This document shows, in pieces, positions 1 to 64,000 of a stretch of 64,000 nucleotides of DNA. Source of the stretch: Caldimonas thermodepolymerans (GTDB taxonomy: Bacteria; Pseudomonadota; Gammaproteobacteria; Burkholderiales; Burkholderiaceae_C); contig NZ_CP064338.1 of the NCBI RefSeq assembly GCF_015476235.1, forward strand, positions 3,658,001-3,722,000, read 5' to 3'. A program made the translations under genes and the position numbers. Every line of letters starts with the position of its first letter. The first letter of the stretch is position 1. The notes beneath the pieces are model-generated. The model was not told where the DNA came from. It worked only from the letters and a program-made list of their open reading frames with translations, and made no database searches.

Positions 1-350
1 TGCTGCAGCGCCCGCCGCAGCTCGCCGTGCCGGGTCGTCTTCGGCAGGAAGCCGGCCGCGCCGCGGTCCAGCGCCGCCAGGATGGTGCCGGGGCGCTCGT
101 CGGCCGACATCACGACGCACACCACGTCCGGCCGCAGCTGGTGCACCCGCTCCAGCGCGGCGATGCCGTCGCTGTCGGGCAGGCCCAGGTCCAGCAGCAC
201 CCAGTCGATGCCGGCATCGCCCGTCAGCAGCGCCTCGGCCTCGGCCAGGCTCTGCGCCTGCAGGACCTCGGCGTGCGGGAACTCCTGCGCAAACAACAGC
301 GACAGGCCATCAAGGAACAGCGGGTGGTCGTCAATCAGCAGGATCTTCAT
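1..350 (-). CDS. Response regulator receiver domain (partial, LuxR/NarL-type likely)
   Basis: The gene runs off the left edge, so only its first 116 codons are present. The protein starts MKILLIDDHPLF and has the receiver-domain layout: acidic pair Asp7-Asp8, phospho-acceptor Asp54 in WVLLDLGLPD, a conserved Ser82 and Lys104 in GFLPKTT. The IDDHPLF start and the GAAGFLPK segment are typical of NarL/LuxR-type regulators, whose C-terminal helix-turn-helix would lie outside the window. No clear Shine-Dalgarno sequence precedes the ATG. It is divergent from tgt across 182 bases. The partner kinase is not visible, so the signal is unknown. Confidence 0.85.
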   Translation of the reverse strand, partial: MKILLIDDHPLFLDGLSLLFAQEFPHAEVLQAQSLAEAEALLTGDAGIDWVLLDLGLPDSDGIAALERVHQLRPDVVCVVMSADERPGTILAALDRGAAGFLPKTTRHGELRRALQ

Positions 351-429
351 GGAAAGGAGGACGGCGCGAACCAGCGTCCGGATTGTTTCACGGCGTATCC
401 GTCCGCCGCATGCAAGCCGCGCGCCTGCC

Positions 430-464
430 GCGCACAAGTGCGCATATCGCGCATCCGGATGCGC
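430..464. promoter_or_regulatory. Two adjacent palindromes between response regulator and tgt
   Basis: GCGCAC-AA-GTGCGC (430-443) is followed at once by the perfect 16-bp palindrome GCGCATCCGGATGCGC (449-464). Both sit in the divergent intergenic region. They could be operators or simply GC-rich self-complementary sequence. Confidence 0.3.
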
Positions 465-487
465 CCCCGACGGGTTCGCTACACTAG

Positions 488-1711
<1,224 letters not shown>

Positions 1712-1726
1712 CGCCCCGGCGCGGCC

Positions 1727-2569
1727 TCAGACCGCGTGCTGCTCGAGCAGGAAGCTGGCGCCGTCGTACTGCGCCAGCGCCTGCGTCAGCCAGGGCATCA
1801 CCTGCTGCAGCGTGTCGTGCAGCACCCAGGGCGGGTTGATCACGAACATGCCGCTGCCCAGCAGCCCGAACCCGTCCGGGCCCGGGCGCTGCACCGTCAT
1901 GCGCACGTGCAGCCAGCCCTTGGGCGCCGCGGACTTGAGCCGCTGCGGCAGCTGCTGCGACTCGATGCGCGGCAGCTGCGGGTACCACACCATGACGACG
2001 CCCTCGGCGAAGCGCTTCATCGCGTCGCGCACGGTGTTGACCACCAGCCCGTAGTCGGCCTTCAGCTCGTACGGCGGGTCGATCAGCACCGCACCGCGCC
2101 GCGTGGGCGGCGGCAGCTGCGACTTCAGCCCCGCGAACCCGTCGCCGTGGTGTACCTCGGTGTGCGGCTGCTGGCCGAAGTGCTGCGCGAGCAGCTTGAT
2201 GTCGGTCGGGTGCAGTTCCCACAGCCGCAGCCGGTCCTGCGGGCGCAGCAGCTGCAGCGCCAGCGCGGGCGAACCGGGATAGTGGCGCAGCGTGCCGTCC
2301 GGGTTGTGTGCGCGCACCAGGTCGACGTAGTCCGCCACCGCCGGCGGCAGGTCGTCGCGTTCCCACAGCCGCGCGATGCCCTGCTCGTATTCGGCATGCA
2401 GCTGCGCATGGCGGCTGCCGAGCTTGTAGGCGCCCGCGCCGGCGTGGGTGTCGATCAGCCAGTAGGGCTTGTCCTTGGTGCCCAGGTAGCGCAGCACCTG
2501 CACGAACACCAGGTGCTTGAGCACGTCGGCATGGTTGCCCGCATGGAAGGCGTGTCGGTAGGCGAGCAT
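1727..2569 (-). CDS. rlmJ: 23S rRNA (adenine(2030)-N6)-methyltransferase RlmJ
   Basis: RlmJ uses S-adenosylmethionine to methylate N6 of A2030 in 23S rRNA. The 280-residue protein begins MLAYRHAFHAGNHADVLKH, the diagnostic N-terminus of the family (formerly DUF519/YhiR). It has the SAM-binding segment around DTHAGAGAY (about 41-49) and the N6-adenine methyltransferase catalytic motif DPPYE in the middle of the protein. The length matches the E. coli enzyme. It appears to be transcribed alone and is convergent with tgt. Confidence 0.95.
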   Translation of the reverse strand: MLAYRHAFHAGNHADVLKHLVFVQVLRYLGTKDKPYWLIDTHAGAGAYKLGSRHAQLHAEYEQGIARLWERDDLPPAVADYVDLVRAHNPDGTLRHYPGSPALALQLLRPQDRLRLWELHPTDIKLLAQHFGQQPHTEVHHGDGFAGLKSQLPPPTRRGAVLIDPPYELKADYGLVVNTVRDAMKRFAEGVVMVWYPQLPRIESQQLPQRLKSAAPKGWLHVRMTVQRPGPDGFGLLGSGMFVINPPWVLHDTLQQVMPWLTQALAQYDGASFLLEQHAV

Positions 2570-2635
2570 GGTCGGGATATGCGTTCGGGAGAACCGCCCA
2601 ATGTAACCCGTCCGCCCCGCGCCGCCCGCATGACC

Positions 2636-4537
2636 TCACGCCGCGAGCAGCTGGGCGACCCGCTGGCGCAGGCCCTGCGGCGTCACCGCCTCGGGCGGCA
2701 GCGGCGTGCCGGCCACCAGCCCGACGCGGCTGAACATGCCGCGCCGGAACGGCCGCACCATCGCCCGGCCCTGCTCGACGCGCGAGAAGAACGAGCCCCA
2801 CAGGTTCTGCAGCGCCACCGGCACCACCGGCACCGGCTGCTTCTCGAGGATCTTCATGATGCCGCCGCGGAACTCCTGCAGCTGCCCGTCGCGGGTGATC
2901 GCGCCCTCGGGGAAGATGCCCAGCAGCTCGCCCTCGCGCAGCACGCGTTCGGCCTCGGCGAAGGCACGCTCGTAGACCACCGGGTCCTCCTTCTGCGGCG
3001 CGATCGGGATCGCCTTGGCGAGCCGGAACAGCCAGCCCAGCACCGGGATGCGGAAGATGCGGTGGTCCATGATGAACACGATGGGCCGCGGGCTCGCCGC
3101 CATCAGCAGGATGGCGTCGACGAAGCTGACGTGGTTGGCCGCCAGGATGGCCGGGCCCTGCACCGGGATGTGCTCGTCGCCGCGCACCTTGAAGCGGTAG
3201 ATGCAGCGCGAGGCCAGCAGCGCGACGAAGCGCAGCAGGTATTCGGGCACCAGCAGGAAGATGTAGCAGCCCACCGCTGCGTTGAGCAGGCCCACGACCA
3301 GGAACACCTGCGGGATGTCGAAGCCGGCCTGGATCAGGCCGCCGGCCAGCACGGCACTGGCGATCATGAACAACGCGTTGAGGATGTTGTTCGCCGCGAT
3401 GATGCGCGCGCGGTGCGTGGGCTGGGCGCGCAGCTGGATCAGCGCGTACATCGGCACGCTGTACAGCCCGGCGCACAGCGACAGCAGGAACAGGTCGGCG
3501 ATCACGCGCCAGTGCGCCGGCTCGGCCAGGAACCCGCGCAGCGTGTAGCCGGCCTCCCCGCCCCCCAGCCCGCGCGAGGCGAAGTACAGGTCCACCGCGA
3601 ACACCGTCATGCCGATCGCGCCGACCGGCACCAGGCCGATCTCCACGTGGCGGCGCGACAGCGTCTCGCACAGCAGCGAGCCCACGCCGATGCCGACCGA
3701 GAACACCACCAGCAGCATCGAGGCGACCTGCTCGTCGCCGTGCAGCACCTCCTTCGCGAACGAGGGGAACTGCGACAGGAACACCGCGCCGAAGAACCAC
3801 ATCCACGAGATGCCCAGGATGGAGCGGAACACCGCGACGTTCCCGCGCGCGAGCATCAGGTTGCGCCAGGTCTCGGTGAAAGGGTTCCAGTTGATCCGCA
3901 GGCCGGGGTCGGTGGCCGGCGACGCCGGCACGTACTGCGCCGTCACCCGACCCAGCACCGCCAGGCCGAGGCAGGCCCAGGCCACGTACTGCGCGCCCGC
4001 CTGCGGCACCGCGATCAGCAGGCCGCCGGCGACGTTGCCGAGCAGGATCGCGACGAAGGTGCCCATCTCGACCATGCCGTTGCCCCCGGTCAGCTCTCGC
4101 TCGTCCAGGTGCTGCGGCAGGTAGGCGTACTTGACCGGGCCGAACAGCGTCGAGTGCAGGCCCATCAGGAACACGCAGGCCAGCAGCAGCGCGACCTGCT
4201 GCGCGACGAAACCCCAGCCGGCCAGCGCCATGATCGCGATCTCCAGCCACTTCACGAAGCGGATCAGCTGCGCCTTGTCGTGCTTGTCGGCCAGCTGCCC
4301 GCTGGTGGCCGAGAACAGCAGGAAGGGCAGGATGAACAGCGCGCCGATCACCAGCCCAGCGAGCGACGGCGGCAGCCAGCTGACCTGCACCTGGTAGGTC
4401 ACCAGCACCGTGAAGGCGAACTTGAACAGGTTGTCGTTGCCCGCGCCGAGGAACTGGGTCCAGAAGAAGGGGGCGAAGCGGCGCTGGCCGAGCAGCGCGA
4501 ACTGGCTGGGATGTCGGGTGTGCGGTTGTGCGTCCAT
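2636..4537 (-). CDS. MFS transporter fused to PlsC-type acyltransferase
   Basis: This is a 633-residue two-part membrane protein. The first ~420 residues form a major facilitator-like unit with about 12 hydrophobic segments and an N-terminal GAGNDNLFKFAF motif typical of LplT-type lysophospholipid flippases. The C-terminal ~190 residues are a PlsC acyltransferase with NHVSFVD (NHx4D catalytic motif), FPEGAITRDG and a nearby substrate loop. The likely role is import of lysophospholipid across the inner membrane and its re-acylation. The acyl-ACP synthetase module found in longer LplT-Aas proteins is absent, so the acyl donor must come from elsewhere. The role is inferred from the domain pairing. 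Confidence 0.9.
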   Translation of the reverse strand: MDAQPHTRHPSQFALLGQRRFAPFFWTQFLGAGNDNLFKFAFTVLVTYQVQVSWLPPSLAGLVIGALFILPFLLFSATSGQLADKHDKAQLIRFVKWLEIAIMALAGWGFVAQQVALLLACVFLMGLHSTLFGPVKYAYLPQHLDERELTGGNGMVEMGTFVAILLGNVAGGLLIAVPQAGAQYVAWACLGLAVLGRVTAQYVPASPATDPGLRINWNPFTETWRNLMLARGNVAVFRSILGISWMWFFGAVFLSQFPSFAKEVLHGDEQVASMLLVVFSVGIGVGSLLCETLSRRHVEIGLVPVGAIGMTVFAVDLYFASRGLGGGEAGYTLRGFLAEPAHWRVIADLFLLSLCAGLYSVPMYALIQLRAQPTHRARIIAANNILNALFMIASAVLAGGLIQAGFDIPQVFLVVGLLNAAVGCYIFLLVPEYLLRFVALLASRCIYRFKVRGDEHIPVQGPAILAANHVSFVDAILLMAASPRPIVFIMDHRIFRIPVLGWLFRLAKAIPIAPQKEDPVVYERAFAEAERVLREGELLGIFPEGAITRDGQLQEFRGGIMKILEKQPVPVVPVALQNLWGSFFSRVEQGRAMVRPFRRGMFSRVGLVAGTPLPPEAVTPQGLRQRVAQLLAA

Positions 4538-4637
4538 GGGGCGTGCAGGTGTCCTGCGGTGAACCTTCGGGACCGGGGCGGGCGGCGCGGCGGGCGCTAG
4601 CGTAACCGCAGCGCCGCGGGAAGGCCCGGCGGCTGTC

Positions 4638-4662
4638 GGGCCGGCGCCACGATGGCCGGCCC
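4638..4662 (-). terminator. Hairpin after the DUF2145 operon
   Basis: Arms GGGCCGGC (4638-4645) and GCCGGCCC (4655-4662) enclose a 9-base loop just past the DUF2145 stop codon. There is no T-run, so it is at best a weak or factor-assisted terminator. Confidence 0.35.
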
Positions 4663-4672
4663 GGTGGGTGCG

Positions 4673-5467
4673 TCAGCGCACCACCTGTGCGGGCTGGCCG
4701 AGGCCGCTGCGCTCCAGCCAGCCGAACACCGAGTCGACGGTGACCGTCTCGATGCGGCCGGCGAAGCGCTTCTCGCCGGGGTGGTCGTCGAACGCCACGT
4801 TGGCCGAGGTGAGGCGTCCGCCCAGGCGGGTCAGCGCGCCCAGGCGCAGCGTGGTGGGCCGGTAGTCGCGCAGGCGCAGCCAGGCCTGCGCCTGCTCGCG
4901 CTGGCGCACCTGCGGCTCCAGCGCCAGCGCGAGCGTCTCGATGGCCCACTGGTTGGACTGCTGGTAGCGCACCGACCAGGGGTAGGCGACCATGTTGTAG
5001 GCCGGCACGTGCAGCGCCGCGACGCGGCGGTCGTCGCGCAGCAGGGCCTGCAGCGGCGCCTGCACCTGCGGCGCCAGCAGCACGATGCCGGCTTCGTGGG
5101 CATGCAGGTCGTCGAGGAAGAACTCGCCCAGCCCCTGCCGGTACAGCGCGGCACGGTCGCTGCCGCACTGGTTGAGCTTGTGCACCACGCGCCAGACCGG
5201 CTGGCCGTCGCGCATCTCGCGGTAGGCCAGGCCCAGGTGCGAGTAGCGCAGCCCGTAGCGGCTCAGGTCCTGCCCGACGCGGGCGATCACCGCGACCTGG
5301 GCACCCGAGGCGTCCAGCCAGCGCGCGGTGCGCTCGGCCAGCTCCAGGCCCTGCTGCAGCGCCTGCACGGTCAGCGGCCGGGCCTCGCAGGTGCGGCCGG
5401 CCTGGGCCGGCGTGGCGCACAGCGTGGCCACGAGCGCCAAGGCGGCGGCGAGATGACGGCATCGCAT
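4673..5467 (-). CDS. DUF2145 family exported protein
   Basis: The 264-residue protein has a clear signal peptide (MRCRHLAAALALVATLCATPAQA) and should be periplasmic. Its body matches what I recall of the DUF2145 family: RYSHLGLAYRE, VVHKLNQCGSDR, LGEFFLDDLH and a C-terminal SVFGWLERSG segment. The molecular function of this family is not known. A strong AGGAGGTG ribosome binding site supports the start. It is the last gene of a three-gene operon, 18 bases after the small exported protein, downstream of a YiaA-like membrane protein. This suggests a shared envelope role. Confidence 0.85.
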   Translation of the reverse strand: MRCRHLAAALALVATLCATPAQAGRTCEARPLTVQALQQGLELAERTARWLDASGAQVAVIARVGQDLSRYGLRYSHLGLAYREMRDGQPVWRVVHKLNQCGSDRAALYRQGLGEFFLDDLHAHEAGIVLLAPQVQAPLQALLRDDRRVAALHVPAYNMVAYPWSVRYQQSNQWAIETLALALEPQVRQREQAQAWLRLRDYRPTTLRLGALTRLGGRLTSANVAFDDHPGEKRFAGRIETVTVDSVFGWLERSGLGQPAQVVR

Positions 5468-5485
5468 GGCGGCACCTCCTGGCTT

Positions 5486-5920
5486 TCAGTGGGTGAGGCG
5501 CTCGTCGTGCAGCAGCGCCGCGCCGATCCGGTTCGGGATGAAGGCAATCACCTGGCCGGCGGCCGACAGGATGCAGCCCGCGCCGATCGCGGTGGCGGTG
5601 ACCACGGTGCCGACCGCCAGCGACGCCGCGCCGGCCGCCTTCGTGCTCAGCCGCAGGGTGGCACGGGCGCCGTCGGCGGCGCGCTCCAGCACCCACACGG
5701 CGCCTTCGGCCGAAGCCTCGACGGCCACCACCGTGAGCGCCGCGCCACCGGACAGCAGCGTCGCCGGCGCGGCCACCGACACGACCACCGGCAGGGCCGA
5801 CAGCGCGACGCTCGCCTCGGAGGCGTCGTGCGCCTGGGCCAGGCGCGGCGTGCCGAGGCACGCGATGGCGAGGACCGGGGCCGCGAGCACGGCCGACATG
5901 CGAAGGATGCGCGGGTTCAT
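5486..5920 (-). CDS. Small exported hypothetical protein
   Basis: The 144-residue protein has an N-terminal signal peptide ending near LAQAHDAS, then a small, Ala/Val/Ser/Thr-rich body with a hydrophobic stretch around ATAIGAGCILSAAGQVIAF. The start at 5920 is preceded by GGAGGGAG. An upstream in-frame extension exists but would bypass both this ribosome binding site and the signal peptide. It is the middle gene of the YiaA-like / this / DUF2145 operon, with 18- and 26-base gaps. I do not recognise the family. Location in the periplasm or outer envelope is inferred from the signal peptide. Confidence 0.75.
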   Translation of the reverse strand: MNPRILRMSAVLAAPVLAIACLGTPRLAQAHDASEASVALSALPVVVSVAAPATLLSGGAALTVVAVEASAEGAVWVLERAADGARATLRLSTKAAGAASLAVGTVVTATAIGAGCILSAAGQVIAFIPNRIGAALLHDERLTH

Positions 5921-5946
5921 GACGTTCTCCCTCCGGATGGTCGTGA

Positions 5947-6402
5947 TCAGTGGGTGTCCAGAGCCGCGGCGGCGCGGCGGGCGCGGGCTTCGGCCAGGTC
6001 GGCTTCGTGGGCGTCGCGCAGCGTCTTGGCCAGCGTGAAGGCGTTGGAGATCAGAAACAGCCAGCTCACGCCGAGAAAGGCCTTGTAAGGCGGGGAGATC
6101 TCCATGCGCCACAGGCCCCAGCCGGTGAGCGACATCGCCAGCGCGAAGCCGCCCCAGACCACCAGCTTCCACAGCGGCGTGTCGGCGGTGCAGGCCTCGC
6201 TGTCGCGCACGAACTTCGCGAGCACGAAGGCCGCCATCAGGCAGAAGACGTACCCCATCACCATGAAGGCGCGGTCGATGCCCTGGCCGGGCAGCCAGGC
6301 CAGCCCGCTGCCGCACAGCGTGACGGCAGTGCCGAAGGCGATCCACACCTGGGCCTTCCAGGCCCGGGTGTCGCGGCGGATGAGGACAGGCGTGTGGGAC
6401 AT
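5947..6402 (-). CDS. YiaA/YiaB-family inner membrane protein
   Basis: The 151-residue protein has four hydrophobic segments arranged as two similar two-helix units (WIAFGTAVTLCGSGLAWLPG and WGGFALAMSLTGWGLWRM). This is the repeat organisation of YiaA/YiaB proteins. MGYVFCLMAAFVLAKFVRD and SWLFLISNAFTLAKTLRD end the two units. Biochemical function is unknown. It is the first gene of the operon with the small exported protein and DUF2145. The XRE regulator is transcribed divergently 132 bases away and is the likely controller. Confidence 0.85.
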   Translation of the reverse strand: MSHTPVLIRRDTRAWKAQVWIAFGTAVTLCGSGLAWLPGQGIDRAFMVMGYVFCLMAAFVLAKFVRDSEACTADTPLWKLVVWGGFALAMSLTGWGLWRMEISPPYKAFLGVSWLFLISNAFTLAKTLRDAHEADLAEARARRAAAALDTH

Positions 6403-6459
6403 GGTCTCTCGCGGGTGGTTGAACACGGCGTGCATGTTCCGCGCCGGCACCGCGAAGAT

Positions 6460-6515
6460 CAACGAGACAACACTTCGTTGCGCGCATCCAGCCTTCCGGT
6501 ATCGTTTGGCGATAC
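6460..6515. promoter_or_regulatory. Two inverted repeats in the YiaA-like/XRE divergent promoter region
   Basis: CAACGA-N9-TCGTTG (6460-6480) and GTATCG-TTTGG-CGATAC (6499-6515) lie in the 132-bp region between the divergent genes. The second is 19 bases from the regulator's ATG. Helix-turn-helix regulators of this kind usually bind such sites, so autoregulation and control of the operon are plausible. Confidence 0.45.
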
Positions 6516-6534
6516 TTTGGGCTAGCATCGCCCC

Positions 6535-7278
6535 ATGAGCACGACCCGCGACCTGGTGGACGCCCTGAAGGTGGAACTGAAGGCGGCCGGCCTGACCTAC
6601 GCGCGCCTGGCCGCGCAGCTGGGCCTGGCCGAGTCCAGCGTCAAGCGCATCTTCGCCAGGGGCGACATGCCGCTGTCGCGCATCGACGAGATCTGCCGCG
6701 TGCTGAAGCTGGACTTCGCCGAGCTCGCGCGCAAGGTGTCCGATGCCCAGCCGCTGCTGCGCGAGCTGACGCCGGAGCAGGAAAAGGCGGTGGTGGCCGA
6801 CCGCAAGCTGCTGCTGGTGGCGATCTGCTGCCTGAGCCAGTGGACCTTCGAGCAGATCCTCGCGACCTACACGCTGACCGAGGCCGAGGTCGTGAAGTAC
6901 CTGGCCCGGCTCGACCGGCTCGGCATCATCGAGCTGCGCCCGCTGAACCGCTACCGGCTCAAGCTCTCCAAGGCGTTCCGCTGGCGCCCGCACGGGCCGG
7001 TGATGCAGTACTTCCGCGAGCATGTCGTCGCGGACTACTACGGCGGCGGCTTCGACGGCGAAGGCGAGATGCTGCTGCTGGTGCACGGGCAGATCGGCCG
7101 CAGCCAAGCCCACTTGTTCAACGAGCGGCTGCAGCGCGTCGCCCAGGACTTCGCGCAGCAGCACCTGGCCGACCAGAAGCTGCCGGAATCGCAGCGCGCG
7201 GCCTACACGCTGGTGATCGCGATGCGCTCGTGGCTGTTTGCGGCGTTCCGCGACCTCAAGCGCGAAGCGGCGACGTAG
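6535..7278 (+). CDS. XRE-family helix-turn-helix transcriptional regulator
   Basis: Residues ~5-60 form a Cro/C1-type helix-turn-helix: TYARLAAQLGLAESSVKRIF followed by MPLSRIDEICRVLKLDFAELA. The remaining ~185 residues are a larger effector or dimerisation region with winged-helix flavour (EAEVVKYLARLDRLGIIELRPLNRYRLK) and no recognisable ligand domain. Total length is 247 residues. It is divergent from the YiaA-like operon with two inverted repeats between them, and convergent with the CAAX-protease-like gene. The ligand and regulon are unknown. Confidence 0.85.
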   Translation: MSTTRDLVDALKVELKAAGLTYARLAAQLGLAESSVKRIFARGDMPLSRIDEICRVLKLDFAELARKVSDAQPLLRELTPEQEKAVVADRKLLLVAICCLSQWTFEQILATYTLTEAEVVKYLARLDRLGIIELRPLNRYRLKLSKAFRWRPHGPVMQYFREHVVADYYGGGFDGEGEMLLLVHGQIGRSQAHLFNERLQRVAQDFAQQHLADQKLPESQRAAYTLVIAMRSWLFAAFRDLKREAAT

Positions 7279-7288
7279 CCGCCACCGC

Positions 7289-7963
7289 TCACCAGAAGTG
7301 CCACTGGCCGGTGCGCACCACCCACACGCCCAGCGCCCCGTTGGTCACGGCATGCGACACCACCGGCACCCACAGCTTGCCGGTGTGGCGATACAGCCAG
7401 GCGTAGGCCAGCCCGGCCACGATCGCGGCCAGCCACAGCGTGTGCGCGAGCGCGAACACCGCGGTGGACAGCGCGATCGCGCGCACGCCGACGCGGCGCG
7501 GGTCGACGCTGCCGAACCGGGGTTGCTCCACCCAGCGCATCAGGAACGAGCGCCAGAACAGCTCCTCCATGACCGGGACCAGCAGGACCGCGCCGATCCA
7601 GCGCATCGCGACCAGCGACCAGTCCAGCTGCCCCTGTGCGTCCACCGGCCGGAACCGCGCAGCGGGCTCGCCGAGCACCATCCACGGTGCGGTCAGTTCG
7701 ATCCACAGGCAGAACACCGCCAGCCCGACCGCGATCGCCAGAGCCCATTCCTTGACATCGGGCCAATGAGTGCGGGCCAGCTCGACGTAGTCGCGCCAGA
7801 ACCAGGCCAGCACGGCCGCGGTCGCGACCACGCTGAAGCCGTACAGCCAGCGGGCATCGATGCGGGGGTCCTCGCCGAGCGCCCCCCGCAGGGCCAGCAG
7901 CGCCATGAACAGCGCAAACGGTGCAATGCGCGCCGTCGCGGCGCGGGACAGCGGCAGCGTCAT
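7289..7963 (-). CDS. CAAX prenyl protease-related membrane protein (CPBP family)
   Basis: The 224-residue protein has about six to seven hydrophobic helices. The CPBP/Abi catalytic motifs are present: EELFWRSF (EExxxR), an AHTLW histidine and SHAVTNG near the C-terminus. The closest family I recognise is the CAAX-protease-related group that often occurs beside exosortase/PEP-CTERM systems, but no exosortase or PEP-CTERM protein is present here. It would be an intramembrane glutamic protease of unknown substrate. It is transcribed alone and is convergent with the XRE gene. Confidence 0.85.
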   Translation of the reverse strand: MTLPLSRAATARIAPFALFMALLALRGALGEDPRIDARWLYGFSVVATAAVLAWFWRDYVELARTHWPDVKEWALAIAVGLAVFCLWIELTAPWMVLGEPAARFRPVDAQGQLDWSLVAMRWIGAVLLVPVMEELFWRSFLMRWVEQPRFGSVDPRRVGVRAIALSTAVFALAHTLWLAAIVAGLAYAWLYRHTGKLWVPVVSHAVTNGALGVWVVRTGQWHFW

Positions 7964-8083
7964 GTGTTTTGTCTCCTCGGTCAGGGCAAAGGCCGCCGGT
8001 CAGGAGCATGCCTCAGCGCGCCGCCGGTCTTCCTCTCAATTGGTTTCCACCGCGGAAAAACGTTTCGAGCCTGCGCCACCGGG

Positions 8084-8190
8084 GTAACGAAACGTTTCGC
8101 TTCCACGGGCGCGGCGTAACACCCGGGGTCGGGCGTATTCCCGGAAACCGGCGCTAAGTGCTTGTTTTCCCGGTTTTTGTCCGGGTAACG
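8084..8190. promoter_or_regulatory. GTAAC motifs and 12-bp palindrome upstream of lipoprotein gene
   Basis: GTAAC occurs at 8084, 8116 and 8185, and the perfect palindrome CGAAACGTTTCG lies at 8088-8099, with a related AAAAACGTTTCG at 8056-8066. The same GTAACG/CGTTAC word is clustered upstream of flp, which suggests a common regulator. The spacing (about 45-150 bases before the predicted start of transcription) suits an activator that binds at a distance. Confidence 0.4.
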
Positions 8191-8207
8191 AGAGGCGGCG
8201 CGGGTAA

Positions 8208-8223
8208 TGGCCTGGATTTTGCG
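8208..8223 (+). promoter_or_regulatory. Candidate sigma-54 promoter for the lipoprotein gene
   Basis: TGGCCTGGATTTTGCG has the GG and GC dinucleotides at the exact -24/-12 spacing, with TTGC intact. It departs from TGGCACG-N4-TTGCW at three positions. Transcription would begin near 8234, about 27 bases before the ATG at 8261. The longer ORF start at 8207 would sit inside this element. Confidence 0.5.
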
Positions 8224-8260
8224 GTCGGGAGCCGGTCGTTCAACCTCTACACAGATTCCC

Positions 8261-9880
8261 ATGGACATGCCCAAACGACTCGCTCGTTATGCGAAATACA
8301 CCTGCCTGCCCACCGCACTCGCCGCTTCGCTGCTGATCGCCGGTTGCGGCGGCGGTGGCGGATCGGACGACGGACTCGAGGGCCGCGTGCTGTCCGGCGG
8401 CGAAGCCGTGCAGCAGGCCGCCGTCTCGATCGTGGAAAAGCGCACCGACAGCGCCACGGCCTCGAGCGTCGTGGCCCGGACGACGACGGCGACCACCGGC
8501 AGCTGGTCCGTGGACGCGGACTGCTCGTCCAACGCCCGCCAGCTCGCGGTCGCAGCCGGCGGCATTGCCGGCTCCGCCACCCAGGCCAACGGGGCCACCG
8601 TGCTGGCAGCTGCGGTGCCGGCCTGCGGCGGATCGAAGCAGATCACGGTCAACGACACCACCACCGTCGCGGCGGCGTCCAGCTTCTACCACGTGCTGCA
8701 GTTCACCGGCAGCAACGGCACCCAGGTCTCGCTGGCCCATGCGGACAAGCTCGCGCAGGCGTTCCAGTACTACGACGGCCTGGTCGGCGCCAACGGTCAG
8801 CTCAGCCGTCGCGTGAGCCAGGACGCCCAGGCGCTGGCCCTGTTCACGACGCTGTCGCGCGCCGTGGCCGACTGCAACCTGTCCGGCGATCCCCGCTCGG
8901 TCGCCTGCACCTGGCTGCTGTCGGGCATCGGCGCCAAGAACGGCCAGCCGGCGCGCAACTCGCTCGAAGCGGTCGCCAACTTCGTCTCCCGCTTCGCGCC
9001 GCCGAACGGCCCCGACACGGAAACGCCGCCGCCCTCCGGCGGTGGCGACAACGGTGGCGGCTCCGGCGGTGGTGACAACGGCGGCGGCTCCGGTGGCGGC
9101 GGCAACGGTGGCGGTTCGGGCGGCGGCACTACCCCGGTCTCGCTGGACACGCTGGTGGCCGGCCTGACCAGCCTGCTCAATGCACTGGCGCAGACCGTCG
9201 ACCACCCCGCCGACAGCAACGACCTGCGCGGGGCGCTGGAAGGGCTGACGGCGCTGGTCCCGCAGCTGGGCACCGAAGCCGGCACCACGCTGGGCGCGAC
9301 CCTGACCGAACTGCAGGTCGCCCTGGCCTCGCTGTCGACCACGCTGGACCAGCTGGGCAAGGGCCAGCTGACCGGCCCGCAGCTGATCTCGCGCCTGACC
9401 GAGCTGGTCACCGAGCTGACCGGCCTCGGCCAACGCATCGGCCTGCTCGACTACGTGCTGGCCGACCTCGCCCCGGGCGCGACGACGGCCACGCTGAGCG
9501 CGCTGAAGACCGCCGTGACCAACCTCGGCAACGCCCTGACCCGCCAGGGTGGCCTGGTCGACACGCTGGAGCAGATCCTCGGCAGCCTGCAACTGGCCAA
9601 CGGCAACGGCGCACTCAACGGCCTGGTAACCGCCACCGTCGGCTCGATCGTGCAGGTGGTCGGCGGCACGCTGACCGGCGTCCTGCCCACGGTGCTCGAC
9701 ACGCTGGACCAGGTCCTGCTGGCCCTGCTCAACGGCCTGCAAGCCGGCACCGGCGGCGGCGCCTGCCCGGCGGGCGGCCTGCTCGACGGCCTGGGCTGCG
9801 GCATCCAGGGCCTGCTCAACGAGCTGTCCAAGGGCCGCCTGCTGTCGGGCCTGGGCGCCCTGCTCGGCCTGCGCGGCTGA
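8261..9880 (+). CDS. Putative lipoprotein with Gly-rich linker and Leu-rich C-terminal region
   Basis: The start at 8261 gives a lipoprotein signal peptide ending in LLIAGC, with lipid-attachment Cys29, followed by a poly-Gly stretch. Total length is 539 residues. The protein has a globular ~220-residue N-terminal region, then three copies of a GGGDNGGGS-type unit (about 260-286). A ~240-residue C-terminal region follows, rich in regularly spaced Leu, Thr and Gly and probably helical or coiled. A similar Leu/Gly-rich tail occurs at the end of the TadG-like protein in this window. No enzyme motif is visible. A location on the outer membrane or cell surface is inferred. A candidate sigma-54 promoter and GTAAC motifs shared with flp suggest it is a Tad-associated surface component. 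An in-frame ATG at 8207 is less likely because it destroys the signal peptide. Confidence 0.75.
   Translation: MDMPKRLARYAKYTCLPTALAASLLIAGCGGGGGSDDGLEGRVLSGGEAVQQAAVSIVEKRTDSATASSVVARTTTATTGSWSVDADCSSNARQLAVAAGGIAGSATQANGATVLAAAVPACGGSKQITVNDTTTVAAASSFYHVLQFTGSNGTQVSLAHADKLAQAFQYYDGLVGANGQLSRRVSQDAQALALFTTLSRAVADCNLSGDPRSVACTWLLSGIGAKNGQPARNSLEAVANFVSRFAPPNGPDTETPPPSGGGDNGGGSGGGDNGGGSGGGGNGGGSGGGTTPVSLDTLVAGLTSLLNALAQTVDHPADSNDLRGALEGLTALVPQLGTEAGTTLGATLTELQVALASLSTTLDQLGKGQLTGPQLISRLTELVTELTGLGQRIGLLDYVLADLAPGATTATLSALKTAVTNLGNALTRQGGLVDTLEQILGSLQLANGNGALNGLVTATVGSIVQVVGGTLTGVLPTVLDTLDQVLLALLNGLQAGTGGGACPAGGLLDGLGCGIQGLLNELSKGRLLSGLGALLGLRG
9038..9118 (+). repeat. Three in-frame 27-bp repeats encoding a Gly-rich linker
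   Basis: Three consecutive 27-base units encode GGGDNGGGS, GGGDNGGGS and GGGGNGGGS. They form the flexible spacer of the lipoprotein. Unit number could vary between strains by slippage or recombination without breaking the frame. Confidence 0.85.
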
Positions 9881-9886
9881 GCGTCC

Positions 9887-9951
9887 GGCGGCGGCCTGCG
9901 GGCCGCCGCCCCTCCCGGCCCTCCCCCTCGCGCACCCCGCAACGGGGTGCG
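9887..9951 (+). terminator. Two strong hairpins after the lipoprotein gene
   Basis: GGCGGCGGCC-TGCG-GGCCGCCGCC (9887-9910) has a perfect 10-bp stem. CGCACCCCG-CAA-CGGGGTGCG (9931-9951) has a perfect 9-bp stem. Neither has a T-run, so termination would be imperfect or factor-dependent. They may instead protect the 3' end of the mRNA. Confidence 0.5.
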
Positions 9952-9975
9952 CTTCGCAGGCCTGCTGCGAGCAGC

Positions 9976-10037
9976 CGTTACGTCACCTAAACGTATCCAA
10001 GGTAACGGCACACGTTACGTCTCCTACGTAACGTAAC
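9976..10037. promoter_or_regulatory. Cluster of CGTTACGT/ACGTAAC motifs upstream of flp
   Basis: CGTTACGT occurs at 9976-9983 and 10013-10020, GTAACG at 10002-10007, and ACGTAACGTAAC at 10026-10037. GTTACGT-CTCCT-ACGTAAC forms a perfect inverted repeat (10014-10032). The cluster lies about 215-275 bases before the start of transcription predicted from the sigma-54 promoter, a usual enhancer distance. It is the best candidate binding site for the sigma-54 activator at the end of the Tad operon. Confidence 0.5.
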
Positions 10038-10222
10038 ACCTTCGCCGCACCTCCATCCGCGGCGCCGCCCCGAGATTCCCCGCTCAAAATGCATAAATCC
10101 GCATAAAAGACCTGCAGATTAGGTTGTGCGCGCCCATGAATTTCCCCCAAAGAGGGAGACGGCCGCCCCGCAGCGTGACATCCTGCGCAGTTTCTTCAGC
10201 GTACTGATTTCGTGGCACATTG

Positions 10223-10238
10223 TGGCACATCGATTGCA
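10223..10238 (+). promoter_or_regulatory. Sigma-54 (RpoN) promoter for flp and the Tad operon
   Basis: TGGCACATCGATTGCA matches the consensus TGGCACG-N4-TTGCW at every strongly conserved position, with GG at -24 and GC at -12. Transcription would start near 10250, giving a leader of about 76 bases before flp. A partial TGGCACAT copy lies 10 bases upstream without a -12 element. Confidence 0.75.
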
Positions 10239-10325
10239 TATTTTTGTGCGCGAATGTAACGGGCGCCTGCCCAGGCGACGGTACCCGCATCTGCTCTTCG
10301 CTACCCCGCACACAGGAGTTCAAGA

Positions 10326-10487
10326 ATGAATAAGTTGAAGGCTTTTTGGCAGGACGAATCGGGCGTCTCGGCGATCGAATATGGCCTCATCGCCGGGCTG
10401 GTGGCCGTGGTGCTCGTGACGGTCCTGGGTGGCCTGGGCGACAAGCTGGAGGCCGTGTTCGAGTCCATTTCGAACGCCCTGCCCTGA
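10326..10487 (+). CDS. flp: Flp-family type IVb pilin
   Basis: The 53-residue prepilin is the major subunit of the Tad pilus. A short basic leader (MNKLKAFWQDESG) ends at Gly13. Cleavage between Gly13 and Val14 would leave Glu18 at +5 followed by Tyr19, the G/xxxxEY Flp signature. A ~20-residue hydrophobic helix (LIAGLVAVVLVTVLGGLG) follows. An AGGAG ribosome binding site lies 8 bases before the ATG. It is the first gene after the sigma-54 promoter. A T-run preceded by possible pairing sequence just downstream may allow more flp than distal message. Its processing enzyme, TadV, is encoded next. Confidence 0.95.
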   Translation: MNKLKAFWQDESGVSAIEYGLIAGLVAVVLVTVLGGLGDKLEAVFESISNALP

Positions 10488-10501
10488 TCGCGGCCTTTTT
10501 T
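10452..10501 (+). terminator. Possible partial terminator overlapping the flp 3' end
   Basis: GGCCG (from 10452) can pair with CGGCC (10491-10495), which is followed by six T residues. An inner TTCGA/TCGAA pair is also possible. The long loop makes this weak. If real, it would attenuate transcription between flp and tadV. Confidence 0.3.
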
Positions 10502-10568
10502 GTGACCCGGCCACGAAACACCGCGCCATTCGAAAAGCGAACTCCAGCCTTGCGTCCGGTGAATATCC

Positions 10569-11078
10569 ATGACCTCCGCCTTTCTCCTGCTCGTGCTCGC
10601 GTGGGCGCTGACGGCCTTCTGGTCCGACGCGCTCCACCGGCGGCTGCCCAATGCCCTCGTGGCGGGCGGCTGGGCGCTGGCGGCGGTCGCCTGGACCTGG
10701 CCGCCGGCGGGGCTGCCGGTGTCGTCGCCGGCCGGCGGCCTGGCCGGCGCAGCGCTGGGCATGGGCCTGCTGCTGCCGGGCTGGCTGGCCGGCAAGCTCG
10801 GGGCCGGGGACGTCAAGCTGCTGGGCGCCTGCGGGGCCTTGCTCGGGGCCGCCAAGCTGCCGGCCGTGCTGCTCGCCACCGCCCTGCTGGCCGGGGCCTG
10901 GGCACTGGCCTGGTTGCTCGCGCGCGTCGTCGGGCGTCGCCATGCCGGCACCTGGGGCTGGCTGGATGCGCTGCACGACCAGAGCCGCCGCGGCCTGCCG
11001 CTCGGCTCGGCGATCGCGCTGGCCTTCCTCTGGGCCTACGTCGGTGAACCGCTGATGGGGTGGCAACTGCCGGTGTGA
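10569..11078 (+). CDS. tadV: A24-family prepilin peptidase TadV/CpaA
   Basis: This inner-membrane aspartic peptidase cleaves Flp and pseudopilin leaders. The 169-residue protein has about four to six hydrophobic helices. The two active-site aspartates are present: Asp20 in FWSDALHRRLPN and Asp81 in the GAGDVKLLG motif (GxGD). It is the short single-domain form that lacks the N-methyltransferase domain of PilD, as usual for Tad systems. It sits 81 bases after flp and 72 before tadE. Confidence 0.93.
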   Translation: MTSAFLLLVLAWALTAFWSDALHRRLPNALVAGGWALAAVAWTWPPAGLPVSSPAGGLAGAALGMGLLLPGWLAGKLGAGDVKLLGACGALLGAAKLPAVLLATALLAGAWALAWLLARVVGRRHAGTWGWLDALHDQSRRGLPLGSAIALAFLWAYVGEPLMGWQLPV

Positions 11079-11150
11079 ACCGCCACGAGGCTGCCCAGAC
11101 AGCCCGGGCTCACCCCGACCCCGCTTTCTTGTCCAACAGGGAGAACGCTC

Positions 11151-11663
11151 ATGCAACGTCGCGACCGTCGCCGCCCGCCCCGCACGAGGGCCGCCCGCCG
11201 TGCCAGGGGGGCGGCGGCCGTGGAGTTCGCGATCGTCTTCCTGGCCTTCTTCATGCTGCTGTGGGGCATCCTGACCTACGGCTTCGCGTTCGCCGCACAG
11301 CAGATCGTCACGCTCGCGGCCCAGAACGGCGTCCGCGCGGCGCTGCGCTACCAGCCGGCGACCAACGCGGTGGCGGCGCGCCAGGCGCGCACGCAGGCGG
11401 CCCGCGCCGCCGCGCGCGAGAGCCTGGACTGGCTCACCCGCGTGCACGCCAACTTCGATGCCGACGCGGCCGTGACGGCCGCCTGGACGACCTGCCCTTA
11501 CCAGGCGCAATGGGAATGCGTGTCGGTGGCGGTGCGCTACCCCTATGCCGAGCGCCCGCTGATTCCGCCCCTGCCCGGCCTGCAACGCATGCTGCCCGAC
11601 CAGCTGACCGGCAGCGCCACGATGCAGGTGGACCCCGACCACCTGCTGACACCCGGGACCTGA
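11151..11663 (+). CDS. tadE: TadE-like pseudopilin
   Basis: The 170-residue protein opens with an Arg-rich stretch (RRDRRRPPRTRAARRARG). The TadE motif GAAAVEFAIVFLAFFMLLWG then supplies the prepilin-like cleavage site and a single transmembrane helix (about 20-45). The rest is a periplasmic domain with two Cys (CPYQAQWEC). TadE-like minor pseudopilins are processed by TadV and needed for pilus assembly. GGGAG precedes the ATG. Confidence 0.88.
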   Translation: MQRRDRRRPPRTRAARRARGAAAVEFAIVFLAFFMLLWGILTYGFAFAAQQIVTLAAQNGVRAALRYQPATNAVAARQARTQAARAAARESLDWLTRVHANFDADAAVTAAWTTCPYQAQWECVSVAVRYPYAERPLIPPLPGLQRMLPDQLTGSATMQVDPDHLLTPGT

Positions 11664-11723
11664 ACCCTGCTTTCCGGCTGCCCGCAGCCGGCCGGCGATT
11701 GATTTGACTCCAACGAGGTACAC

Positions 11724-12704
11724 GTGAACGCGACGACCAAATTCGTGCTCGCCTTGCTGGTCCTCCTGGCGCTGGCGCTGGGTGGATTCGGCTACCACAC
11801 TGCCCGCAAGGCGCTGACGACGCCCGCCGCCTCGTCGGCCGCGACCAGCGACACGGAGGCCCCGCGGCCGACCGTGCCGGTGGTGGTGGCCGCCCGCGCG
11901 CTGCAGCCGGGCCAGGCCATCGGTGAGGACGACGTCCGCCTGGACATGCAGGCGGCGCTGCCCGCCGGCGGGCTGAGCGACCCGGCGCGCGCGATCGGCC
12001 AGGTGCCGCGCGTGGCGATCGGCAGCGGCGCACCGGTGCTGGGTCGCCAGCTGCTGGGCGGGCTGTCCGCGCAGGTCGCCGAAGGCCATCGCGCCGTGGC
12101 CATCCACGTGGACAAGGTGATCGCGGTCGGCGAGCACCTGCAGCCGGGCGACTGGGTCGACGTGTTCTTCGCGCTGCCTGCGACGAACGCCGGCCTGTCC
12201 GAACGCGAGCGCGCCAGCGTCGCGGCCAGCGCCGCGCAGTCGCGCCTGCTGCTGTCGCGCCTGCGCGTGCTGGCGGTCGGCCCGCAGACGGTGGAGACGG
12301 CCAGCGTGCCGCCCGGCGCCGAGGAGACGGCCCAGGCCGCCACGCGCCAGCAGCCGGTCTCGGCCGTGGTGCTGCAGGTGCCGGTCGGCGACGTGCCGCG
12401 CCTGGTGATGGCGGCCGAAGGCGGCAAGCTGCAGCTGGCGCTGCGCCGCCCCGACGACGAGGCCACCCCGGACGCGACCGCCTTCGCGCCGCTGCCCGAG
12501 GTGCTGCCGCCCGCGCGCGCGACGGCCCGGGAACGCGCCGCCGTGCTGCAGCAGGGCGACAACCGCGCCTACGCCGGCGTGAGCCTGCCGGGCCTGCGCC
12601 AGCCCGGCCCGGCCGCCCGCCCGGCGGCCACCGGCGCGGCCGGCGCGCCGCGCGCACGCATCGAGATCTACCGCGGCGACCAGAAGTCCGTGGTCTCCGA
12701 CTGA
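11724..12704 (+). CDS. rcpC: Flp pilus assembly protein CpaB/RcpC
   Basis: The 326-residue protein starts with GTG, supported by GAGG 7 bases upstream. It has an N-terminal membrane anchor (FVLALLVLLALALGGFGYH) and an SAF domain (~50-115; VVAARALQPGQAIGEDDV...). A second beta-rich region contains GDWVDVFFALPATNAG. CpaB/RcpC proteins sit in the periplasm beside the secretin and support Flp secretion. The C-terminus is Pro/Ala-rich and basic. The gene follows tadE by 60 bases and the secretin follows closely. Confidence 0.92.
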   Translation: MNATTKFVLALLVLLALALGGFGYHTARKALTTPAASSAATSDTEAPRPTVPVVVAARALQPGQAIGEDDVRLDMQAALPAGGLSDPARAIGQVPRVAIGSGAPVLGRQLLGGLSAQVAEGHRAVAIHVDKVIAVGEHLQPGDWVDVFFALPATNAGLSERERASVAASAAQSRLLLSRLRVLAVGPQTVETASVPPGAEETAQAATRQQPVSAVVLQVPVGDVPRLVMAAEGGKLQLALRRPDDEATPDATAFAPLPEVLPPARATARERAAVLQQGDNRAYAGVSLPGLRQPGPAARPAATGAAGAPRARIEIYRGDQKSVVSD

Positions 12705-12775
12705 CGGCCATGCGGCCCGCAACGAAGAACGCCCTGCTCCACCGAATCATGAACCGTTCGACCGGGAATGCCCTT

Positions 12776-14191
12776 ATGAAACCGCACCGCCCCTCGCTGC
12801 CGGCCCGCCTGGCCGTTGCCGTCGCCCTGGCGATCACCGGCGCCGCGACGCCCGGCCCGTGGCTCGGCACCGCCGCTGCCGCCGAACAGGACGCCGTGCT
12901 GCGCGTCGGCGTCGGCGAGCAGACCACGCTGAAGCTGCCCGCCGCGGCGCAACGACTGTCGCTCGGCAACCCGGCGGTGGCCGGCATCGACGTGCTGAGC
13001 CGCACCGGCGGGCGCGAGCTGCTGGTCACCGGCAAGGCGCCCGGCAGCACCACGCTGCTGGTGTGGCTGCCTCAGCGCGCCGAGCCGATGCGCTGGCGCG
13101 TGAGCGTCAACGCGGCCGTGCCGTCCTCGCTGCGCCCCGGCGCGCCGCAGGTGCAGGCCGACGGCGAGGTGGTGGTGCTGTCCGGCGAGGTCGACGACGC
13201 GGGCGCGCACGAGGAAGCGCTCACGCTGGCGAAGAAGGCCGCCGGCCCCGAGGGCACGGTGATCGACCGCTCGGTGATCCGCGTCAGCGAGCAGGTGCAG
13301 GTCAGCGTCAAGGTGGTGGAGTTCAGCAAGACCCTGCTGAACCAGGCCGGCATCAACATCTTCTCGAGCACCGCGGGCTTCACCTTCGGCGTGTTCTCGC
13401 CCAACACGCTGGGCGGCATCTCGCTGCCCGCGGTGACGCGCACCGGCACCGGCGGCCCGATCACGGTCAGCGGCGTGCCGCCGATCGCGCAGGCCTTCAA
13501 CCTGGTGGCCGGCGTCGGCGCCAACGGCCTGAGCGGCTACCTGAGCCTGATGGAGGCCAACAACCTGCTGCACGTGCTGGCCGAGCCGACGCTGGTGGCA
13601 CGCAGCGGCCACAAGGCCTCGTTCCTCGCCGGCGGCGAGATCCCGGTGCCGGTGCCGCAGAGCTCGGGCAACGGCTCGAACACCATCACGATCCAGTACA
13701 AGAAGTACGGCGTCGGCCTGGACCTGGTGCCCACCGTGGTCTCGAAGGACAAGATCGCGCTGCAGGTCGCGCCGACGGTCAGCGCGCTGGACTACCAGCA
13801 CGCGGTGCTGATCCAGGGCTTCGAGGTGCCGGCGCTGACCACGCGCCAGGTCGAGACCTCGGTGACGCTGGGCGACGGCGAGAGCCTGATCATCGGCGGC
13901 CTGGTCAACCGGCAGATGCAGCAGAACATCCAGAAGATGCCGCTGCTGGGCGACCTGCCGATCATCGGCGCGTTCTTCCGCAACATCTCCTACCAGAAGA
14001 CCGACACCGAGCTGGCCATCATCGTCACCCCGCGCCTGGTGCATCCGGTGGCCGCCGGCGCCGAGCTGCCGCCGCTGCCCGGCGCCGAGCTCGAGCGCAC
14101 CCGCTTCAGCCTCGGCCGCGCGATGTTCCTGCCGGGCGACGGCCGCGCGCCCAAGGACGACGACGCCGCGGCCCCCGGCCTGAGCGACTGA
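12776..14191 (+). CDS. rcpA: Secretin CpaC/RcpA of the Tad system
   Basis: This is the outer-membrane channel for the Flp pilus. From the ATG at 12776 the protein has 471 residues with a signal peptide (KPHRPSLPARLAVAVALAIT, processed near TAAAAEQ). An N-terminal ring domain follows (LRVGVGEQTTLKL; GNPAVAGIDVLSRTGGRELLVTG), then BON-like sequence and a C-terminal secretin core with VPVPQSSGNG, YGVGLDLVPTV, TTRQVETSVTLGDGESL and LPIIGAFFRN. In-frame ATGs at 12710 and 12749 would add sequence before the signal peptide and are less likely. Confidence 0.93.
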   Translation: MKPHRPSLPARLAVAVALAITGAATPGPWLGTAAAAEQDAVLRVGVGEQTTLKLPAAAQRLSLGNPAVAGIDVLSRTGGRELLVTGKAPGSTTLLVWLPQRAEPMRWRVSVNAAVPSSLRPGAPQVQADGEVVVLSGEVDDAGAHEEALTLAKKAAGPEGTVIDRSVIRVSEQVQVSVKVVEFSKTLLNQAGINIFSSTAGFTFGVFSPNTLGGISLPAVTRTGTGGPITVSGVPPIAQAFNLVAGVGANGLSGYLSLMEANNLLHVLAEPTLVARSGHKASFLAGGEIPVPVPQSSGNGSNTITIQYKKYGVGLDLVPTVVSKDKIALQVAPTVSALDYQHAVLIQGFEVPALTTRQVETSVTLGDGESLIIGGLVNRQMQQNIQKMPLLGDLPIIGAFFRNISYQKTDTELAIIVTPRLVHPVAAGAELPPLPGAELERTRFSLGRAMFLPGDGRAPKDDDAAAPGLSD

Positions 14192-14204
14192 AGGGACGCG
14201 CCCG

Positions 14205-15422
14205 ATGAACCGTCCCGCCTCGCCCACCGTGCTGGTGCTCAGCCCCGACTGGTCCAAGGTCGCGTGGCTGCGCGACACGCTGGCCGACGTGGCCGTCGTG
14301 CTCGATGCCGCCGAGGACGCCGAAGGGCTGCTCGCGCAGCTGCGCGACCTGCCCGGCGCCCCGCTGCTGGTGGACTGCACCGAAGCCGCCGCGCCCGCGC
14401 AGTCGCTTGCCGAGGTGGCGCTGGCCAGCGCGCCGCGCCTGAAGGTGCTGGGCCTGGGCAGCTATGCCGAGCCCGAGTCGATGGTGCGCGCGATGCGGCT
14501 CAAGGCGCAGGACTTCGTGCGCCTCGACGCTGCGCCGCAGGAGGCGCGCAAGCTGGTGCAGCAGCACCTGCTCGCCGCCGCCCCCGCGGCGTCCGCGAAG
14601 GCCGGCGCGCCGCGCTGGATCGCGGTGGTCTCGGCCCACCCGGGCGTGGGTGCCAGCACGCTGGCCCTGCACCTGGCGGCCCTGGCCGCCGCGCAGCGCG
14701 AGCGCGGGCGCACGCTGCTGCTGGACTTCGGCCAGCCGGTCGGTGACTGCCTGGCCTACACCGCCACCGCCGCCAAGGTCGGCTTCATCGAGGCGCTCGA
14801 GCAGCTCGCGCGCTGCGACTGGCACTACTTCGACCACGCGCTGCCGCTGCAGCACGGCCTGCGCATCCTGCCGCGCCACCTCGGCGAACCCGGGGAGCCG
14901 CGCCTGGCGCCGGCGTCGCAGCTGCTGGGCATCCTGCGGCACCACTTCCGGCTCGTGGTGGCCGACGTCGGCGCCGGCGTCGAGTCGGCACTGTCCGACC
15001 AGGTCGTCCAGCAGGCCGACCGCGTGCTGGTGGTGGCCGAACAGAGCCTGCGCAGCGTGATGGCCACGCAGCGCCTGCTGCAACGCCTCAAGGGACTGTC
15101 GCCCGACAGCGTCGGGCTGGTGGTCAACCGCGTCGACGACGGCATCGGGCTGACGCCGGCCTACATCGCCAAGTCGCTGGAACTGCCGCTGTGGGCCACG
15201 CTGCCCGAGCGTCGCCGCGCGCTGGTCGATGCGGCCAACGCCGCCACGCTGCTGACCAAGAGTACCCCGCGCGATCCCTGGGTGCGCGCCCTGCACCCGC
15301 TGGTCGAGCGCGTCGCGCCCGCCTCCGATGCGGCCGGACATGCCGGCCCGTCGGCCGCGCGCGAAGGCCTGTCGAAGTGGATGTCCTGGTGGCCCGCCCA
15401 GCGCATGGGCCGTGGCACCTGA
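14205..15422 (+). CDS. tadZ: CpaE/TadZ-like pilus localisation ATPase
   Basis: The 405-residue protein has an atypical receiver-like N-terminal domain (~1-125) and a MinD/ParA-type ATPase domain (~135-390). The deviant Walker A reads HPGVGAST (145-152), with Ala150 where the P-loop lysine would stand, a known trait of TadZ proteins. TadZ/CpaE recruits the assembly machinery to its cellular site. AGGGA precedes the ATG, 13 bases after rcpA. Further motifs include LLLDFGQPVGD and the Walker B-like LVVADVGAG. Confidence 0.9.
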   Translation: MNRPASPTVLVLSPDWSKVAWLRDTLADVAVVLDAAEDAEGLLAQLRDLPGAPLLVDCTEAAAPAQSLAEVALASAPRLKVLGLGSYAEPESMVRAMRLKAQDFVRLDAAPQEARKLVQQHLLAAAPAASAKAGAPRWIAVVSAHPGVGASTLALHLAALAAAQRERGRTLLLDFGQPVGDCLAYTATAAKVGFIEALEQLARCDWHYFDHALPLQHGLRILPRHLGEPGEPRLAPASQLLGILRHHFRLVVADVGAGVESALSDQVVQQADRVLVVAEQSLRSVMATQRLLQRLKGLSPDSVGLVVNRVDDGIGLTPAYIAKSLELPLWATLPERRRALVDAANAATLLTKSTPRDPWVRALHPLVERVAPASDAAGHAGPSAAREGLSKWMSWWPAQRMGRGT

Positions 15423-15445
15423 GCCGAGCACAGAAAGAACTCGCC

Positions 15446-16783
15446 ATGAACAACCCGCAGCCGATGTCTACGCTGGATCAGCCGCGCAACAACATCCAGG
15501 TCAGCGCCGAATACCTCACCTTCAAGGCCTGGGCCCACGAGAAGCTGGTCGAGCGCACCGACGAGCTCGGCCACGACTTCGCGGTGATGTCCAAGCCGGC
15601 CGTGCGCCGCTTCGTCGCGCTGGAGATGGACCGCCTGATCCAGGAGATCCGCATCCCGCTCAACGAGAAGGAAGTCGAGCAGCTGATCGACGACCTGACC
15701 AACGAGCTGACCGGCTTCGGGCCGCTGGAAGGCCCGCTGCGCGACCCCGAGGTCGAGGACATCCTGGTCAACGGCCCGTACAACATCTTCATCGGCAAGA
15801 AGGGCGTCATCGAGCCGAGCGACCTCGTCTTCATCGACGAATGGCACCTGATGCGCATCATCTACCGCCTGCTGCTGCCCACCGGCCGGCGCGTGGACGA
15901 ATCCAGCCCGATGGTCGATGCGCGCCTGCCGCTGTACGGCCGCATCAACGTGGTCATCCCGCCGCTGGCGCTGGACGGACCGACGCTGTCGATCCGGCGC
16001 TTCCCGGCCGACCCGCTCAAGGCCAAGGACCTGATCGACCACGGCACGCTCACGCCGGAGATGCTGGAGTTCCTGCAGGCCGCGGTGCAGAACCGCTGCA
16101 ACATCCTCATCAGCGGCGGCACCAGCAGCGGCAAGACCACGCTGCTGAACATCCTGGCCAGCTTCGCCCGGCCGCAGGAGCGCATCGTCACGATCGAGGA
16201 CACCGCCGAGCTGAACCTGCAAGCGCGCCACATCGTGCGCCTGGAGACGCGCCCCGGCGGCCATGACGGTGCCGGCGCGATCGACGCGCGCGACCTGCTG
16301 CGCAACGCGCTGCGCATGCGCCCGGACCGCATCATCGTCGGCGAGGTGCGCGGCTCCGAGGCGATGGAGATGCTGCAGGCGATGACCACCGGCCACGACG
16401 GCTCGATGGGCACGCTGCACGCCAACAGCCCGCGCGAGGCGCTGCAGCGGCTGGAGCTGCTGCTCAGCTTCGCCGGCTTCCCGGGCCAGGAAGTGACGCT
16501 GCGCCGCCAGATCGCCTCGGCGCTGGAGATCATCGTGCAGGTCGCGCGCCTGGCCGACGGGCGCCGCCGCGTGCTGTCGATCACCGAGGTCACCGGCATG
16601 GGCGACAACATCGTCGCGCTGCAGGAGCACTTCCGCTACGAGCCGCGCACGCTGCCCGACGGCACGCTGCAGGACTACTGGATCAACAACGGACTGCGCC
16701 CGCACACGCGCAAGCTGCACCACTACCAGCCCAGGTCGCAGGGCCTGCAGAACTGGGCGCACGAGGAGGTCTCGCGTGGTTAG
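15446..16783 (+). CDS. tadA: CpaF/TadA secretion ATPase
   Basis: This hexameric cytoplasmic ATPase powers pilus assembly. From 15446 it has 445 residues. An N-terminal helical domain is followed by the PilT/VirB11-type core: Walker A GGTSSGKTT with Lys230, Asp box TIEDTAELNL, Walker B RPDRIIVGEVRG and His box GTLHANSPREAL. The start is supported by AGAAAG upstream. The longer ORF to 15191 overlaps tadZ and is a shadow extension. It overlaps tadB by 8 bases, implying translational coupling. Confidence 0.95.
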   Translation: MNNPQPMSTLDQPRNNIQVSAEYLTFKAWAHEKLVERTDELGHDFAVMSKPAVRRFVALEMDRLIQEIRIPLNEKEVEQLIDDLTNELTGFGPLEGPLRDPEVEDILVNGPYNIFIGKKGVIEPSDLVFIDEWHLMRIIYRLLLPTGRRVDESSPMVDARLPLYGRINVVIPPLALDGPTLSIRRFPADPLKAKDLIDHGTLTPEMLEFLQAAVQNRCNILISGGTSSGKTTLLNILASFARPQERIVTIEDTAELNLQARHIVRLETRPGGHDGAGAIDARDLLRNALRMRPDRIIVGEVRGSEAMEMLQAMTTGHDGSMGTLHANSPREALQRLELLLSFAGFPGQEVTLRRQIASALEIIVQVARLADGRRRVLSITEVTGMGDNIVALQEHFRYEPRTLPDGTLQDYWINNGLRPHTRKLHHYQPRSQGLQNWAHEEVSRG

Positions 16784-17660
16784 CGCCCTGGCCTTCCTGT
16801 TCGCGGCGCTGTGCCTGCTGGCCGCCGCCGTCCTGGTGTGGCGCAAGAGCCGCCCGCCGCTGGCCGTCGGCGCGCTGCACCCCGGCGCGTCCGCCGAGAC
16901 TCTGCACCTGCCCGACTGGCCGTGGAAGGACCGCGTGCGTGCCTGGCTGCGCAAGTGCGGCGTGACCGACCCGCGCGGCTTCGCGATCCGGCTGGCGATC
17001 GGCACCCTGCTGTGTGCGGTCGTCGCGGCGCTGCTCGCGCCGTGGTGGGCGGTCCCGCTGGTGCCGTGCACGGTGCTCGTGCTGGCGTGGCTCGCGTTGG
17101 TGTGGCGGGGGCAGCGCCGGCGCGCGCAGATCGTCGTGGAGCTGCCGAACTTCCTCGACGGCATGGTGCGCATCACGCGCGTGGGCGCCAGCCTGCCCGC
17201 GGCGCTGCTGTCGATGTCCAAGGACGCACGCGGCCCGATCCGCGACGTGTTCCTGCAGGTGGGGCTGCGCCAGCAGGCGGGCCTGTCGCTGGACCAGGCG
17301 ATGACGCAGGTCGCGAAGTTCTATGACATTTCCGAGCTGCACCTGCTGGCGGCCATCCTGCGCCTGAACCAGCGCTACGGCGGCCGCGTGGACACCGTGC
17401 TGGAACGCATCGCCGAGTGGATGCGCTCGCGCGTGGCAGCGCAGGCCGAGCTGGCCGCGCTGTCGTCCGAGACCAAGATGTCGGGCCTGCTGCTGAGCCT
17501 GCTCGTGCCGGGGCTGGGCGCGTTCATCTTCATCACGAACTACCGCTACATGGCGCTGATGCTGAAGGACCCGACCGGGCGCACGCTGCTGGCCGTCGCG
17601 CTCGCGCTGATGGTCAGCGGCATCGTCCTGCTGGCCCGCCTGGCGAGGATCAAGGAATGA
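16776..17660 (+). CDS. tadB: TadB inner-membrane platform protein
   Basis: The 294-residue protein belongs to the type II secretion F (T2SSF) family. An N-terminal helix (LAFLFAALCLLAAAVLVW) and a central pair of helices (~70-105) precede the T2SSF cytoplasmic domain (VELPNFLDGMVRITRVGASLPAAL... QRYGGRVDTVLERIAEWM). Two C-terminal helices follow. With TadC it forms the inner-membrane platform driven by TadA. The start GTG/TTAG region overlaps tadA, and its stop overlaps the ATG of tadC (ATGA). Confidence 0.93.
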   Translation: MVSALAFLFAALCLLAAAVLVWRKSRPPLAVGALHPGASAETLHLPDWPWKDRVRAWLRKCGVTDPRGFAIRLAIGTLLCAVVAALLAPWWAVPLVPCTVLVLAWLALVWRGQRRRAQIVVELPNFLDGMVRITRVGASLPAALLSMSKDARGPIRDVFLQVGLRQQAGLSLDQAMTQVAKFYDISELHLLAAILRLNQRYGGRVDTVLERIAEWMRSRVAAQAELAALSSETKMSGLLLSLLVPGLGAFIFITNYRYMALMLKDPTGRTLLAVALALMVSGIVLLARLARIKE

Positions 17661-18613
17661 TGGGAAACAGCCTCCAATGGGCCCCGATCGCCATCGGCAT
17701 CAGCGTGGCCCTGATCTCCGGCGTGGTGCTGCTGGGCGCCTGGTGGCTGCTGCAGCGCCGCTGGACCCAGCGCCGGGCGTCGGCGCTCGCGGCCCGTTGG
17801 GCCGCCGGTGCCGACGCGGTGATCGAACACGCCGACGACGGCGCACACCGCTCGCGCCTCAGCCGCGCGCTGGAGGCGATCGGCCGCGCCCTGGCGCCGG
17901 AATCGCAGGGCAACGGCGAGGAACGGCAGCTGCTGGAGCAGTCCGGCTGGCGCGCCCCCTCGGCGTGGTGGATCTTCATGGGCCTGCGCTTCGCGCTGGC
18001 CGCGCTCGGCCTGGCCGTCGGGGCGCTGGCGTCGGTGGGCTCCAGCGGCAAGGGCGCGCCCGGCTGGCTGCTGCCGGTCGGCGGCGCGATCGCCGGCTGG
18101 CTGCTGCCCAAGCTGGTGCTGCACGCGGTCGCGGCGCGCCGGGTGGCGCGCTTCCGCGCCGAGCTGCCGCTGTTCGTCGACCTGGTCGGCCTGCTGCAGA
18201 GCGTGGGCCTGAGCATGGAGCAGTCGCTGTACTCGCTCGGGCAGAGCCGCGACCAGGGCCTGGACGTGATCGGCCACGAGCTGGAGGAAGCCAACCGTCT
18301 GGTCTACGCCGGGCGGGCGCGCATGGACGCGATGGACCACATCGCCGCCTGCATGCACGACGACGACTTCCTGGAACTGGTGTCGCTGCTGCGCCAGATC
18401 GAGCGCTACGGCGGCGACGTCTCGACCTCGCTGAAGACGTTCTCCGAACGCCTGCACGAGAAACGCCGCATGGCCCTGCGCGAGCGGGTCGGCAAGATCA
18501 CCGTGAAGATGACCATGGTGATGGTGCTGACCATGCTGCCGGCCCTGCTGCTGCTCACCGCCGGACCGGGCTTCCTCGGCATCCTGCGCAGCCTGGAACG
18601 CATGGGAGGGTAA
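17657..18613 (+). CDS. tadC: TadC inner-membrane platform protein
   Basis: The 318-residue T2SSF-family protein starts at the ATGA overlap with tadB. It has an N-terminal helix (APIAIGISVALISGVVLLGAW), a middle hydrophobic pair (~105-165) and the T2SSF domain (ELPLFVDLVGLLQSVGLSMEQSL... LLRQIERYGGDVSTSLKTFSERL). A C-terminal helix pair ends the protein. It partners TadB in the assembly platform. The earlier in-frame start at 17417 lies inside tadB and is rejected. Confidence 0.93.
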   Translation: MMGNSLQWAPIAIGISVALISGVVLLGAWWLLQRRWTQRRASALAARWAAGADAVIEHADDGAHRSRLSRALEAIGRALAPESQGNGEERQLLEQSGWRAPSAWWIFMGLRFALAALGLAVGALASVGSSGKGAPGWLLPVGGAIAGWLLPKLVLHAVAARRVARFRAELPLFVDLVGLLQSVGLSMEQSLYSLGQSRDQGLDVIGHELEEANRLVYAGRARMDAMDHIAACMHDDDFLELVSLLRQIERYGGDVSTSLKTFSERLHEKRRMALRERVGKITVKMTMVMVLTMLPALLLLTAGPGFLGILRSLERMGG

Positions 18614-18617
18614 TCCG

Positions 18618-19463
18618 ATGAACGCCATCCATTCCGACCCGCACCCCGGCCTCGCCTGGCGCGCCCTGCTGGGCGCCCTCGTGCTCAGCCTGGCCGGATG
18701 TTCCAGCCTGCAGCAGCCCGCGCGCAGCGCCGAGCGGCCGGTGCCGCCGGCCGTCGAGGCCAAGGCGCCGGACGAGGCGCGGCTGTACCTGGAACTGATC
18801 CACAAGATGCAGGCCGGCGGCCAGTACTACGCGTCGCTCGCCTACCTGGACAAGTACGACACCCAGTTCCAGGCCAGCGCGCAGACCCGCTTCCTGCGCG
18901 CCACCGCCCTGCGCAAGGTGGGGCGCCTTGACGAAGCCGGGCAGATCTACGACAAACTCGCGCAGGTCGCGGATTACGCCGCACAAGCACACAACGGGCT
19001 GGGGCTGATCTGCGCGGAGAATGGGGATTACGCACAGGCCAAGGCCCATTTCCAGGCCGCAGCAGCGAAGGACCCCACCAACCTCGACATCCTCAACAAC
19101 CTTGGCTATGCCGCCCTGGCCTCCGGTGACCTGGAGGCCGCGCAGATCGCGCTGTACAAGGGCGGGCAACTCGGCCCGAAGGACCGGCGCGTGTGGAGCA
19201 ACATCGCCGTGCTGGAGATCCTGCGCGGGCGGCCCCGCAACGCCGAGCGGATCATGGACCACTTCCAGCTCGATCGCGATCGCCGCGCCGCGATCCAGCG
19301 GGAAGCTGCCCGCTGGTCGACCGCCCAGGTCCCGCCCGAGACCGCCCCGACGGCGCAGGCGCCTGCCCCCCGGCGCGGCGGCACGTCCGCCGTGCTGCTG
19401 CAGCCGCGCGTCACGCACGCGCTGGTGCCCCATGCGCCCGCCGCCCCCGGCTGGGCGCAGTGA
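18618..19463 (+). CDS. tadD: TadD-like TPR lipoprotein
   Basis: The 281-residue protein has a lipoprotein signal peptide with lipobox LSLAGC. Tetratricopeptide repeats run from ~55 to ~210 (RFLRATALRKVGRLDEAGQIYDKL; AHNGLGLICAENGDYAQAKAHF; ILNNLGYAALASGDLEAAQIAL). The tail is Pro/Ala-rich. TadD lipoproteins act as outer-membrane pilotins or assembly factors for the secretin. GGGAGGG lies upstream and the gene starts 4 bases after tadC. Confidence 0.9.
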   Translation: MNAIHSDPHPGLAWRALLGALVLSLAGCSSLQQPARSAERPVPPAVEAKAPDEARLYLELIHKMQAGGQYYASLAYLDKYDTQFQASAQTRFLRATALRKVGRLDEAGQIYDKLAQVADYAAQAHNGLGLICAENGDYAQAKAHFQAAAAKDPTNLDILNNLGYAALASGDLEAAQIALYKGGQLGPKDRRVWSNIAVLEILRGRPRNAERIMDHFQLDRDRRAAIQREAARWSTAQVPPETAPTAQAPAPRRGGTSAVLLQPRVTHALVPHAPAAPGWAQ

Positions 19464-19516
19464 ACGCCGCCCGCCAGGGATGTCCCCCGCCCGAAGAAGA
19501 AAGACCGAAGACCGCC

Positions 19517-20056
19517 ATGCTGCCTTCCCTCGCCTTCGTCCCTGCCCGGCCCCGGCGCCCCCTGTGCGCGGTGGCGCTGGCCTGCGGCCTGAGCCTGGGC
19601 GCCGCCGCCCAGGCCGCGCCGGACGCCGGCTGGACCCAGCCGCCGCTGCTGCAACGCCACGAGGCCGCCGCCCGGCCGGCCGAGCCAAAGCCCGTCGCCG
19701 AGGCCCGGCCGACGGCCACGCCGCGCACGGTGACGCCGGTGACCGCGCCGGCCGGACCGCAGGCCTCCGCAGTGCAGGCCGCGCAAGCCCCGGCCGCGCC
19801 GTCCGCCGCCGTCGCCGCCCCGGCCCCCAAGCCGGCCCCCGCGGCGCCGGCCACCGGCGTGGCGACCGGGGACAGCGTGCGCCGGCTGCTCGACTTCCAG
19901 GCCCAGGGCACGCAGGCCGGACGGCCGACCTGGCTGGAAGGCCGCGCCCGCTCGGCGCAGGCCCAGGCCAAATCGGCCGGCGATGCGCCCGCGGCGGGCA
20001 TGCCGCAGGCCACCGACCCCCTGCACGGCGCGAGGACGGGCGGTGGTGCGCGCTGA
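19517..20056 (+). CDS. DUF3613-type exported protein of the Tad cluster
   Basis: The 179-residue protein has a signal peptide (ending GAAAQAAPDAG) and an Ala/Pro-rich low-complexity middle (~45-115). A short conserved C-terminal block, GDSVRRLLDFQAQGTQAG...WLEGRARSAQ, fits DUF3613. Such genes regularly sit between tadD and tadG in Burkholderiales Tad loci, but their role is unknown. The start at 19517 is preceded by a purine-rich GAAGAAGAAAG stretch. A longer in-frame ORF overlaps tadD. The end overlaps the tadG GTG start. Confidence 0.75.
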   Translation: MLPSLAFVPARPRRPLCAVALACGLSLGAAAQAAPDAGWTQPPLLQRHEAAARPAEPKPVAEARPTATPRTVTPVTAPAGPQASAVQAAQAPAAPSAAVAAPAPKPAPAAPATGVATGDSVRRLLDFQAQGTQAGRPTWLEGRARSAQAQAKSAGDAPAAGMPQATDPLHGARTGGGAR

Positions 20057-21815
20057 TCGGTCCCCACGCCCCGGTCCGCGCCGCCAGCGTGGCGCCATCG
20101 CCATCCTGGCCGCGCTGCTGCTGCCGATCGCCATCGTGGCGGCGGCGTTCGCGATCGACCTGGGTCACCTGTTCTTCGTCAAGCGGGACATGCAGAAGGC
20201 GGCCGACGCGGCCGCGCAGGCCGCGGCGCAGCGCCCCGACGACGCCCAGCGCACCGCGCAGGAAGTGGCGCGACTGAACGGCTTCGACGCCGACGCCGGC
20301 GTGGTGACCGCCACGCTGGGGCGCTGGGACCCGGCCGGGCCGACCCAGGCCTGCCCGCCGTGGCGCACCGGCGGCTGCACGCCGCCCTCGTACTTCGCCA
20401 GCGGCCTGCAGCCGTTCAACGCCGCCCAGGTCGTGCTGCGCCGCGACGTGCCGCTGTTCTTCTTCGCCGGCGCGCGCACCATCGAGGTCGGCGCGATCGC
20501 CGCGCGCGTCGATGCGGCGGGGCTGTCGGTCGGCGGCCGGCTGGCTTCGATCGACACCGAGCAGTCGCGCCTGCTCAACGCGCTGCTGCGCGGGCTGCTC
20601 GGCACCAGCCTGAGCATCGACGCGGCCGGCTACCGGGCGCTGGCCGACGCCAACGTGCGGCTCGGGCCGCTGAAGGAGGCGCTGGGCGTCGGCAACTTCG
20701 AGGAGCTGCTGCAGGCCGGGCTGACGCTGCCCGTCCTCTACGACGGCATCCTCACCGCGCTGGGCCAGGACGGCGTGCTCGACAGCGCTGCCGGCGGCGC
20801 GCTGCACCTGCTGCTCGACGCGGTCAGCGCCCCCCTGCGCAGCGTGACGGTGCGGCTGGCCGACATCCTGGACCTGTCGCTGCCCACCGCGCAGTCCGCC
20901 ACCGAGGCCCGCGTCAACGTGTTCGGGCTGGTCACCGCCGCGGCGATGGTGGCCAACCGGGGCCACTTCATCGAGATCCCCGACCTCGGGCTGCAGGTGC
21001 CCGGGGTGCTGGGCATCCGCGCCGGGCTGGTGGTGATCTCGCCACCGTCGCTGGCCTACGGCCCGCCGGGGCAGGACGCCGAGGGCCGCTGGTACACCCA
21101 GGCACGCAGCGCCCAGATCGGGTTGAAGCTGGACGTGCGGGTCGCGCCGCTGCTGGGCGACACCGTGCACCTGCCGCTGTACCTGGACGTGGCCGCCGGC
21201 CAGGCGCGCCTGGCCGAGCTGCAGTGCGGCGTGCCGCGCTCGGCCACGCGCGCGGCCATCGACGCCAACGCCTCGCTGGCCAACGTGGTCGTCGGCGACA
21301 TCGACGACGACGCGCTGAGCGACACCCACCGCCCGCTGCACGAGCGCGTGCGCGGCGCGACGCTGCTCAACGTCCTCGGGCTGATCCGGGTGTCGGTGAA
21401 GGACGCGCTGGTCGTGCCGGTCGGCACGGGCGGCGCCTCCGGCGGCCAGCAGGGCTGGCAGCGGCTGGAATTCACCGGCGCGCCGCCGCTGATGCAGACC
21501 GTCGACAACAACGCGGTCGGCTCGGTGCTCGGCACCGTGGTGGGGGCGCTGCGCGACCAGCTGCGCCCGGGCAACCTCAACGTCGTGGTGCTGAGCGAGT
21601 CCGGGCTGCTGGGCCTGGTGGGCGGGCTGGTCGGCGGCCTGGTCAGCGGTGTCGTCAGCGGCCTGCTGGACCTGCTGCTGCCGCTGCTGACGCCCCTGCT
21701 GCAGGTGCTGGATGCGGTGCTGGTGCCGGTGCTGCGCCTGCTCGGCGTGCAGCTGGGCGCGGCCGACGTCGGCCTGGACACGGTGTCGTGCAACCAGGCC
21801 GGCTTGGTTTATTGA
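20043..21815 (+). CDS. tadG: TadG-like pilus assembly protein
   Basis: The likely start is the GTG at 20043 or 20046, with GAGGAC upstream, overlapping the previous gene. This gives about 590 residues. The N-terminal TadG/TadE-type motif QRGAIAILAALLLPIAIVAA and the following FFVKRDMQKAADAAAQAAA form the single membrane helix and its conserved continuation. A large periplasmic region follows. The C-terminus is strikingly Leu/Gly-rich (LLGLVGGLVGGLVSGVVSGL and onwards), like the tail of the lipoprotein at 8261. No von Willebrand A domain was recognised. TadG-like proteins are minor pilus-associated components. Confidence 0.85.
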   Translation: MVRADRSPRPGPRRQRGAIAILAALLLPIAIVAAAFAIDLGHLFFVKRDMQKAADAAAQAAAQRPDDAQRTAQEVARLNGFDADAGVVTATLGRWDPAGPTQACPPWRTGGCTPPSYFASGLQPFNAAQVVLRRDVPLFFFAGARTIEVGAIAARVDAAGLSVGGRLASIDTEQSRLLNALLRGLLGTSLSIDAAGYRALADANVRLGPLKEALGVGNFEELLQAGLTLPVLYDGILTALGQDGVLDSAAGGALHLLLDAVSAPLRSVTVRLADILDLSLPTAQSATEARVNVFGLVTAAAMVANRGHFIEIPDLGLQVPGVLGIRAGLVVISPPSLAYGPPGQDAEGRWYTQARSAQIGLKLDVRVAPLLGDTVHLPLYLDVAAGQARLAELQCGVPRSATRAAIDANASLANVVVGDIDDDALSDTHRPLHERVRGATLLNVLGLIRVSVKDALVVPVGTGGASGGQQGWQRLEFTGAPPLMQTVDNNAVGSVLGTVVGALRDQLRPGNLNVVVLSESGLLGLVGGLVGGLVSGVVSGLLDLLLPLLTPLLQVLDAVLVPVLRLLGVQLGAADVGLDTVSCNQAGLVY

Positions 21816-21867
21816 CCTTTGATCGACCTTTGCAACCCATGATGCCCAGGTCTTACGACGCAGCGAG

Positions 21868-23298
21868 ATGACGGTGAACCTGCTATTGCTGGAAGGCGCG
21901 ACCGAGTTCGCCACCCGAGTCCGCAGGTGCCTGGACGTGGCCGATGTCCAGGCCAACGTCTTCACGTGCTGCGAGGAATGGCAGCAGTTCAACGACGGCC
22001 ACGCGCAGCTCGACGGCGCGATCGTCGGCACCGGCTTCCTGGAAAACCCGCGCTTCCGCCAGGCCGACTGGGACCTGGTGCAGGGCCTGCCGGTGCTGTG
22101 GATCGGCTCCAAGCCGCCGGCGCTGTACTGGATCGGGGGCAAGAACCCCGTCGTGCTGCACGAGGACTTCACGTTCACGCAGCTGCGCAGCCGGCTGGTC
22201 GAGCTGGGCATCCTGCCGCGCTCGCACGGCATGGCGCCGGCCGCGCGCCGGGCACCGACGGACGAGGACGACTTCAGCGCCAGCATCCTGCACCGCTCGC
22301 CGCGCGTGACGCAGCTGATCGAGGACTGCCGCGCCTACGCCTGCGTGGACAGCCCGGTGCTGCTGATCGGCGAGACCGGCACCGGCAAGGAGCTGTTCGC
22401 GCGCGCCGTAGCGCAGGGCCACCCGCGCTACGGCAAGGGCCCGTTCGTGCCGGTCAACTGCGGCTCGATCCCGGAGACGCTGTTCGAATCGCTGTTCTTC
22501 GGGCACGCCAAGGGCTCGTTCACCAATGCCTCGCGCGCCCACAAGGGCCACCTGGTGCAGGCCCACGGCGGCGTGCTGTTCCTCGACGAGATCGGCGACC
22601 TGCCGCTGCAGCAGCAGGTCAAGCTGTTGCGCGCGCTGGAAGATGGCGTGGTCTGGCCGGTCGGCGCCACCGAGCCGGTGCAGACCGACTTCCGGCTGGT
22701 GGCCGCGACCAACCGCGACCTGCGCGAGATGGTGCGCGAGGGCCGGTTCCGCGCCGACCTGTACTACCGCATCGCGGTGATCGAGATCGCGATCCCCTCG
22801 CTCGACACGCGCGGCCCGGACGACAAGGTGCTGCTGTTTGCCACCTTCTTCCAGCGCACCATGCAGAAGGTCGACCCGCACGCGCAGGTCGAGCTGCCGC
22901 CGTGGATCGTCGAGCAGGTCGCCGCGCGGCGCTTTCCCGGCAACGTGCGCGAGCTGATGAACCTGGCGCAGCGCACCGCGGCGCTGTTCGCCCGCTACCG
23001 CAGCTTCGACCGGGAGCGCTTCGACGGCATCTTTGCCGACAGCCACGAGCTGGCCTTCCCGCGCCCCGCGGAGGCCGCGACCCCGCAGCCGGCCTGGCGC
23101 ATGGACCAGAGCCAGGAGCGCCTGCGCATCATCGACGCCCTCAGGCGCCACGGTGGCCGCCGCGAAGCCGCCGCGCGCGCGCTGGGCATCAGCCGCAAGA
23201 CCTTGTGGGAGAAAATGCGCAAACACGAACTGCTGGCCGAGCCGGGCACCCCGGTGCTCGGTTCGCCTACCCCCGACACGGGCCCCGGAGAAAACTGA
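21868..23298 (+). CDS. Sigma-54-dependent activator of the Tad locus
   Basis: The 476-residue protein has a receiver-like N-terminal domain (~1-115) without a clear acidic phosphorylation pocket. The AAA+ domain (~140-375) has Walker A GETGTGKE (168-175) and Walker B GVLFLDEIGDL. A Fis-type helix-turn-helix follows (REAAARALGISRKTLWEKM). The sigma-54 contact loop reads GSFTNA (216-221) where the consensus is GAFTGA; Phe218 and Thr219 are kept. It follows tadG by 52 bases, and a perfect sigma-54 promoter precedes flp. The gene very probably activates its own operon. Confidence 0.92.
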   Translation: MTVNLLLLEGATEFATRVRRCLDVADVQANVFTCCEEWQQFNDGHAQLDGAIVGTGFLENPRFRQADWDLVQGLPVLWIGSKPPALYWIGGKNPVVLHEDFTFTQLRSRLVELGILPRSHGMAPAARRAPTDEDDFSASILHRSPRVTQLIEDCRAYACVDSPVLLIGETGTGKELFARAVAQGHPRYGKGPFVPVNCGSIPETLFESLFFGHAKGSFTNASRAHKGHLVQAHGGVLFLDEIGDLPLQQQVKLLRALEDGVVWPVGATEPVQTDFRLVAATNRDLREMVREGRFRADLYYRIAVIEIAIPSLDTRGPDDKVLLFATFFQRTMQKVDPHAQVELPPWIVEQVAARRFPGNVRELMNLAQRTAALFARYRSFDRERFDGIFADSHELAFPRPAEAATPQPAWRMDQSQERLRIIDALRRHGGRREAAARALGISRKTLWEKMRKHELLAEPGTPVLGSPTPDTGPGEN

Positions 23299-24065
23299 TG
23301 ACCTTGTTCCGCCACGTCGCGCTCCTCGCTGCCTTCGCCATCCCTGCCACCGCCCTGGCTGACGCCTCGTTCTGGCCGGGCGAGCGACCTGCCGCGTCCG
23401 GACGCCCGGCCGCCGCCGAGCCGGCCGCCCCCGCGGCGTCCGCGGTGGAACCCCCGCCCGAGGCGGCCTCCGCGCCGCGCCAGCCGCCCGCGCTGATGCG
23501 CGAGCTGACCGCGCTGATCGAGTCGCGCCAGGTCAACGAGATGCGCACCACCTACAACGGCCCGTTCGCCGCGGCGCTGTTCTTCGAACCGGAGAACCTG
23601 AACTACTACGTCGCGCTGCTCAAGGGCCAGGACTTCTGGTGGATCGGCCGCACCACCGACGCGAAGGAAGCCGAGACGCTGTACACGCGCATGGCGGAGC
23701 AGACCGTCACGCTGGCCGCACCCGACCTGGAGAAGATGCAGCTGGACGCGCGCATCGCCGCCACGCGCCGCCAGCTGGAACAGGCGCGCCGCCGCCAGGG
23801 CGAGCTGGCCGAGCAGCTGCAGGCCCAGCGCCAGGTCATCCGCGAGGGCGTGGCCGCGCAGGCGCGCCTGCAGTCGGAGACCCGCCAGCTGGCCGAGGAA
23901 CGCGCCCGCCTGCAGCAGCAGCTGCAGTCCATCAGCGCCACCATCGACGCGCTGGAAGCCGCGGCCAACAAGGTGCCCAACCTGGGCGCCGTGCCGGGAG
24001 CGTCCGAGCCCGCCGCCGAGCCGGCGCGCAGCCGCCAGCGCCCGGCGCGCCAGCCGTCGCGCTGA
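23298..24065 (+). CDS. DUF2968 family exported coiled-coil protein
   Basis: The 255-residue protein has a signal peptide (MTLFRHVALLAAFAIPATALA), a Pro/Ala-rich segment, then a conserved block LMRELTALIESRQVNEMRTT and YYVALLKGQDFWWIGRTTD. A long heptad-rich helix (~150-230) and a basic tail follow. This order matches DUF2968, which commonly closes Tad loci in Burkholderiales. Its ATG overlaps the stop of the sigma-54 activator, indicating coupled translation. Function is unknown. A periplasmic, structural or regulatory role in the pilus system is inferred. Confidence 0.82.
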   Translation: MTLFRHVALLAAFAIPATALADASFWPGERPAASGRPAAAEPAAPAASAVEPPPEAASAPRQPPALMRELTALIESRQVNEMRTTYNGPFAAALFFEPENLNYYVALLKGQDFWWIGRTTDAKEAETLYTRMAEQTVTLAAPDLEKMQLDARIAATRRQLEQARRRQGELAEQLQAQRQVIREGVAAQARLQSETRQLAEERARLQQQLQSISATIDALEAAANKVPNLGAVPGASEPAAEPARSRQRPARQPSR

Positions 24066-24092
24066 ACGGCCACGCGCGCGGGCGCGGCAGCG

Positions 24093-25295
24093 TCAGATCA
24101 CGCCGCGCTCGCGCAGCTGGGCGATCTGGGCCTCGGTGAGGCCCGCTTCCTTCAGCACCGCGTCGGTGTCCTCGCCCAGCACCGGCGCACGCCGGCGGAT
24201 CCCGCCGGGCGTTTCGCTCAGCCGGGGCACGATGCCCGGCACCTCCACCGTCAGGCCGTCGTGGGTCCGGACCGGCAGGATCATGTCCCGCGCGCGGTAG
24301 TGCGGGTCCTCGGCGATGTCGCGCGCGGTGTAGATGCGCCCGGCCGGCACCTGCGCCGCGGCCAGCGCCTCCAGCACCTCGGTGACGCCGCGCTCGCGGG
24401 TCCAGGCGCCGATCGCCGCATCGATCTCCTCGACGCGCGCCACGCGCCCCACGTTGGTCGCCAGCTGCGGGTCCTGCCCCAGGTCGTCGCGGCCGATGGC
24501 GTGCATCAGGCGCTTGAAGATCGAGTCGCCGTTGCCCGCCACCAGCACCCAGCCGTCGCGGCACGGATAGGCGTTGCTCGGCGCGATGCCGGGCAGCGCC
24601 GAGCCGGCCGGCTCGCGCACCACGCCGAAGGCGCTGTACTCGGGCAGCAGGCTTTCCATGCAGTTGAACACCGCCTCGTACAGCGCCACGTCGACCACCT
24701 GCCCGCGCCCCGTGCGGTGCCGGTGGTGCAACGCCATCAGCACCCCGATGACGCCGTGCAGCGAGGCCAGCGTGTCGCCGATGCTGACACCCACGCGCAC
24801 CGGCACGCGGCCCGGCTCGGCGGTCAGGTGCCGCAGGCCGCCCATCGCCTCGGCCACCACGCCGAAGCCCGGGCGGTCCTTGTAGGGACCGGTCTGCCCG
24901 TAGCCGCTGATGCGCAGCATGATGAGCCCCGGGTTGCTGCGGCTCAGCGCCTCGTAGCCCAGGCCCCAGTTCTCCATCACGCCGGGCTTGAAGTTCTCGA
25001 TCAGGATGTCGGCCTCGTCGGCCAGGCGCCGCACGATCTCGCGCGCCTCGGGCTGGCGCAGGTCCAGCGTGACGCTCTTCTTGTTGCGCGACTGCACCTG
25101 CCACCACACGCTGGTGCCGTTGTGCAGCAGGCGCCACTGGCGCAGCGGGTCGCCCGAGCCGGGCGGTTCGATCTTGATCACGTCGGCGCCGAAGTCGGCC
25201 AGCGTCTTGGCCGCAAAGGGGCCGGCGATCAGCTGGCCCAGTTCGAGCACCTTCAGGCCCTGCAGCGGGCCGGCGGCGGAAGTCGTCATGGTCAT
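24093..25295 (-). CDS. CaiB/BaiF-type CoA transferase (family III)
   Basis: The 400-residue protein starts LQGLKVLELGQLIAGPFAAKT and shows the family III fold: IKIEPPGSGDPLRQW, VTLDLRQPEAREI, ILIENFKPGVMENWGLGYE. VSIGDTLASLHG carries the likely catalytic Asp174, which forms the acyl anhydride/thioester intermediate. It would move CoA between carboxylic acids. The donor and acceptor cannot be told from sequence. The ATGA overlap with the ChaN-like gene fixes the start and places both in one operon. Confidence 0.92.
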   Translation of the reverse strand: MTMTTSAAGPLQGLKVLELGQLIAGPFAAKTLADFGADVIKIEPPGSGDPLRQWRLLHNGTSVWWQVQSRNKKSVTLDLRQPEAREIVRRLADEADILIENFKPGVMENWGLGYEALSRSNPGLIMLRISGYGQTGPYKDRPGFGVVAEAMGGLRHLTAEPGRVPVRVGVSIGDTLASLHGVIGVLMALHHRHRTGRGQVVDVALYEAVFNCMESLLPEYSAFGVVREPAGSALPGIAPSNAYPCRDGWVLVAGNGDSIFKRLMHAIGRDDLGQDPQLATNVGRVARVEEIDAAIGAWTRERGVTEVLEALAAAQVPAGRIYTARDIAEDPHYRARDMILPVRTHDGLTVEVPGIVPRLSETPGGIRRRAPVLGEDTDAVLKEAGLTEAQIAQLRERGVI

Positions 25296-26095
25296 CGCGA
25301 GGTCGGGGAAGTGGAAGCGGGAACGGAAGGCAGGCCGCGCGCGCGCAGCGCGGCGCAATGGTCCTGCGGCGGCTCCGGGCGCGCCGGCCGCCATTCGTCG
25401 AAGCCGGGCTCGGCCGTCTCGCCGTAGGCCGAGGCGTAGCCGATGCTGCGGATGCCCAGCTGCGGCGCCAGCGCCGCCAGGTGCAGCGGCACGCCGCTGG
25501 CGCGCGAGGCATGCATGGCGCCGGCCAGCATCACCACCACCGCGTCGGCAGGCGCGCCTGCCGCGGCCTCGGCCACCACCTGCGCCAGGCTGCGGTCGCG
25601 CGCAATCTGCATGCGCGCCATCGGCACCAGCCGGGCCTCGGGCAGCAGGCCGCAGTGGCCGTCGCGCACCGCGTCGAGCAGGCGCGCACGGGCCTCGGCC
25701 GGGATGGCGGTGTCCCAGTGCGGCCGCTGCATGGCCTCGCGCAGCCGGGCCTGCGCCAGGTTGCCGCCATGGACCGGCACGCCGGCGCGCACCGCGTTCA
25801 TCACCACCTCGCGGTAGCGCGGCCAGGGCCAGCCGGCGTCGTTCCAGCGCAGCGCGGCGCGCACCGCGTCCTCGGCCGCGTCGCGCGGCAGCCCGCGGGT
25901 GTCGGCCCCGCGCTCGGCCATCTCCAGCACCACCGCGTGCAGGCGGCCTTCGGTGCCGAGCCGGCGGATGTCCGCCGCAGTCTGCCGCTGGTGGTCGGCA
26001 TGGTCATGGCGTTCGCCGTACAGCCAGGCGCTCTGCGCGGCCGCCGGCGGCAGCGCGGCCAGGCACAGCAGCCAGGGCAACAGTCGTCCGTCCAT
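25292..26095 (-). CDS. ChaN-family (haem-binding uptake-type) exported protein
   Basis: The 267-residue protein has a short signal peptide (ending PPAAAQS) followed by LYGERHDHADHQRQ, the family's N-terminal motif. LHAVVLEMAERGADT, DAGWPWPRYREVV, GGNLAQARLREAM and VVVMLAGAMHASRASGVP follow in the expected order. ChaN proteins bind haem as a dimer and have been linked to iron uptake; activity here is not shown. No lipobox Cys is visible, unlike many relatives. It is co-transcribed with the CoA transferase (4-base overlap) and follows the broken LysR gene by 9 bases. Confidence 0.82.
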   Translation of the reverse strand: MDGRLLPWLLCLAALPPAAAQSAWLYGERHDHADHQRQTAADIRRLGTEGRLHAVVLEMAERGADTRGLPRDAAEDAVRAALRWNDAGWPWPRYREVVMNAVRAGVPVHGGNLAQARLREAMQRPHWDTAIPAEARARLLDAVRDGHCGLLPEARLVPMARMQIARDRSLAQVVAEAAAGAPADAVVVMLAGAMHASRASGVPLHLAALAPQLGIRSIGYASAYGETAEPGFDEWRPARPEPPQDHCAALRARGLPSVPASTSPTSR

Positions 26096-26104
26096 GCCGC
26101 GATC

Positions 26105-27037
26105 CTACGCGCTGCCGGCCAGCACGCTGGCCAGCGACAGGCTGCCGGCCAGGCCGGCCAGGTAGTCCTGCAGCGCGGCGATCGCGTGGCGCACCTTGGC
26201 AGGCTGCGAATCGCGCCGCGGCGTGACCGCGTACATCGGCAGCGGGGCCGGGCGCCACTGCGGCAGCACCGCGACCACCGTGCCGGCGCGCAGCGCCGCG
26301 TCCGAGTCCTGCAGCCCCAGCACCGCGATGCCCAGCCCGGCCTCGCACATCTGCTGCAGCGCGAGCTGGTTGTTGCTCGTCACGCGCGCCGGCGGCCGCG
26401 GCCGCTCGACCGCGCCGCCCGGGCCGTGCAGTTCCAGCTGCGCGCCCACCTGCCGCGGCGGCAGGCGCAGCCAGTCGTGCTGCAGCAGGTCGCGCGGGCT
26501 GGCCGGCATGCCGCGCCGCGCCAGGTAGGCCGGCGCGGCACACAGCACCATGTCCAGGCTGGCGAGCCGCTACGCGACCCAGCTCGAGTCGGGCATGCGG
26601 CCGAAGCGCACGGCGAGGTCGATGCGCGCTTCGACCAGGTCGATCAGCTCGTCGCTGACCTCCAGGTGCAGGCTCAGGCCCGGGTTGGCCGCCAGCAACG
26701 GCGCCAGCGCCGGCCCCAGGTGGCGCGCGAAGCCCACCGGCGAGGCCACGCGCAGCTCGCCGACCGGCGCATCGCGCAGCTGCATCAGCTGCTGTCCGGC
26801 CCGGCGCGCGGCCGCCACCATCGCGGCGCAGCCCTCGTGGAAGCGCTCTCCGGCCTCGGTCAGGCGCAGCCGGCGCGGCGAGCGGTGAAGCAGCGCCACG
26901 CCCATGTCCTGCTCCAGCGCGCGCACCTGCTGGCTGACCGCCGAGGGCGTCGTGCCCAGGGCGCGCGCGGCCGCGTGCATCGACCCGTGCTCGACCACCG
27001 CCGCGAACACGGCCATGCGCTTGAGCTGGTCGATCAT
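26105..27037 (-). pseudogene. LysR-family regulator interrupted by an in-frame amber codon
   Basis: Two halves lie in the same frame and together make a normal ~310-residue LysR protein. The first 155 residues hold the helix-turn-helix (SMHAAARALGTTPSAVSQQV) and the start of the effector domain up to SSWVA. A TAG codon follows (26570-26572 on the plus strand). Reading then continues with RLASLDMVLCAAPAYLARRG and a complete C-terminal domain. The change is a single-codon nonsense mutation, not a frameshift. Truncated protein could still bind DNA. A sequencing error or suppression cannot be excluded. It is divergent from the NAD(P)-binding oxidoreductase it probably regulated. Confidence 0.85.
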
Positions 27038-27052
27038 TCAGTTTTTCTGAAT
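27036..27052. promoter_or_regulatory. LysR-type T-N11-A box at the start of the broken LysR gene
   Basis: ATTCAG-TTTTT-CTGAAT is a perfect 6-bp inverted repeat with a 5-base spacer and contains a T-N11-A core. It overlaps the ATG of the interrupted LysR gene in the divergent promoter region. Binding there would repress the regulator itself. Confidence 0.45.
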
Positions 27053-27146
27053 TTCAAAATCAACCTTGCGAGTCTAGTTCAGGTTTTCTTTTTGCCGTAG
27101 GGTGTGAGGCTCGTTCCTTCACGCACCGCAAGAAAGGCTGGAAGCC

Positions 27147-27788
27147 ATGAAACTCGCTCTCATCGGACCCACCGGATTCGTCGGCTCGGCCGTGCTGGAC
27201 GAAGCACTGCAGCGCGACCACCAGGTCACCGCCCTGGCACGCACCCCGGGCAAGCTCGCCGCGCGCGACGGCCTGACCGTGGTGCAGGCGGACGTGCTGG
27301 ACCCCGCCCAGGTCGCCGCCGCGGTGGCCGGCCACGACGCCGTCATCAGCGCCTACAACCCCGGCTGGAGCGACCCGCAGCTCTACGACACCTTCCTGCG
27401 CGGCACGCGCGCGATCTTCGAGGGCGTCAAGCGCGCCGGCGTGAAGCGCCTGCTGGTGGTCGGCGGCGCCGGCAGCCTGTACGTCAAGCCCGGCGTGCAG
27501 CTGGTCGACACCCCCGAGTTCCCCGAGGCCTGGAAGCAGGGCGCGCTGGCCGCGCGCGAGGCGCTGAACCTGATCCGCCAGGAAACCGGGCTGGACTGGA
27601 CCTTCGTGTCGCCGGCCGCGCGCCTGGAGCCCGGCGAGCGCACCGGCAAGTACCGCCTGGGCGCCGACGAGCTGCTGATGGACGGCGACCAGCCCGCGCG
27701 CATCTCGGTCGCCGACCTGGCGGTGTCCATCCTGGACGAGGTCGAACGCCCGCAGCACATCCGCAAGCGCTACACCGCTGCTTACTAA
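27147..27788 (+). CDS. NAD(P)-binding oxidoreductase (atypical short-chain/NmrA-like)
   Basis: The 213-residue Rossmann-fold protein begins MKLALIGPTGFVGSAV, the GxxGxxG dinucleotide motif. HDAVISAYNPGW and KRLLVVGGAGSLYV follow. It resembles the YwnB/NmrA-like NAD(P)H-binding group, with a C-terminal ERTGKYRLGADELLMDGDQPARIS segment. Substrate is unknown. Family members are often electrophile- or redox-responsive and paired with a divergent LysR gene, as here, but that LysR gene carries a stop codon. A purine-rich AAAGG and GGAAG stretch precedes the ATG. Confidence 0.85.
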   Translation: MKLALIGPTGFVGSAVLDEALQRDHQVTALARTPGKLAARDGLTVVQADVLDPAQVAAAVAGHDAVISAYNPGWSDPQLYDTFLRGTRAIFEGVKRAGVKRLLVVGGAGSLYVKPGVQLVDTPEFPEAWKQGALAAREALNLIRQETGLDWTFVSPAARLEPGERTGKYRLGADELLMDGDQPARISVADLAVSILDEVERPQHIRKRYTAAY

Positions 27789-27879
27789 TGTAACGGCGAC
27801 ACATTGATCCGGGGCAACCCTCAGCCGCGTCACCGGCGGCTGCGGGCCGGAAACGACCGGCGCGGCTTGATGCCGGTCA

Positions 27880-30240
27880 ATGGCACGGATCCAGGGGCAT
27901 GGTCTGATCCTGCCTATCGCGGCGCAGCCGCGCCGGATGTTCCCTTTCATGCCCTGTCCCCGATCCCCTTCCGACAGCACCGCCCCGCGGCGCGGTGTGG
28001 ACGCCACCCTCTGGCTCGCCGCCGGCGGCTACGCGGTTGCCGCGGCCGGCTGGCTGGTGGTGGCGGACCGGTTGGAGGCCGCCGCAGCCACGCGTGCCGC
28101 GGTGCTGGGCCTGATGACGCTGGTGCTGCTCGGCTGGGTGCTGCACCGGCGCGACCGGCTCCGCCAGGCCGCGGTGCTGGACGCGATGCGACGGCGGCTG
28201 TGGCTGCTGGACGCCATCGTGCAGGGCTCGCCCGACGCGATCTACGCGAAGGACACGCAGGGCCGCTACCTGTTCGCCAACCGCGAAGCCTGCCGGCGCC
28301 TGGGCGTGCGTCCCGAGGAGATGCTCGGCCGCACCGCCGACGAGTTCTTCCCGCCCGACGAAACCGCCATGCTGCAGGCCCGCGAGCAGGAGGTGCTCGC
28401 GCAGCGCCAGCCCCTGCGCACCGAGCGCAAGCTCACCACCCCGAGCGGCCGCCACGCCTATGCGGCCACGGTGGGGCCGTTGCTGGACGCGCAGGGCGAG
28501 CTGGTCGGCGTGTTCGGCATCAGCCAGGACATCGATGCGCACAAGCAGCGCGAGACCGACCTGCGCCCCTGGGCGGTCGCGCTGCAGAGCACGCGCGACG
28601 GCGTGATGGTCACCGACCGCCATGGCAACATCCGGACCGTCAACCGCGCCTTCACCGAGATCACCGGCTACGCGCTGGAGGACGTGGTCGGACGCAAGCC
28701 CTCGCTGTTGCGCTCGGGGCGCCACGACGCGGATTTCTACCGCGCGCTGTGGCAGGCCATCGACCGGGACGGGTGCTGGCAGGGCGAGATCTGGAACCGG
28801 CGCAGGAACGGCGACATCTATCCCGAGTGGCTGACCATCACCCGCGTGCATGACGACGACGGCGAGCACACGCATTACGTCGGCGTGTTCACCGACATCA
28901 GCCGGCTCAAGCACAACGAGGCCGAGCTCGAGCGCCTGGCCCACTACGACCCGCTGACGCAGCTGCCCAACCGGCGCCTGCTGCTCGCGCGCATGGACCA
29001 GGCCATCGCGCAGGCCCAGTGGCAGGACGGGCAGGCCGCGGCGCTGCACGTCGGGCTGGACGGCTTCAAGTTCGTCAACGAGGGCTTCGGCCATCCGGTC
29101 GGAGACGAGCTGCTGCAGGCCGTGGCCGCGCGCCTGCAGTCGCGCCTGCGCCAGGGCGACCTGCTGGGGCGCCTGGGCGGCGACGAGTTCCTGGTGCTGC
29201 CGGGCCGCCTGTCCGAGCCGGGCGAGGCGGCGCTGCTGGCGCGCGACCTGCTCAACACCTTCCGCGAGCCGGTGCCGCTGTCGGGGGGTCGCGACGTCTA
29301 CATCACCGCCAGCATCGGGATCAGCGTGCACCCGGCCGACGGCTGCCACAGCGGCGTCGAGATGCTGCGCAATGCCAACGCCGCGATGCACCACGCCAAG
29401 GAGCTGGGGCGCAACCGCTTCTGCTTCTTCACCGCCGACCTGCAGGCCCAGGCGGTCGAGCGCCTGCAGCTGGAAGCCGCGCTCAAGCGTGCGGTCGAAC
29501 GCGACCAGCTGCTGCTGCACTACCAGCCGCGCGTCGACGCGCGCAGCGGCCGCATGTGCGGCGTCGAGGCACTGCTGCGCTGGGACCATCCCGAGGCCGG
29601 CCTGATGGCCCCCGGGCAGTTCATCCCGGTGGCCGAGCGCAGCAGCCTGATCCTCGAGCTGGGCGCCTGGGTGATCGACCGCGCCTGCCAGCAGGCCCGG
29701 GAGTGGATCGCGCAGGGCTGGAGCGACGCGGTGGTGGCGGTCAACGTCGCCGCGCGCCAGTTCACCAGCGGCCACCTCGACACGGTGGTGCAGCAGGCGC
29801 TGGCGCGCCACGGCGTGCCGGCCCGCGCGCTGGAGCTGGAACTGACCGAGAGCATGCTGATGCAGGAGCCGGACGCGGCGGTGGACATGCTGCGCCGCCT
29901 CAAGGCGATCGGCGTGCGGCTGTCGCTGGACGACTTCGGCACCGGCTACTCCAGCCTGGGTTACCTGCAGCGCTTCCCGATCGACGTGCTGAAGATCGAC
30001 CGCTCCTTCGTGCAGACCATCGGCTGCGGCCCGGACGGCGCGGCCATCGCCGACGCGGTCATCGCGCTGGCGCACCGGCTGAAGCTGCGCGTCGTCGCCG
30101 AAGGCGTGGAGATTGAGGCGCAGCGGCGCTACCTGCTCGCGCAGGGCTGCGACGAGCTGCAGGGCTTCCTGTTCAGCCGCCCGCTGCCGCCCCAGGCCCT
30201 GGCGCTGCCGGCGCCGGCGCACGCCCTGGTCGACGGCTGA
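27880..30240 (+). CDS. PAS-PAS-GGDEF-EAL cyclic-di-GMP signalling protein
   Basis: The 786-residue membrane protein has two transmembrane helices (~43-62 and 72-90), two PAS domains (~105-225 and ~228-345), GGDEF (~355-515) and EAL (~530-775). The GGDEF motif is literally intact (433-437) and an inhibitory RxxD site, RQGD, stands five residues before it (424-427). However, the usual first metal-binding Asp is Gly in VGLDGFKFVNE (391-401), so cyclase activity is doubtful. The EAL motif (EALLRW, 563-568), NVAARQF, ELELTES and DDFGTGYSS are present, which favours phosphodiesterase activity. The start could instead be the ATG at 27937. Confidence 0.92.
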   Translation: MARIQGHGLILPIAAQPRRMFPFMPCPRSPSDSTAPRRGVDATLWLAAGGYAVAAAGWLVVADRLEAAAATRAAVLGLMTLVLLGWVLHRRDRLRQAAVLDAMRRRLWLLDAIVQGSPDAIYAKDTQGRYLFANREACRRLGVRPEEMLGRTADEFFPPDETAMLQAREQEVLAQRQPLRTERKLTTPSGRHAYAATVGPLLDAQGELVGVFGISQDIDAHKQRETDLRPWAVALQSTRDGVMVTDRHGNIRTVNRAFTEITGYALEDVVGRKPSLLRSGRHDADFYRALWQAIDRDGCWQGEIWNRRRNGDIYPEWLTITRVHDDDGEHTHYVGVFTDISRLKHNEAELERLAHYDPLTQLPNRRLLLARMDQAIAQAQWQDGQAAALHVGLDGFKFVNEGFGHPVGDELLQAVAARLQSRLRQGDLLGRLGGDEFLVLPGRLSEPGEAALLARDLLNTFREPVPLSGGRDVYITASIGISVHPADGCHSGVEMLRNANAAMHHAKELGRNRFCFFTADLQAQAVERLQLEAALKRAVERDQLLLHYQPRVDARSGRMCGVEALLRWDHPEAGLMAPGQFIPVAERSSLILELGAWVIDRACQQAREWIAQGWSDAVVAVNVAARQFTSGHLDTVVQQALARHGVPARALELELTESMLMQEPDAAVDMLRRLKAIGVRLSLDDFGTGYSSLGYLQRFPIDVLKIDRSFVQTIGCGPDGAAIADAVIALAHRLKLRVVAEGVEIEAQRRYLLAQGCDELQGFLFSRPLPPQALALPAPAHALVDG

Positions 30241-30260
30241 GCGCGCCGCAGGCGCAGCAG

Positions 30261-30278
30261 CCCCCCCCCCCCGGGGGG
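30261..30278. repeat. C12G6 homopolymer tract
   Basis: Twelve C followed by six G lie between the EAL protein and the GST gene, about 120 bases before the GST start. Such tracts are prone to slippage and to sequencing error. Confidence 0.8.
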
Positions 30279-30398
30279 ACGGCGCCGGCTGGCGTCCCCA
30301 CCGCCGGCAAGGCCGTGCCCCGGCTGCGCCTGGCGCATCGCGCGGCGCTGCAACAATGCACGGTCGTCTTCGCCATCCGTTTCCGAAGAAAGGCCGTC

Positions 30399-31103
30399 AT
30401 GACCGACCTGTCCCGATTCCCGATCACGAAGAAGTGGCCCGCGCAGCACCCCGACCGGCTGCAGCTGTACTCGCTGCCCACGCCCAACGGCGTGAAGGTG
30501 TCGATCCTGCTGGAGGAAACCGGCCTGCCCTACGAGCCGCACCTGGTGAACTTCGAGACCAACGACCAGCTCTCGCCCGAGTTCCTCTCGCTCAACCCGA
30601 ACAACAAGATCCCGGCCATCATCGACCCCGACGGCCCGGGCGGCGAGCCGCTGCCGCTGTTCGAGTCGGGCGCGATCCTGCTGTACCTCGCCGACAAGAC
30701 CGGACAGCTGATCCCCAAGGACCCGGCGCGCCGCTGGCAGACCGTGCAGTGGGTGATGTTCCAGATGGGCGGCATCGGGCCCATGTTCGGGCAGGTGGGG
30801 TTCTTCCACAAGTTCGCCGGCCGCGAGTACGAGGACAAGCGCCCGCGCGACCGCTACGTGGCCGAGGCGAAGCGCCTGCTCGGCGTGCTGGAGCGCCACC
30901 TGCAGGGCCGCACCTGGATCATGGACGAGGAGTACACCATCGCCGACATCGCCACCTTCCCGTGGATCAACAACCTGGTCGGCTTCTACGGCGCCGGCGA
31001 GCTGGTCGGCTTCGACGACTTCCCGAACGTGCAGCGCGTGCTGCAGTCGTTCCTCGCGCGCCCGGCGGTGCAGCGCGGGCTGAGGATCCCGGCGCGCGGC
31101 TGA
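30399..31103 (+). CDS. Glutathione S-transferase family protein (YghU/YfcG-like)
   Basis: The 234-residue protein starts at 30399 with AAGAAAGG upstream. The N-terminal thioredoxin-like domain has LQLYSLPTPNGVKVSILLEE, NKIPAIIDP and FESGAILLYLAD. The C-terminal all-helical domain includes TIADIATFPWINNL. The pattern, with a TPNG turn in place of a catalytic Tyr/Ser/Cys, resembles the Nu-class disulfide-bond oxidoreductases YghU and YfcG. It ends 4 bases from the convergent stop of the TyrR-like gene. Confidence 0.9.
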   Translation: MTDLSRFPITKKWPAQHPDRLQLYSLPTPNGVKVSILLEETGLPYEPHLVNFETNDQLSPEFLSLNPNNKIPAIIDPDGPGGEPLPLFESGAILLYLADKTGQLIPKDPARRWQTVQWVMFQMGGIGPMFGQVGFFHKFAGREYEDKRPRDRYVAEAKRLLGVLERHLQGRTWIMDEEYTIADIATFPWINNLVGFYGAGELVGFDDFPNVQRVLQSFLARPAVQRGLRIPARG

Positions 31104-31107
31104 GCGC

Positions 31108-32655
<1,548 letters not shown>

Positions 32656-32669
32656 GTCCGTATCGTATT

Positions 32670-32694
32670 CGTGACACCGTCACGATTTCGTGAC
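32670..32694. promoter_or_regulatory. Triple CGTGAC half-sites before the TyrR-like gene
   Basis: CGTGAC-ACC-GTCACG (32670-32684) is a perfect inverted repeat, and a third CGTGAC follows at 32689-32694. The cluster begins 15 bases upstream of the regulator's ATG and about 185 bases before the predicted dadA start of transcription. It could be an operator for autoregulation or a second activator site. Confidence 0.45.
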
Positions 32695-32770
32695 GCCGGT
32701 GCCACGAGGCCGGTTTTCCGTGTTTCTTTCGGCCAGTCCGCACCCCTGCCGAGGAAATCTCCAGGCAGGC

Positions 32771-32788
32771 TGTACTGAAATCGCTACA
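32771..32788. promoter_or_regulatory. TyrR-box-like site upstream of dadA
   Basis: TGTA-N10-TACA is 18 bp long, the length and end-pattern of a TyrR box (TGTAAA-N6-TTTACA). One more base pairs on each side (CTGTA...TACAG). Its centre lies about 88 bases before the start of transcription predicted from the sigma-54 promoter, a suitable activator position. Confidence 0.5.
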
Positions 32789-32841
32789 GCACGTGGTGGC
32801 GTGCTCGATGCAAGTCCTTGATTTCAGGCGCCCCGAGCGTC

Positions 32842-32857
32842 TGGCACCCGAATTGCA
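32842..32857 (+). promoter_or_regulatory. Sigma-54 (RpoN) promoter for dadA
   Basis: TGGCACCCGAATTGCA has TGGCAC and TTGCA at exact -24/-12 spacing. Transcription would start near 32868, 30 bases before the dadA ATG. The divergent TyrR-like gene encodes an activator with an intact GAFTGA loop. Confidence 0.75.
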
Positions 32858-32897
32858 CACGCAGGCGGGCCCTGCGGGGCGGACACAGGAGCAAGAC

Positions 32898-34151
32898 ATG
32901 CAGGTACTGGTTCTGGGCAGCGGCGTGATCGGCGTGTCGATCGCCTACTTCCTGGCGCGCGCCGGCCACGAGGTCACGGTCGTCGACCGGCAGCAGGCGC
33001 CGGCGATGGAAACCAGCCATGCCAACGCCGGCGAGGTCTCGCCCGGCTACTCGGCCCCCTGGGCCGGCCCGGGCGTGCCGGTCAAGGCGATCAAGTGGCT
33101 GCTGATGCGGCACGCGCCGCTGATCCTGCGGCCGCAGCTGGACCCGGCGATGTGGCGCTGGTGCCTGCAGATGCTGCGCAACTGCACCGCCCGGCGCTAC
33201 CGCATCAACAAGGCGCGCATGGTGCGCCTGGCCGAATACAGCCGCGACTGCCTGCGCGAGCTGCGCGCCGAGACCGGCATCCGCTACGACGAGCGCGCGC
33301 AGGGCACGCTGCAGCTGTTCCGCACGCAGAAGCAGCTCGACGGCGTGGCGCAGGACGTGGAAGTGCTGCAGCAGTTCGGCGTGCCCTACCAGGTGCTGGA
33401 CCGCGACGGCTACCTGCAGTACGAGCCGGCGCTGGCGACGGTGAAGGAGAAGTTCGTCGGCGCGCTGCGCCTGCCCGGCGACGAGACCGGCGACTGCTTC
33501 CTGTTCACCCAGCGGCTTGCCGAGATGGCGCGTGCGCTGGGCGTGAAGTTCGAGTTCGGCGTGCACGTGCAGCGCATCGAGGAAGCCGGCGGCGAGGTCG
33601 CCGCGGTGCACACCGACCGCGGGCCGATGCGCGCCGACCGCTACGTGCTCGCGCTGGGCAGCTACTCGCCGCTGCTGGCCCGGCCGCTGGGCCTGCGCCT
33701 GCCGGTCTATCCGGTCAAGGGCTACTCGATCACGGTGCCGATCGCCGACTTTGCGCAGGCGCCCGAGTCGACCATCATGGACGAGACGCACAAGGTCGCG
33801 ATCACGCGCCTGGGCGAGCGCATCCGCGTCGGCGGCATGGCGCAGCTGTCCGGCTACGACCTGCGCCTGGACGAGGCGCGGCGCGAGACGCTGGCCTTCG
33901 TGCTGACCGACCTGTTCCCGCGCGGCGGCGACCTCGCCCGCGCCACCTTCTGGACCGGGCTGCGCCCGATGACGCCCGACGGCACGCCCATCCTCGGCCC
34001 CTGCCGCCTGCCCAACCTGCTGCTGGCCACCGGCCACGGCACGCTGGGCTGGACCATGGCGGTGGGCACCGGGCGCGTGATCGCCGACCTGGTCAGCGGC
34101 CGCACGCCGCAGATCGACATGGAAGGCCTGGACCTCTCGCGCTACGGCTAA
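32898..34151 (+). CDS. dadA: D-amino acid dehydrogenase DadA
   Basis: This membrane-associated flavoprotein oxidises D-alanine and other D-amino acids to 2-oxo acids and ammonia, feeding electrons to the quinone pool. The 417-residue protein opens [20 protein letters not shown], with the FAD GxGxxG motif. It then shows [33 protein letters not shown] and the C-terminal [10 protein letters not shown]...[10 protein letters not shown]. An AGGAG site fixes the start at 32898; an ORF start at 32793 would cover the promoter. The alanine-type symporter follows by 74 bases. Confidence 0.95.
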
Positions 34152-34225
34152 CGACTGGAAACCTGGCGCGAGCGCCGTCCCCGCGAGACTGGATAACATC
34201 GCCGACAACAACAAGGAGACCCCCC

Positions 34226-35698
34226 ATGTCATTTGCCGAAATCGTCAGCGCCCTCAACAGCGTCATCTGGAGCCCGGTTCTCGTGTACCTGTGCCTCGGG
34301 GTCGGTCTCTATTTCTCGCTGCGCACGCGCTTCATGCAGGTGCGCGGCTTCGGGCACATGCTGCACCTGATGTTCAAGGGCAAGGCCTCGGAGGCCGGCG
34401 TGTCCTCGTTCCAGGCGCTGGCGATGTCGCTGTCCGGGCGCGTGGGCACCGGCAACATCGCCGGCGTCGCGACCGCGATCACCTTCGGCGGCCCCGGCGC
34501 GGTGTTCTGGATGTGGATGGTGGCCTTCCTCGGCGCCTCCACCGCCTACGTCGAATCGACGCTGGCACAGATCTACAAGGAGAAGGACGACCAGGGCCTG
34601 TACCGCGGCGGCCCGGCCTACTACATCGAGAAGTGCATGGGCCAGAAGTGGTACGCCTGGATCTTCGCGGTGGCCACCGTGATCGCCACCGGCCTGCTGC
34701 TGCCCGGCGTGCAGGCCAACAGCATCGCCTCTGGCCTGGAGAACGCCTGGGGCATCGACACCCGCGTGACCGCCGCGATCATCGTGATCCTGCTGGGCTT
34801 CATCATCTTCGGCGGCGTCAAGCGCATCGCGAAGTTCGCCGAGATCGTCGTGCCGTTCATGGCACTGGCCTACATCCTGGTCGCGCTGGTCATCGTGCTG
34901 CTCAACATCACCCAGCTGCCCGCGATGGTCGCGCTGATCTTCAGGAGCGCCTTCGGCCTGGAGGCCGCCTTCGGCGCGGTGCTGGGCCTGGCGGTCGAGT
35001 GGGGCGTCAAGCGCGGCGTCTACTCGAACGAGGCCGGCCAGGGCACCGGCCCGCACCCGGCCGCCGCGGCCGAGGTGCAGCACCCGGCGCAGCAGGGCTT
35101 CGTGCAGGCCTTCTCGATCTACGTCGACACGCTGCTGGTGTGCTCGGCCACCGCCTTCATGCTGCTGTCGACCGGCATGTACAACGTCACCGGCCCGGAC
35201 GGCGCGGCGCTCTACGGCGGCCTGCCCGGCGTCGAGACCGGCCCGCGCTACACGCAGGCCGCGGTCGAATCGGTGATGCCGGGCTTCGGCGCGCCCTTCG
35301 TCGCGCTGGCGCTGTTCTTCTTCGCCTTCACGACCATCGTGGCCTACTACTACATGGCCGAGACCAACATCGCCTACATCAACCGCAAGGTGCACCGGCC
35401 CTGGCTGAGCTTCGTGCTCAAGCTCGGCATCATGGCCGCGGTGACCTACGGCGCGGTGCGCAGCGCCACGGTGGCCTGGGACCTGGGCGACATGGGCGTG
35501 GGCCTGATGGCCTGGCTCAACATCATCGCGATCATCATCATCCAGAAGCCCGCGCTGCTGGCGCTGAACGACTACGAGCGCCAGAAGAAGGCGGGCCTGG
35601 CGCCCGCCTTCGACCCCGAGAAGCTGGGTATCCGCAACGCGCACTTCTGGGTCGAGCGCCTGCGCGCGGACCGCGAGGCACGCCGCCAAGGGGAGTGA
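34226..35698 (+). CDS. Alanine/glycine:cation symporter (AGCS family)
   Basis: The 490-residue inner-membrane protein has about 10-11 helices. It carries the AGCS signature region GVYSNEAGQGTGPHPAAAA and the N-terminal SLSGRVGTGNIAGVATAITF motif. It imports alanine or glycine with sodium (or protons). AAGGAG precedes the ATG at 34226, 74 bases after dadA. This suggests uptake of alanine for catabolism by DadA under the same sigma-54 promoter. No alanine racemase gene is present in the window. Confidence 0.93.
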   Translation: MSFAEIVSALNSVIWSPVLVYLCLGVGLYFSLRTRFMQVRGFGHMLHLMFKGKASEAGVSSFQALAMSLSGRVGTGNIAGVATAITFGGPGAVFWMWMVAFLGASTAYVESTLAQIYKEKDDQGLYRGGPAYYIEKCMGQKWYAWIFAVATVIATGLLLPGVQANSIASGLENAWGIDTRVTAAIIVILLGFIIFGGVKRIAKFAEIVVPFMALAYILVALVIVLLNITQLPAMVALIFRSAFGLEAAFGAVLGLAVEWGVKRGVYSNEAGQGTGPHPAAAAEVQHPAQQGFVQAFSIYVDTLLVCSATAFMLLSTGMYNVTGPDGAALYGGLPGVETGPRYTQAAVESVMPGFGAPFVALALFFFAFTTIVAYYYMAETNIAYINRKVHRPWLSFVLKLGIMAAVTYGAVRSATVAWDLGDMGVGLMAWLNIIAIIIIQKPALLALNDYERQKKAGLAPAFDPEKLGIRNAHFWVERLRADREARRQGE

Positions 35699-35733
35699 CG
35701 CGCCGCCGCGCGCGGCGCCCGGGCCCTGCGGGG

Positions 35734-37140
35734 TCAGACGCCGCGCCGCCGCAAGGCCGCCCGCAGGGCCTTGGCAAAGCGCGGGTCGCTGACCGCACCC
35801 ACGTTGAAGCGCGACCAGCGGCACGCCGCCGACGCATCGACGCAGAAGATGCGCCCCGGCGCCAGCACGATGCGCTGGGGCAGCACCTCCTTGGCGAACT
35901 CCAGCGTGTCGGGCACGCCGGGCAGCGCGACCCACAGGTACAGCGACGGCGCGCTGCGCGCGAACACCTCCGCCCCCAGCCCGTCGAACAGGCGCAACGC
36001 CTGCTCCATCGCCTGCGCCAGCCGGTCGCGCAGGCGCTTGAGGTGCCGCTGGTAGTGGCCCTCGCTGAGGATCACGTCGACGGTGCGCTCGCAGTACTCC
36101 GAGCTGCCGACGTGGATCAGCGCCTTCAGGTCCGCGAGGTCGCTGGCGAGATCGGCGCTGGAGGCGATGAAGCCCACGCGCAGCGCCGCCGAGAACGACT
36201 TCGAGAAGCTGCCGATGTAGATCGTGCGCTCCAGCTGGTCCAGCGCCGACAGCCGCGGCGCCGAGGTCGGCGCGAAGTCGGCCAGCGGGTCGTTCTCGAC
36301 GATGCGCAGGTCGTATCTCTGCGCCAGCTGCAGCACCTTGAACGCCTTGGCCGCCGACAGCGCCGAGCCGGTCGGGTTGTGCGCGATCGACTGCGTGAAG
36401 AACAGCCGCGGCCGGTGGAGCTGCAGGCATTGCTCCAGCGCCGCGAGGTCCGGCCCGTCGGGCTGCCGCGGCACGCCGACGATGCGTGCGCCGGCGAGCT
36501 TGAGCTTGCCGAACAGCGGGTAGTAGCCGGGGTCGTCGACCAGCACCGTGCCGCCCGGCGGCACGAAGTAGCGCACCACCATGTCCATCGCCTCGTTGGC
36601 GCCGTGCGTCAGCACGATCTGGCGCGGCTCGGCGCCGATGCCGAAGTCGGCCAGCTTGCGCACCAGGTGCTCGCGCAGCGGCCGGTAGCCGAAGCGGCTG
36701 CCGTAGCGGAACAACGCGCCCAGCCCGGTACGCACCACCTTGTGGTGGTAGCGGTCCAGCCGCGCCTCGGCGAGCCACTCCACCGGCGGGAAGCCGTCGC
36801 CGACCGCGAAGGTGCCCGGCTCGGTCTTGAGCTGCTCGCGCATCATCCAGACGATGTCCATCGCCCGGTCCAGCGAGCCGGCGTCGTCGTCTTCCGGCGG
36901 CCGGCCCGCCGCCTGCTCGCGCACGTAGTAGCCCGAGCCGCGGCGCGGCTCGACCAGCCCTTGCGCCACCAGCCACTCGAACGAGGCGACCACGGTGTTC
37001 TTCGCGTAGCCGTGCAGCTGCGCCAGCTCGCGCAGCGAGGGCAGCTTGTCGCCGGGGCGGTACGCGCCTTCGCGGATCTGCCGCTCGAGCGACCGGGCCA
37101 GCGTCGCGGCGAGCGTGGGTCGGGTTCGGGGAGCGCTCAT
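35734..37140 (-). CDS. MocR/PdxR-type GntR regulator with aminotransferase-like domain
   Basis: The 468-residue protein joins a GntR winged helix (~8-75; YRPGDKLPSLRELAQLHG, NTVVASFEWLVAQGL) to a fold-type I aminotransferase domain (~110-460). The PLP-binding Lys is Lys314 in SFSKSFSAALRVGF, with HNPTG and VDDPGYYPLF also present. MocR proteins sense PLP or amino compounds and act as activator/repressors. It is divergent from the TRAP/HMG-CoA reductase operon, with a large inverted repeat between them. It is the obvious candidate regulator. Confidence 0.92.
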   Translation of the reverse strand: MSAPRTRPTLAATLARSLERQIREGAYRPGDKLPSLRELAQLHGYAKNTVVASFEWLVAQGLVEPRRGSGYYVREQAAGRPPEDDDAGSLDRAMDIVWMMREQLKTEPGTFAVGDGFPPVEWLAEARLDRYHHKVVRTGLGALFRYGSRFGYRPLREHLVRKLADFGIGAEPRQIVLTHGANEAMDMVVRYFVPPGGTVLVDDPGYYPLFGKLKLAGARIVGVPRQPDGPDLAALEQCLQLHRPRLFFTQSIAHNPTGSALSAAKAFKVLQLAQRYDLRIVENDPLADFAPTSAPRLSALDQLERTIYIGSFSKSFSAALRVGFIASSADLASDLADLKALIHVGSSEYCERTVDVILSEGHYQRHLKRLRDRLAQAMEQALRLFDGLGAEVFARSAPSLYLWVALPGVPDTLEFAKEVLPQRIVLAPGRIFCVDASAACRWSRFNVGAVSDPRFAKALRAALRRRGV

Positions 37141-37224
37141 GCGTGCAGGATGGGTGGTGCGGCCCGGAAATGCTAGGGCAGGATGGCACTGTCGCAGTCA
37201 CTGGACCCCCGCTGTCCCGCAAAA

Positions 37225-37248
37225 CTGTACCCATCATGACTGGTACAG
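37225..37248. promoter_or_regulatory. Inverted repeat between MocR regulator and TRAP operon
   Basis: CTGTACC-N10-GGTACAG has perfect 7-bp arms, and a related CTACAG follows at 37253. It lies 65 bases upstream of the dctP-like ATG and 85 bases from the MocR start. A dimeric GntR-type protein could bind it. Confidence 0.5.
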
Positions 37249-37312
37249 CGACCTACAGTGGGACGTGCAGCGGTCCGTCCACTGCCTCGACAAGAACGGA
37301 AGGAGACAAACC

Positions 37313-38359
37313 ATGAGCGACATGAACCTCCGGCGTCGCCGCCTGATCCAGTCCGCCGTGGCCGGCGCGGCTGCGGCCGCCGCGGCCGCCCCCCGCGTGG
37401 CCTCGGCCCAGTCCACCGTGACCTGGCGCATGCAGGCACTGTGGGACGGCGGCACCACCCCGCAGAAGTTCGAAGAGCTGTTCGTCAAGCGCGTGTCCGA
37501 CCTCACCGGCGGGCGCTTCCGCATCAACCTGTTCGCGGCCGGCCAGATCGTGCCCGCGGCGCAGGCCTTCGACGCAGTGCGCGGCGGCGCCTTCGAGATG
37601 ATGAAGACCTTCGACGGCTACGAGGCCGGCAAGATCCCGGCGCTGGCCTTCACCAGCACGGTGCCGTTCGGCTTCAACGAAAGCGACGAGTACGAGGCCT
37701 GGTTCTACGAGAAGGGCGGCCTGGAGATGGCCCGCCAGGCGTACGCACCGGCCGGGCTGCACTACATCGCGCCCACCGTGTACGGCCAGGAGCCGCTGCA
37801 CTCCAAGGTGCCGATCCGCCGCATCGCCGACCTGGCCGGCAAGAAGGGCCGCTTCGTCGGGCTGGCCTCGACCGTGATGGGCGCCTTCGGCGTCGCGGTC
37901 ACGCCGCTGCCCACCGGCGAGGTGTACTCCGCGCTCGACAAGGGCGTGGTCGACATGGCCGACCGCGGCGACCTGACCGCCAACTACGAGGCCGGCCTCG
38001 CGGAAGTGGCCAAATACGTGATCCTGCCCGGCTTCCACCAGCCCACCACCGCGACCTGCTACGTCGCCAACCGCGGCGCCTGGGACAAGCTGCCGGCCGA
38101 GTTCAAGGCCGCGCTGGAGGTCGCCGCGCGCGAGGTCTCCTCGGCGCTGCGCCAGCGCATCCTGGTCAACGACGCGGCCGTGCTCGCCAAGTACCAGGCC
38201 AAGGGCTGCGAGATCATCCGCTTCTCCGCCGCCGACCTGGCCGCCGCCCGGCCCAAGGCCATCGAGGCCTGGCGTGCCGCGACCAAGGGCGATGCGCTGG
38301 CGACCAGGATGCTCGACAGCCAGATCGCCTTCATGAAGGAACTGGGCCTGATGAGCTGA
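37313..38359 (+). CDS. TRAP transporter substrate-binding protein (DctP family)
   Basis: The 348-residue periplasmic binding protein has a twin-arginine-like leader (NLRRRRLIQSAVAG followed by poly-Ala, cleavage near ASAQS). The DctP fold follows: VTWRMQALWDGGTTPQKFEELF, GGAFEMMKTFDGYEAGKIPA and LAGKKGRFVGLASTVMGAFGV. The start at 37313 has AAGGAG upstream. It delivers an organic acid to the DctQM permease encoded next. The ligand is inferred to be mevalonate or a related hydroxy acid because the operon ends in HMG-CoA reductase. Confidence 0.93.
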   Translation: MSDMNLRRRRLIQSAVAGAAAAAAAAPRVASAQSTVTWRMQALWDGGTTPQKFEELFVKRVSDLTGGRFRINLFAAGQIVPAAQAFDAVRGGAFEMMKTFDGYEAGKIPALAFTSTVPFGFNESDEYEAWFYEKGGLEMARQAYAPAGLHYIAPTVYGQEPLHSKVPIRRIADLAGKKGRFVGLASTVMGAFGVAVTPLPTGEVYSALDKGVVDMADRGDLTANYEAGLAEVAKYVILPGFHQPTTATCYVANRGAWDKLPAEFKAALEVAAREVSSALRQRILVNDAAVLAKYQAKGCEIIRFSAADLAAARPKAIEAWRAATKGDALATRMLDSQIAFMKELGLMS

Positions 38360-38422
38360 CGGCCCTGCCGCCGCACCGCGCCCGGCGCGCGGTGCGACGC
38401 CCTGCCCTGGAGGAGCTTGCCC

Positions 38423-38971
38423 GTGCCTGCCTGGCTGCGCGTGCCGGTGGCCGCCATCACCGGCCTGAACCGCACGCTGTTTCGCATCACCGTGTGGCTG
38501 ATGGCCGTCGTGGTGCCGGTGATGGTGTACGAAGTGGTGTGCCGCTACCTGTTCAACGCGCCCACCGTATGGGGGATGGAACTGGCGGTGCTGCTGTTCG
38601 GCCCCTACTTCCTGCTCGGGGGCCCCTACCTGCTGCACCTGCGCGGCCATGTCGCGCTGGACCTCGTCCACGCGCGGCTCAGCCCCAGGTGGCGGCGCCG
38701 CGTGGACCTGCTCAACTACCCGGTGATCGTCGCCTTCTGCGCCATCCTGCTGTACTACAGCGTGCCGCCGGCGCTCAACGCCTTCGCCTACCGCGAGACC
38801 AGCTTCTCGGCCTGGAACCCGCCGATCTGGCCGTTCAAGGCCGCGGTGCCGGTGGCCCTGCTGCTGATGCTGCTGCAGGCGCTCGCGGAGTTCGTGCGCA
38901 CCTGCTTCGAGGCGCCTGAAGCCGCAAGGCAGGCCCAGCCCGTGGCCGACGCGCAGGAGGTGCGGCCATGA
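38423..38971 (+). CDS. TRAP transporter small permease (DctQ family)
   Basis: The 182-residue membrane protein has four hydrophobic helices (FRITVWLMAVVVPVMVYEVV..., LLFGPYFLLGGPYLLHL..., YPVIVAFCAILLYYSV..., AVPVALLLMLLQALAEF) as in DctQ. GTG at 38423 is preferred, with GGAGGAG 7 bases upstream. The in-frame TTG at 38417 is too close to that site. It overlaps dctM by 4 bases (ATGA). Confidence 0.9.
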   Translation: MPAWLRVPVAAITGLNRTLFRITVWLMAVVVPVMVYEVVCRYLFNAPTVWGMELAVLLFGPYFLLGGPYLLHLRGHVALDLVHARLSPRWRRRVDLLNYPVIVAFCAILLYYSVPPALNAFAYRETSFSAWNPPIWPFKAAVPVALLLMLLQALAEFVRTCFEAPEAARQAQPVADAQEVRP

Positions 38972-40284
38972 CGCCCAACACCATCCTGCTGCTGATGTTC
39001 GGCGGCCTGACGCTGTTCATGCTCACCGGCCTGCCGATCGCCTTCGTGCTGGGCGGGCTGTCGCTGCTGTTCACCGTCACGCTGTGGGAGCCCAACGCGG
39101 TCGTCGTGCTGGTGCTGCAGATCTTCGACACGATGCGCTCGGAGGCGCTGCTGGCCATCCCGCTGTTCATCCTGATGGCCTGCATCCTGCAGCGCTCCGG
39201 CGTGATCGAGTCGCTGTACCGCGCGATGGAGCTGTGGTTCGGCCGCCTGCGCGGCGGGCTCGCGATCGGCACCGTGGTGATCTGCGTCGTGATGGCGGCG
39301 ATGACCGGCGTGGTCGGCGCGGCGGTGACCGCGATGGGCATCCTCGCGCTGCCCGAGATGCTGCGCCGCGGCTACGAGCCGAAGCTGGCGCTGGGCACGA
39401 TCTGCGCGTCGGGGACGCTGGGCATCCTGATCCCGCCCTCGGTGCTGACCATCGTGTACGCGGTGACGGCGCAGATCTCGATCGGCCAGATGCTGATCGC
39501 CGGCATCGTGCCGGGCCTGCTGCTCGCGTCGCTGTACGTCCTCTACATCCTGGTCGCCGGCTGGCTCAAGCCCGAGTGGGTGCCGCTCGACCCGCATGCG
39601 CAGCGCGTGCCGCTGCGCGACAAGCTGGTCGCGCTCAAGGCGCTGGTCGCGCCGGCCTTCCTGATCGTGCTGATCCTTGGCTCGATCTTCTTCGGCGTGG
39701 CCACGCCCACCGAGTCGGCCGCGGTCGGCGTGGTCGGCGCGATGGTGCCGGCGCTGCTCGCGCGCAAACTGGACCTGGCAATGCTGCGCGAGGCCGGCAC
39801 CGACGCGCTGAAGGCCACCGCGATGATCCTGTGGATCACCATCGGCGCGAAGGCCTACGTGGCGATCTTCACCGGCCTGGGCGGCGCCGACACGCTGCTG
39901 GAGTTCATCCGCACGCTGGACGTCGACCGCTGGCTGATCCTGGCCGCGATGATGCTGCTGCTGGTGTTCCTCGGCACGGTGCTCGACGAGCTCGGGATCA
40001 TCCTGCTGACCGTGCCGGTGTTCCTGCCGATCGTGCGCGCGCTGGGCTTCGACGAGCTGTGGTTCGGCGTGCTGTTCGCCGTGACGATCCAGATGGGCTA
40101 CATCAGCCCGCCCTTCGGCTACACGCTGTTCTACGTCAAGGCGACCCTGCCGAAGCACATCGGCATGGGCGCCGTCTACCGCGGCATCGTGCCCTTCTTC
40201 GTGCTGCAGGCGGCGGGCCTGCTGATCTGCGCCGCCTTCCCCGACCTGGTCACCTTCCTGCCGCGCCTGATGATCAACCGTTGA
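38968..40284 (+). CDS. TRAP transporter large permease (DctM family)
   Basis: The 438-residue protein has about 12 hydrophobic helices and typical DctM segments: FGGLTLFMLTGLPIAFVLG, LLAIPLFILMACIL, GILIPPSVLTIVYAVTAQIS and QMGYISPPFGYTLFYVK. It forms the cation-coupled channel with the DctQ protein. It overlaps dctQ by 4 bases, and the HMG-CoA reductase gene starts 19 bases after its stop. This tight spacing makes a single transcript very likely. Confidence 0.94.
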   Translation: MTPNTILLLMFGGLTLFMLTGLPIAFVLGGLSLLFTVTLWEPNAVVVLVLQIFDTMRSEALLAIPLFILMACILQRSGVIESLYRAMELWFGRLRGGLAIGTVVICVVMAAMTGVVGAAVTAMGILALPEMLRRGYEPKLALGTICASGTLGILIPPSVLTIVYAVTAQISIGQMLIAGIVPGLLLASLYVLYILVAGWLKPEWVPLDPHAQRVPLRDKLVALKALVAPAFLIVLILGSIFFGVATPTESAAVGVVGAMVPALLARKLDLAMLREAGTDALKATAMILWITIGAKAYVAIFTGLGGADTLLEFIRTLDVDRWLILAAMMLLLVFLGTVLDELGIILLTVPVFLPIVRALGFDELWFGVLFAVTIQMGYISPPFGYTLFYVKATLPKHIGMGAVYRGIVPFFVLQAAGLLICAAFPDLVTFLPRLMINR

Positions 40285-40303
40285 CGCCTTCGGAGCCTGC
40301 CCC

Positions 40304-41587
40304 ATGAACCACCCCGGGACCACCAGCCGCATCGCCGGCTTCCACAAGCTCGACCGCACCGGCCGCATCGACGCCGTCGCGCGCTTTGCCGGGCTCGACG
40401 TGCAGGAGCGCTCGCACCTGGAGAACACCGGCAACCTGCCCGCCGACGTGGCCGACCACATGATCGAGAACGTGATCGGCACGATGAACATCCCGATCGG
40501 CATCGCGACCAACATGCGCATCGACGGCCGCGACCGGCTGATCCCGATGGCCACCGAGGAGTCCTCGGTGGTGGCGGCGGTCTGCAACGCCGCGCGCCAG
40601 TGCTACGACAACGGCGGCTTCACGACCTCGATGTCGGGCACCGAGATGATCGCGCAGGTGCAGCTGACCGACCTGCCCGACCCGCACCACGCGCGGCTGC
40701 GCATCCTCGAGCGCGAGGCCGAGGTCCGCGACCTGTGCAACGCCTGCGATCCCGTGCTGGTGCGCCTGGGCGGGGGCTTCCGCGAGCTGCAGGCGCGCGT
40801 GCTCGACACCCCGGGCGGGGCGATGGTGATCGTGCACCTGATCGTCGACACGCGCGACGCGATGGGCGCCAACGCGGTCAACACGATGGCCGAGACGCTG
40901 GCGCCGCACCTCGCGCAGTGGACCGGCGCGACGAGCCGGCTGCGCATCCTGTCCAACCTGGCCGACCGGCGCGTGGCACGCGCGCGCTGCGTCTGGAAGG
41001 TGGATGCGATCGGCGGCCCCGAGGTGCGCGACGGCATCCTCGCGGCCTACCACTTCGCCGCGGCCGACCCGTACCGCGCCGCCACGCACAACAAGGGCAT
41101 CATGAACGGCGTGAGCGCGGTGGTGCTGGCCACCGGCAACGACACCCGCGCGGTGGAGGCGGGCGCGCACGCCTACGCGGCGCGCCACGGCCACTACGGC
41201 AGCCTCAGCATGTGGGAGGCCACGCCCGAAGGCGACCTGGCCGGCTCGCTGGAGCTGCCGCTCGCGGTGGGCCTGGTCGGCGGGGCCACGCGCGTGCACC
41301 CGACCGCTCAGCTGGCGCTGAAGATCCTCGGCGTCGGCACGGCCGAGGAGCTGGCGCGCGTGATCGCCGCGGTGGGACTGGCGCAGAACTTCTCGGCGCT
41401 CAAGGCACTCGCGACCACCGGCATCCAGAAGGGCCACATGGCACTGCACGCGCGCAACATCGCGATCATGGCCGGGGCGACCGGCGAGGAGGTCGAGGCG
41501 GTGGCGCGCGCGCTGGTGGCGCAGGGCCGCGTGCGCATGGACGTGGCCGAGGCGGAGCTGCAGGCGCTCAGGCGCGGCCGCGGCTGA
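40304..41587 (+). CDS. mvaA: Class II (degradative) hydroxymethylglutaryl-CoA reductase
   Basis: The 427-residue enzyme interconverts mevalonate + CoA and HMG-CoA using NAD(P). Length and motifs match the Pseudomonas mevalonii class II enzyme. Catalytic Glu85/86 lies in ATEESSVVAA, Lys264 in THNKGIMNG, Asp280 in ATGNDTRAVEAG and His378 in KGHMALHARN. TMNIPIGIATN and DAMGANAVNTMAE are also present. Betaproteobacteria make isoprenoids by the MEP route, so the likely direction is mevalonate oxidation. The HMG-CoA lyase needed next is not in this window. It is the last gene of the TRAP operon. Confidence 0.95.
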   Translation: MNHPGTTSRIAGFHKLDRTGRIDAVARFAGLDVQERSHLENTGNLPADVADHMIENVIGTMNIPIGIATNMRIDGRDRLIPMATEESSVVAAVCNAARQCYDNGGFTTSMSGTEMIAQVQLTDLPDPHHARLRILEREAEVRDLCNACDPVLVRLGGGFRELQARVLDTPGGAMVIVHLIVDTRDAMGANAVNTMAETLAPHLAQWTGATSRLRILSNLADRRVARARCVWKVDAIGGPEVRDGILAAYHFAAADPYRAATHNKGIMNGVSAVVLATGNDTRAVEAGAHAYAARHGHYGSLSMWEATPEGDLAGSLELPLAVGLVGGATRVHPTAQLALKILGVGTAEELARVIAAVGLAQNFSALKALATTGIQKGHMALHARNIAIMAGATGEEVEAVARALVAQGRVRMDVAEAELQALRRGRG

Positions 41588-41611
41588 AGCCGACTGCGCC
41601 GCGGCGGCCCG

Positions 41612-41827
41612 TCAGCCGAACCAGAGGGTCCACAAGGCGGCCAGCACGTGGCCCCAGATCAGCACGTTGACGCCGAGCAGCGCGAAGGTGCGCGTGAATC
41701 CCCACAGCCGGCTCGCGCGCCGCGCGTGGTCATCGTCGCCCGTGACGGCATACATCACCAGCGACAGCGCCGACGGCACGAAGGTGCCGACGATCAGCAC
41801 TCCCATCACCCAGTAGAAGATCCGCAT
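41612..41827 (-). CDS. Small two-helix membrane protein
   Basis: The 71-residue protein has two hydrophobic helices (FYWVMGVLIVGTFVPSALSLVMYAV and FALLGVNVLIWGHVLAALWTLWF) separated by a charged loop, DDDHARRASRLW. I do not recognise the family. Codon use and the clean two-helix design support a real gene. It is convergent with mvaA. Confidence 0.65.
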   Translation of the reverse strand: MRIFYWVMGVLIVGTFVPSALSLVMYAVTGDDDHARRASRLWGFTRTFALLGVNVLIWGHVLAALWTLWFG

Positions 41828-41977
41828 CGCGCGATTATTGCCAGCCGCCGCCCGGCCCGGAAGGGGCTACGCCCGCTCGGGGGAGCGCCCGGTCGTGTCG
41901 AAACGCCGCCCGCTGCTTCGTCGTGTCGGTGACGGGCCCCTGCCCGTCATGGCGAAGACTTCCCGAGGAGCACCGAC

Positions 41978-42628
41978 ATGACCCGACTGCGCGTTGCCTG
42001 TTTCGCGATCTCCCTGGACGGCTACGGCGCCGGCCCCCGGCAGAGCCTGGCGCATCCGCTCGGCGAGCACGGCGAGGAACTGCACCGCTGGGCGTTCGCC
42101 ACGCGCAGCTTCGCGCTGCGGCTCGGGCTCGGCACGGAGGGCACGACCGGCATCGACGACACCTTCATGCAGCGCGGCTTCGAGGGCGTGGGCGCCTGGA
42201 TCCTCGGGCGCAACATGTTCGGCCCGGTGCGCGGGCCCTGGCCGGACGAGCGCTGGCGCGGCTGGTGGGGCGAGGAGCCGCCCTACCACACCCCCGTGTT
42301 CGTGCTGACCCACCACCCCCGGCCACCGCTGGAGATGGCCGGCGGCACCACGTTCCACTTCGTCACCGACGGGATCGAGGCGGCGCTGGCGCGGGCGCGC
42401 GCCGCCGCCGGCGGGCTGGACGTGCGCCTGGGCGGCGGGGTCGCGACACTGCGCCAGTACCTGGCCGCGCGCCTGGTCGACGAGATGCACCTGGTGCTCT
42501 CCCCGGTGCTGCTGGGCGAGGGCGAGTCGCTGTTCGCCGGGCTGAACCTGCGCGCGCTGGGCTACGCCTGCACCGAGCAGGTGGTGGGCGAACAGGCCAC
42601 GCACCTGGTGTTCACGCGGCGCGACTGA
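41978..42628 (+). CDS. Dihydrofolate reductase/RibD C-terminal domain protein
   Basis: The 216-residue protein has the RibD_C/DHFR-like fold: LRVACFAISLDGY, GAWILGRNMFG, TPVFVLTHHPR, LGGGVATLRQYLAARLVDEMHLVLSPVLLGEGE. Such stand-alone proteins are NADPH-dependent reductases of unknown substrate. They are annotated as dihydrofolate reductase family but seldom have that activity. It appears to be transcribed alone. Confidence 0.88.
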   Translation: MTRLRVACFAISLDGYGAGPRQSLAHPLGEHGEELHRWAFATRSFALRLGLGTEGTTGIDDTFMQRGFEGVGAWILGRNMFGPVRGPWPDERWRGWWGEEPPYHTPVFVLTHHPRPPLEMAGGTTFHFVTDGIEAALARARAAAGGLDVRLGGGVATLRQYLAARLVDEMHLVLSPVLLGEGESLFAGLNLRALGYACTEQVVGEQATHLVFTRRD

Positions 42629-42637
42629 GGCCGGGGC

Positions 42638-43228
42638 TCAGGCCGGCTTCTTCTCGCGCGGCACGCGGCCGAGCAGGTAGAACTCGTCGTTGGGCCGCAG
42701 GCTGATCAGGTTGGCCATGCGGTTGCTCAGGCCGAACAGCGCCGTGATCGCGCCGATGTCCCAGATGTCCTCGTCGCTGAAGCCGTGCGCGCGCAGCGCC
42801 TCGAAGTCGGCGTCGGTGATGCTGGCCGAGTCCTTGCAGACCTTGAGCGCGAACGCGAGCATGGCCTTCTGGCGCGGGGTGATGTCGGCCTTGAGGTAGT
42901 TGGTCGCGATCTGGTCGGCCAGCAGCGGCTGCTTCTCGTACACGCGCAGGATGGCCCCGTGCGCGACCACGCAGTACAGGCACTGGTTGGCCGCCGAGGT
43001 CGCGACGATGATCATCTCGCGCTCGCCCTTGGTCAGCCCGCCTTCCTTGAGCAGCAGCGCGTCGTGGTAGGCGAAGAAGGCACGCGCCTCGTCCGGCCGG
43101 TGCGCCAGCGCGAGGAACACGTTGGGCACGAAGCCGGCCTTGGCCTGCACTTCCAGGATGCGCTCGCGCAGGTCGTCCGGCAGGTCGGCGAGCTCGGGCA
43201 CGGGGTAACGGCTGATGGGCGGGGACAC
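42638..43228 (-). CDS. Peroxidase-related enzyme (AhpD/carboxymuconolactone decarboxylase-like)
   Basis: From the GTG at 43228, supported by AAGGAG, the protein has 196 residues. The AhpD-like core includes ANQCLYCVVAHG, a CxxC followed by His three residues later, as in alkylhydroperoxidase-type reductases. ISRYPVPELADLPDDLR and GFVPNVFLALAHRPDEARAFF are typical of the peroxidase-related subfamily. An ATG at 43270 would add 14 residues across the ribosome binding site. A thiol peroxidase-like role is inferred. Confidence 0.85.
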   Translation of the reverse strand: MSPPISRYPVPELADLPDDLRERILEVQAKAGFVPNVFLALAHRPDEARAFFAYHDALLLKEGGLTKGEREMIIVATSAANQCLYCVVAHGAILRVYEKQPLLADQIATNYLKADITPRQKAMLAFALKVCKDSASITDADFEALRAHGFSDEDIWDIGAITALFGLSNRMANLISLRPNDEFYLLGRVPREKKPA

Positions 43229-43276
43229 GCGGGGCACTCCTTGCGGGCAGCCGACAATGGCTGCGGACACGAACGA

Positions 43277-43302
43277 CGACGGGCTCCCGTGGGAGCCCGT
43301 CG
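43277..43302 (-). terminator. Long palindrome after fpr
   Basis: Arms CGACGGGCTCCC and GGGAGCCCGTCG (12 bp each) are separated by only two bases. It lies 60 bases past the fpr stop and before the peroxidase-related gene. The T-run is weak. A transcription terminator for fpr is the simplest reading. Confidence 0.55.
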
Positions 43303-43362
43303 ATCTTAGGAGGCCGTGCCCGCCCCGCGTCCCGGGGCCAACCCGGTTGACGCCGCCGCGCC

Positions 43363-44136
43363 TTACTGGTCGGCGAAGGCGCGCTCGATCACGTAGTCGC
43401 CCGGCGTCGTGGTGTTGCCCTCGTTGAAGCCGCGGTCGTCCAGCATCTTCTTGAGGTCGCGCAGCATCTGCGGGCTGCCGCAGATCATCACGCGGTCGTG
43501 CTCGCGGTCCAGCTCGGGCAGGTGCAGGTCCTTGAACAGCTTGCCGTCCTCGATCAGCGTCGTGATGCGGCCCTGGTGGTGGTAGGGCTCGCGCGTGACG
43601 GTCGGGTAGTACATCAGCTTGCCGGCGGCCAGCTCGCCCAGGAACTCGTGTTCGGGCAGTTCCTTGGTGATCAGGTCCTGGTAGGCCAGCTCGGCGACCT
43701 GGCGGGTGCCGTGCACCAGGACCACCTTCTCGAAGCGCTCGTAGGTTTCCGGGTCGCGGATGATGGACAGGAACGGCGCCAGGCCGGTGCCGGTGGCCAG
43801 CAGGTACAGGCGCTTGCCGGGCAGCAGGTAGTCCAGCAGCAGCGTGCCGGTGGGCTTGCGGCCGACCAGGATGGTGTCCCCCACCTTCAGGTGCTGCAGG
43901 CGCGAGGTCAGCGGGCCGTCAGGCACCTTGATGCTGAAGAACTCGAGGTGCTCCTCGTAGTTGGGGCTGGCCACGCTGTAGGCCCGCAGCAACGGCTTGC
44001 CATCCACCTTCAGGCCGATCATGGTGAAGTGCCCGTTCTTGAAGCGGAAAGCCTGGTCCCGGGTGGTGGTGAAGCTGAACAGGCGATCGGTCCAGTGACG
44101 CACGCTCAGCACGCGTTCTTCATTGAAGGCACTCAT
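43363..44136 (-). CDS. fpr: Ferredoxin--NADP(+) reductase
   Basis: The 257-residue flavoprotein transfers electrons between NADPH and ferredoxin or flavodoxin. It has the FAD-binding motif LLRAYSVASPNYEEHLEFFSIKV (RxYS; residues 48-51 region), NADP-binding LLATGTGLAPFLSIIRD and HDRVMICGSPQMLRDLK. The C-terminus is short (VIERAFADQ), as in the bacterial subclass I/II enzymes of proteobacteria. It is monocistronic, with a long palindrome downstream. Confidence 0.95.
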   Translation of the reverse strand: MSAFNEERVLSVRHWTDRLFSFTTTRDQAFRFKNGHFTMIGLKVDGKPLLRAYSVASPNYEEHLEFFSIKVPDGPLTSRLQHLKVGDTILVGRKPTGTLLLDYLLPGKRLYLLATGTGLAPFLSIIRDPETYERFEKVVLVHGTRQVAELAYQDLITKELPEHEFLGELAAGKLMYYPTVTREPYHHQGRITTLIEDGKLFKDLHLPELDREHDRVMICGSPQMLRDLKKMLDDRGFNEGNTTTPGDYVIERAFADQ

Positions 44137-44445
44137 GACGGATGACTAGGGTGGTTGGAACGACGAGGCCGGCAGCCCACGCCCGAGGAAGCTCCGGGAA
44201 AACCCGGGGACAAGGACTCGATCATACAGACAGCCTGGGAATGAATCACCCCTATTCAAATAGCCCAGACGCATAACGAGTGGATTTCTTGACGCAGCTC
44301 AGCGCCCGGCCGGCCCCGCCGTGGCAACCGCGCAGGTACGCAGGGCGCGCGGATCGCCGGTGACAGGGCAGGGACAGCCGGGGGCTGCTAGCATCGGGCC
44401 CCCTCCGGGATCTCCCCGGGGGCTGCGCCCTCTCCCCGCTGTCCC
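44137..44445. other. 309-bp intergenic region between fpr and the AbrB-like gene
   Basis: This divergent promoter region includes a comparatively AT-rich stretch (about 44220-44300), where the fpr promoter probably lies. I see no convincing -35/-10 pair, RNA gene or repeat. Confidence 0.6.
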
Positions 44446-45513
44446 GTGCTGGTTTCCATTTCCTGGCCGCGCCTGCGTCGCGTGGCCCTCACCCTCGTCG
44501 TCGCGGCGCTGGCCGCCTTGCTGTGCCAGGCGGCGGGCGCCCCGCTGCCATGGATGATCGGCCCGCTGCTGGCCACCGCCGTCGGCTGCATGGCCGGTGC
44601 CCCGCTGGCCGGCTCCACCGCGCTGCGCAACGCCGGGCAATGGGCCATCGGCACCGCGCTGGGCCTGTACTTCACGCCGCAGGTGGTGGGCACGGTGGCC
44701 AGCCACTGGGCCGCGATCCTGGCCGGCATCGCCTGGGCGCTGGCCAGCGGCACGGCGTTCGGCGCCTTCCTGGCGCGCGCCAACCGCGACATCCCGGGGC
44801 TCGACAGAGCAACCACTTACTTCGCCAGCGCGATCGGCGGTGCCTCCGAGATGGCCGTGCTGGCCGAGCGCCACGGCGGGCGCATCGACCTGGTCGCCTC
44901 GGCCCACAGCGTGCGCGTGCTGATGGTGGTGGTGCTGATCCCGCTCGCGTTCCAGTTCGCCGGCATCCATGGCGCCGACCCGTTCGTGCCCGGCCCGCGC
45001 GAGGTGCGGCCCGCGGGCCTGTTGCTGCTGATCGTGCTGACCTCGGCCGCCTCGCTGCTGCTGCGCCGGCTGAACAAGCCCAACCCCTGGGTGCTGGGTT
45101 CGCTGGCGGTCGCCGCCGGGCTGACCGCCAGCGGCATCGAGCTGTCGGCGCTGCCGCAGTGGATGACCAACCTCGGCCAGCTGTTCATCGGCGTGGCGCT
45201 GGGCAGCCGCTTCACGCCGGACTTCCTGCACACCGCGCCGCGCTGGCTGTTCAGCGTCGCCGCCGGCACCCTGGTGATGATCGTCGCCAGCGCCGGCTTC
45301 GCGCTGCTGCTGTCGCGATGGAGCGACGTGCACGCCGCGACGCTGATGCTGGGCACCTCGCCCGGCGGCATCGCCGAGATGTGCATCACCGCCAAGGTGC
45401 TGCAGCTGGGCGTGCCGATCGTGACCGCCTTCCACGTCACGCGCATGGCGGCGGTGGTGCTGCTGGCCGGGCCGCTGTTCCGCCTCGGTGAGCGGCGCCG
45501 CGCCGGCGCCTGA
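44446..45513 (+). CDS. AbrB-family inner membrane protein (duplicated AbrB/DUF fold)
   Basis: The 355-residue protein starts with GTG and has about 9-11 helices. Two homologous halves each carry the family pattern: PLPWMIGPLLATAVGCMAGA...ATTYFASAIGGASEMAVLAER and NPWVLGSLAVAAGLTASG...LMLGTSPGGIAEMCITA. Databases call this family AbrB transcriptional regulator or ammonia monooxygenase, but the sequence is a membrane protein, probably a transporter. The substrate is unknown. Confidence 0.87.
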   Translation: MLVSISWPRLRRVALTLVVAALAALLCQAAGAPLPWMIGPLLATAVGCMAGAPLAGSTALRNAGQWAIGTALGLYFTPQVVGTVASHWAAILAGIAWALASGTAFGAFLARANRDIPGLDRATTYFASAIGGASEMAVLAERHGGRIDLVASAHSVRVLMVVVLIPLAFQFAGIHGADPFVPGPREVRPAGLLLLIVLTSAASLLLRRLNKPNPWVLGSLAVAAGLTASGIELSALPQWMTNLGQLFIGVALGSRFTPDFLHTAPRWLFSVAAGTLVMIVASAGFALLLSRWSDVHAATLMLGTSPGGIAEMCITAKVLQLGVPIVTAFHVTRMAAVVLLAGPLFRLGERRRAGA

Positions 45514-45531
45514 ATCGGCCCGTCGCGTCCT

Positions 45532-46119
45532 TCAGCGGCGCGCGCGGGCCTCGAACAGCTCGCGGATCGACACCTCGCGCGGCCCGGGCACCACCTCGAA
45601 GGGCTCGCCGGCGGCGATCCAGCCCGGCTCGCGCACCGAGAGGTAGAAGCCGCAGTAGCCGGACTGCACCATCAGCCGGCTGGCCTGTCGGAAGCCCATC
45701 GCCGCCTCGAACTTGAAGCAGGGCAGGCGCGGCGCGCTGACCGCCAGCACGCAGCGCGGGAATCGCAGCAGGTCGCCGACCCAGGCCTGCGCCTCCAGCA
45801 GGCCCTGCAGCACGAGGTTCTCGCCCAGGCTGCCCGGCGGCAGCGCGCCGGCGTCCCCGGGGCCCGGCCAGGGCTGCAGCCCGGCCTGCGCGCGCACCGT
45901 GGCCCAGAAGGCGTAGTGCTCCGACGGGTAGGCATAGACCGCCTTGTCCAGCCCGCCGTGCACCTCGAGGTCGGCCTGCTCGTCGCCGGCCAGGCCCAGC
46001 GGCCGGACCGCCACCGGCCCGTCCACCGTCTGCTTGCCGTAGGCGGTCGCGACCGGACGCCCCTGGATCTCGCGCGCCTGCACCGTGCCGACGCAGACCG
46101 CGCGCACGCTGCCGTTCAT
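45532..46119 (-). CDS. MOSC-domain protein (YiiM-like)
   Basis: The 195-residue protein has the MOSC core: PLGLAGDEQADLEVHGGLDKAVYAYPSEHY, GSLGENLVLQGL, VGDLLRFPRCVLAVSAPRLPCFK. MOSC proteins bind the molybdenum cofactor through a Cys, here probably in RLPCFK, and reduce N-hydroxylated compounds or carry sulfur. Its ATG overlaps the stop of the upstream binding protein (ATGA), so both are translated together. Confidence 0.9.
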   Translation of the reverse strand: MNGSVRAVCVGTVQAREIQGRPVATAYGKQTVDGPVAVRPLGLAGDEQADLEVHGGLDKAVYAYPSEHYAFWATVRAQAGLQPWPGPGDAGALPPGSLGENLVLQGLLEAQAWVGDLLRFPRCVLAVSAPRLPCFKFEAAMGFRQASRLMVQSGYCGFYLSVREPGWIAAGEPFEVVPGPREVSIRELFEARARR

Positions 46120-46946
46120 GCGCCGCGGCTCGCGCTGTAGCCGCCCGGGGCGCGCGCCACGACGCGCCGGCCGGTCGGGCCGGTGAGCCAGTCGACGAAC
46201 ATGCGGGCGGCCGGATGGTGGCTGCGGAACGAGCGCATCGCATGGAAGCGGTCCGCCAGGCGCGGGTCGTCCTGCACCAGCACGCCCAGGCCGGCGCGCT
46301 GCTTCGAGGCCAGCCAGGTGCCGCGGTCGACCAGCACGTAGGCGCCCTGCGCCGCGGCCTGCGCCAGCGTCTCGCCGGCGCCACCGGCGGACTTCAGCAG
46401 CCAGGGGCCCTGCGGCACGACGCCGGCGGTGCGGAACAGCGCGGCTTCCTTCAGCTGCGCGCCCGAGCCGTCCACCGCCGAGACGAAGCGGGCCTGCCCC
46501 TGCGCCCCGGCTTCGGCGATGCGCGCCAGCGCCGCGGCGGCGTCGGTGCCGCCGGCCAGGCCCAGCGGGTCCTTGCCGCGTTCCTTGCCTTGCGTCGCCA
46601 CCGGCCCGGCCAGCACGAAGCGGTTGGCCGCGATGAAGCGCCGGTCGTGGATCAGTCCTTCCTTTTCCAGCCCCGCCTCGATCTCGGGCGCGTGGGTGAT
46701 CGCCACGTCCAGCTCGCCACGCTCGAGCAGGTCCAGCAACTTGCCGCTGGCCCCCGGGGTCATCGTCACGGCCAGCCCCGTGTCGCGCGCCAGCGCGGCG
46801 CGCACGTGCCGGGCAAAGCCGCTGTCGGACAGCGCGGTCGCGACACCCACCAGCAGCGGCACCGTCTGGGGCCGGCGCTGCTGGGCTTGGGCAGGCAGGA
46901 CGGCCGCGAGCGAGGCGGCCAGCAACAGTCGGCGGTGCACGGTCAT
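46116..46946 (-). CDS. Periplasmic tungstate/molybdate-type substrate-binding protein
   Basis: The 276-residue protein has a signal peptide (HRRLLLAASLAAVLPAQAQQ). The PBP-like fold follows: LLVGVATALSDSGFARHVRAAL, DVAITHAPEIEAGL, RFVLAGPVATQG and FVSAVDGSGAQLKE. This pattern resembles TupA-type oxyanion-binding proteins. The start at 46946 matches the signal peptide; a longer ORF start at 47246 adds unrelated sequence. No ABC permease or ATPase gene is adjacent. Coupling to a MOSC protein supports a molybdenum/tungsten link, but the ligand is inferred. Confidence 0.82.
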   Translation of the reverse strand: MTVHRRLLLAASLAAVLPAQAQQRRPQTVPLLVGVATALSDSGFARHVRAALARDTGLAVTMTPGASGKLLDLLERGELDVAITHAPEIEAGLEKEGLIHDRRFIAANRFVLAGPVATQGKERGKDPLGLAGGTDAAAALARIAEAGAQGQARFVSAVDGSGAQLKEAALFRTAGVVPQGPWLLKSAGGAGETLAQAAAQGAYVLVDRGTWLASKQRAGLGVLVQDDPRLADRFHAMRSFRSHHPAARMFVDWLTGPTGRRVVARAPGGYSASRGA

Positions 46947-47344
46947 CGGTGACGACGGGAATCTGGACGGACGGGACAAGGCGAGCGCCATCTTACTGAA
47001 GCCCGGCCGCCCGGCGGCACCCGCGGGACGGGCTTGCCTGCGTCGCATGGCGCCATTCGTGATCTGCATAACAGCCTGGCGCAGCCCGGGTACAACGCGA
47101 TTACACTGGCCCCCTGCCCCGGCGCCAGCCCGTGCCCATCCGCACGCGGAGCGCCCGGCCGCGCGACGCTGCGCACGACGCTTGCTCGCCCGGTTCACCG
47201 GCCCGGCGCCCCGACTCCGGGGGCTGCGGGCCCTCTCCCGCTCCACAGCGCGGCATCCGGAAAGCCCCGAGCTGCTCGACGCCGTTTCGAGCCTCCCCGG
47301 CAGCCGGCTTCCCGGATCCCGTGTTTCAACGTTTGGAGAGTCTG
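46947..47344. other. 398-bp divergent intergenic region upstream of pckG
   Basis: The region separates the oxyanion-binding protein gene from pckG and must hold both promoters. I see no clear -35/-10 pair, inverted repeat, RNA gene or conserved small ORF. A TGGAG ribosome binding site lies 6 bases before the pckG ATG. Confidence 0.55.
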
Positions 47345-49204
47345 ATGAACCAGCCTGTCATGCAGGGGCTGCAGCTGAATGCGCCCGCCTACGTGAAGAA
47401 CGCCAAGCTGCTGTCCTGGGTGGCCGAGATCGCCGCGCTGACCCAGCCCGCGCGCATCCACTGGTGCGACGGCAGCCAGGAGGAGTACGACCGGCTGTGC
47501 CAGCAGCTGGTCGAGGCCGGCACCTTCCGCCGCCTGAACCCCGAGAAGCGCCCGAACAGCTACCTGGCGTGGAGCGACCCGAGCGACGTCGCCCGCGTCG
47601 AGGACCGCACCTTCATCTGCAGCCAGCGCCAGGAAGACGCCGGCCCGACCAACAACTGGGTCGCCCCGGCCGAGATGCGCGCCATCCTGCAGACCGGCGA
47701 GAACGCCCTGTTCAAGGGCTGCATGCGCGGGCGCACGATGTACGTGGTGCCGTTCTCGATGGGCCCGCTGGGCTCGCCGATCGCGCACATCGGCGTGGAG
47801 CTCTCCGACAGCGCCTACGTGGCGGTCAACATGCGCATCATGACCCGCATGGGCCGCGCGGTGTACGACGTGCTGGGCACCGACGGCGAGTTCGTGCCCT
47901 GCGTGCACTCGGTGGGCGCCCCGCTCGCGCCGGGCCAGCGCGACGTGCCCTGGCCCTGCAACCCGACCAAGTACATCGTCCACTACCCCGAGACCCGCGA
48001 GATCTGGAGCTACGGCTCGGGCTACGGCGGCAACGCGCTGCTGGGCAAGAAGTGCTTCGCGCTGCGCATCGCCTCGACCATGGGCCGCGACCAGGGCTGG
48101 CTGGCCGAGCACATGCTGATCCTCGGCGTGACCTCGCCCGAGGGCCGCAAGTACCACGTCGCCGCGGCCTTCCCGAGCGCCTGCGGCAAGACCAACTTCG
48201 CGATGCTGATCCCGCCCCGGGGCTTCGAGGGCTGGAAAGTCACCACCATCGGCGACGACATCGCCTGGATCAAGCCGGGCCCGGACGGGCGCCTGTACGC
48301 GATCAACCCCGAGGCCGGCTACTTCGGCGTCGCGCCTGGCACCAACACCGAGACCAACCCCAACTGCATGGCCTCGCTGCAGCGCGACGTGATCTTCACC
48401 AACGTCGCGCTGACCGATGACGGCGACGTCTGGTGGGAAGGCATGGGCGAGCCGCCGGCGCACTGCCTGGACTGGCAGGGGCAGGACTGGACGCCGCAGC
48501 TCGGCAAGGAGACCGGCCGCAAGGCGGCGCACCCGAATGCCCGCTTCACCGTGGCCGCGACCAACAACCCGGCGCTGGACGAGGCCTGGGACGACCCGCG
48601 CGGCGTGCCGATCGACGCCTTCGTGTTCGGCGGGCGCCGCTCCACCACCGTGCCGCTGGTGACCGAGGCACGCAACTGGACCGAGGGCGTCTACATGGCC
48701 GCGACCATGGGCTCGGAGACCACCGCCGCCGCCGCGGGCGCGCAGGGCGTGGTGCGGCGCGACCCGTTCGCGATGCTGCCGTTTGCCGGCTACCACATGG
48801 CCGACTACTTCCGGCACTGGCTGGAGCTGGGCCGCCAGCTGGAGGCCAGCGGCGCCAAGCTGCCGAAGATCTACTGCGTCAACTGGTTCCGCAAGGGCGA
48901 GGACGGCAAGTTCGTCTGGCCCGGCTACGGCGAGAACATGCGCGTGCTCAAGTGGATGCTGGACCGCGTCGAGGGGCGCGGCGCCGGCAGCGAGCACGTG
49001 TTCGGCATCTCGCCGCGCTACGAGGACCTGCAATGGCAGGGCCTCGCCTTCGGCCCGCAGCAGTACCAGCAGGTCATCGGCATCGACACCTCGGCCTGGC
49101 AGGCCGAGCTGCGCCTGCACGAGGAACTGTTCCGCCAGCTCGGCGAGCGGGTGCCGGCCGCGCTGCTGGACGTCAAGCGCCGCTTCGAGGCCGTGATCGG
49201 CTGA
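47345..49204 (+). CDS. pckG: Phosphoenolpyruvate carboxykinase (GTP)
   Basis: The 619-residue enzyme decarboxylates and phosphorylates oxaloacetate to PEP with GTP, the first step of gluconeogenesis. It has the GTP-type kinase-1 loop [12 protein letters not shown], kinase-2 region [22 protein letters not shown] and N-terminal [16 protein letters not shown]. The length is normal. The start at 47345 is supported by TGGAG; the longer ORF upstream is not. A strong hairpin terminator follows. Confidence 0.97.
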
Positions 49205-49225
49205 GCGCCGGCGCCTCCCGGAACG

Positions 49226-49256
49226 AAAAAACCCGCCGGGGCCCGGCGGGTTTTTC
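49226..49256. terminator. Bidirectional rho-independent terminator
   Basis: CCCGCCGGG and CCCGGCGGG form a GC-rich stem, flanked by A6 on the left and T5 on the right. It terminates pckG on the plus strand and the small convergent gene at 49286 on the minus strand. Confidence 0.9.
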
Positions 49257-49285
49257 TTCATGGGCGGCGGCGCGCGCTGCGGGAA

Positions 49286-49600
49286 TCAGCGATCCAGTTC
49301 CGGATCGTAGCGGCAGGCGGCGGCACGCAGGTCGGCGGCAAAGCCCGGCTGGGTGCGCTCGTAGTAGCGCGCCATGCGCAGCACGTACTCGACCGACTCG
49401 GGGCCGGACGGCTCGCGCTTGATCAGGCGGCCGATGCGGTCGCCCAGGTTCCAGGCGCCGACCCAGGCCTTGACGAACAGGGGGCCGACGGCAGCCAGCA
49501 GGGCGTAGGCCTTGGCGAACAGGGTGCCCAGGAATTGCGCTGCCGAGGGCTTGATCTCGCGGGCAGCGACTTGCAGTTCCACAGTGGTAGCAGCAGTCAT
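49286..49600 (-). CDS. Small conserved hypothetical protein (paralogue A)
   Basis: The 104-residue protein begins MTAATTVELQVAAREIKPSA and has a central hydrophobic stretch (AKAYALLAAVGPLFVKAWV). The C-terminus reads VLRMARYYERTQPGFAADLRAAA. It clearly resembles the protein encoded just upstream (84 residues): both start TTVE.QVA.R and end in an R/NRYxxTQP...A.DLR/ELRxAA pattern. AAGGAG precedes the ATG. The family is not recognised. A membrane-associated or granule-associated role is speculation. Confidence 0.7.
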   Translation of the reverse strand: MTAATTVELQVAAREIKPSAAQFLGTLFAKAYALLAAVGPLFVKAWVGAWNLGDRIGRLIKREPSGPESVEYVLRMARYYERTQPGFAADLRAAACRYDPELDR

Positions 49601-49619
49601 GGTCGTTCTCCTTGCGAGG

Positions 49620-49874
49620 TCAGCGGGACATGGCAGCGGCGAGATAGGCTCGCGCGGCCTGGCGCAACTCAGCCGCCTCGCGCGGCTGGGTGGCCTGGTA
49701 ACGGTTGGCCAGCAGGTTCAGTTCATGCGCCACGCGGGTCGCCTGCGGACGTCCCGAGAGGAACAGTCGCGCAACGACCCCGAGGCGGCGAGCCACGGCG
49801 GCGCCGAGGATGGTGGCGCCACGAGGGGCACGGTCACGGGTGGCGACCTGCACTTCAACGGTGGTGGCGTTCAT
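49620..49874 (-). CDS. Small conserved hypothetical protein (paralogue B)
   Basis: From the ATG at 49874, supported by AAGGA, the protein has 84 residues: MNATTVEVQVATRDRAPRGA, a hydrophobic middle (VARRLGVVARLFLSG) and LNLLANRYQATQPREAAELR near the end. It is a shorter paralogue of the next gene, 19 bases downstream, and both probably share one promoter. Function is unknown. Confidence 0.68.
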   Translation of the reverse strand: MNATTVEVQVATRDRAPRGATILGAAVARRLGVVARLFLSGRPQATRVAHELNLLANRYQATQPREAAELRQAARAYLAAAMSR

Positions 49875-49949
49875 CGTGGTGGTCCTTGTGGGATCAGGTG
49901 TAACCATTATGGGGTTTACCCTAGGTATGTCGCAAATGAATTTTGTGAA

Positions 49950-49974
49950 TCATCGCCATTCATGATGGTGATGA
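49950..49974. promoter_or_regulatory. Near-perfect inverted repeat before the LysR gene
   Basis: TCATCGCCAT-TCATG-ATGGTGATGA matches at 9 of 10 arm positions and ends 10 bases before the LysR ATG. It could be the regulator's own binding site or an mRNA hairpin at the start of translation. Confidence 0.4.
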
Positions 49975-49984
49975 CTGCCGCCCG

Positions 49985-50932
49985 ATGAACTTCCGCACCC
50001 TGGACCTGAACCTGCTGCGCGTCTTCGACCAGGTGATGGCCGAACAGAACCTCACGCGCGCCGCCGAACGCCTGGCGATGACCCAGCCGGCGGTGAGCAA
50101 CGCGCTCAAGCGCCTGCGCGAGGCGCTGGGCGACGAGCTCGTGGTGCGCACCGCCTTCGGGGTCAAGCCCACGCCCAAGGCCGAGGCGCTGTGGCCGCAG
50201 GTGCGCGCCGCGCTGGACCGGTTGCGCGAGGCGATCGACCCGCCGGAGTTCGACCCGCAGCACACCCAGGCGGGCTTCCGCCTGGCGATGGCCGACGCCA
50301 CCGCCGCCACGCTGCTGCCGCTGCTGACCTCGGACCTGGAGCGCCGCGGTGCCCAAGTGAGCATTCGCATCCTCCCGCTGACCACGCGCGATCCGCGCCG
50401 GCTGCTCGAGCACGGCGAGGTGGACTTCGCGCTGGGCTACTTCCCGGTGGCGGTGGCGGCGCTGTCCTCGCAGGGGGACACCGCCCGGCTGCGCCACCAC
50501 CGGCTGTGGGACGACGAATACGTCTGCGTGATGCGCCGCAACCACCCCCTGGCCCAAGCCGAGCTGACCCTGGACGCGTTCTGCACGGCGCACCACCTGC
50601 TGGTCAGCTTCTCGGGCCGGCCGCACGGCTTCGTCGACGAGGCGCTGGCCGCGCTCAACCGCAGCCGCCGCATCGTGCTGACGGTCAACCAGTTCTTCAC
50701 CGCCGGGCGCGTGGTCACCCAGGCCGACCTGCTGACCGTGCTGCCGCGGCGTTTCGTGCCGGCCACCGGGATGGCCGACGCGCTGGTGATCAAGCCGCTG
50801 CCGATCGCGCTGCAAGGCATCCACGTGGAAGTGCTGTGGCACCAGCGGCACGACCACGACCCGGCGCACCGCTGGATGCGCGAGCGCATCCTGGACGCCG
50901 CGGCCCAGCGCGCGCGGGAACCGGTCGCCTGA
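49985..50932 (+). CDS. LysR-family transcriptional regulator (NodD/NahR-like)
   Basis: The 315-residue protein starts FRTLDLNLLRVFDQVMAEQNLTRAAERLAMTQPAVSNALKRLREAL, a helix-turn-helix pattern typical of the NodD/NahR/LinR branch. The effector-binding domain follows (LAMADATAATLLPLLTSDLE; YVCVMRRNHPLAQ). NodD/NahR-branch regulators often respond to aromatic compounds, but no such target lies beside it. It is divergent from the two small paralogous genes, which are its nearest candidate targets. Confidence 0.9.
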   Translation: MNFRTLDLNLLRVFDQVMAEQNLTRAAERLAMTQPAVSNALKRLREALGDELVVRTAFGVKPTPKAEALWPQVRAALDRLREAIDPPEFDPQHTQAGFRLAMADATAATLLPLLTSDLERRGAQVSIRILPLTTRDPRRLLEHGEVDFALGYFPVAVAALSSQGDTARLRHHRLWDDEYVCVMRRNHPLAQAELTLDAFCTAHHLLVSFSGRPHGFVDEALAALNRSRRIVLTVNQFFTAGRVVTQADLLTVLPRRFVPATGMADALVIKPLPIALQGIHVEVLWHQRHDHDPAHRWMRERILDAAAQRAREPVA

Positions 50933-51017
50933 TGCGAGCACCGGGCGCTGATCGCACCGCGCGGCCTGCGGCTTGAGCCAGCGCAAGCCGGGACGCCCGG
51001 GCGGTCAAGCGGGGCCA

Positions 51018-51041
51018 TGACGCACCGATATCCGTGCGTCA
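51018..51041. promoter_or_regulatory. 24-bp near-perfect palindrome before the chemoreceptor gene
   Basis: Arms TGACGCAC and GTGCGTCA flank a centre whose core is GATATC, so 22 of 24 bases are self-complementary. It ends 31 bases before the chemoreceptor ATG. An operator or a leader hairpin is possible. Confidence 0.45.
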
Positions 51042-51071
51042 CGCAACCGGCGCCTTGCGCCCGAGGATCGA

Positions 51072-53075
51072 ATGAACTGGCTCGCCAACCTCCGTTTTTC
51101 ACGCAAGTTCGCGCTGCTGGGCCTGCTGGCCGGCATCGCGACCGCCCTGCCCTTCCTGCTCTACCTGCGCGCCGCGCAGCGCGACCTGGACTTCGCCGCC
51201 GACCAGCAGGCCGGCATCCCGGTGATGACCGCGCTCTACGAGGTGCTGCGCACGACGCAGGAGCATCGCGGCCTGTCCAACACCGCGCTGGCCGGCAACG
51301 AAAAAGCCGCGGCGGCACGCCACGCCAAGGAAGCCGAGGTCCAGGCCAGCCTGGATGCTGCCGGGCAGCTGATGAGCGGCGCGCTGCGGCCGGCCTGGCA
51401 GCCGCTGACGGCACAGTGGCAGGCGCTGGCCGGCGAGGTGCGCCAGGCCCGCGTCGACGCCGGCACGGCGTTCGCGCGCCACACCGCGCTGATCGACGGC
51501 CTCCTGCAGCTGCTGGCGCAGGCGCGTGACGCGTACCGCTGGACGCTCGACCCCGAGCCGCACACCTTCAACACGATGACGGCCACCGCGATCGACGGCG
51601 TGCGCTTCACCGAGTACCTCGGCCAGCTGCGCGGCATGGGGGCACGCCTGCTGACCCAGGGCCAGGCCAGCACGCAGGAGCGGCTGCAGATGCATGCGCT
51701 GCTGGTGCACGCGCGCGACAGCCATGCCCGCACGGTCGAAGGGCTCGAACGCGCGATGGCCGCCCATCCGGACTACCGGCAGGCGCTCGCCCCGCAGCTG
51801 CAGGCGCTGAAGACCGAGGTCGGCGCCGCCCTCGCCCTGGCGTTGAACGAGATCGTCGAGGCGCCGGCGCTCGGCTACGACGCCAACGCCTACTTCGACG
51901 CCGGCACGCGCGCGATCCGCCGGCAGTTCGAGCTGAACCGGCACGCCACGGAGCTGCTCGGCGCCTCGCTCGGCGAGCGCCGCCGGGCGCTGCGCCGCGA
52001 CGCGGCCCTGCTGGCCGGCACCGTGCTCGCCTTTGCGCTGGCCTGCGGCGGCTTCGCGTTCGTCTTCGCCCGCAGCACGGTCGGCCGGCTGCACCAGGCG
52101 CGCCTGGCCGCCGACGCCGTCGCGCAGGGCGACCTGCGCAGCCGCATCGAGCCGGCCGGCAAGGACGAGCTGGGCCAGCTGATGGGGGCGCTGCGCGCGA
52201 TGCAGGACAACCTGGTGCACATGGTCGCGCAGGTGCGCGCGAACGCCGACAGCCTCGCCACTGCGAGCCAGCAGATCGCCGCCGGCGCGCACGACCTCAG
52301 CACGCGCACCGAACAGCAGGCCAGCTCGCTGGAGGAAACCGCCGCCAGCATGGAGCAGCTGACCGGCACCGTCGCGCAGAACGCCAACCACGCGGGGCAG
52401 GCCGACCGGCTGGCGCAGGACACCGCGACGCTGGCGCAGCAAAGCGGCGAGACGGTGGGCCGCATGGTGCAGACCATGCAGGACATCCAGCGCGGCAGCC
52501 ACCAGATGGCCGACATCATCGGCGCGATCGACGACATCGCCTTCCAGACCAACCTGCTGGCGCTCAACGCCGCGGTGGAAGCCGCGCGCGCCGGCGAACA
52601 GGGCCGCGGCTTCGGCGTCGTGGCCGGCGAGGTGCGTCGCCTGGCGCAGCGCAGCGCCAGCGCCGCCCAGGAGATCAAGGCCCTGATCGCCGACAGCAGC
52701 CGGCGCATCGAGGCCGGCACCTCGCTGGCCGAGCAGGCCGGCACCACCATGCAGGACATGGTCGGCGCGATCCAGCGCGTCTCGCAGATCGTCGAACAGA
52801 TCTCGATCGCCTGTCGCGAGCAGAGCGCCGGCATCGCCCAGGTCAACCAGGCGGTGGCGCACATGGACGAGAACACGCAGCAGAACGCCGCGCTGGTGGA
52901 GGAGTCGGCCGCCGCGGCGGAGAGCCTGCGCACGCAGGCCGCCCAGCTGGCCGCCGCCGTCGGCACCTTCCGGCTCCCCGACGACGCCGCGGCGGTTCAG
53001 GCCGGCGCCGACCGCGCCGCGCTCATGGCGCGCCCAGCGGCCGCCATGCCAGCTGCACGGCCATCCATAGCATGA
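51072..53075 (+). CDS. Methyl-accepting chemotaxis protein
   Basis: The 667-residue receptor has a first transmembrane helix (~12-32) and a ~275-residue periplasmic sensor. The motif TTQEHRGLSN in the sensor recalls nitrate/nitrite-sensing-type helical domains. A second helix (~307-333), HAMP (~335-390) and a cytoplasmic signalling domain follow, with the canonical hairpin tip DIAFQTNLLALNAAVEAARAGEQGRGFGVVAGEVRRLAQRS. Methylation-helix Glu/Gln pairs (TEQQASSLEETAASMEQL) are visible. The C-terminus overlaps the convergent argO gene by 53 bases. The ligand is unknown. Confidence 0.95.
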   Translation: MNWLANLRFSRKFALLGLLAGIATALPFLLYLRAAQRDLDFAADQQAGIPVMTALYEVLRTTQEHRGLSNTALAGNEKAAAARHAKEAEVQASLDAAGQLMSGALRPAWQPLTAQWQALAGEVRQARVDAGTAFARHTALIDGLLQLLAQARDAYRWTLDPEPHTFNTMTATAIDGVRFTEYLGQLRGMGARLLTQGQASTQERLQMHALLVHARDSHARTVEGLERAMAAHPDYRQALAPQLQALKTEVGAALALALNEIVEAPALGYDANAYFDAGTRAIRRQFELNRHATELLGASLGERRRALRRDAALLAGTVLAFALACGGFAFVFARSTVGRLHQARLAADAVAQGDLRSRIEPAGKDELGQLMGALRAMQDNLVHMVAQVRANADSLATASQQIAAGAHDLSTRTEQQASSLEETAASMEQLTGTVAQNANHAGQADRLAQDTATLAQQSGETVGRMVQTMQDIQRGSHQMADIIGAIDDIAFQTNLLALNAAVEAARAGEQGRGFGVVAGEVRRLAQRSASAAQEIKALIADSSRRIEAGTSLAEQAGTTMQDMVGAIQRVSQIVEQISIACREQSAGIAQVNQAVAHMDENTQQNAALVEESAAAAESLRTQAAQLAAAVGTFRLPDDAAAVQAGADRAALMARPAAAMPAARPSIA

Positions 53076-53673
53076 CCACCGCGATGCCGGCGTCGATCGC
53101 CCGCCACACGCCCGGCTGGCGCAGCCAGCGCGAGGCCCACGCGGCGCCGAAGCCGAGCAAGGCGAACCACAGTGCCGAGGCCGCACCGGCACCGACGACG
53201 AAGGCCACCCGGGCCGCACCGGGGTGGCCCGCGCCGAGCGAGCCCATCAGCACCACGGTGTCGAGGTAGACGTGCGGGTTCAGCCAGGTCATCGCCGCGG
53301 TGGCGACCAGCGTCGGTGCAAGGCGCTGCCCCGCCCCCTCGGCCACCAGCGCCTGTGCCGGGCCGCGCCACGCACGCCAGGCGGCGCGCAGCCCGTACAG
53401 CAGCAGGAACGCGGCGCCGCCCAGGCGACACGCCTCCAGCCAGCGCGGCGAGGCGGCGATCAGCGCGCCCAGCCCGAACACGCCCAGCACGGTAAGCACC
53501 CAGTCGGACACGGTGCAGAACGCCACCACCGGCGCGACATGCGAGCGCGTCAGCCCCTGGCGCAGCACCAGCGCGTTCTGCGCGCCGATCGCGACGATCA
53601 GCCCGCCCATGGTCAGCAGCCCCTGCAAGGCGGCGGAAGCCAGCGGCTGCATCGAGGTCGTTTCGTGAAGCAT
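53023..53673 (-). CDS. argO: LysE/ArgO-family amino acid exporter
   Basis: The 216-residue inner-membrane protein has five to six helices. It carries the LysE/ArgO signature GLIVAIGAQNALVLRQGL and WLNPHVYLDTVVLMGSLG. Family members export arginine or lysine. The start is ATG 53673 or the in-frame ATG at 53652. The divergent LysR gene is ArgP-like, the classical activator of argO, which supports the assignment. Its 3' end overlaps the chemoreceptor gene tail to tail. Confidence 0.92.
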   Translation of the reverse strand: MLHETTSMQPLASAALQGLLTMGGLIVAIGAQNALVLRQGLTRSHVAPVVAFCTVSDWVLTVLGVFGLGALIAASPRWLEACRLGGAAFLLLYGLRAAWRAWRGPAQALVAEGAGQRLAPTLVATAAMTWLNPHVYLDTVVLMGSLGAGHPGAARVAFVVGAGAASALWFALLGFGAAWASRWLRQPGVWRAIDAGIAVVMLWMAVQLAWRPLGAP

Positions 53674-53746
53674 CCGGCGATTGTCCGGGGCAAGGTAGGA
53701 TGGATGAAGCGAGTTGAATATTTCTCGCGCCTCATTAGCGCCTCTG

Positions 53747-54676
53747 ATGAAGAACCTCGATCCTTCCGCCCTCGAGTGCCTGGCCGCGCTGGTCGACGAG
53801 GGCAGCTTCGAGCGCGCTGCCGTGCGGCTGGCGATCACGCAGTCGGCCGTCTCGCAGCGGCTGCGCGCGCTGGAGTCCTCGGTGGGCCAGCTGCTGGTGG
53901 TGCGCTCGCGCCCGCTGCGCCTGACCGAGCCGGGGCGGGTGCTGCTGCGCTACGCCCGCCAGTGGCAGGCCCTGCGTGCCGACGCCGAACGCGAGCTGGA
54001 CGCCACGGTGCGCCCGGACGAGCGGCTGCCGATCGCGGTCAACGCCGACAGCCTGGCGACCTGGGTGCTGCCCGCGCTGGACCCGCTGGTGCAGGACGGC
54101 CTGCTGCTGGAGCTGATCGTCGACGACCAGGACTTCACCCATGAGCGGCTGCGCCAGGGCGCGGTGCTCGGCTGCGTCTCCACCGTCAGCCAGGCGCTGC
54201 GCGGCTGCAGCCTCGACCCGCTGGGCGCGATGGAGTACGTCGCGGTGGCCAGCCCGGCGTTCGTCGCGCGCGAACTGCCGCGGGGATTGCACCGCTGCAA
54301 CTTCGCCGAGGTGCCGTTCCTCGTGTTCGACCGCAAGGACGACATGACCCAGCTGTGGGTCGAGCAGGCCTTCGGCGTGCGCGGGCCGCGCCTGCGCGAG
54401 CGCTTCGTGCCCTCCTCCGAGGCCTACGTGCAGGCCGCGCGCATGGGCTGGGGGGTGGGCATCGTGCCGCTGCCCCAGGTGCCGTCCGAACTGGCGCGCG
54501 GCGAGCTGGTGCTGCTGCACCCGCAGGTGCGCGTGCACGTGCCGCTGTACTGGCACTGCTGGAAGCTGGGGGACCAGCACCGCCCGGGCAGCACGCTCGG
54601 GCGCATCGGCGACGCGCTGGTCGCCGGCGCGCGCGCGGTGCTGCAGCCGCTGCCGGCCACCGGGAGCGGCGCATGA
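53747..54676 (+). CDS. argP: ArgP-like LysR-family regulator
   Basis: The 309-residue protein has the ArgP/IciA pattern. LDPSALECLAALVDEGSFERAAVRLAITQSAVSQRLRALE is the helix-turn-helix region. LPIAVNADSLATWVLPAL, DPLGAMEYVAVASPAF and GWGVGIVPLPQV follow. ArgP activates amino acid export in response to Arg or Lys. It is divergent from argO across 73 bases. ATG 53747 fits the family start better than the ORF start at 53714. Its stop overlaps the start of the EamA transporter. Confidence 0.92.
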   Translation: MKNLDPSALECLAALVDEGSFERAAVRLAITQSAVSQRLRALESSVGQLLVVRSRPLRLTEPGRVLLRYARQWQALRADAERELDATVRPDERLPIAVNADSLATWVLPALDPLVQDGLLLELIVDDQDFTHERLRQGAVLGCVSTVSQALRGCSLDPLGAMEYVAVASPAFVARELPRGLHRCNFAEVPFLVFDRKDDMTQLWVEQAFGVRGPRLRERFVPSSEAYVQAARMGWGVGIVPLPQVPSELARGELVLLHPQVRVHVPLYWHCWKLGDQHRPGSTLGRIGDALVAGARAVLQPLPATGSGA

Positions 54677-55635
54677 GCCCGCAGGGCAACCGCATCCCGG
54701 CCGGCATCGCCGCGGGACTGGCCGCCGGCGCGCTGTGGGGGCTGGTGTTCGTGCTGCCACGGCTGGTGCCGGCCTACAGCAGCATCGAGGTGACGCTGGG
54801 CCGCTACGGCGCCTACGCGGCGGTCTCGGCGCTGGCGCTGGCCTGGACCTGGCGGCGCGCGCGTCCCCACCTGCGCCCGCAGGTGCTGGTCGCCGCCCTG
54901 CTGCTCGGCTGGCTGGGCAACAGCCTGTACTACCTGATGGTGGTGTTCGCGGTGCGCTGGGCCGGCACGGCGCTGACCGGCCTCATCATCGGCACGATCC
55001 CGCTGTGGCTGCTGCTGATCGGCCGCCCGCCGGGGCTCAGGCTCGCGCGGCTGGCACCGGGGGCGCTGTGCACCGCCACCGGCCTGGCCCTGATGCACTG
55101 GAGCGCCAGCCGCATCCACGCCGGCCCGATGTTCGGCTGGGGCATCGCCTGCGCGACCGGGGCGCTGGTGGCCTGGTCCAGCTACGCGGTGCTCAACGCG
55201 CGCTGGATGAAGCGTCACACCGCGCTGCCCAACGACGTCTGGACCAACCTGCTGGGCCTGGCCACCCTGCTCGGCCTGCTGCCGCTGTTCGCGCTGGCGC
55301 AGCCGGGCGCGGCGCTGCCTGCGGAACGCGACGCGCAATGGGCGCTCTATGTGGGAATCTCGCTCGCGATGGGGCTGGGGGCATCGTGGCTGGCGACCTG
55401 GCTGTGGAACCTGGCCAGCCAGCGGCTGCCGACCTCGCTCGCGGGCCAGCTGATCGTCAGCGAGACGCTGTTCGCGCTGGCCTACGGCTTCGCCTACGAG
55501 CAGCGCTGGCCCTCGGCGCTGGAATGGGCCGCGGCGGTGCTGTTCGCCGCGGGCATCGTCTGGGCGATCCGGCACCATCGCCAGCCCGACGACCGCATCC
55601 TCCCATGCAACGACGCGACCTCCTCACCCTGCTGA
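54673..55635 (+). CDS. EamA-family (DMT) transporter
   Basis: The 320-residue protein has ten hydrophobic helices in two EamA repeats (GIAAGLAAGALWGLVFVLPRL... and GPMFGWGIACATGALVAWSSY...). It is a drug/metabolite exporter-type carrier of unknown substrate. The start at 54673 overlaps the argP stop (ATGA), so it may share the amino-acid export theme of its neighbours. The 3' end overlaps the phosphatase gene by 31 bases. Confidence 0.9.
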   Translation: MSPQGNRIPAGIAAGLAAGALWGLVFVLPRLVPAYSSIEVTLGRYGAYAAVSALALAWTWRRARPHLRPQVLVAALLLGWLGNSLYYLMVVFAVRWAGTALTGLIIGTIPLWLLLIGRPPGLRLARLAPGALCTATGLALMHWSASRIHAGPMFGWGIACATGALVAWSSYAVLNARWMKRHTALPNDVWTNLLGLATLLGLLPLFALAQPGAALPAERDAQWALYVGISLAMGLGASWLATWLWNLASQRLPTSLAGQLIVSETLFALAYGFAYEQRWPSALEWAAAVLFAAGIVWAIRHHRQPDDRILPCNDATSSPC

Positions 55636-57182
55636 GCCGCAGCGCCGCGCTGCTCGCGCTGGGCAGCCTGTTCGACGCCGACGGCCCGCAGGCGCGGGCG
55701 CCGGCCTTCGCGCGACCGCGCTTCACCGGCTACCCGTTCACGCTGGGCGTGGCCAGCGGCATGCCGCGCCCGCACTCGGTGGTGCTGTGGACGCGGCTGG
55801 CGCCCGATCCGTACGCCGAGGGAGGCGGCCTGCCCGGGCAGCCGCTCGCGGTGCGCTGGGAACTGGCCGAGGACGCGCACTTCCGCCACCGGGTGCGGGC
55901 AGGCGAGGCGGTCGCGCAGCCGGCGCACGCGCACAGCGTGCATGTCGAGGTGCAGGGACTGGACAGCGGCCGCACCTACTACTACCGCTTCATGAGCGGC
56001 GATGCGGTGAGCCCGATCGGCCGCACCCGCACCGCGCCAGCGGAGCACGAGCCGGTGCGGCGGCTGCGGCTGGCGCTGGCCTCCTGCCAGCACTACGAGC
56101 AGGGCCACTACGCGGTGCACCGGGAGATCGCCGCGCGCGACCTGGACTTCGTGCTGTTCGTCGGCGACTACATCTACGAGACCAGCCACCCCGACCACAT
56201 GGTGCGGGCACACGAAGGGCCGACGCCGACGCGGCTGGACACCTACCGCCGCCGGCACGCCACCTACAAGCTGGACCCGCACCTGCGCGCGGCACACGCG
56301 GCCCACCCCTGGGTGCTGACCTGGGACGACCACGAGGTGGAAAACGACTACGCCGGCGAGCACTCCTGGTTCGACCTGGACACCGCCTCGTTCCTGCGCC
56401 GGCGCGCGGCCGCCTACAAGGCCTACTTCGAGCACATGCCCGTGTCGCCGGCGATGGCACCGCAAGGGCCGGCGATGCGCATCCACGACCGCTACACCTG
56501 GGGCCAGCTGGCCGAGCTGTGGACGCTGGACACCCGCCAGTACCGCAGCATCCCGGCCTGCAGCCCCCACCCGCGGCTGTCGGGCGGACGCCTGCTGCAC
56601 CGCTGCGCCGAGCTGGTCGACGACCGCCGCAGCCTGCTCGGCGCCGAGCAGGAACGGTGGCTCGCGGCCGGCCTGCACCGCAGCACGCGCGCCTGGAAGC
56701 TGCTCGCCCAGTCGACCCAGATCAGCCCCTGGGGCGTGGACACGCCGGTGGGCCGCAGCGTCTACAGCGACAGCTGGGACGGCTACCCGCGTGCCCGCGA
56801 ACGGCTGCTGGCCGGCATCGCCGAAGCCGGCGTGCGCGACGTCGTCACGCTGGGCGGCGACGTGCACCGCCACGTCGCCGCCCAGCTGCGCCTGCGTCCC
56901 AACGACCCGCGCTCGCCCGTCGTGGCCAGCGAGTTCGTCACCACCTCGGTGACCTCGCGCGGCCTGCCCGAAAGCGTGATGGGCGTGATCCGCTACGCCA
57001 ACCCCGACCTGGTCCACGCACGCAGCGACGAGCGCGGCTATGCGCTGGTCGAGTTCACGCCGGCGTCGGCACGCTGCGAGTTCCGCGCCACCGCCCATCC
57101 CGTCGCGCAGGATGCGCGCCTGCACACGCAGGCGGCGTACGCGGTCGAGCGCGGCCGCGCCGGCGTGCAGCGCGACCGCTGA
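55605..57182 (+). CDS. PhoD-like alkaline phosphatase/phosphodiesterase
   Basis: The 525-residue exported protein has a twin-arginine-type start (MQRRDLLTLLSRSAALLALG). An N-terminal PhoD beta domain (YPFTLGVASGMPRPHSVVLWTRLAP) leads into the metallophosphatase core: LALASCQHYEQGHY, LDFVLFVGDYIYE, LTWDDHEVENDY and VTLGGDVHRHV. These supply the Fe/Ca ligands of PhoD enzymes. It releases phosphate from phosphodiesters or monoesters in the periplasm. It overlaps the EamA gene by 31 bases in another frame, suggesting coupled translation. Confidence 0.92.
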   Translation: MQRRDLLTLLSRSAALLALGSLFDADGPQARAPAFARPRFTGYPFTLGVASGMPRPHSVVLWTRLAPDPYAEGGGLPGQPLAVRWELAEDAHFRHRVRAGEAVAQPAHAHSVHVEVQGLDSGRTYYYRFMSGDAVSPIGRTRTAPAEHEPVRRLRLALASCQHYEQGHYAVHREIAARDLDFVLFVGDYIYETSHPDHMVRAHEGPTPTRLDTYRRRHATYKLDPHLRAAHAAHPWVLTWDDHEVENDYAGEHSWFDLDTASFLRRRAAAYKAYFEHMPVSPAMAPQGPAMRIHDRYTWGQLAELWTLDTRQYRSIPACSPHPRLSGGRLLHRCAELVDDRRSLLGAEQERWLAAGLHRSTRAWKLLAQSTQISPWGVDTPVGRSVYSDSWDGYPRARERLLAGIAEAGVRDVVTLGGDVHRHVAAQLRLRPNDPRSPVVASEFVTTSVTSRGLPESVMGVIRYANPDLVHARSDERGYALVEFTPASARCEFRATAHPVAQDARLHTQAAYAVERGRAGVQRDR

Positions 57183-57335
57183 GACCACGGGCAGTGGCGC
57201 TCGCGCCACACTTCCCGTGAACCGGGGGGAACAAAACGGGCTTGTCCCTCCTTCTCGGGATACCGCGAACGCGACCGCTGGCGCACACTGGACCGCAAGC
57301 TCTTCCCCGTCTTCGCCGCACCCCGAGAGGCCGCC

Positions 57336-57533
57336 ATGGGCAGTTTCGTTTTCCCGACCTGGATGCAATCCCTGCTGCACCCGGACCAGCCGTCCCGGGA
57401 GCCGGACCCGGCCGACCTGGGCACCGTGCTGGGCCTGGAAGCGCGCCTCTCGTCCGAACCGTCGCCCGCCGCGCCGCGCCACCGCAAGCCGCACGAGACC
57501 GCGACCGACTTCGGCGACCTGCCGCGCTACTGA
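57336..57533 (+). CDS. Small hypothetical protein
   Basis: The 65-residue ORF (MGSFVFPTWMQSLLHPDQPS ... TDFGDLPRY) starts 15 bases after a GAGAGG site. It is hydrophilic after the first 15 residues and Pro/Arg-rich. No family is recognised. Support is only the ribosome binding site, the isolated position and the lack of an overlapping gene. Confidence 0.5.
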   Translation: MGSFVFPTWMQSLLHPDQPSREPDPADLGTVLGLEARLSSEPSPAAPRHRKPHETATDFGDLPRY

Positions 57534-57550
57534 GTCCTGCAGAAAACAGC

Positions 57551-57588
57551 GAGCCGGCCGGGCGCCCGAAGGGCACCTCGACCGGCTC
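57551..57588. terminator. Nested hairpin between convergent genes
   Basis: Outer arms GAGCCGG (57551-57557) and CCGGCTC (57582-57588) enclose an inner GCCC-GAA-GGGC hairpin. It lies between the stops of the small ORF and the universal stress protein gene and may terminate both directions. Confidence 0.4.
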
Positions 57589-57611
57589 GATCCGCAAGAC
57601 GTCGCGTCGCT

Positions 57612-58034
57612 TCAGCGCACCAGCAGCACCGGCACCTTGCAGTTGGCCAGCACCTTGACGGCCACCGACCCCAGCACCAGGCTGCCCAGCGCCGAGTGGC
57701 CGTGCGAGCCCATCACCACCATGTCGAACTTGCCGGCCGTCGCCGTCTTGGGGATCACGTCGCCCGGCGAGCCGACCTTGTAGGTGGCCTTGACCTTCAG
57801 GCCCTGCTTCTCCAGGAAGGTGCGCACCGGCTTGAGCACCTTCTCGGCCTCGTCGGCGTAGTAGTCGGTCAGGGTCTGCTTGTCGATCGCGGCCGCCGCG
57901 CGCGGGGGCACCGCCGGCACCACGGTCAGCACGGTGTACTCCTGCGCCGGGCCGAACAGTTCGTCGTGGGCCGTCACGTAGCCGATCATGCGCTTGGTGT
58001 AGGCACTGCCGTCCACGGCGATCAGAATCTTCAT
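57612..58034 (-). CDS. Universal stress protein (UspA family)
   Basis: The 140-residue single-domain protein begins MKILIAVDGSAYTKRMIGYV. It ends with the ATP-binding pattern GSHGHSALGSLVLGSVAVKVL (G-x2-G-x9-G-S) and CKVPVLLVR. It is cytoplasmic and probably ATP-binding. AAGGAG precedes the ATG at 58034; the longer ORF upstream lacks support. The regulatory trigger is unknown. Confidence 0.93.
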   Translation of the reverse strand: MKILIAVDGSAYTKRMIGYVTAHDELFGPAQEYTVLTVVPAVPPRAAAAIDKQTLTDYYADEAEKVLKPVRTFLEKQGLKVKATYKVGSPGDVIPKTATAGKFDMVVMGSHGHSALGSLVLGSVAVKVLANCKVPVLLVR

Positions 58035-58273
58035 GGTGAGCTCCTTGTCGTTGGAAGAAAGCGGCAAGCGGTCTGCACCCGGGACTGCCCTGACGAGCGA
58101 CCACCTCACCCAGCATCGCACCGTCGTCGCGGCCGCACGTTGACCTTGCTCAAGCCATGATAGCCGGCCGCGGCGCGCGCCGTGCGAGCCGGCCGGCCCC
58201 GCGCCGCCGCGACCGCGCCGTAACCTCCGTTTGCAGATCACGGTGCACGCCGTGCGGCGCGGACGCCACGGTA

Positions 58274-58287
58274 CCCTCATATGAGGG
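58274..58287. promoter_or_regulatory. Perfect 14-bp palindrome CCCTCATATGAGGG
   Basis: CCCTCAT-ATGAGGG is fully self-complementary and sits about 130 bases before the orphan terminator and 345 bases before the MmgE/PrpD ATG. It has the look of an operator for a dimeric repressor. Confidence 0.5.
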
Positions 58288-58419
58288 ATGTCACGTGCGA
58301 TGCGCAAGATTACAGTTTGCTCATCTGCTGTCACACGGATTCGGGCCGACGCCCCGCACCCCGCCTGCGGCGCGGCGCCCACCGACTCCCAACGACGTCC
58401 TTCTAACCGAGGACTTCCG

Positions 58420-58455
58420 AGCCCGTCCGGGCGATTCCGGACGGGCTGTTTTTTT
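58420..58455 (+). terminator. Strong rho-independent terminator without an obvious upstream gene
   Basis: AGCCCGTCCGG and CCGGACGGGCT form a perfect 11-bp stem with a 6-base loop, followed by G and seven T. It points in the plus direction, 178 bases before the MmgE/PrpD ATG. It would end a short untranslated transcript beginning near 58300. Confidence 0.85.
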
Positions 58456-58632
58456 ACCCCGGCCCCTCCTCCGCGCCCGCTGCGCGCAGCTATGGCGCTG
58501 CCGCATAGCAGCCTTGGCCCGTCTCGCATTGCTCCTGCCCAAGCCGCTCGGCAGACTGCGCCGCGTCGGGAGGCCGTGGCCGCCGACCCAGGTCATGCAG
58601 GGACGACCCGACACAACGATTCAGGAGACAAG

Positions 58633-60168
58633 ATGACCGCAATGAACCGCCGGGCGTTCGCCCAGACCTCCCTCATGGCTGCCGGTGCGCTGGCGTTGTC
58701 GCCCGCGCTCGCCTCGACCGCGGCGGCCCCCGCCAAGCCCGCCGTGGGCATCGGCTCGGGCGCCCCGGACGCCATCCTGACTCTGGTGGACTACTGCCTG
58801 CAGACCACCTACGAGAAGCTGCCGGCCGACGTCGTCGCCGTCACGAAGAACCAGATCGTCGACACGCTGGGCATCGCGCTGGCCGGCGCCCGCGAGCCGG
58901 GCGCGCTGGAGCTGCGCGAGTTCGCGATGGAGATGGGCGGCAAGCCCGAGGCGCGCATCTGGGGCACCGACGTGCGCGTGCCGGCCCAGGACGCCGCGCG
59001 CGTCAACGCCACCGCCTCGCACGCGCTGGACTTCGACGACACCTACGAACGCTCGGTGGTGCACCCGGCGGTCATCACGGTGCCGGCCGCCTTCGCGACC
59101 GCCGACCTGCTCGGCAAGGTCAGCGGCAAGGACCTGATCACCGCGATCGCGCTGGGCACGGACGTCGCCTGCCGCCTGGCCAACTCGTCGCAGCCGGGCG
59201 TGGACGGCTTCAAGCTCGGCTGGCACAACACCAGCATCTACGGCTACTTCGCCTCGGCCATCGTCGCCGGCAAGCTGATGGGCCTGGACCGCGACCAGCT
59301 GGTCTCGGCGCTGGGCATCGTGCTGCACCAGGTGGCCGGCAACGCACAGGCCCACGTCGACGGCGCGCTGACCAAGCGCATGGGCCCGGGCTTCGGCTCC
59401 TATGCCGGCGTGATGGCCGCGCGCCTGGCGCAGCGCGGCGTGCGCGGCGCCAAGGGCGTGCTCGAAGGCATCCGCGGCTTCTACCACCAGTACCACAACC
59501 GCAACTACTCGCGCGAGATCCTGTTCGAGGGCCTGGGCACCACCTACGCGGCGCAGGGCCTGTCGTTCAAGCCCTGGCCGTCGTGCCGCGGCAGCCACAC
59601 CGCGGCCGACGCGGCGCTGCAACTGGTCAACGAACACAAGCTCAAGGCCACGGACGTCGAGGCCATCACGATCTACAACGGCCCGGGCGAGTACCCGCTG
59701 CTGGACACCCCGATCGAGAAGAAGCGCGTGCCGACCACCGTGGTCGAGGCGCAGTTCAGCAACCCGTGGGTGGTCGCCACCGCGCTGGTCGACGGCAAGG
59801 TGGGCCTGGAGCACTTCGCGCCGGCCGCGTTCAAGCGCGCCGACCTGCTGGCCGTCACGCAGCGCGTCACCGCGGTCGAGGACGCCGGCCTGGCACGTCC
59901 GGGTGGCGGCCCCGGCGGCACCCGCATCGAGATGCGCCTGAAGGACGGCCGCACGGTGAGCAAGACGGTCAGCCACGCCAAGGGCGAGCCGAACAACCCG
60001 ATGAGCCGCGCCGAGTTCCAGCAGAAGTTCATGGACTGCACCGCCTACGCCGGCATGGGTGCGGCGCAGGCCACCTCGCTGCTGCAGCAGATCGAGCGCC
60101 TGGACACGCTGGCCGATGCCGGCGCGCTGACGGCCGCGGCCGTCATCCCCGGCGCCAAGCAGGCCTGA
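58633..60168 (+). CDS. MmgE/PrpD-family protein with Tat-type signal
   Basis: The 511-residue protein has a twin-arginine-like leader (MNRRAFAQTSLMAAGALALS). The MmgE/PrpD (2-methylcitrate dehydratase-like) fold follows: VVAVTKNQIVDTLGIALAGA, NATASHALDFDDTYERSVVHPA, GWHNTSIYGYFASAIVAGKLMGL and FKPWPSCRGSHTAADAAL. An exported family member is unusual because characterised relatives are cytoplasmic dehydratases/isomerases. AGGAG fixes the start; the longer ORF to 58288 crosses the terminator. It is convergent with the FAH operon, whose hydroxy/oxo-acid chemistry may be related. Confidence 0.9.
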   Translation: MTAMNRRAFAQTSLMAAGALALSPALASTAAAPAKPAVGIGSGAPDAILTLVDYCLQTTYEKLPADVVAVTKNQIVDTLGIALAGAREPGALELREFAMEMGGKPEARIWGTDVRVPAQDAARVNATASHALDFDDTYERSVVHPAVITVPAAFATADLLGKVSGKDLITAIALGTDVACRLANSSQPGVDGFKLGWHNTSIYGYFASAIVAGKLMGLDRDQLVSALGIVLHQVAGNAQAHVDGALTKRMGPGFGSYAGVMAARLAQRGVRGAKGVLEGIRGFYHQYHNRNYSREILFEGLGTTYAAQGLSFKPWPSCRGSHTAADAALQLVNEHKLKATDVEAITIYNGPGEYPLLDTPIEKKRVPTTVVEAQFSNPWVVATALVDGKVGLEHFAPAAFKRADLLAVTQRVTAVEDAGLARPGGGPGGTRIEMRLKDGRTVSKTVSHAKGEPNNPMSRAEFQQKFMDCTAYAGMGAAQATSLLQQIERLDTLADAGALTAAAVIPGAKQA

Positions 60169-60177
60169 TCCCGGCCT

Positions 60178-60204
60178 GCGCCCCGGCCAGCGCGGCCGGG
60201 GCGC
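60178..60204 (+). terminator. Hairpin after the MmgE/PrpD gene
   Basis: GCGCCCCGGCC-AGCGC-GGCCGGGGCGC has a perfect 11-bp stem, 10 bases past the stop codon. It lacks a T-run. Confidence 0.45.
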
Positions 60205-60260
60205 GCCTTGTGGCAGCCCACCTCGTCCGCAGGACCGGCCGCCGCGTCCCGGCGGCCCAC

Positions 60261-60286
60261 AAAAAAGCCCTCCGCGAGGGAGGGCT
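60261..60286 (-). terminator. Rho-independent terminator of the FAH operon
   Basis: On the minus strand AGCCCTCC/GGAGGGCT forms an 8-bp stem followed by a run of T (A6 on the plus strand). It lies 43 bases past the stop of the last FAH gene. Confidence 0.8.
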
Positions 60287-60328
60287 CCAAATGCTCTCGT
60301 GAGAGAGGAATCACAGGGCAGCTTCTCT

Positions 60329-61180
60329 TCAGACCTGCGAAGGCAACACGCGCTGGCACTGTTCGCCCAGGCCCTGGATGCCGGCACGCATGACCTGGCC
60401 ATCCTTCAGGTAGACCGGCTCGGGCTTGATGCCCATGCCCACGCCCGGCGGGGTGCCGGTGGCGATCACGTCGCCCGGCTCCAGCGTCATGAACTGGCTG
60501 ATGTAGGACACGACCTTGGCGACGCTGAACACCATCGTGCGGGTGTTGCCGTTCTGGCGCACCACGTCGTCGACCTTCAGCCACATGTCGAGCTCGTTGG
60601 GCTGGGTGATCTCGTCGGTGGTCACCAGCCACGGGCCGATCGGCGCGAAGTTGTCGTAGCTCTTGCCCTTCATCCACTGGCCGCCGCGGTCCAGCTGGTA
60701 GGTGCGCTCGGACACGTCGTTGATGACGCAGTAGCCGGCCACGTGCTTCAGCGCGTCGGCTTCGCGGACGTGCTTGGCGCGCGAGCCGATCACGATGGCC
60801 AGCTCGACTTCCCAGTCCAGCTTCTCGGCGCCGGGCGGGCGGGTCACGTCGTCGTAGGGGCCGCAGATGGCCGAGGTGGCCTTCATGAACAGCAGCGGCT
60901 CGGTGGGCAGCGGCATGTTCGATTCGGCGGCGTGGTCGGCGTAGTTCAGGCCGGTGCAGATCAGCTTGCCGACGTTGCCGACGCAGGCGCCGACGCGGTG
61001 CTCGCCTTCGATCACGGGCAGCGAGGCCGGATCCAGCGCGCGCAGGCGGGCCAGCGACTCGGGGCCGATGGTGGCGCCGGTGACGTCGGGGATGTGGGCG
61101 GACAGGTCGCGCAGGCGGCCTTCGCCGTCCAGCAGCGCCGGACGTTCCTGGCCTTTCGCACCGATGCGGAGGAGTTTCAT
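60329..61180 (-). CDS. Fumarylacetoacetate hydrolase family protein 1
   Basis: The 283-residue protein begins MKLLRIGAKGQERPALLDGE, the start of the ureidoglycolate lyase/diketo-deoxy-fuconate hydrolase-like subgroup. It has CTGLNYADHAAES, the metal-binding block LDWEVELAIVIG (Glu-x-Glu), YCVINDVSERTYQ and GDVIATGTPPGVG. FAH-family enzymes use Mg2+ or Ca2+ to hydrolyse or decarboxylate acylpyruvate-type compounds. The start at 61180 has a purine-rich upstream sequence. It is the last gene of the operon. Confidence 0.93.
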   Translation of the reverse strand: MKLLRIGAKGQERPALLDGEGRLRDLSAHIPDVTGATIGPESLARLRALDPASLPVIEGEHRVGACVGNVGKLICTGLNYADHAAESNMPLPTEPLLFMKATSAICGPYDDVTRPPGAEKLDWEVELAIVIGSRAKHVREADALKHVAGYCVINDVSERTYQLDRGGQWMKGKSYDNFAPIGPWLVTTDEITQPNELDMWLKVDDVVRQNGNTRTMVFSVAKVVSYISQFMTLEPGDVIATGTPPGVGMGIKPEPVYLKDGQVMRAGIQGLGEQCQRVLPSQV

Positions 61181-61246
61181 GGCTTCAATCTCGCGGGATG
61201 GGGGCATGGCAGGCCGCCGGGCCGTGACCGGCCCGGCATGCGGCCT

Positions 61247-62098
61247 TCAGGCTTCTTTCTTGACGACGTTGCGCAGCAGGCCGACCGAGGAAATCTCGAC
61301 TTCGACGACCTCGCCGTCCTTCATGAAGCGCTGCGGATTGCGCTTGTCGCCGACGCCGCCCGGCGTGCCGGTGACGATCACGTCGCCGGGGCGCAGCGTC
61401 GCCCAGGTCGAGATGTAGGCGATCAGGCGCGGGATCGGGAAGATCAGCTGGTCGGTCTTGGCATTCTGCATCACCTCGCCGTTGAGGCGGGTGGTCAGCT
61501 CGACCACGCGGTCGGCCGGCAGCTCGTCCAGCGTGACCAGCGCCGGGCCGAACGAACCCGTCAGCGGGAAGTTCTTGCCCGGGATGAACTGGGCGGTGTG
61601 GCGCTGGTAGTCGCGCACGCTGCCGTCGTTGAAGCAGGACACGCCGAACACGTGGTCCCAGGCCTCGGCCTCGGGGATGCGGCGGCCGCCCTTGCCGATC
61701 ACGATGGCCAGCTCGCCTTCGTAGTCGAAGCGGTCGGACTCGCGCGGCATCAGCAGCGGCTGGTCGGCGCCCTGCAGCGAATCGGGGATGCGCAGGAACA
61801 CCGAGGGGTTGCCGACCACCTCGCGGCCGGTCTCGATGCGGTGGGCCTCGTAGTTGTGGCCGATGCAGGCGATCAGCGACGGGTCGGGGATCACCGGCAG
61901 CAGCTCGACCTGGCCGAGCTGGTGGTCGGCCGCGGCCTGGGCGTGCGGGGCGACCAGTTCGGCGGCGCGGCCGGTCTCGATCAGCGCGCGCAGCGTGGGG
62001 GCCTGGGCGCCGAGGCGGCTGGCCAGGTCGACGATGTCGGTGCCGCGCAGCAGGCCGTAGCTGGCCTGGCCGTTGGCACGGTAGGTGACGAAACGCAT
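61247..62098 (-). CDS. Fumarylacetoacetate hydrolase family protein 2
   Basis: This 283-residue FAH-fold protein is clearly different from its two neighbours: MRFVTYRANGQASYGLLRGT, CIGHNYEAHRIETGRE, the metal site RFDYEGELAIVIGKGG, FGVSCFNDGSVRDYQRHT and GDVIVTGTPGGVG. It resembles 2-hydroxyhepta-2,4-diene-dioate isomerase/5-carboxymethyl-2-oxo-hex-ene-dioate decarboxylase relatives. It lies 66 bases before FAH 1 and 40 bases after the reductase gene. Confidence 0.93.
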   Translation of the reverse strand: MRFVTYRANGQASYGLLRGTDIVDLASRLGAQAPTLRALIETGRAAELVAPHAQAAADHQLGQVELLPVIPDPSLIACIGHNYEAHRIETGREVVGNPSVFLRIPDSLQGADQPLLMPRESDRFDYEGELAIVIGKGGRRIPEAEAWDHVFGVSCFNDGSVRDYQRHTAQFIPGKNFPLTGSFGPALVTLDELPADRVVELTTRLNGEVMQNAKTDQLIFPIPRLIAYISTWATLRPGDVIVTGTPGGVGDKRNPQRFMKDGEVVEVEISSVGLLRNVVKKEA

Positions 62099-62138
62099 GG
62101 TGTCGTGGTTTTCCTAGGGGTTGTCTCTCGTGATGCGT

Positions 62139-63101
62139 TCAGAGGTCCAGCACCAGCCGCGCACTGCGCGAGCCCGAGCAGCAGACCATCATCGTGCGGT
62201 TGGAGGCCTTCTCGGCGTCGGTCAGCACCGAGTCGCGGTGGTCGACCTCGCCCTCGAGCACGACCACCTCGCAGGTGCCGCACAGTCCTTCGCGGCAGGA
62301 GGCGCCCACGCAGATGCCGTTGGCTTCCAGGGCCTCGAGCAGCGTGGTGCCGGCCGTGATCTGGATCTCCTTGCCGCTGCGCGCCAGCTGCACGACGTAG
62401 TTGCCGTCGGTGGCCGCGGCCTGCACCGGGGTGAAGCGCTCCAGGTGCACGTTGTCCGCCGGCAGGCCGGCCGCCTTGGCGGCCGCCTCGTAGGCGTCCA
62501 GCATGGGCGTGGGACCGCAGCAGTACAGGTGCGCGCCGACCGGCACCGCCTTCATGATCGCGGCCATGTCCATCACGCCGCCCGCCTCGTCGTCGAAGTG
62601 CAGGTGCGCGGCGTCGCCCAGCGCCTGCGCTTCCTCGAGGAAGGCCATGTCGGCGCGCGAGCGGGCCGAGTAGTACAGCGTGAACGGCTTGCCCAGCGCC
62701 TTCAGGCGCTGCGCCATGCACCAGATCGGCGTGATGCCGATGCCGCCGGCCACCAGCACGGTGTGGCTGGCGTCCTCGAGCAGCGGGAAGTGGTTGCGCG
62801 GGCCGGAGACGTGCAGCTCCATGCCGACGCGCGCCTGCTCGTGCAGCCAGCGCGAGCCGCCGCGGCTGTTGGGGTCGCGCTTGACGCCGACCACCAGACT
62901 GCGGCGCTGCTCGCCGGACTCGACCAGCGAGTACGCACGCGTGATGCCGTTGGGCAGGTGCACGTCGATGTGCGCGCCCGGGGTGCACGACGGGAACGGC
63001 TGGCCGTCCAGGCGCACGAACTCGTACAGGTGCGTGTCGCGCGCGGCGTAGCGCACCGACTGCAGGCGCACCGGGACGCGGTCGAGGCTTTGTTCGCTCA
63101 T
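62139..63101 (-). CDS. PDR/VanB-type oxidoreductase (FMN, NAD, 2Fe-2S)
   Basis: The 320-residue single-chain reductase has an FMN domain with ITRAYSLV (RxYS), an NAD domain with VAGGIGITPIWCMAQ and YCCGPTPML. The C-terminal plant-type 2Fe-2S domain has Cys ligands in CVGASCREGLCGTCE plus a later Cys in VCCSGS. This order is that of phthalate dioxygenase reductase and vanillate demethylase VanB. Such enzymes feed a Rieske oxygenase, which is not visible in this window. AGGAG precedes the ATG at 63101, 4 bases after the FAH 3 stop. Confidence 0.94.
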   Translation of the reverse strand: MSEQSLDRVPVRLQSVRYAARDTHLYEFVRLDGQPFPSCTPGAHIDVHLPNGITRAYSLVESGEQRRSLVVGVKRDPNSRGGSRWLHEQARVGMELHVSGPRNHFPLLEDASHTVLVAGGIGITPIWCMAQRLKALGKPFTLYYSARSRADMAFLEEAQALGDAAHLHFDDEAGGVMDMAAIMKAVPVGAHLYCCGPTPMLDAYEAAAKAAGLPADNVHLERFTPVQAAATDGNYVVQLARSGKEIQITAGTTLLEALEANGICVGASCREGLCGTCEVVVLEGEVDHRDSVLTDAEKASNRTMMVCCSGSRSARLVLDL

Positions 63102-63105
63102 GGTG

Positions 63106-63978
63106 TCAGGCTCCTGCCGCAACGACGTCCACGTCCATCTCGCCGATGCCCTCTACGCGGGCATGGATGCGGTCGCCCGGCACCACGGGGCCGACGCCTT
63201 CGCAGGTGCCGGTCATGATGATGTCGCCCGGCATCAGCGTGTAGAAAGTCGAGGCCCACGCAATCTGCTGCGCGATGTACATGATCATCTTCGCGGTGTT
63301 GGAACGCTGGCGCGGCTGGCCGTTGACGGTCAGCTCCAGGTCCAGCGCCTGCGGGTCGGCGATCTCGTCGGCGGTGACCAGCCACGGGCCCAGCACCGAG
63401 TAGGTGTCGACCGACTTGCGCATCGAGCGGTCCTCGCCGCCGCGCACGGTCATGTCCAGCGCGATCGCGTAGCCGGCCACGTAGGACAGCGCGTCCTCGG
63501 CCTTGACGTTCTTGGCGCTCTTGCCGATCACCAGGCCCAGCTCGATCTCGTGGTGGGTCAGGCGGTTGGGCAGGTGCACCTGCACCGGCTCGCTGCAGCC
63601 GATCAGCGAGCTGGTGGCCTTCAGGAACAGGCCCTGCTCCTCGATCGAGCCGGTGAAGCGGGTCGTGAAGGTGGCCGCGTCGGCCTTGGCCTCGGCGACG
63701 TGGTCGGCGTAGTTCACCGGCACGCCGATGATCTTGCCGGGCTGCGCCACCGGGCACAGCAGCTTCGCGCCGGCCAGCGGGCGCGCGGCGGCCTGCGGCA
63801 GCACGCGCTCGATCTCGGCGCGCACGGCGTCGAGGTTGGCAATCAGCAGGTCACCCTGGGCCTTGCAGCCGGCGGGGTACTGCGGGGCCGGCAGCACGCG
63901 CAGCGCGGCCGTGACGTCGAAAATTTGATCGCCCTGGACGACGCCCAGGCGGTCGTCGTCGTACCAGCAGATCTTCAT
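63106..63978 (-). CDS. Fumarylacetoacetate hydrolase family protein 3
   Basis: The 290-residue FAH-fold protein begins MKICWYDDDRLGVVQGDQIFDV. It has GVPVNYADHVAEAK, the metal-binding LTHHEIELGLVIGKSAKN, AGYAIALDMTVRG and GDIIMTGTCEGVG. The conserved Glu-x-Glu and Asp ligands are present. It is the first visible gene of the operon, with AGGAGAACG just upstream (63985-63992). Since the window ends 22 bases later, further upstream genes such as an oxygenase may precede it. Confidence 0.93.
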   Translation of the reverse strand: MKICWYDDDRLGVVQGDQIFDVTAALRVLPAPQYPAGCKAQGDLLIANLDAVRAEIERVLPQAAARPLAGAKLLCPVAQPGKIIGVPVNYADHVAEAKADAATFTTRFTGSIEEQGLFLKATSSLIGCSEPVQVHLPNRLTHHEIELGLVIGKSAKNVKAEDALSYVAGYAIALDMTVRGGEDRSMRKSVDTYSVLGPWLVTADEIADPQALDLELTVNGQPRQRSNTAKMIMYIAQQIAWASTFYTLMPGDIIMTGTCEGVGPVVPGDRIHARVEGIGEMDVDVVAAGA

Positions 63979-64000
63979 GCAGCGTTCTCCTGAATTTCTT

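Follow-up and report, generated by a model that had tools for sequence, protein, structure and literature searches.

The gene for HMG-CoA reductase (HMGR) in Pseudomonas mevalonii is presumably paired with an adjacent gene for HMG-CoA lyase, and we know of no TRAP importer or MocR regulator in the mevalonate system described for this organism. Growth of P. mevalonii on mevalonate proceeds by the reverse HMGR reaction (accessible text of PMC13412983). The HMGR of Ruegeria pomeroyi oxidises mevalonate with NAD, with Asp154 as a cofactor residue (accessible text of PMC12292504, the main text of which mentions neither a transporter nor an operon). The reductase encoded in the window (the whole 64-kb stretch of DNA analysed here) belongs to the same family as the P. 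mevalonii enzyme (PDB 1qax; 458 bits) but to a different clade, and the lyase gene adjacent to HMGR in the P. mevalonii type of operon is in this case remote, at 638 kb on the contig. Comparison by eye indicated that the R. pomeroyi HMGR (PDB 9v7y sequence) is the product of locus L071 in our survey, which is arranged as MocR/HMGR-DctPQM; adding the 17 upstream codons, also read by eye, to D137 of L071 gives 154, matching Asp154. DctP of this locus is 63-64% identical to that of the window, but its HMGR is of the other clade (56% identical to the window's) and its gene order is reversed. MocR/HMGR-TctB-TctA operons (the Variovorax-like L023, L027, L160 and others) encode MocRs that, in the nearest members of this lineage, are 69-79% identical to the window's, and carry the same operator, but they have a tripartite-tricarboxylate (TTT) transporter in place of TRAP and their HMGRs are just 54-56% identical to that of the window.

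No report of mevalonate transport by a TRAP or TTT system, or of a MocR protein controlling HMGR, was found in our searches of open-access papers. There was no match to mevalonate or HMG-CoA in the main text of a paper on MocR regulons (PMC5320631) or in the accessible text of PMC4944035, nor to mevalonate in that of a paper on R. pomeroyi transporters (PMC10130141). This agrees with the original prediction that a TRAP importer with a MocR regulator is little described for mevalonate; the parts are of known kinds, and the TRAP type of importer and the control site are apparently unreported for this compound.

The host genome is a single contig of 3,858,501 bases with a completeness of 100. Positions 35734-41587 of the window form a divergent block, in which a MocR gene faces away from the genes for DctP, DctQ, DctM and HMGR (37313-41587; Table 1). 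Gene calls and profile scores confirm the predicted association of MocR, TRAP and HMGR: the MocR protein has both a GntR domain (PF00392, 54 bits, cut-off 27) and an Aminotran_1_2 domain (PF00155, 100 bits, cut-off 19.7), and a complete TRAP set of binding protein, small permease and large permease lies in one operon, each component above its Pfam cut-off. That the transporter is closely followed by a class II HMGR of the degradative type agrees with the 19-base gap after DctM and with the TIGR00532 score. Since DctQ and DctM overlap by 4 bases and the reductase starts so soon after DctM, DctPQM-HMGR are likely to share one transcript. The original prediction was essentially correct; it did not include the operator, the chimeric origin or the other transporter types at the same MocR/HMGR core, all described below.

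Table 1. Features of the MocR-TRAP-HMGR block, in window coordinates.
Feature	Position	Strand	Remarks
MocR-type regulator	35734-37140	-	GntR DNA-binding domain and aminotransferase-like domain; PLP lysine K314 kept
Extra upstream half-site CTGTCCC	37212-37218	+	part of a conserved array; alignment of 18 sites
Candidate MocR operator CTGTACC-N10-GGTACAG	37225-37248		24 bases; sole exact copy in the genome; conserved in related loci
TACAGT, possible -10 box of the DctPQM-HMGR promoter	37254-37259	+	conserved as CCTACAGT in several loci
DctP, TRAP solute-binding protein, putative mevalonate binder	37313-38359	+	PF03480 155 bits (cut-off 23.4)
DctQ, TRAP small permease	38423-38971	+	GTG start; PF04290 103 bits (cut-off 28.3)
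DctM, TRAP large permease	38968-40284	+	PF06808 277 bits (cut-off 23.8); TIGR00786 321 bits (cut-off 268)
Class II degradative HMG-CoA reductase	40304-41587	+	TIGR00532 'degradative' 460 bits (cut-off 259.95)

From the genomic context, it is very probable that this is a mevalonate scavenging operon under MocR control, in which mevalonate is imported, oxidised to HMG-CoA and cleaved by the lyase of the leucine pathway. DctP would bind mevalonate in the periplasm and DctQM would import it, after which the class II reductase, to judge by its family, residues and relatives, would catalyse the oxidation (mevalonate + CoA + 2 NAD+ -> HMG-CoA). The lyase encoded at 638 kb would then split HMG-CoA into acetyl-CoA and acetoacetate, the latter of which could be activated by a CoA-transferase; the genes for both enzymes are present and their use in this route is presumed. 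Of five PF00682 matches in the genome none falls inside the window, as predicted, and the genome search proposed for a lyase identified one, at C1:638244-639065 (NF004283 460 bits, cut-off 246). The same strand carries, upstream of the lyase gene, genes like those for a carboxyltransferase subunit, an enoyl-CoA hydratase and a biotin carboxylase subunit, a typical arrangement which suggests that the cluster is of the leucine-catabolism type. The genome also has two pairs of CoA-transferase subunits and therefore, with the lyase, encodes a candidate for every reaction by which mevalonate would yield acetyl-CoA and acetoacetate. Most likely, then, the host, whose own isoprenoids come from a different pathway, uses mevalonate made by other organisms as food.

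Residues 83 (Glu), 267 (Lys), 283 (Asp) and 381 (His) of P. mevalonii HMGR, which we take to be catalytic, align with E86, K264, D280 and H378 of the window's reductase, and all four are invariant among 18 aligned HMGR sequences. The reductase also has DPVLVRL at D149, which satisfies Dx(V/L)xxxL, the cofactor-helix motif of NADH enzymes (accessible text of PMC13370337). By profile model and catalytic residues, the protein fits a degradative, NAD-type class II reductase. Near the active site its clade has EESS and GNDT where the biochemically characterised clade has EEPS and GNDW; this counts against mevalonate scavenging, and the activity of the window's enzyme is for this reason assumed. PF00368 has a single match in the host genome. 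Related class II enzymes from archaea and Chloroflexota are 52-61% identical to this HMGR and are probably biosynthetic, which would favour an anabolic reductase making mevalonate for isoprenoids or export. We rejected such a role as scarcely credible, since the host has Dxr of the MEP pathway, in keeping with the original prediction, and the counter-case of a full anabolic mevalonate pathway fails: the complete genome has no match for HMG-CoA synthase (PF08540) or mevalonate kinase (TIGR00549), the two enzymes to which this check was confined and whose models do match in control genomes. The NADH-type cofactor helix, and the position of an importer gene ahead of the reductase, argue in the same direction.

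Neighbours were compared at 112 HMGR loci picked by likeness to the window's protein; the set is no census and includes near-duplicates (for example L023 and L160, with identical HMGRs). It comprises the window, 10 loci from an order sample (11/399 genomes above the family cut-off), 12 from a family sample (matches in 50/399 genomes), 9 plasmid records and the best 80 of 587 loci from a species-genome collection. Neighbouring genes were sought by tblastn with 31 reference proteins, counting transporters up to 6.5 kb and MocR or lyase up to 7 kb from HMGR. This survey, which had been proposed with the original prediction, placed the window's TRAP family beside HMGR at 18 of the 112 loci (window, L065, L067, L071-L075, L084, L086, L089, L091, L092, L094, L096, L099, L100 and L152), with sources in Burkholderiales, Marinobacter, Halomonas, Thalassospira, Breoghania, Nitratireductor, Ruegeria, Rhizobium and others. 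TRAP precedes HMGR in 16 of them (HMGR is first in L071 and L152), MocR is present in 16 (it is absent from L096 and L100), and HMG-CoA lyase is adjacent in three (L067, L096 and L152). The HMGRs of L071 and L152 are of the other clade, 55-56% identical to the window's, indicating that HMGR and TRAP have been re-paired with the TRAP family retained.

In the family sample, a DctP ortholog (E <= 1e-90, a cut chosen for this analysis, with up to five candidates scored per genome) was found in 5/399 genomes at 82-100% identity, and these are exactly the five with an HMGR 75-100% identical to the window's. The remaining full-length HMGRs of this sample are 54-58% identical to it (fragments up to 63%), and neither the DctP ortholog nor this type of HMGR was found in the genus mates G518, G607 and G677 or in G413 (of the genus of G746). 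A chance neighbourhood is ruled out by this co-occurrence together with synteny, the block recurring as a unit in relatives. The predicted catabolism of mevalonate is supported by the way in which the DctP family tracks HMGR across lineages and by the lyase that joins three of the TRAP loci. On the other side, the lyase lies outside the window's own operon, and three of 18 is a small share; both points count against mevalonate scavenging.

An AlphaFold2 model of DctP built with 14 sequences had a mean pLDDT of 81 and a pTM of 0.80. Its best matches among solved folds are a lactate protein of Thermus, a keto-acid protein of Synechococcus, a Bordetella protein and TakP. The lactate protein TTHA0766 (2zzv) gave a fold TM of 0.80 by query length at 34% identity, and TakP (2hzk), which binds 2-oxo acids, gave 0.78 at 26%; both belong to the same small-monocarboxylate class as the window's DctP, but their known ligands are other than mevalonate. 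The modelled fold is thus nearest, where a ligand is named, to binders of small monocarboxylates, which suits mevalonate as a compatible, unproven ligand. We did not retain the structure as a means of identifying the ligand, since it yields a fold. These matches fit lactate or keto acids equally well, which tells against mevalonate, and the ligands of the closest solved structures do include lactate, 2-oxovalerate and other 2-oxo acids, so that the TRAP system might import a different small hydroxy- or keto-monocarboxylate, lactate-like, with HMGR a mere neighbour or a side branch. We consider this very unlikely, since DctP co-occurs exactly with one HMGR type and this TRAP family accompanies HMGRs of both clades as well as HMG-CoA lyase. 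Moreover, D101-G102 and D217-R218-G219-D220 are invariant in 17/17 aligned DctPs (those of the TRAP loci with the exception of L092, whose start is uncertain), whereas the lactate protein differs at these positions. If DctP does bind mevalonate, this compound joins the substrates of TRAP transporters.

A relative of mevalonate that joins the route at the same step, for example mevalonolactone or a mevalonate conjugate, was also considered as the imported compound, as was an analogue used by the variant reductase clade. The particular residues of this clade near the active site would suit such a substrate, as would the lactonase-like genes that adjoin HMGR at a Shinella locus (L070) and the Sagittula and Salipiger loci with another TRAP and an SDR beside HMGR. 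Nevertheless, the window's block lacks genes for a lactonase or a modifying enzyme, its reductase retains the catalytic residues and the NADH motif, and lyase is adjacent in L067 and L096, which share the window's HMGR clade, pointing to HMG-CoA as the product; we therefore regard this reading as very improbable and retain mevalonate itself as the probable substrate. At the three Sagittula and Salipiger loci the DctP is unrelated and MocR is absent.

A MocR gene was located near HMGR at 48 of the 112 loci, and in a quick tree all 48 MocR-linked HMGRs fall in two Pseudomonadota clades, where they make up 23/27 rows (fork support 86) and 25/29 rows (99). By this search none of the other 56 rows, mostly from archaea and Chloroflexota with some from Bacillota, Rhodobacterales and others, has MocR. 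TTT genes occur in 18 MocR/HMGR loci (TctA 66-77% identical to the Lichenicola reference); nine of these have an adjacent lyase gene. Four MocR/HMGR loci have an ABC-type binding protein and one has an ABC system of the sugar type. Three loci, two of them with MocR, encode a distant TctA-like permease, and seven loci with MocR have no assigned transporter. Branched-chain ABC genes near MocR/HMGR (L077, L079 and L081-L083) were dropped as a further mevalonate importer; in L083, the only one of the five loci annotated, they adjoin a GMC oxidoreductase and an AMP-binding enzyme. We give an even chance to the broader view that a mevalonate-scavenging regulon is widespread in Pseudomonadota, with MocR, operator and HMGR as its stable core, in which the regulator answers mevalonate or HMG-CoA, importers from three or more superfamilies (TRAP, TTT and ABC) are swapped, and the window is a natural recombinant whose TTT-lineage regulator and operator drive a TRAP-HMGR cassette from elsewhere. 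If so, a catabolic route keeps its type of regulator and type of enzyme while exchanging its importer.

MocR regulators are usually tied to amino compounds, and one serving mevalonate, in a pathway without amino compounds, is unexpected and counts against mevalonate scavenging. The PLP lysine (K314 in the window) is a lysine in 47 of 48 HMGR-linked MocRs, the remaining row being gapped. Mevalonate and HMG-CoA lack the amino group on which PLP usually acts. MocR would govern the operon through CTGTACC-N10-GGTACAG, a candidate site in the 172 bases between MocR and DctP. None of 200 shuffles of the window's region matched the operator as well; it was first spotted there by eye, and the window is therefore no independent test of it. 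Genome sites with two mismatches or fewer number 31 (1 exact, 2 with one mismatch, 28 with two) against 37 for a reversed control pattern, and we treat the one- and two-mismatch copies as background. We also discounted as evidence an excess of three-mismatch sites in the window (8 sites in total, 7 at three mismatches, where shuffles averaged 1.31).

Among 44 MocR-operon regions, 26 contain at least 13 of the 14 operator bases, 18 with a 10-base spacer and 8 with a 12-base one; 25 of the 26 were unmatched by any of 200 shuffles, and L089 was matched by one. The other 18 regions score 9-12, and L063, L071 and L073 among them still beat all shuffles. The want of a good match in these 18 counts against mevalonate scavenging. 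Within the window's own MocR clade the N10 operator was found in 18/21 regions tested, the exceptions being L081, L083 and L129. In the alignment the operator is part of an extended array consisting of a CTGTCCC-like half-site, 5 bases, the palindrome, 4 bases and, in many rows, CCTACAGT. The operator is found ahead of both TTT and TRAP operons, consistent with a site for a regulator. A single ortholog group for all HMGR-linked MocRs was dropped: identity to the window's MocR is 37-45% for those of the other clade, little above the 35% (in the same alignment) to 38% of its closest paralog in its own genome, and the N10 and N12 lineages are too distant for one group. If MocR control is borne out, a non-amine pathway joins those of MocR regulators, and one binding protein and a 24-base operator offer concrete objects for testing. 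Metabolic engineering is often used to produce mevalonate, and an importer and a mevalonate-responsive promoter would therefore be useful tools; hosts with such operons would consume the engineered mevalonate.

Trees of the 48 MocR-linked loci, built by a careful method, show that the window's operon is a recombinant. Its HMGR lies in an all-TRAP clade of 7 rows (support 99/92), whereas its MocR lies in a 19-row clade (100/97) of which 11 rows are TTT-linked, 6 are unassigned and only the window and L072 are TRAP. MocR of the window is 90% identical to that of L072, 79% to those of the TTT-linked L023, L160 and L161, and 43-45% to those of L073-L075 and L084, while the same four loci are 82-85% identical to the window in DctP and 74-79% in HMGR. 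The operator spacer differs from that of the TTT-linked L076 at one base of ten. Since MocR and operator group with the TTT lineage, and DctP and HMGR with the TRAP lineage, the regulator and its site come from the former and the TRAP-HMGR cassette from another, making the window a clear case of importer exchange. Among the matches listed in a comparison of nine genomes, none from a member of the genus other than G739 extends across the block; in G739, the stretch matching window positions 35739-41568 is continuous at 85% identity, and the upstream flank lies 11 kb away.

Alignment A1, which covers the HMGR of the window, separates two clades near the active site, with enzymes of the window's clade carrying EESS (window residues 85-88) and GNDT (279-281), whereas those of the clade that holds the known P. 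mevalonii-type enzymes carry EEPS and GNDW. On the regulatory side, the palindrome that is the candidate MocR operator has a 12-base spacer in a second MocR lineage (HMGR loci L065, L084, L085, L089, L092, L094, L097 and L152), and in most of these loci it lies near the MocR start codon. The PLP lysine is retained in the PLP-type regulators of the window and of locus L173, although the proposed pathway contains no amino compound.

Other importers and enzymes are found beside HMGR. At loci L068, L069 and L101 (Sagittula, Salipiger), the upstream genes encode a GntR regulator, an SDR protein and a TRAP system unlike that of the window, the DctP being 27% identical to the window's. These loci combine another importer and an additional enzyme, possibly for the same or a related substrate. 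The SMP-30/strictosidine-synthase-like genes on the Shinella plasmid (Table) might serve in mevalonolactone hydrolysis.

Table. Coordinates of MocR and HMGR features.
Feature	Location	Content
Window regulator	35734-37140	PLP-type
Shinella sp. HZN7 plasmid locus	L070:7974-16774	MocR gene and HMGR, then sugar-type ABC system and SMP-30/strictosidine-synthase-like genes
Locus L083	L083:330-7031	MocR gene and HMGR, adjoined by genes for AMP-binding enzyme, GMC oxidoreductase and branched-chain ABC transporter
HMGR match, genome G688	G688:C1:5544530-5545804	One in-frame stop
HMGR match, genome G491	G491:C1:2071593-2072867	One in-frame stop

The two stop-bearing matches could be decayed copies or sequencing errors. 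Genome G138 has two degradative HMGR loci, L028 and L031, and MocR and TTT genes adjoin HMGR at L031 only, not at L028.
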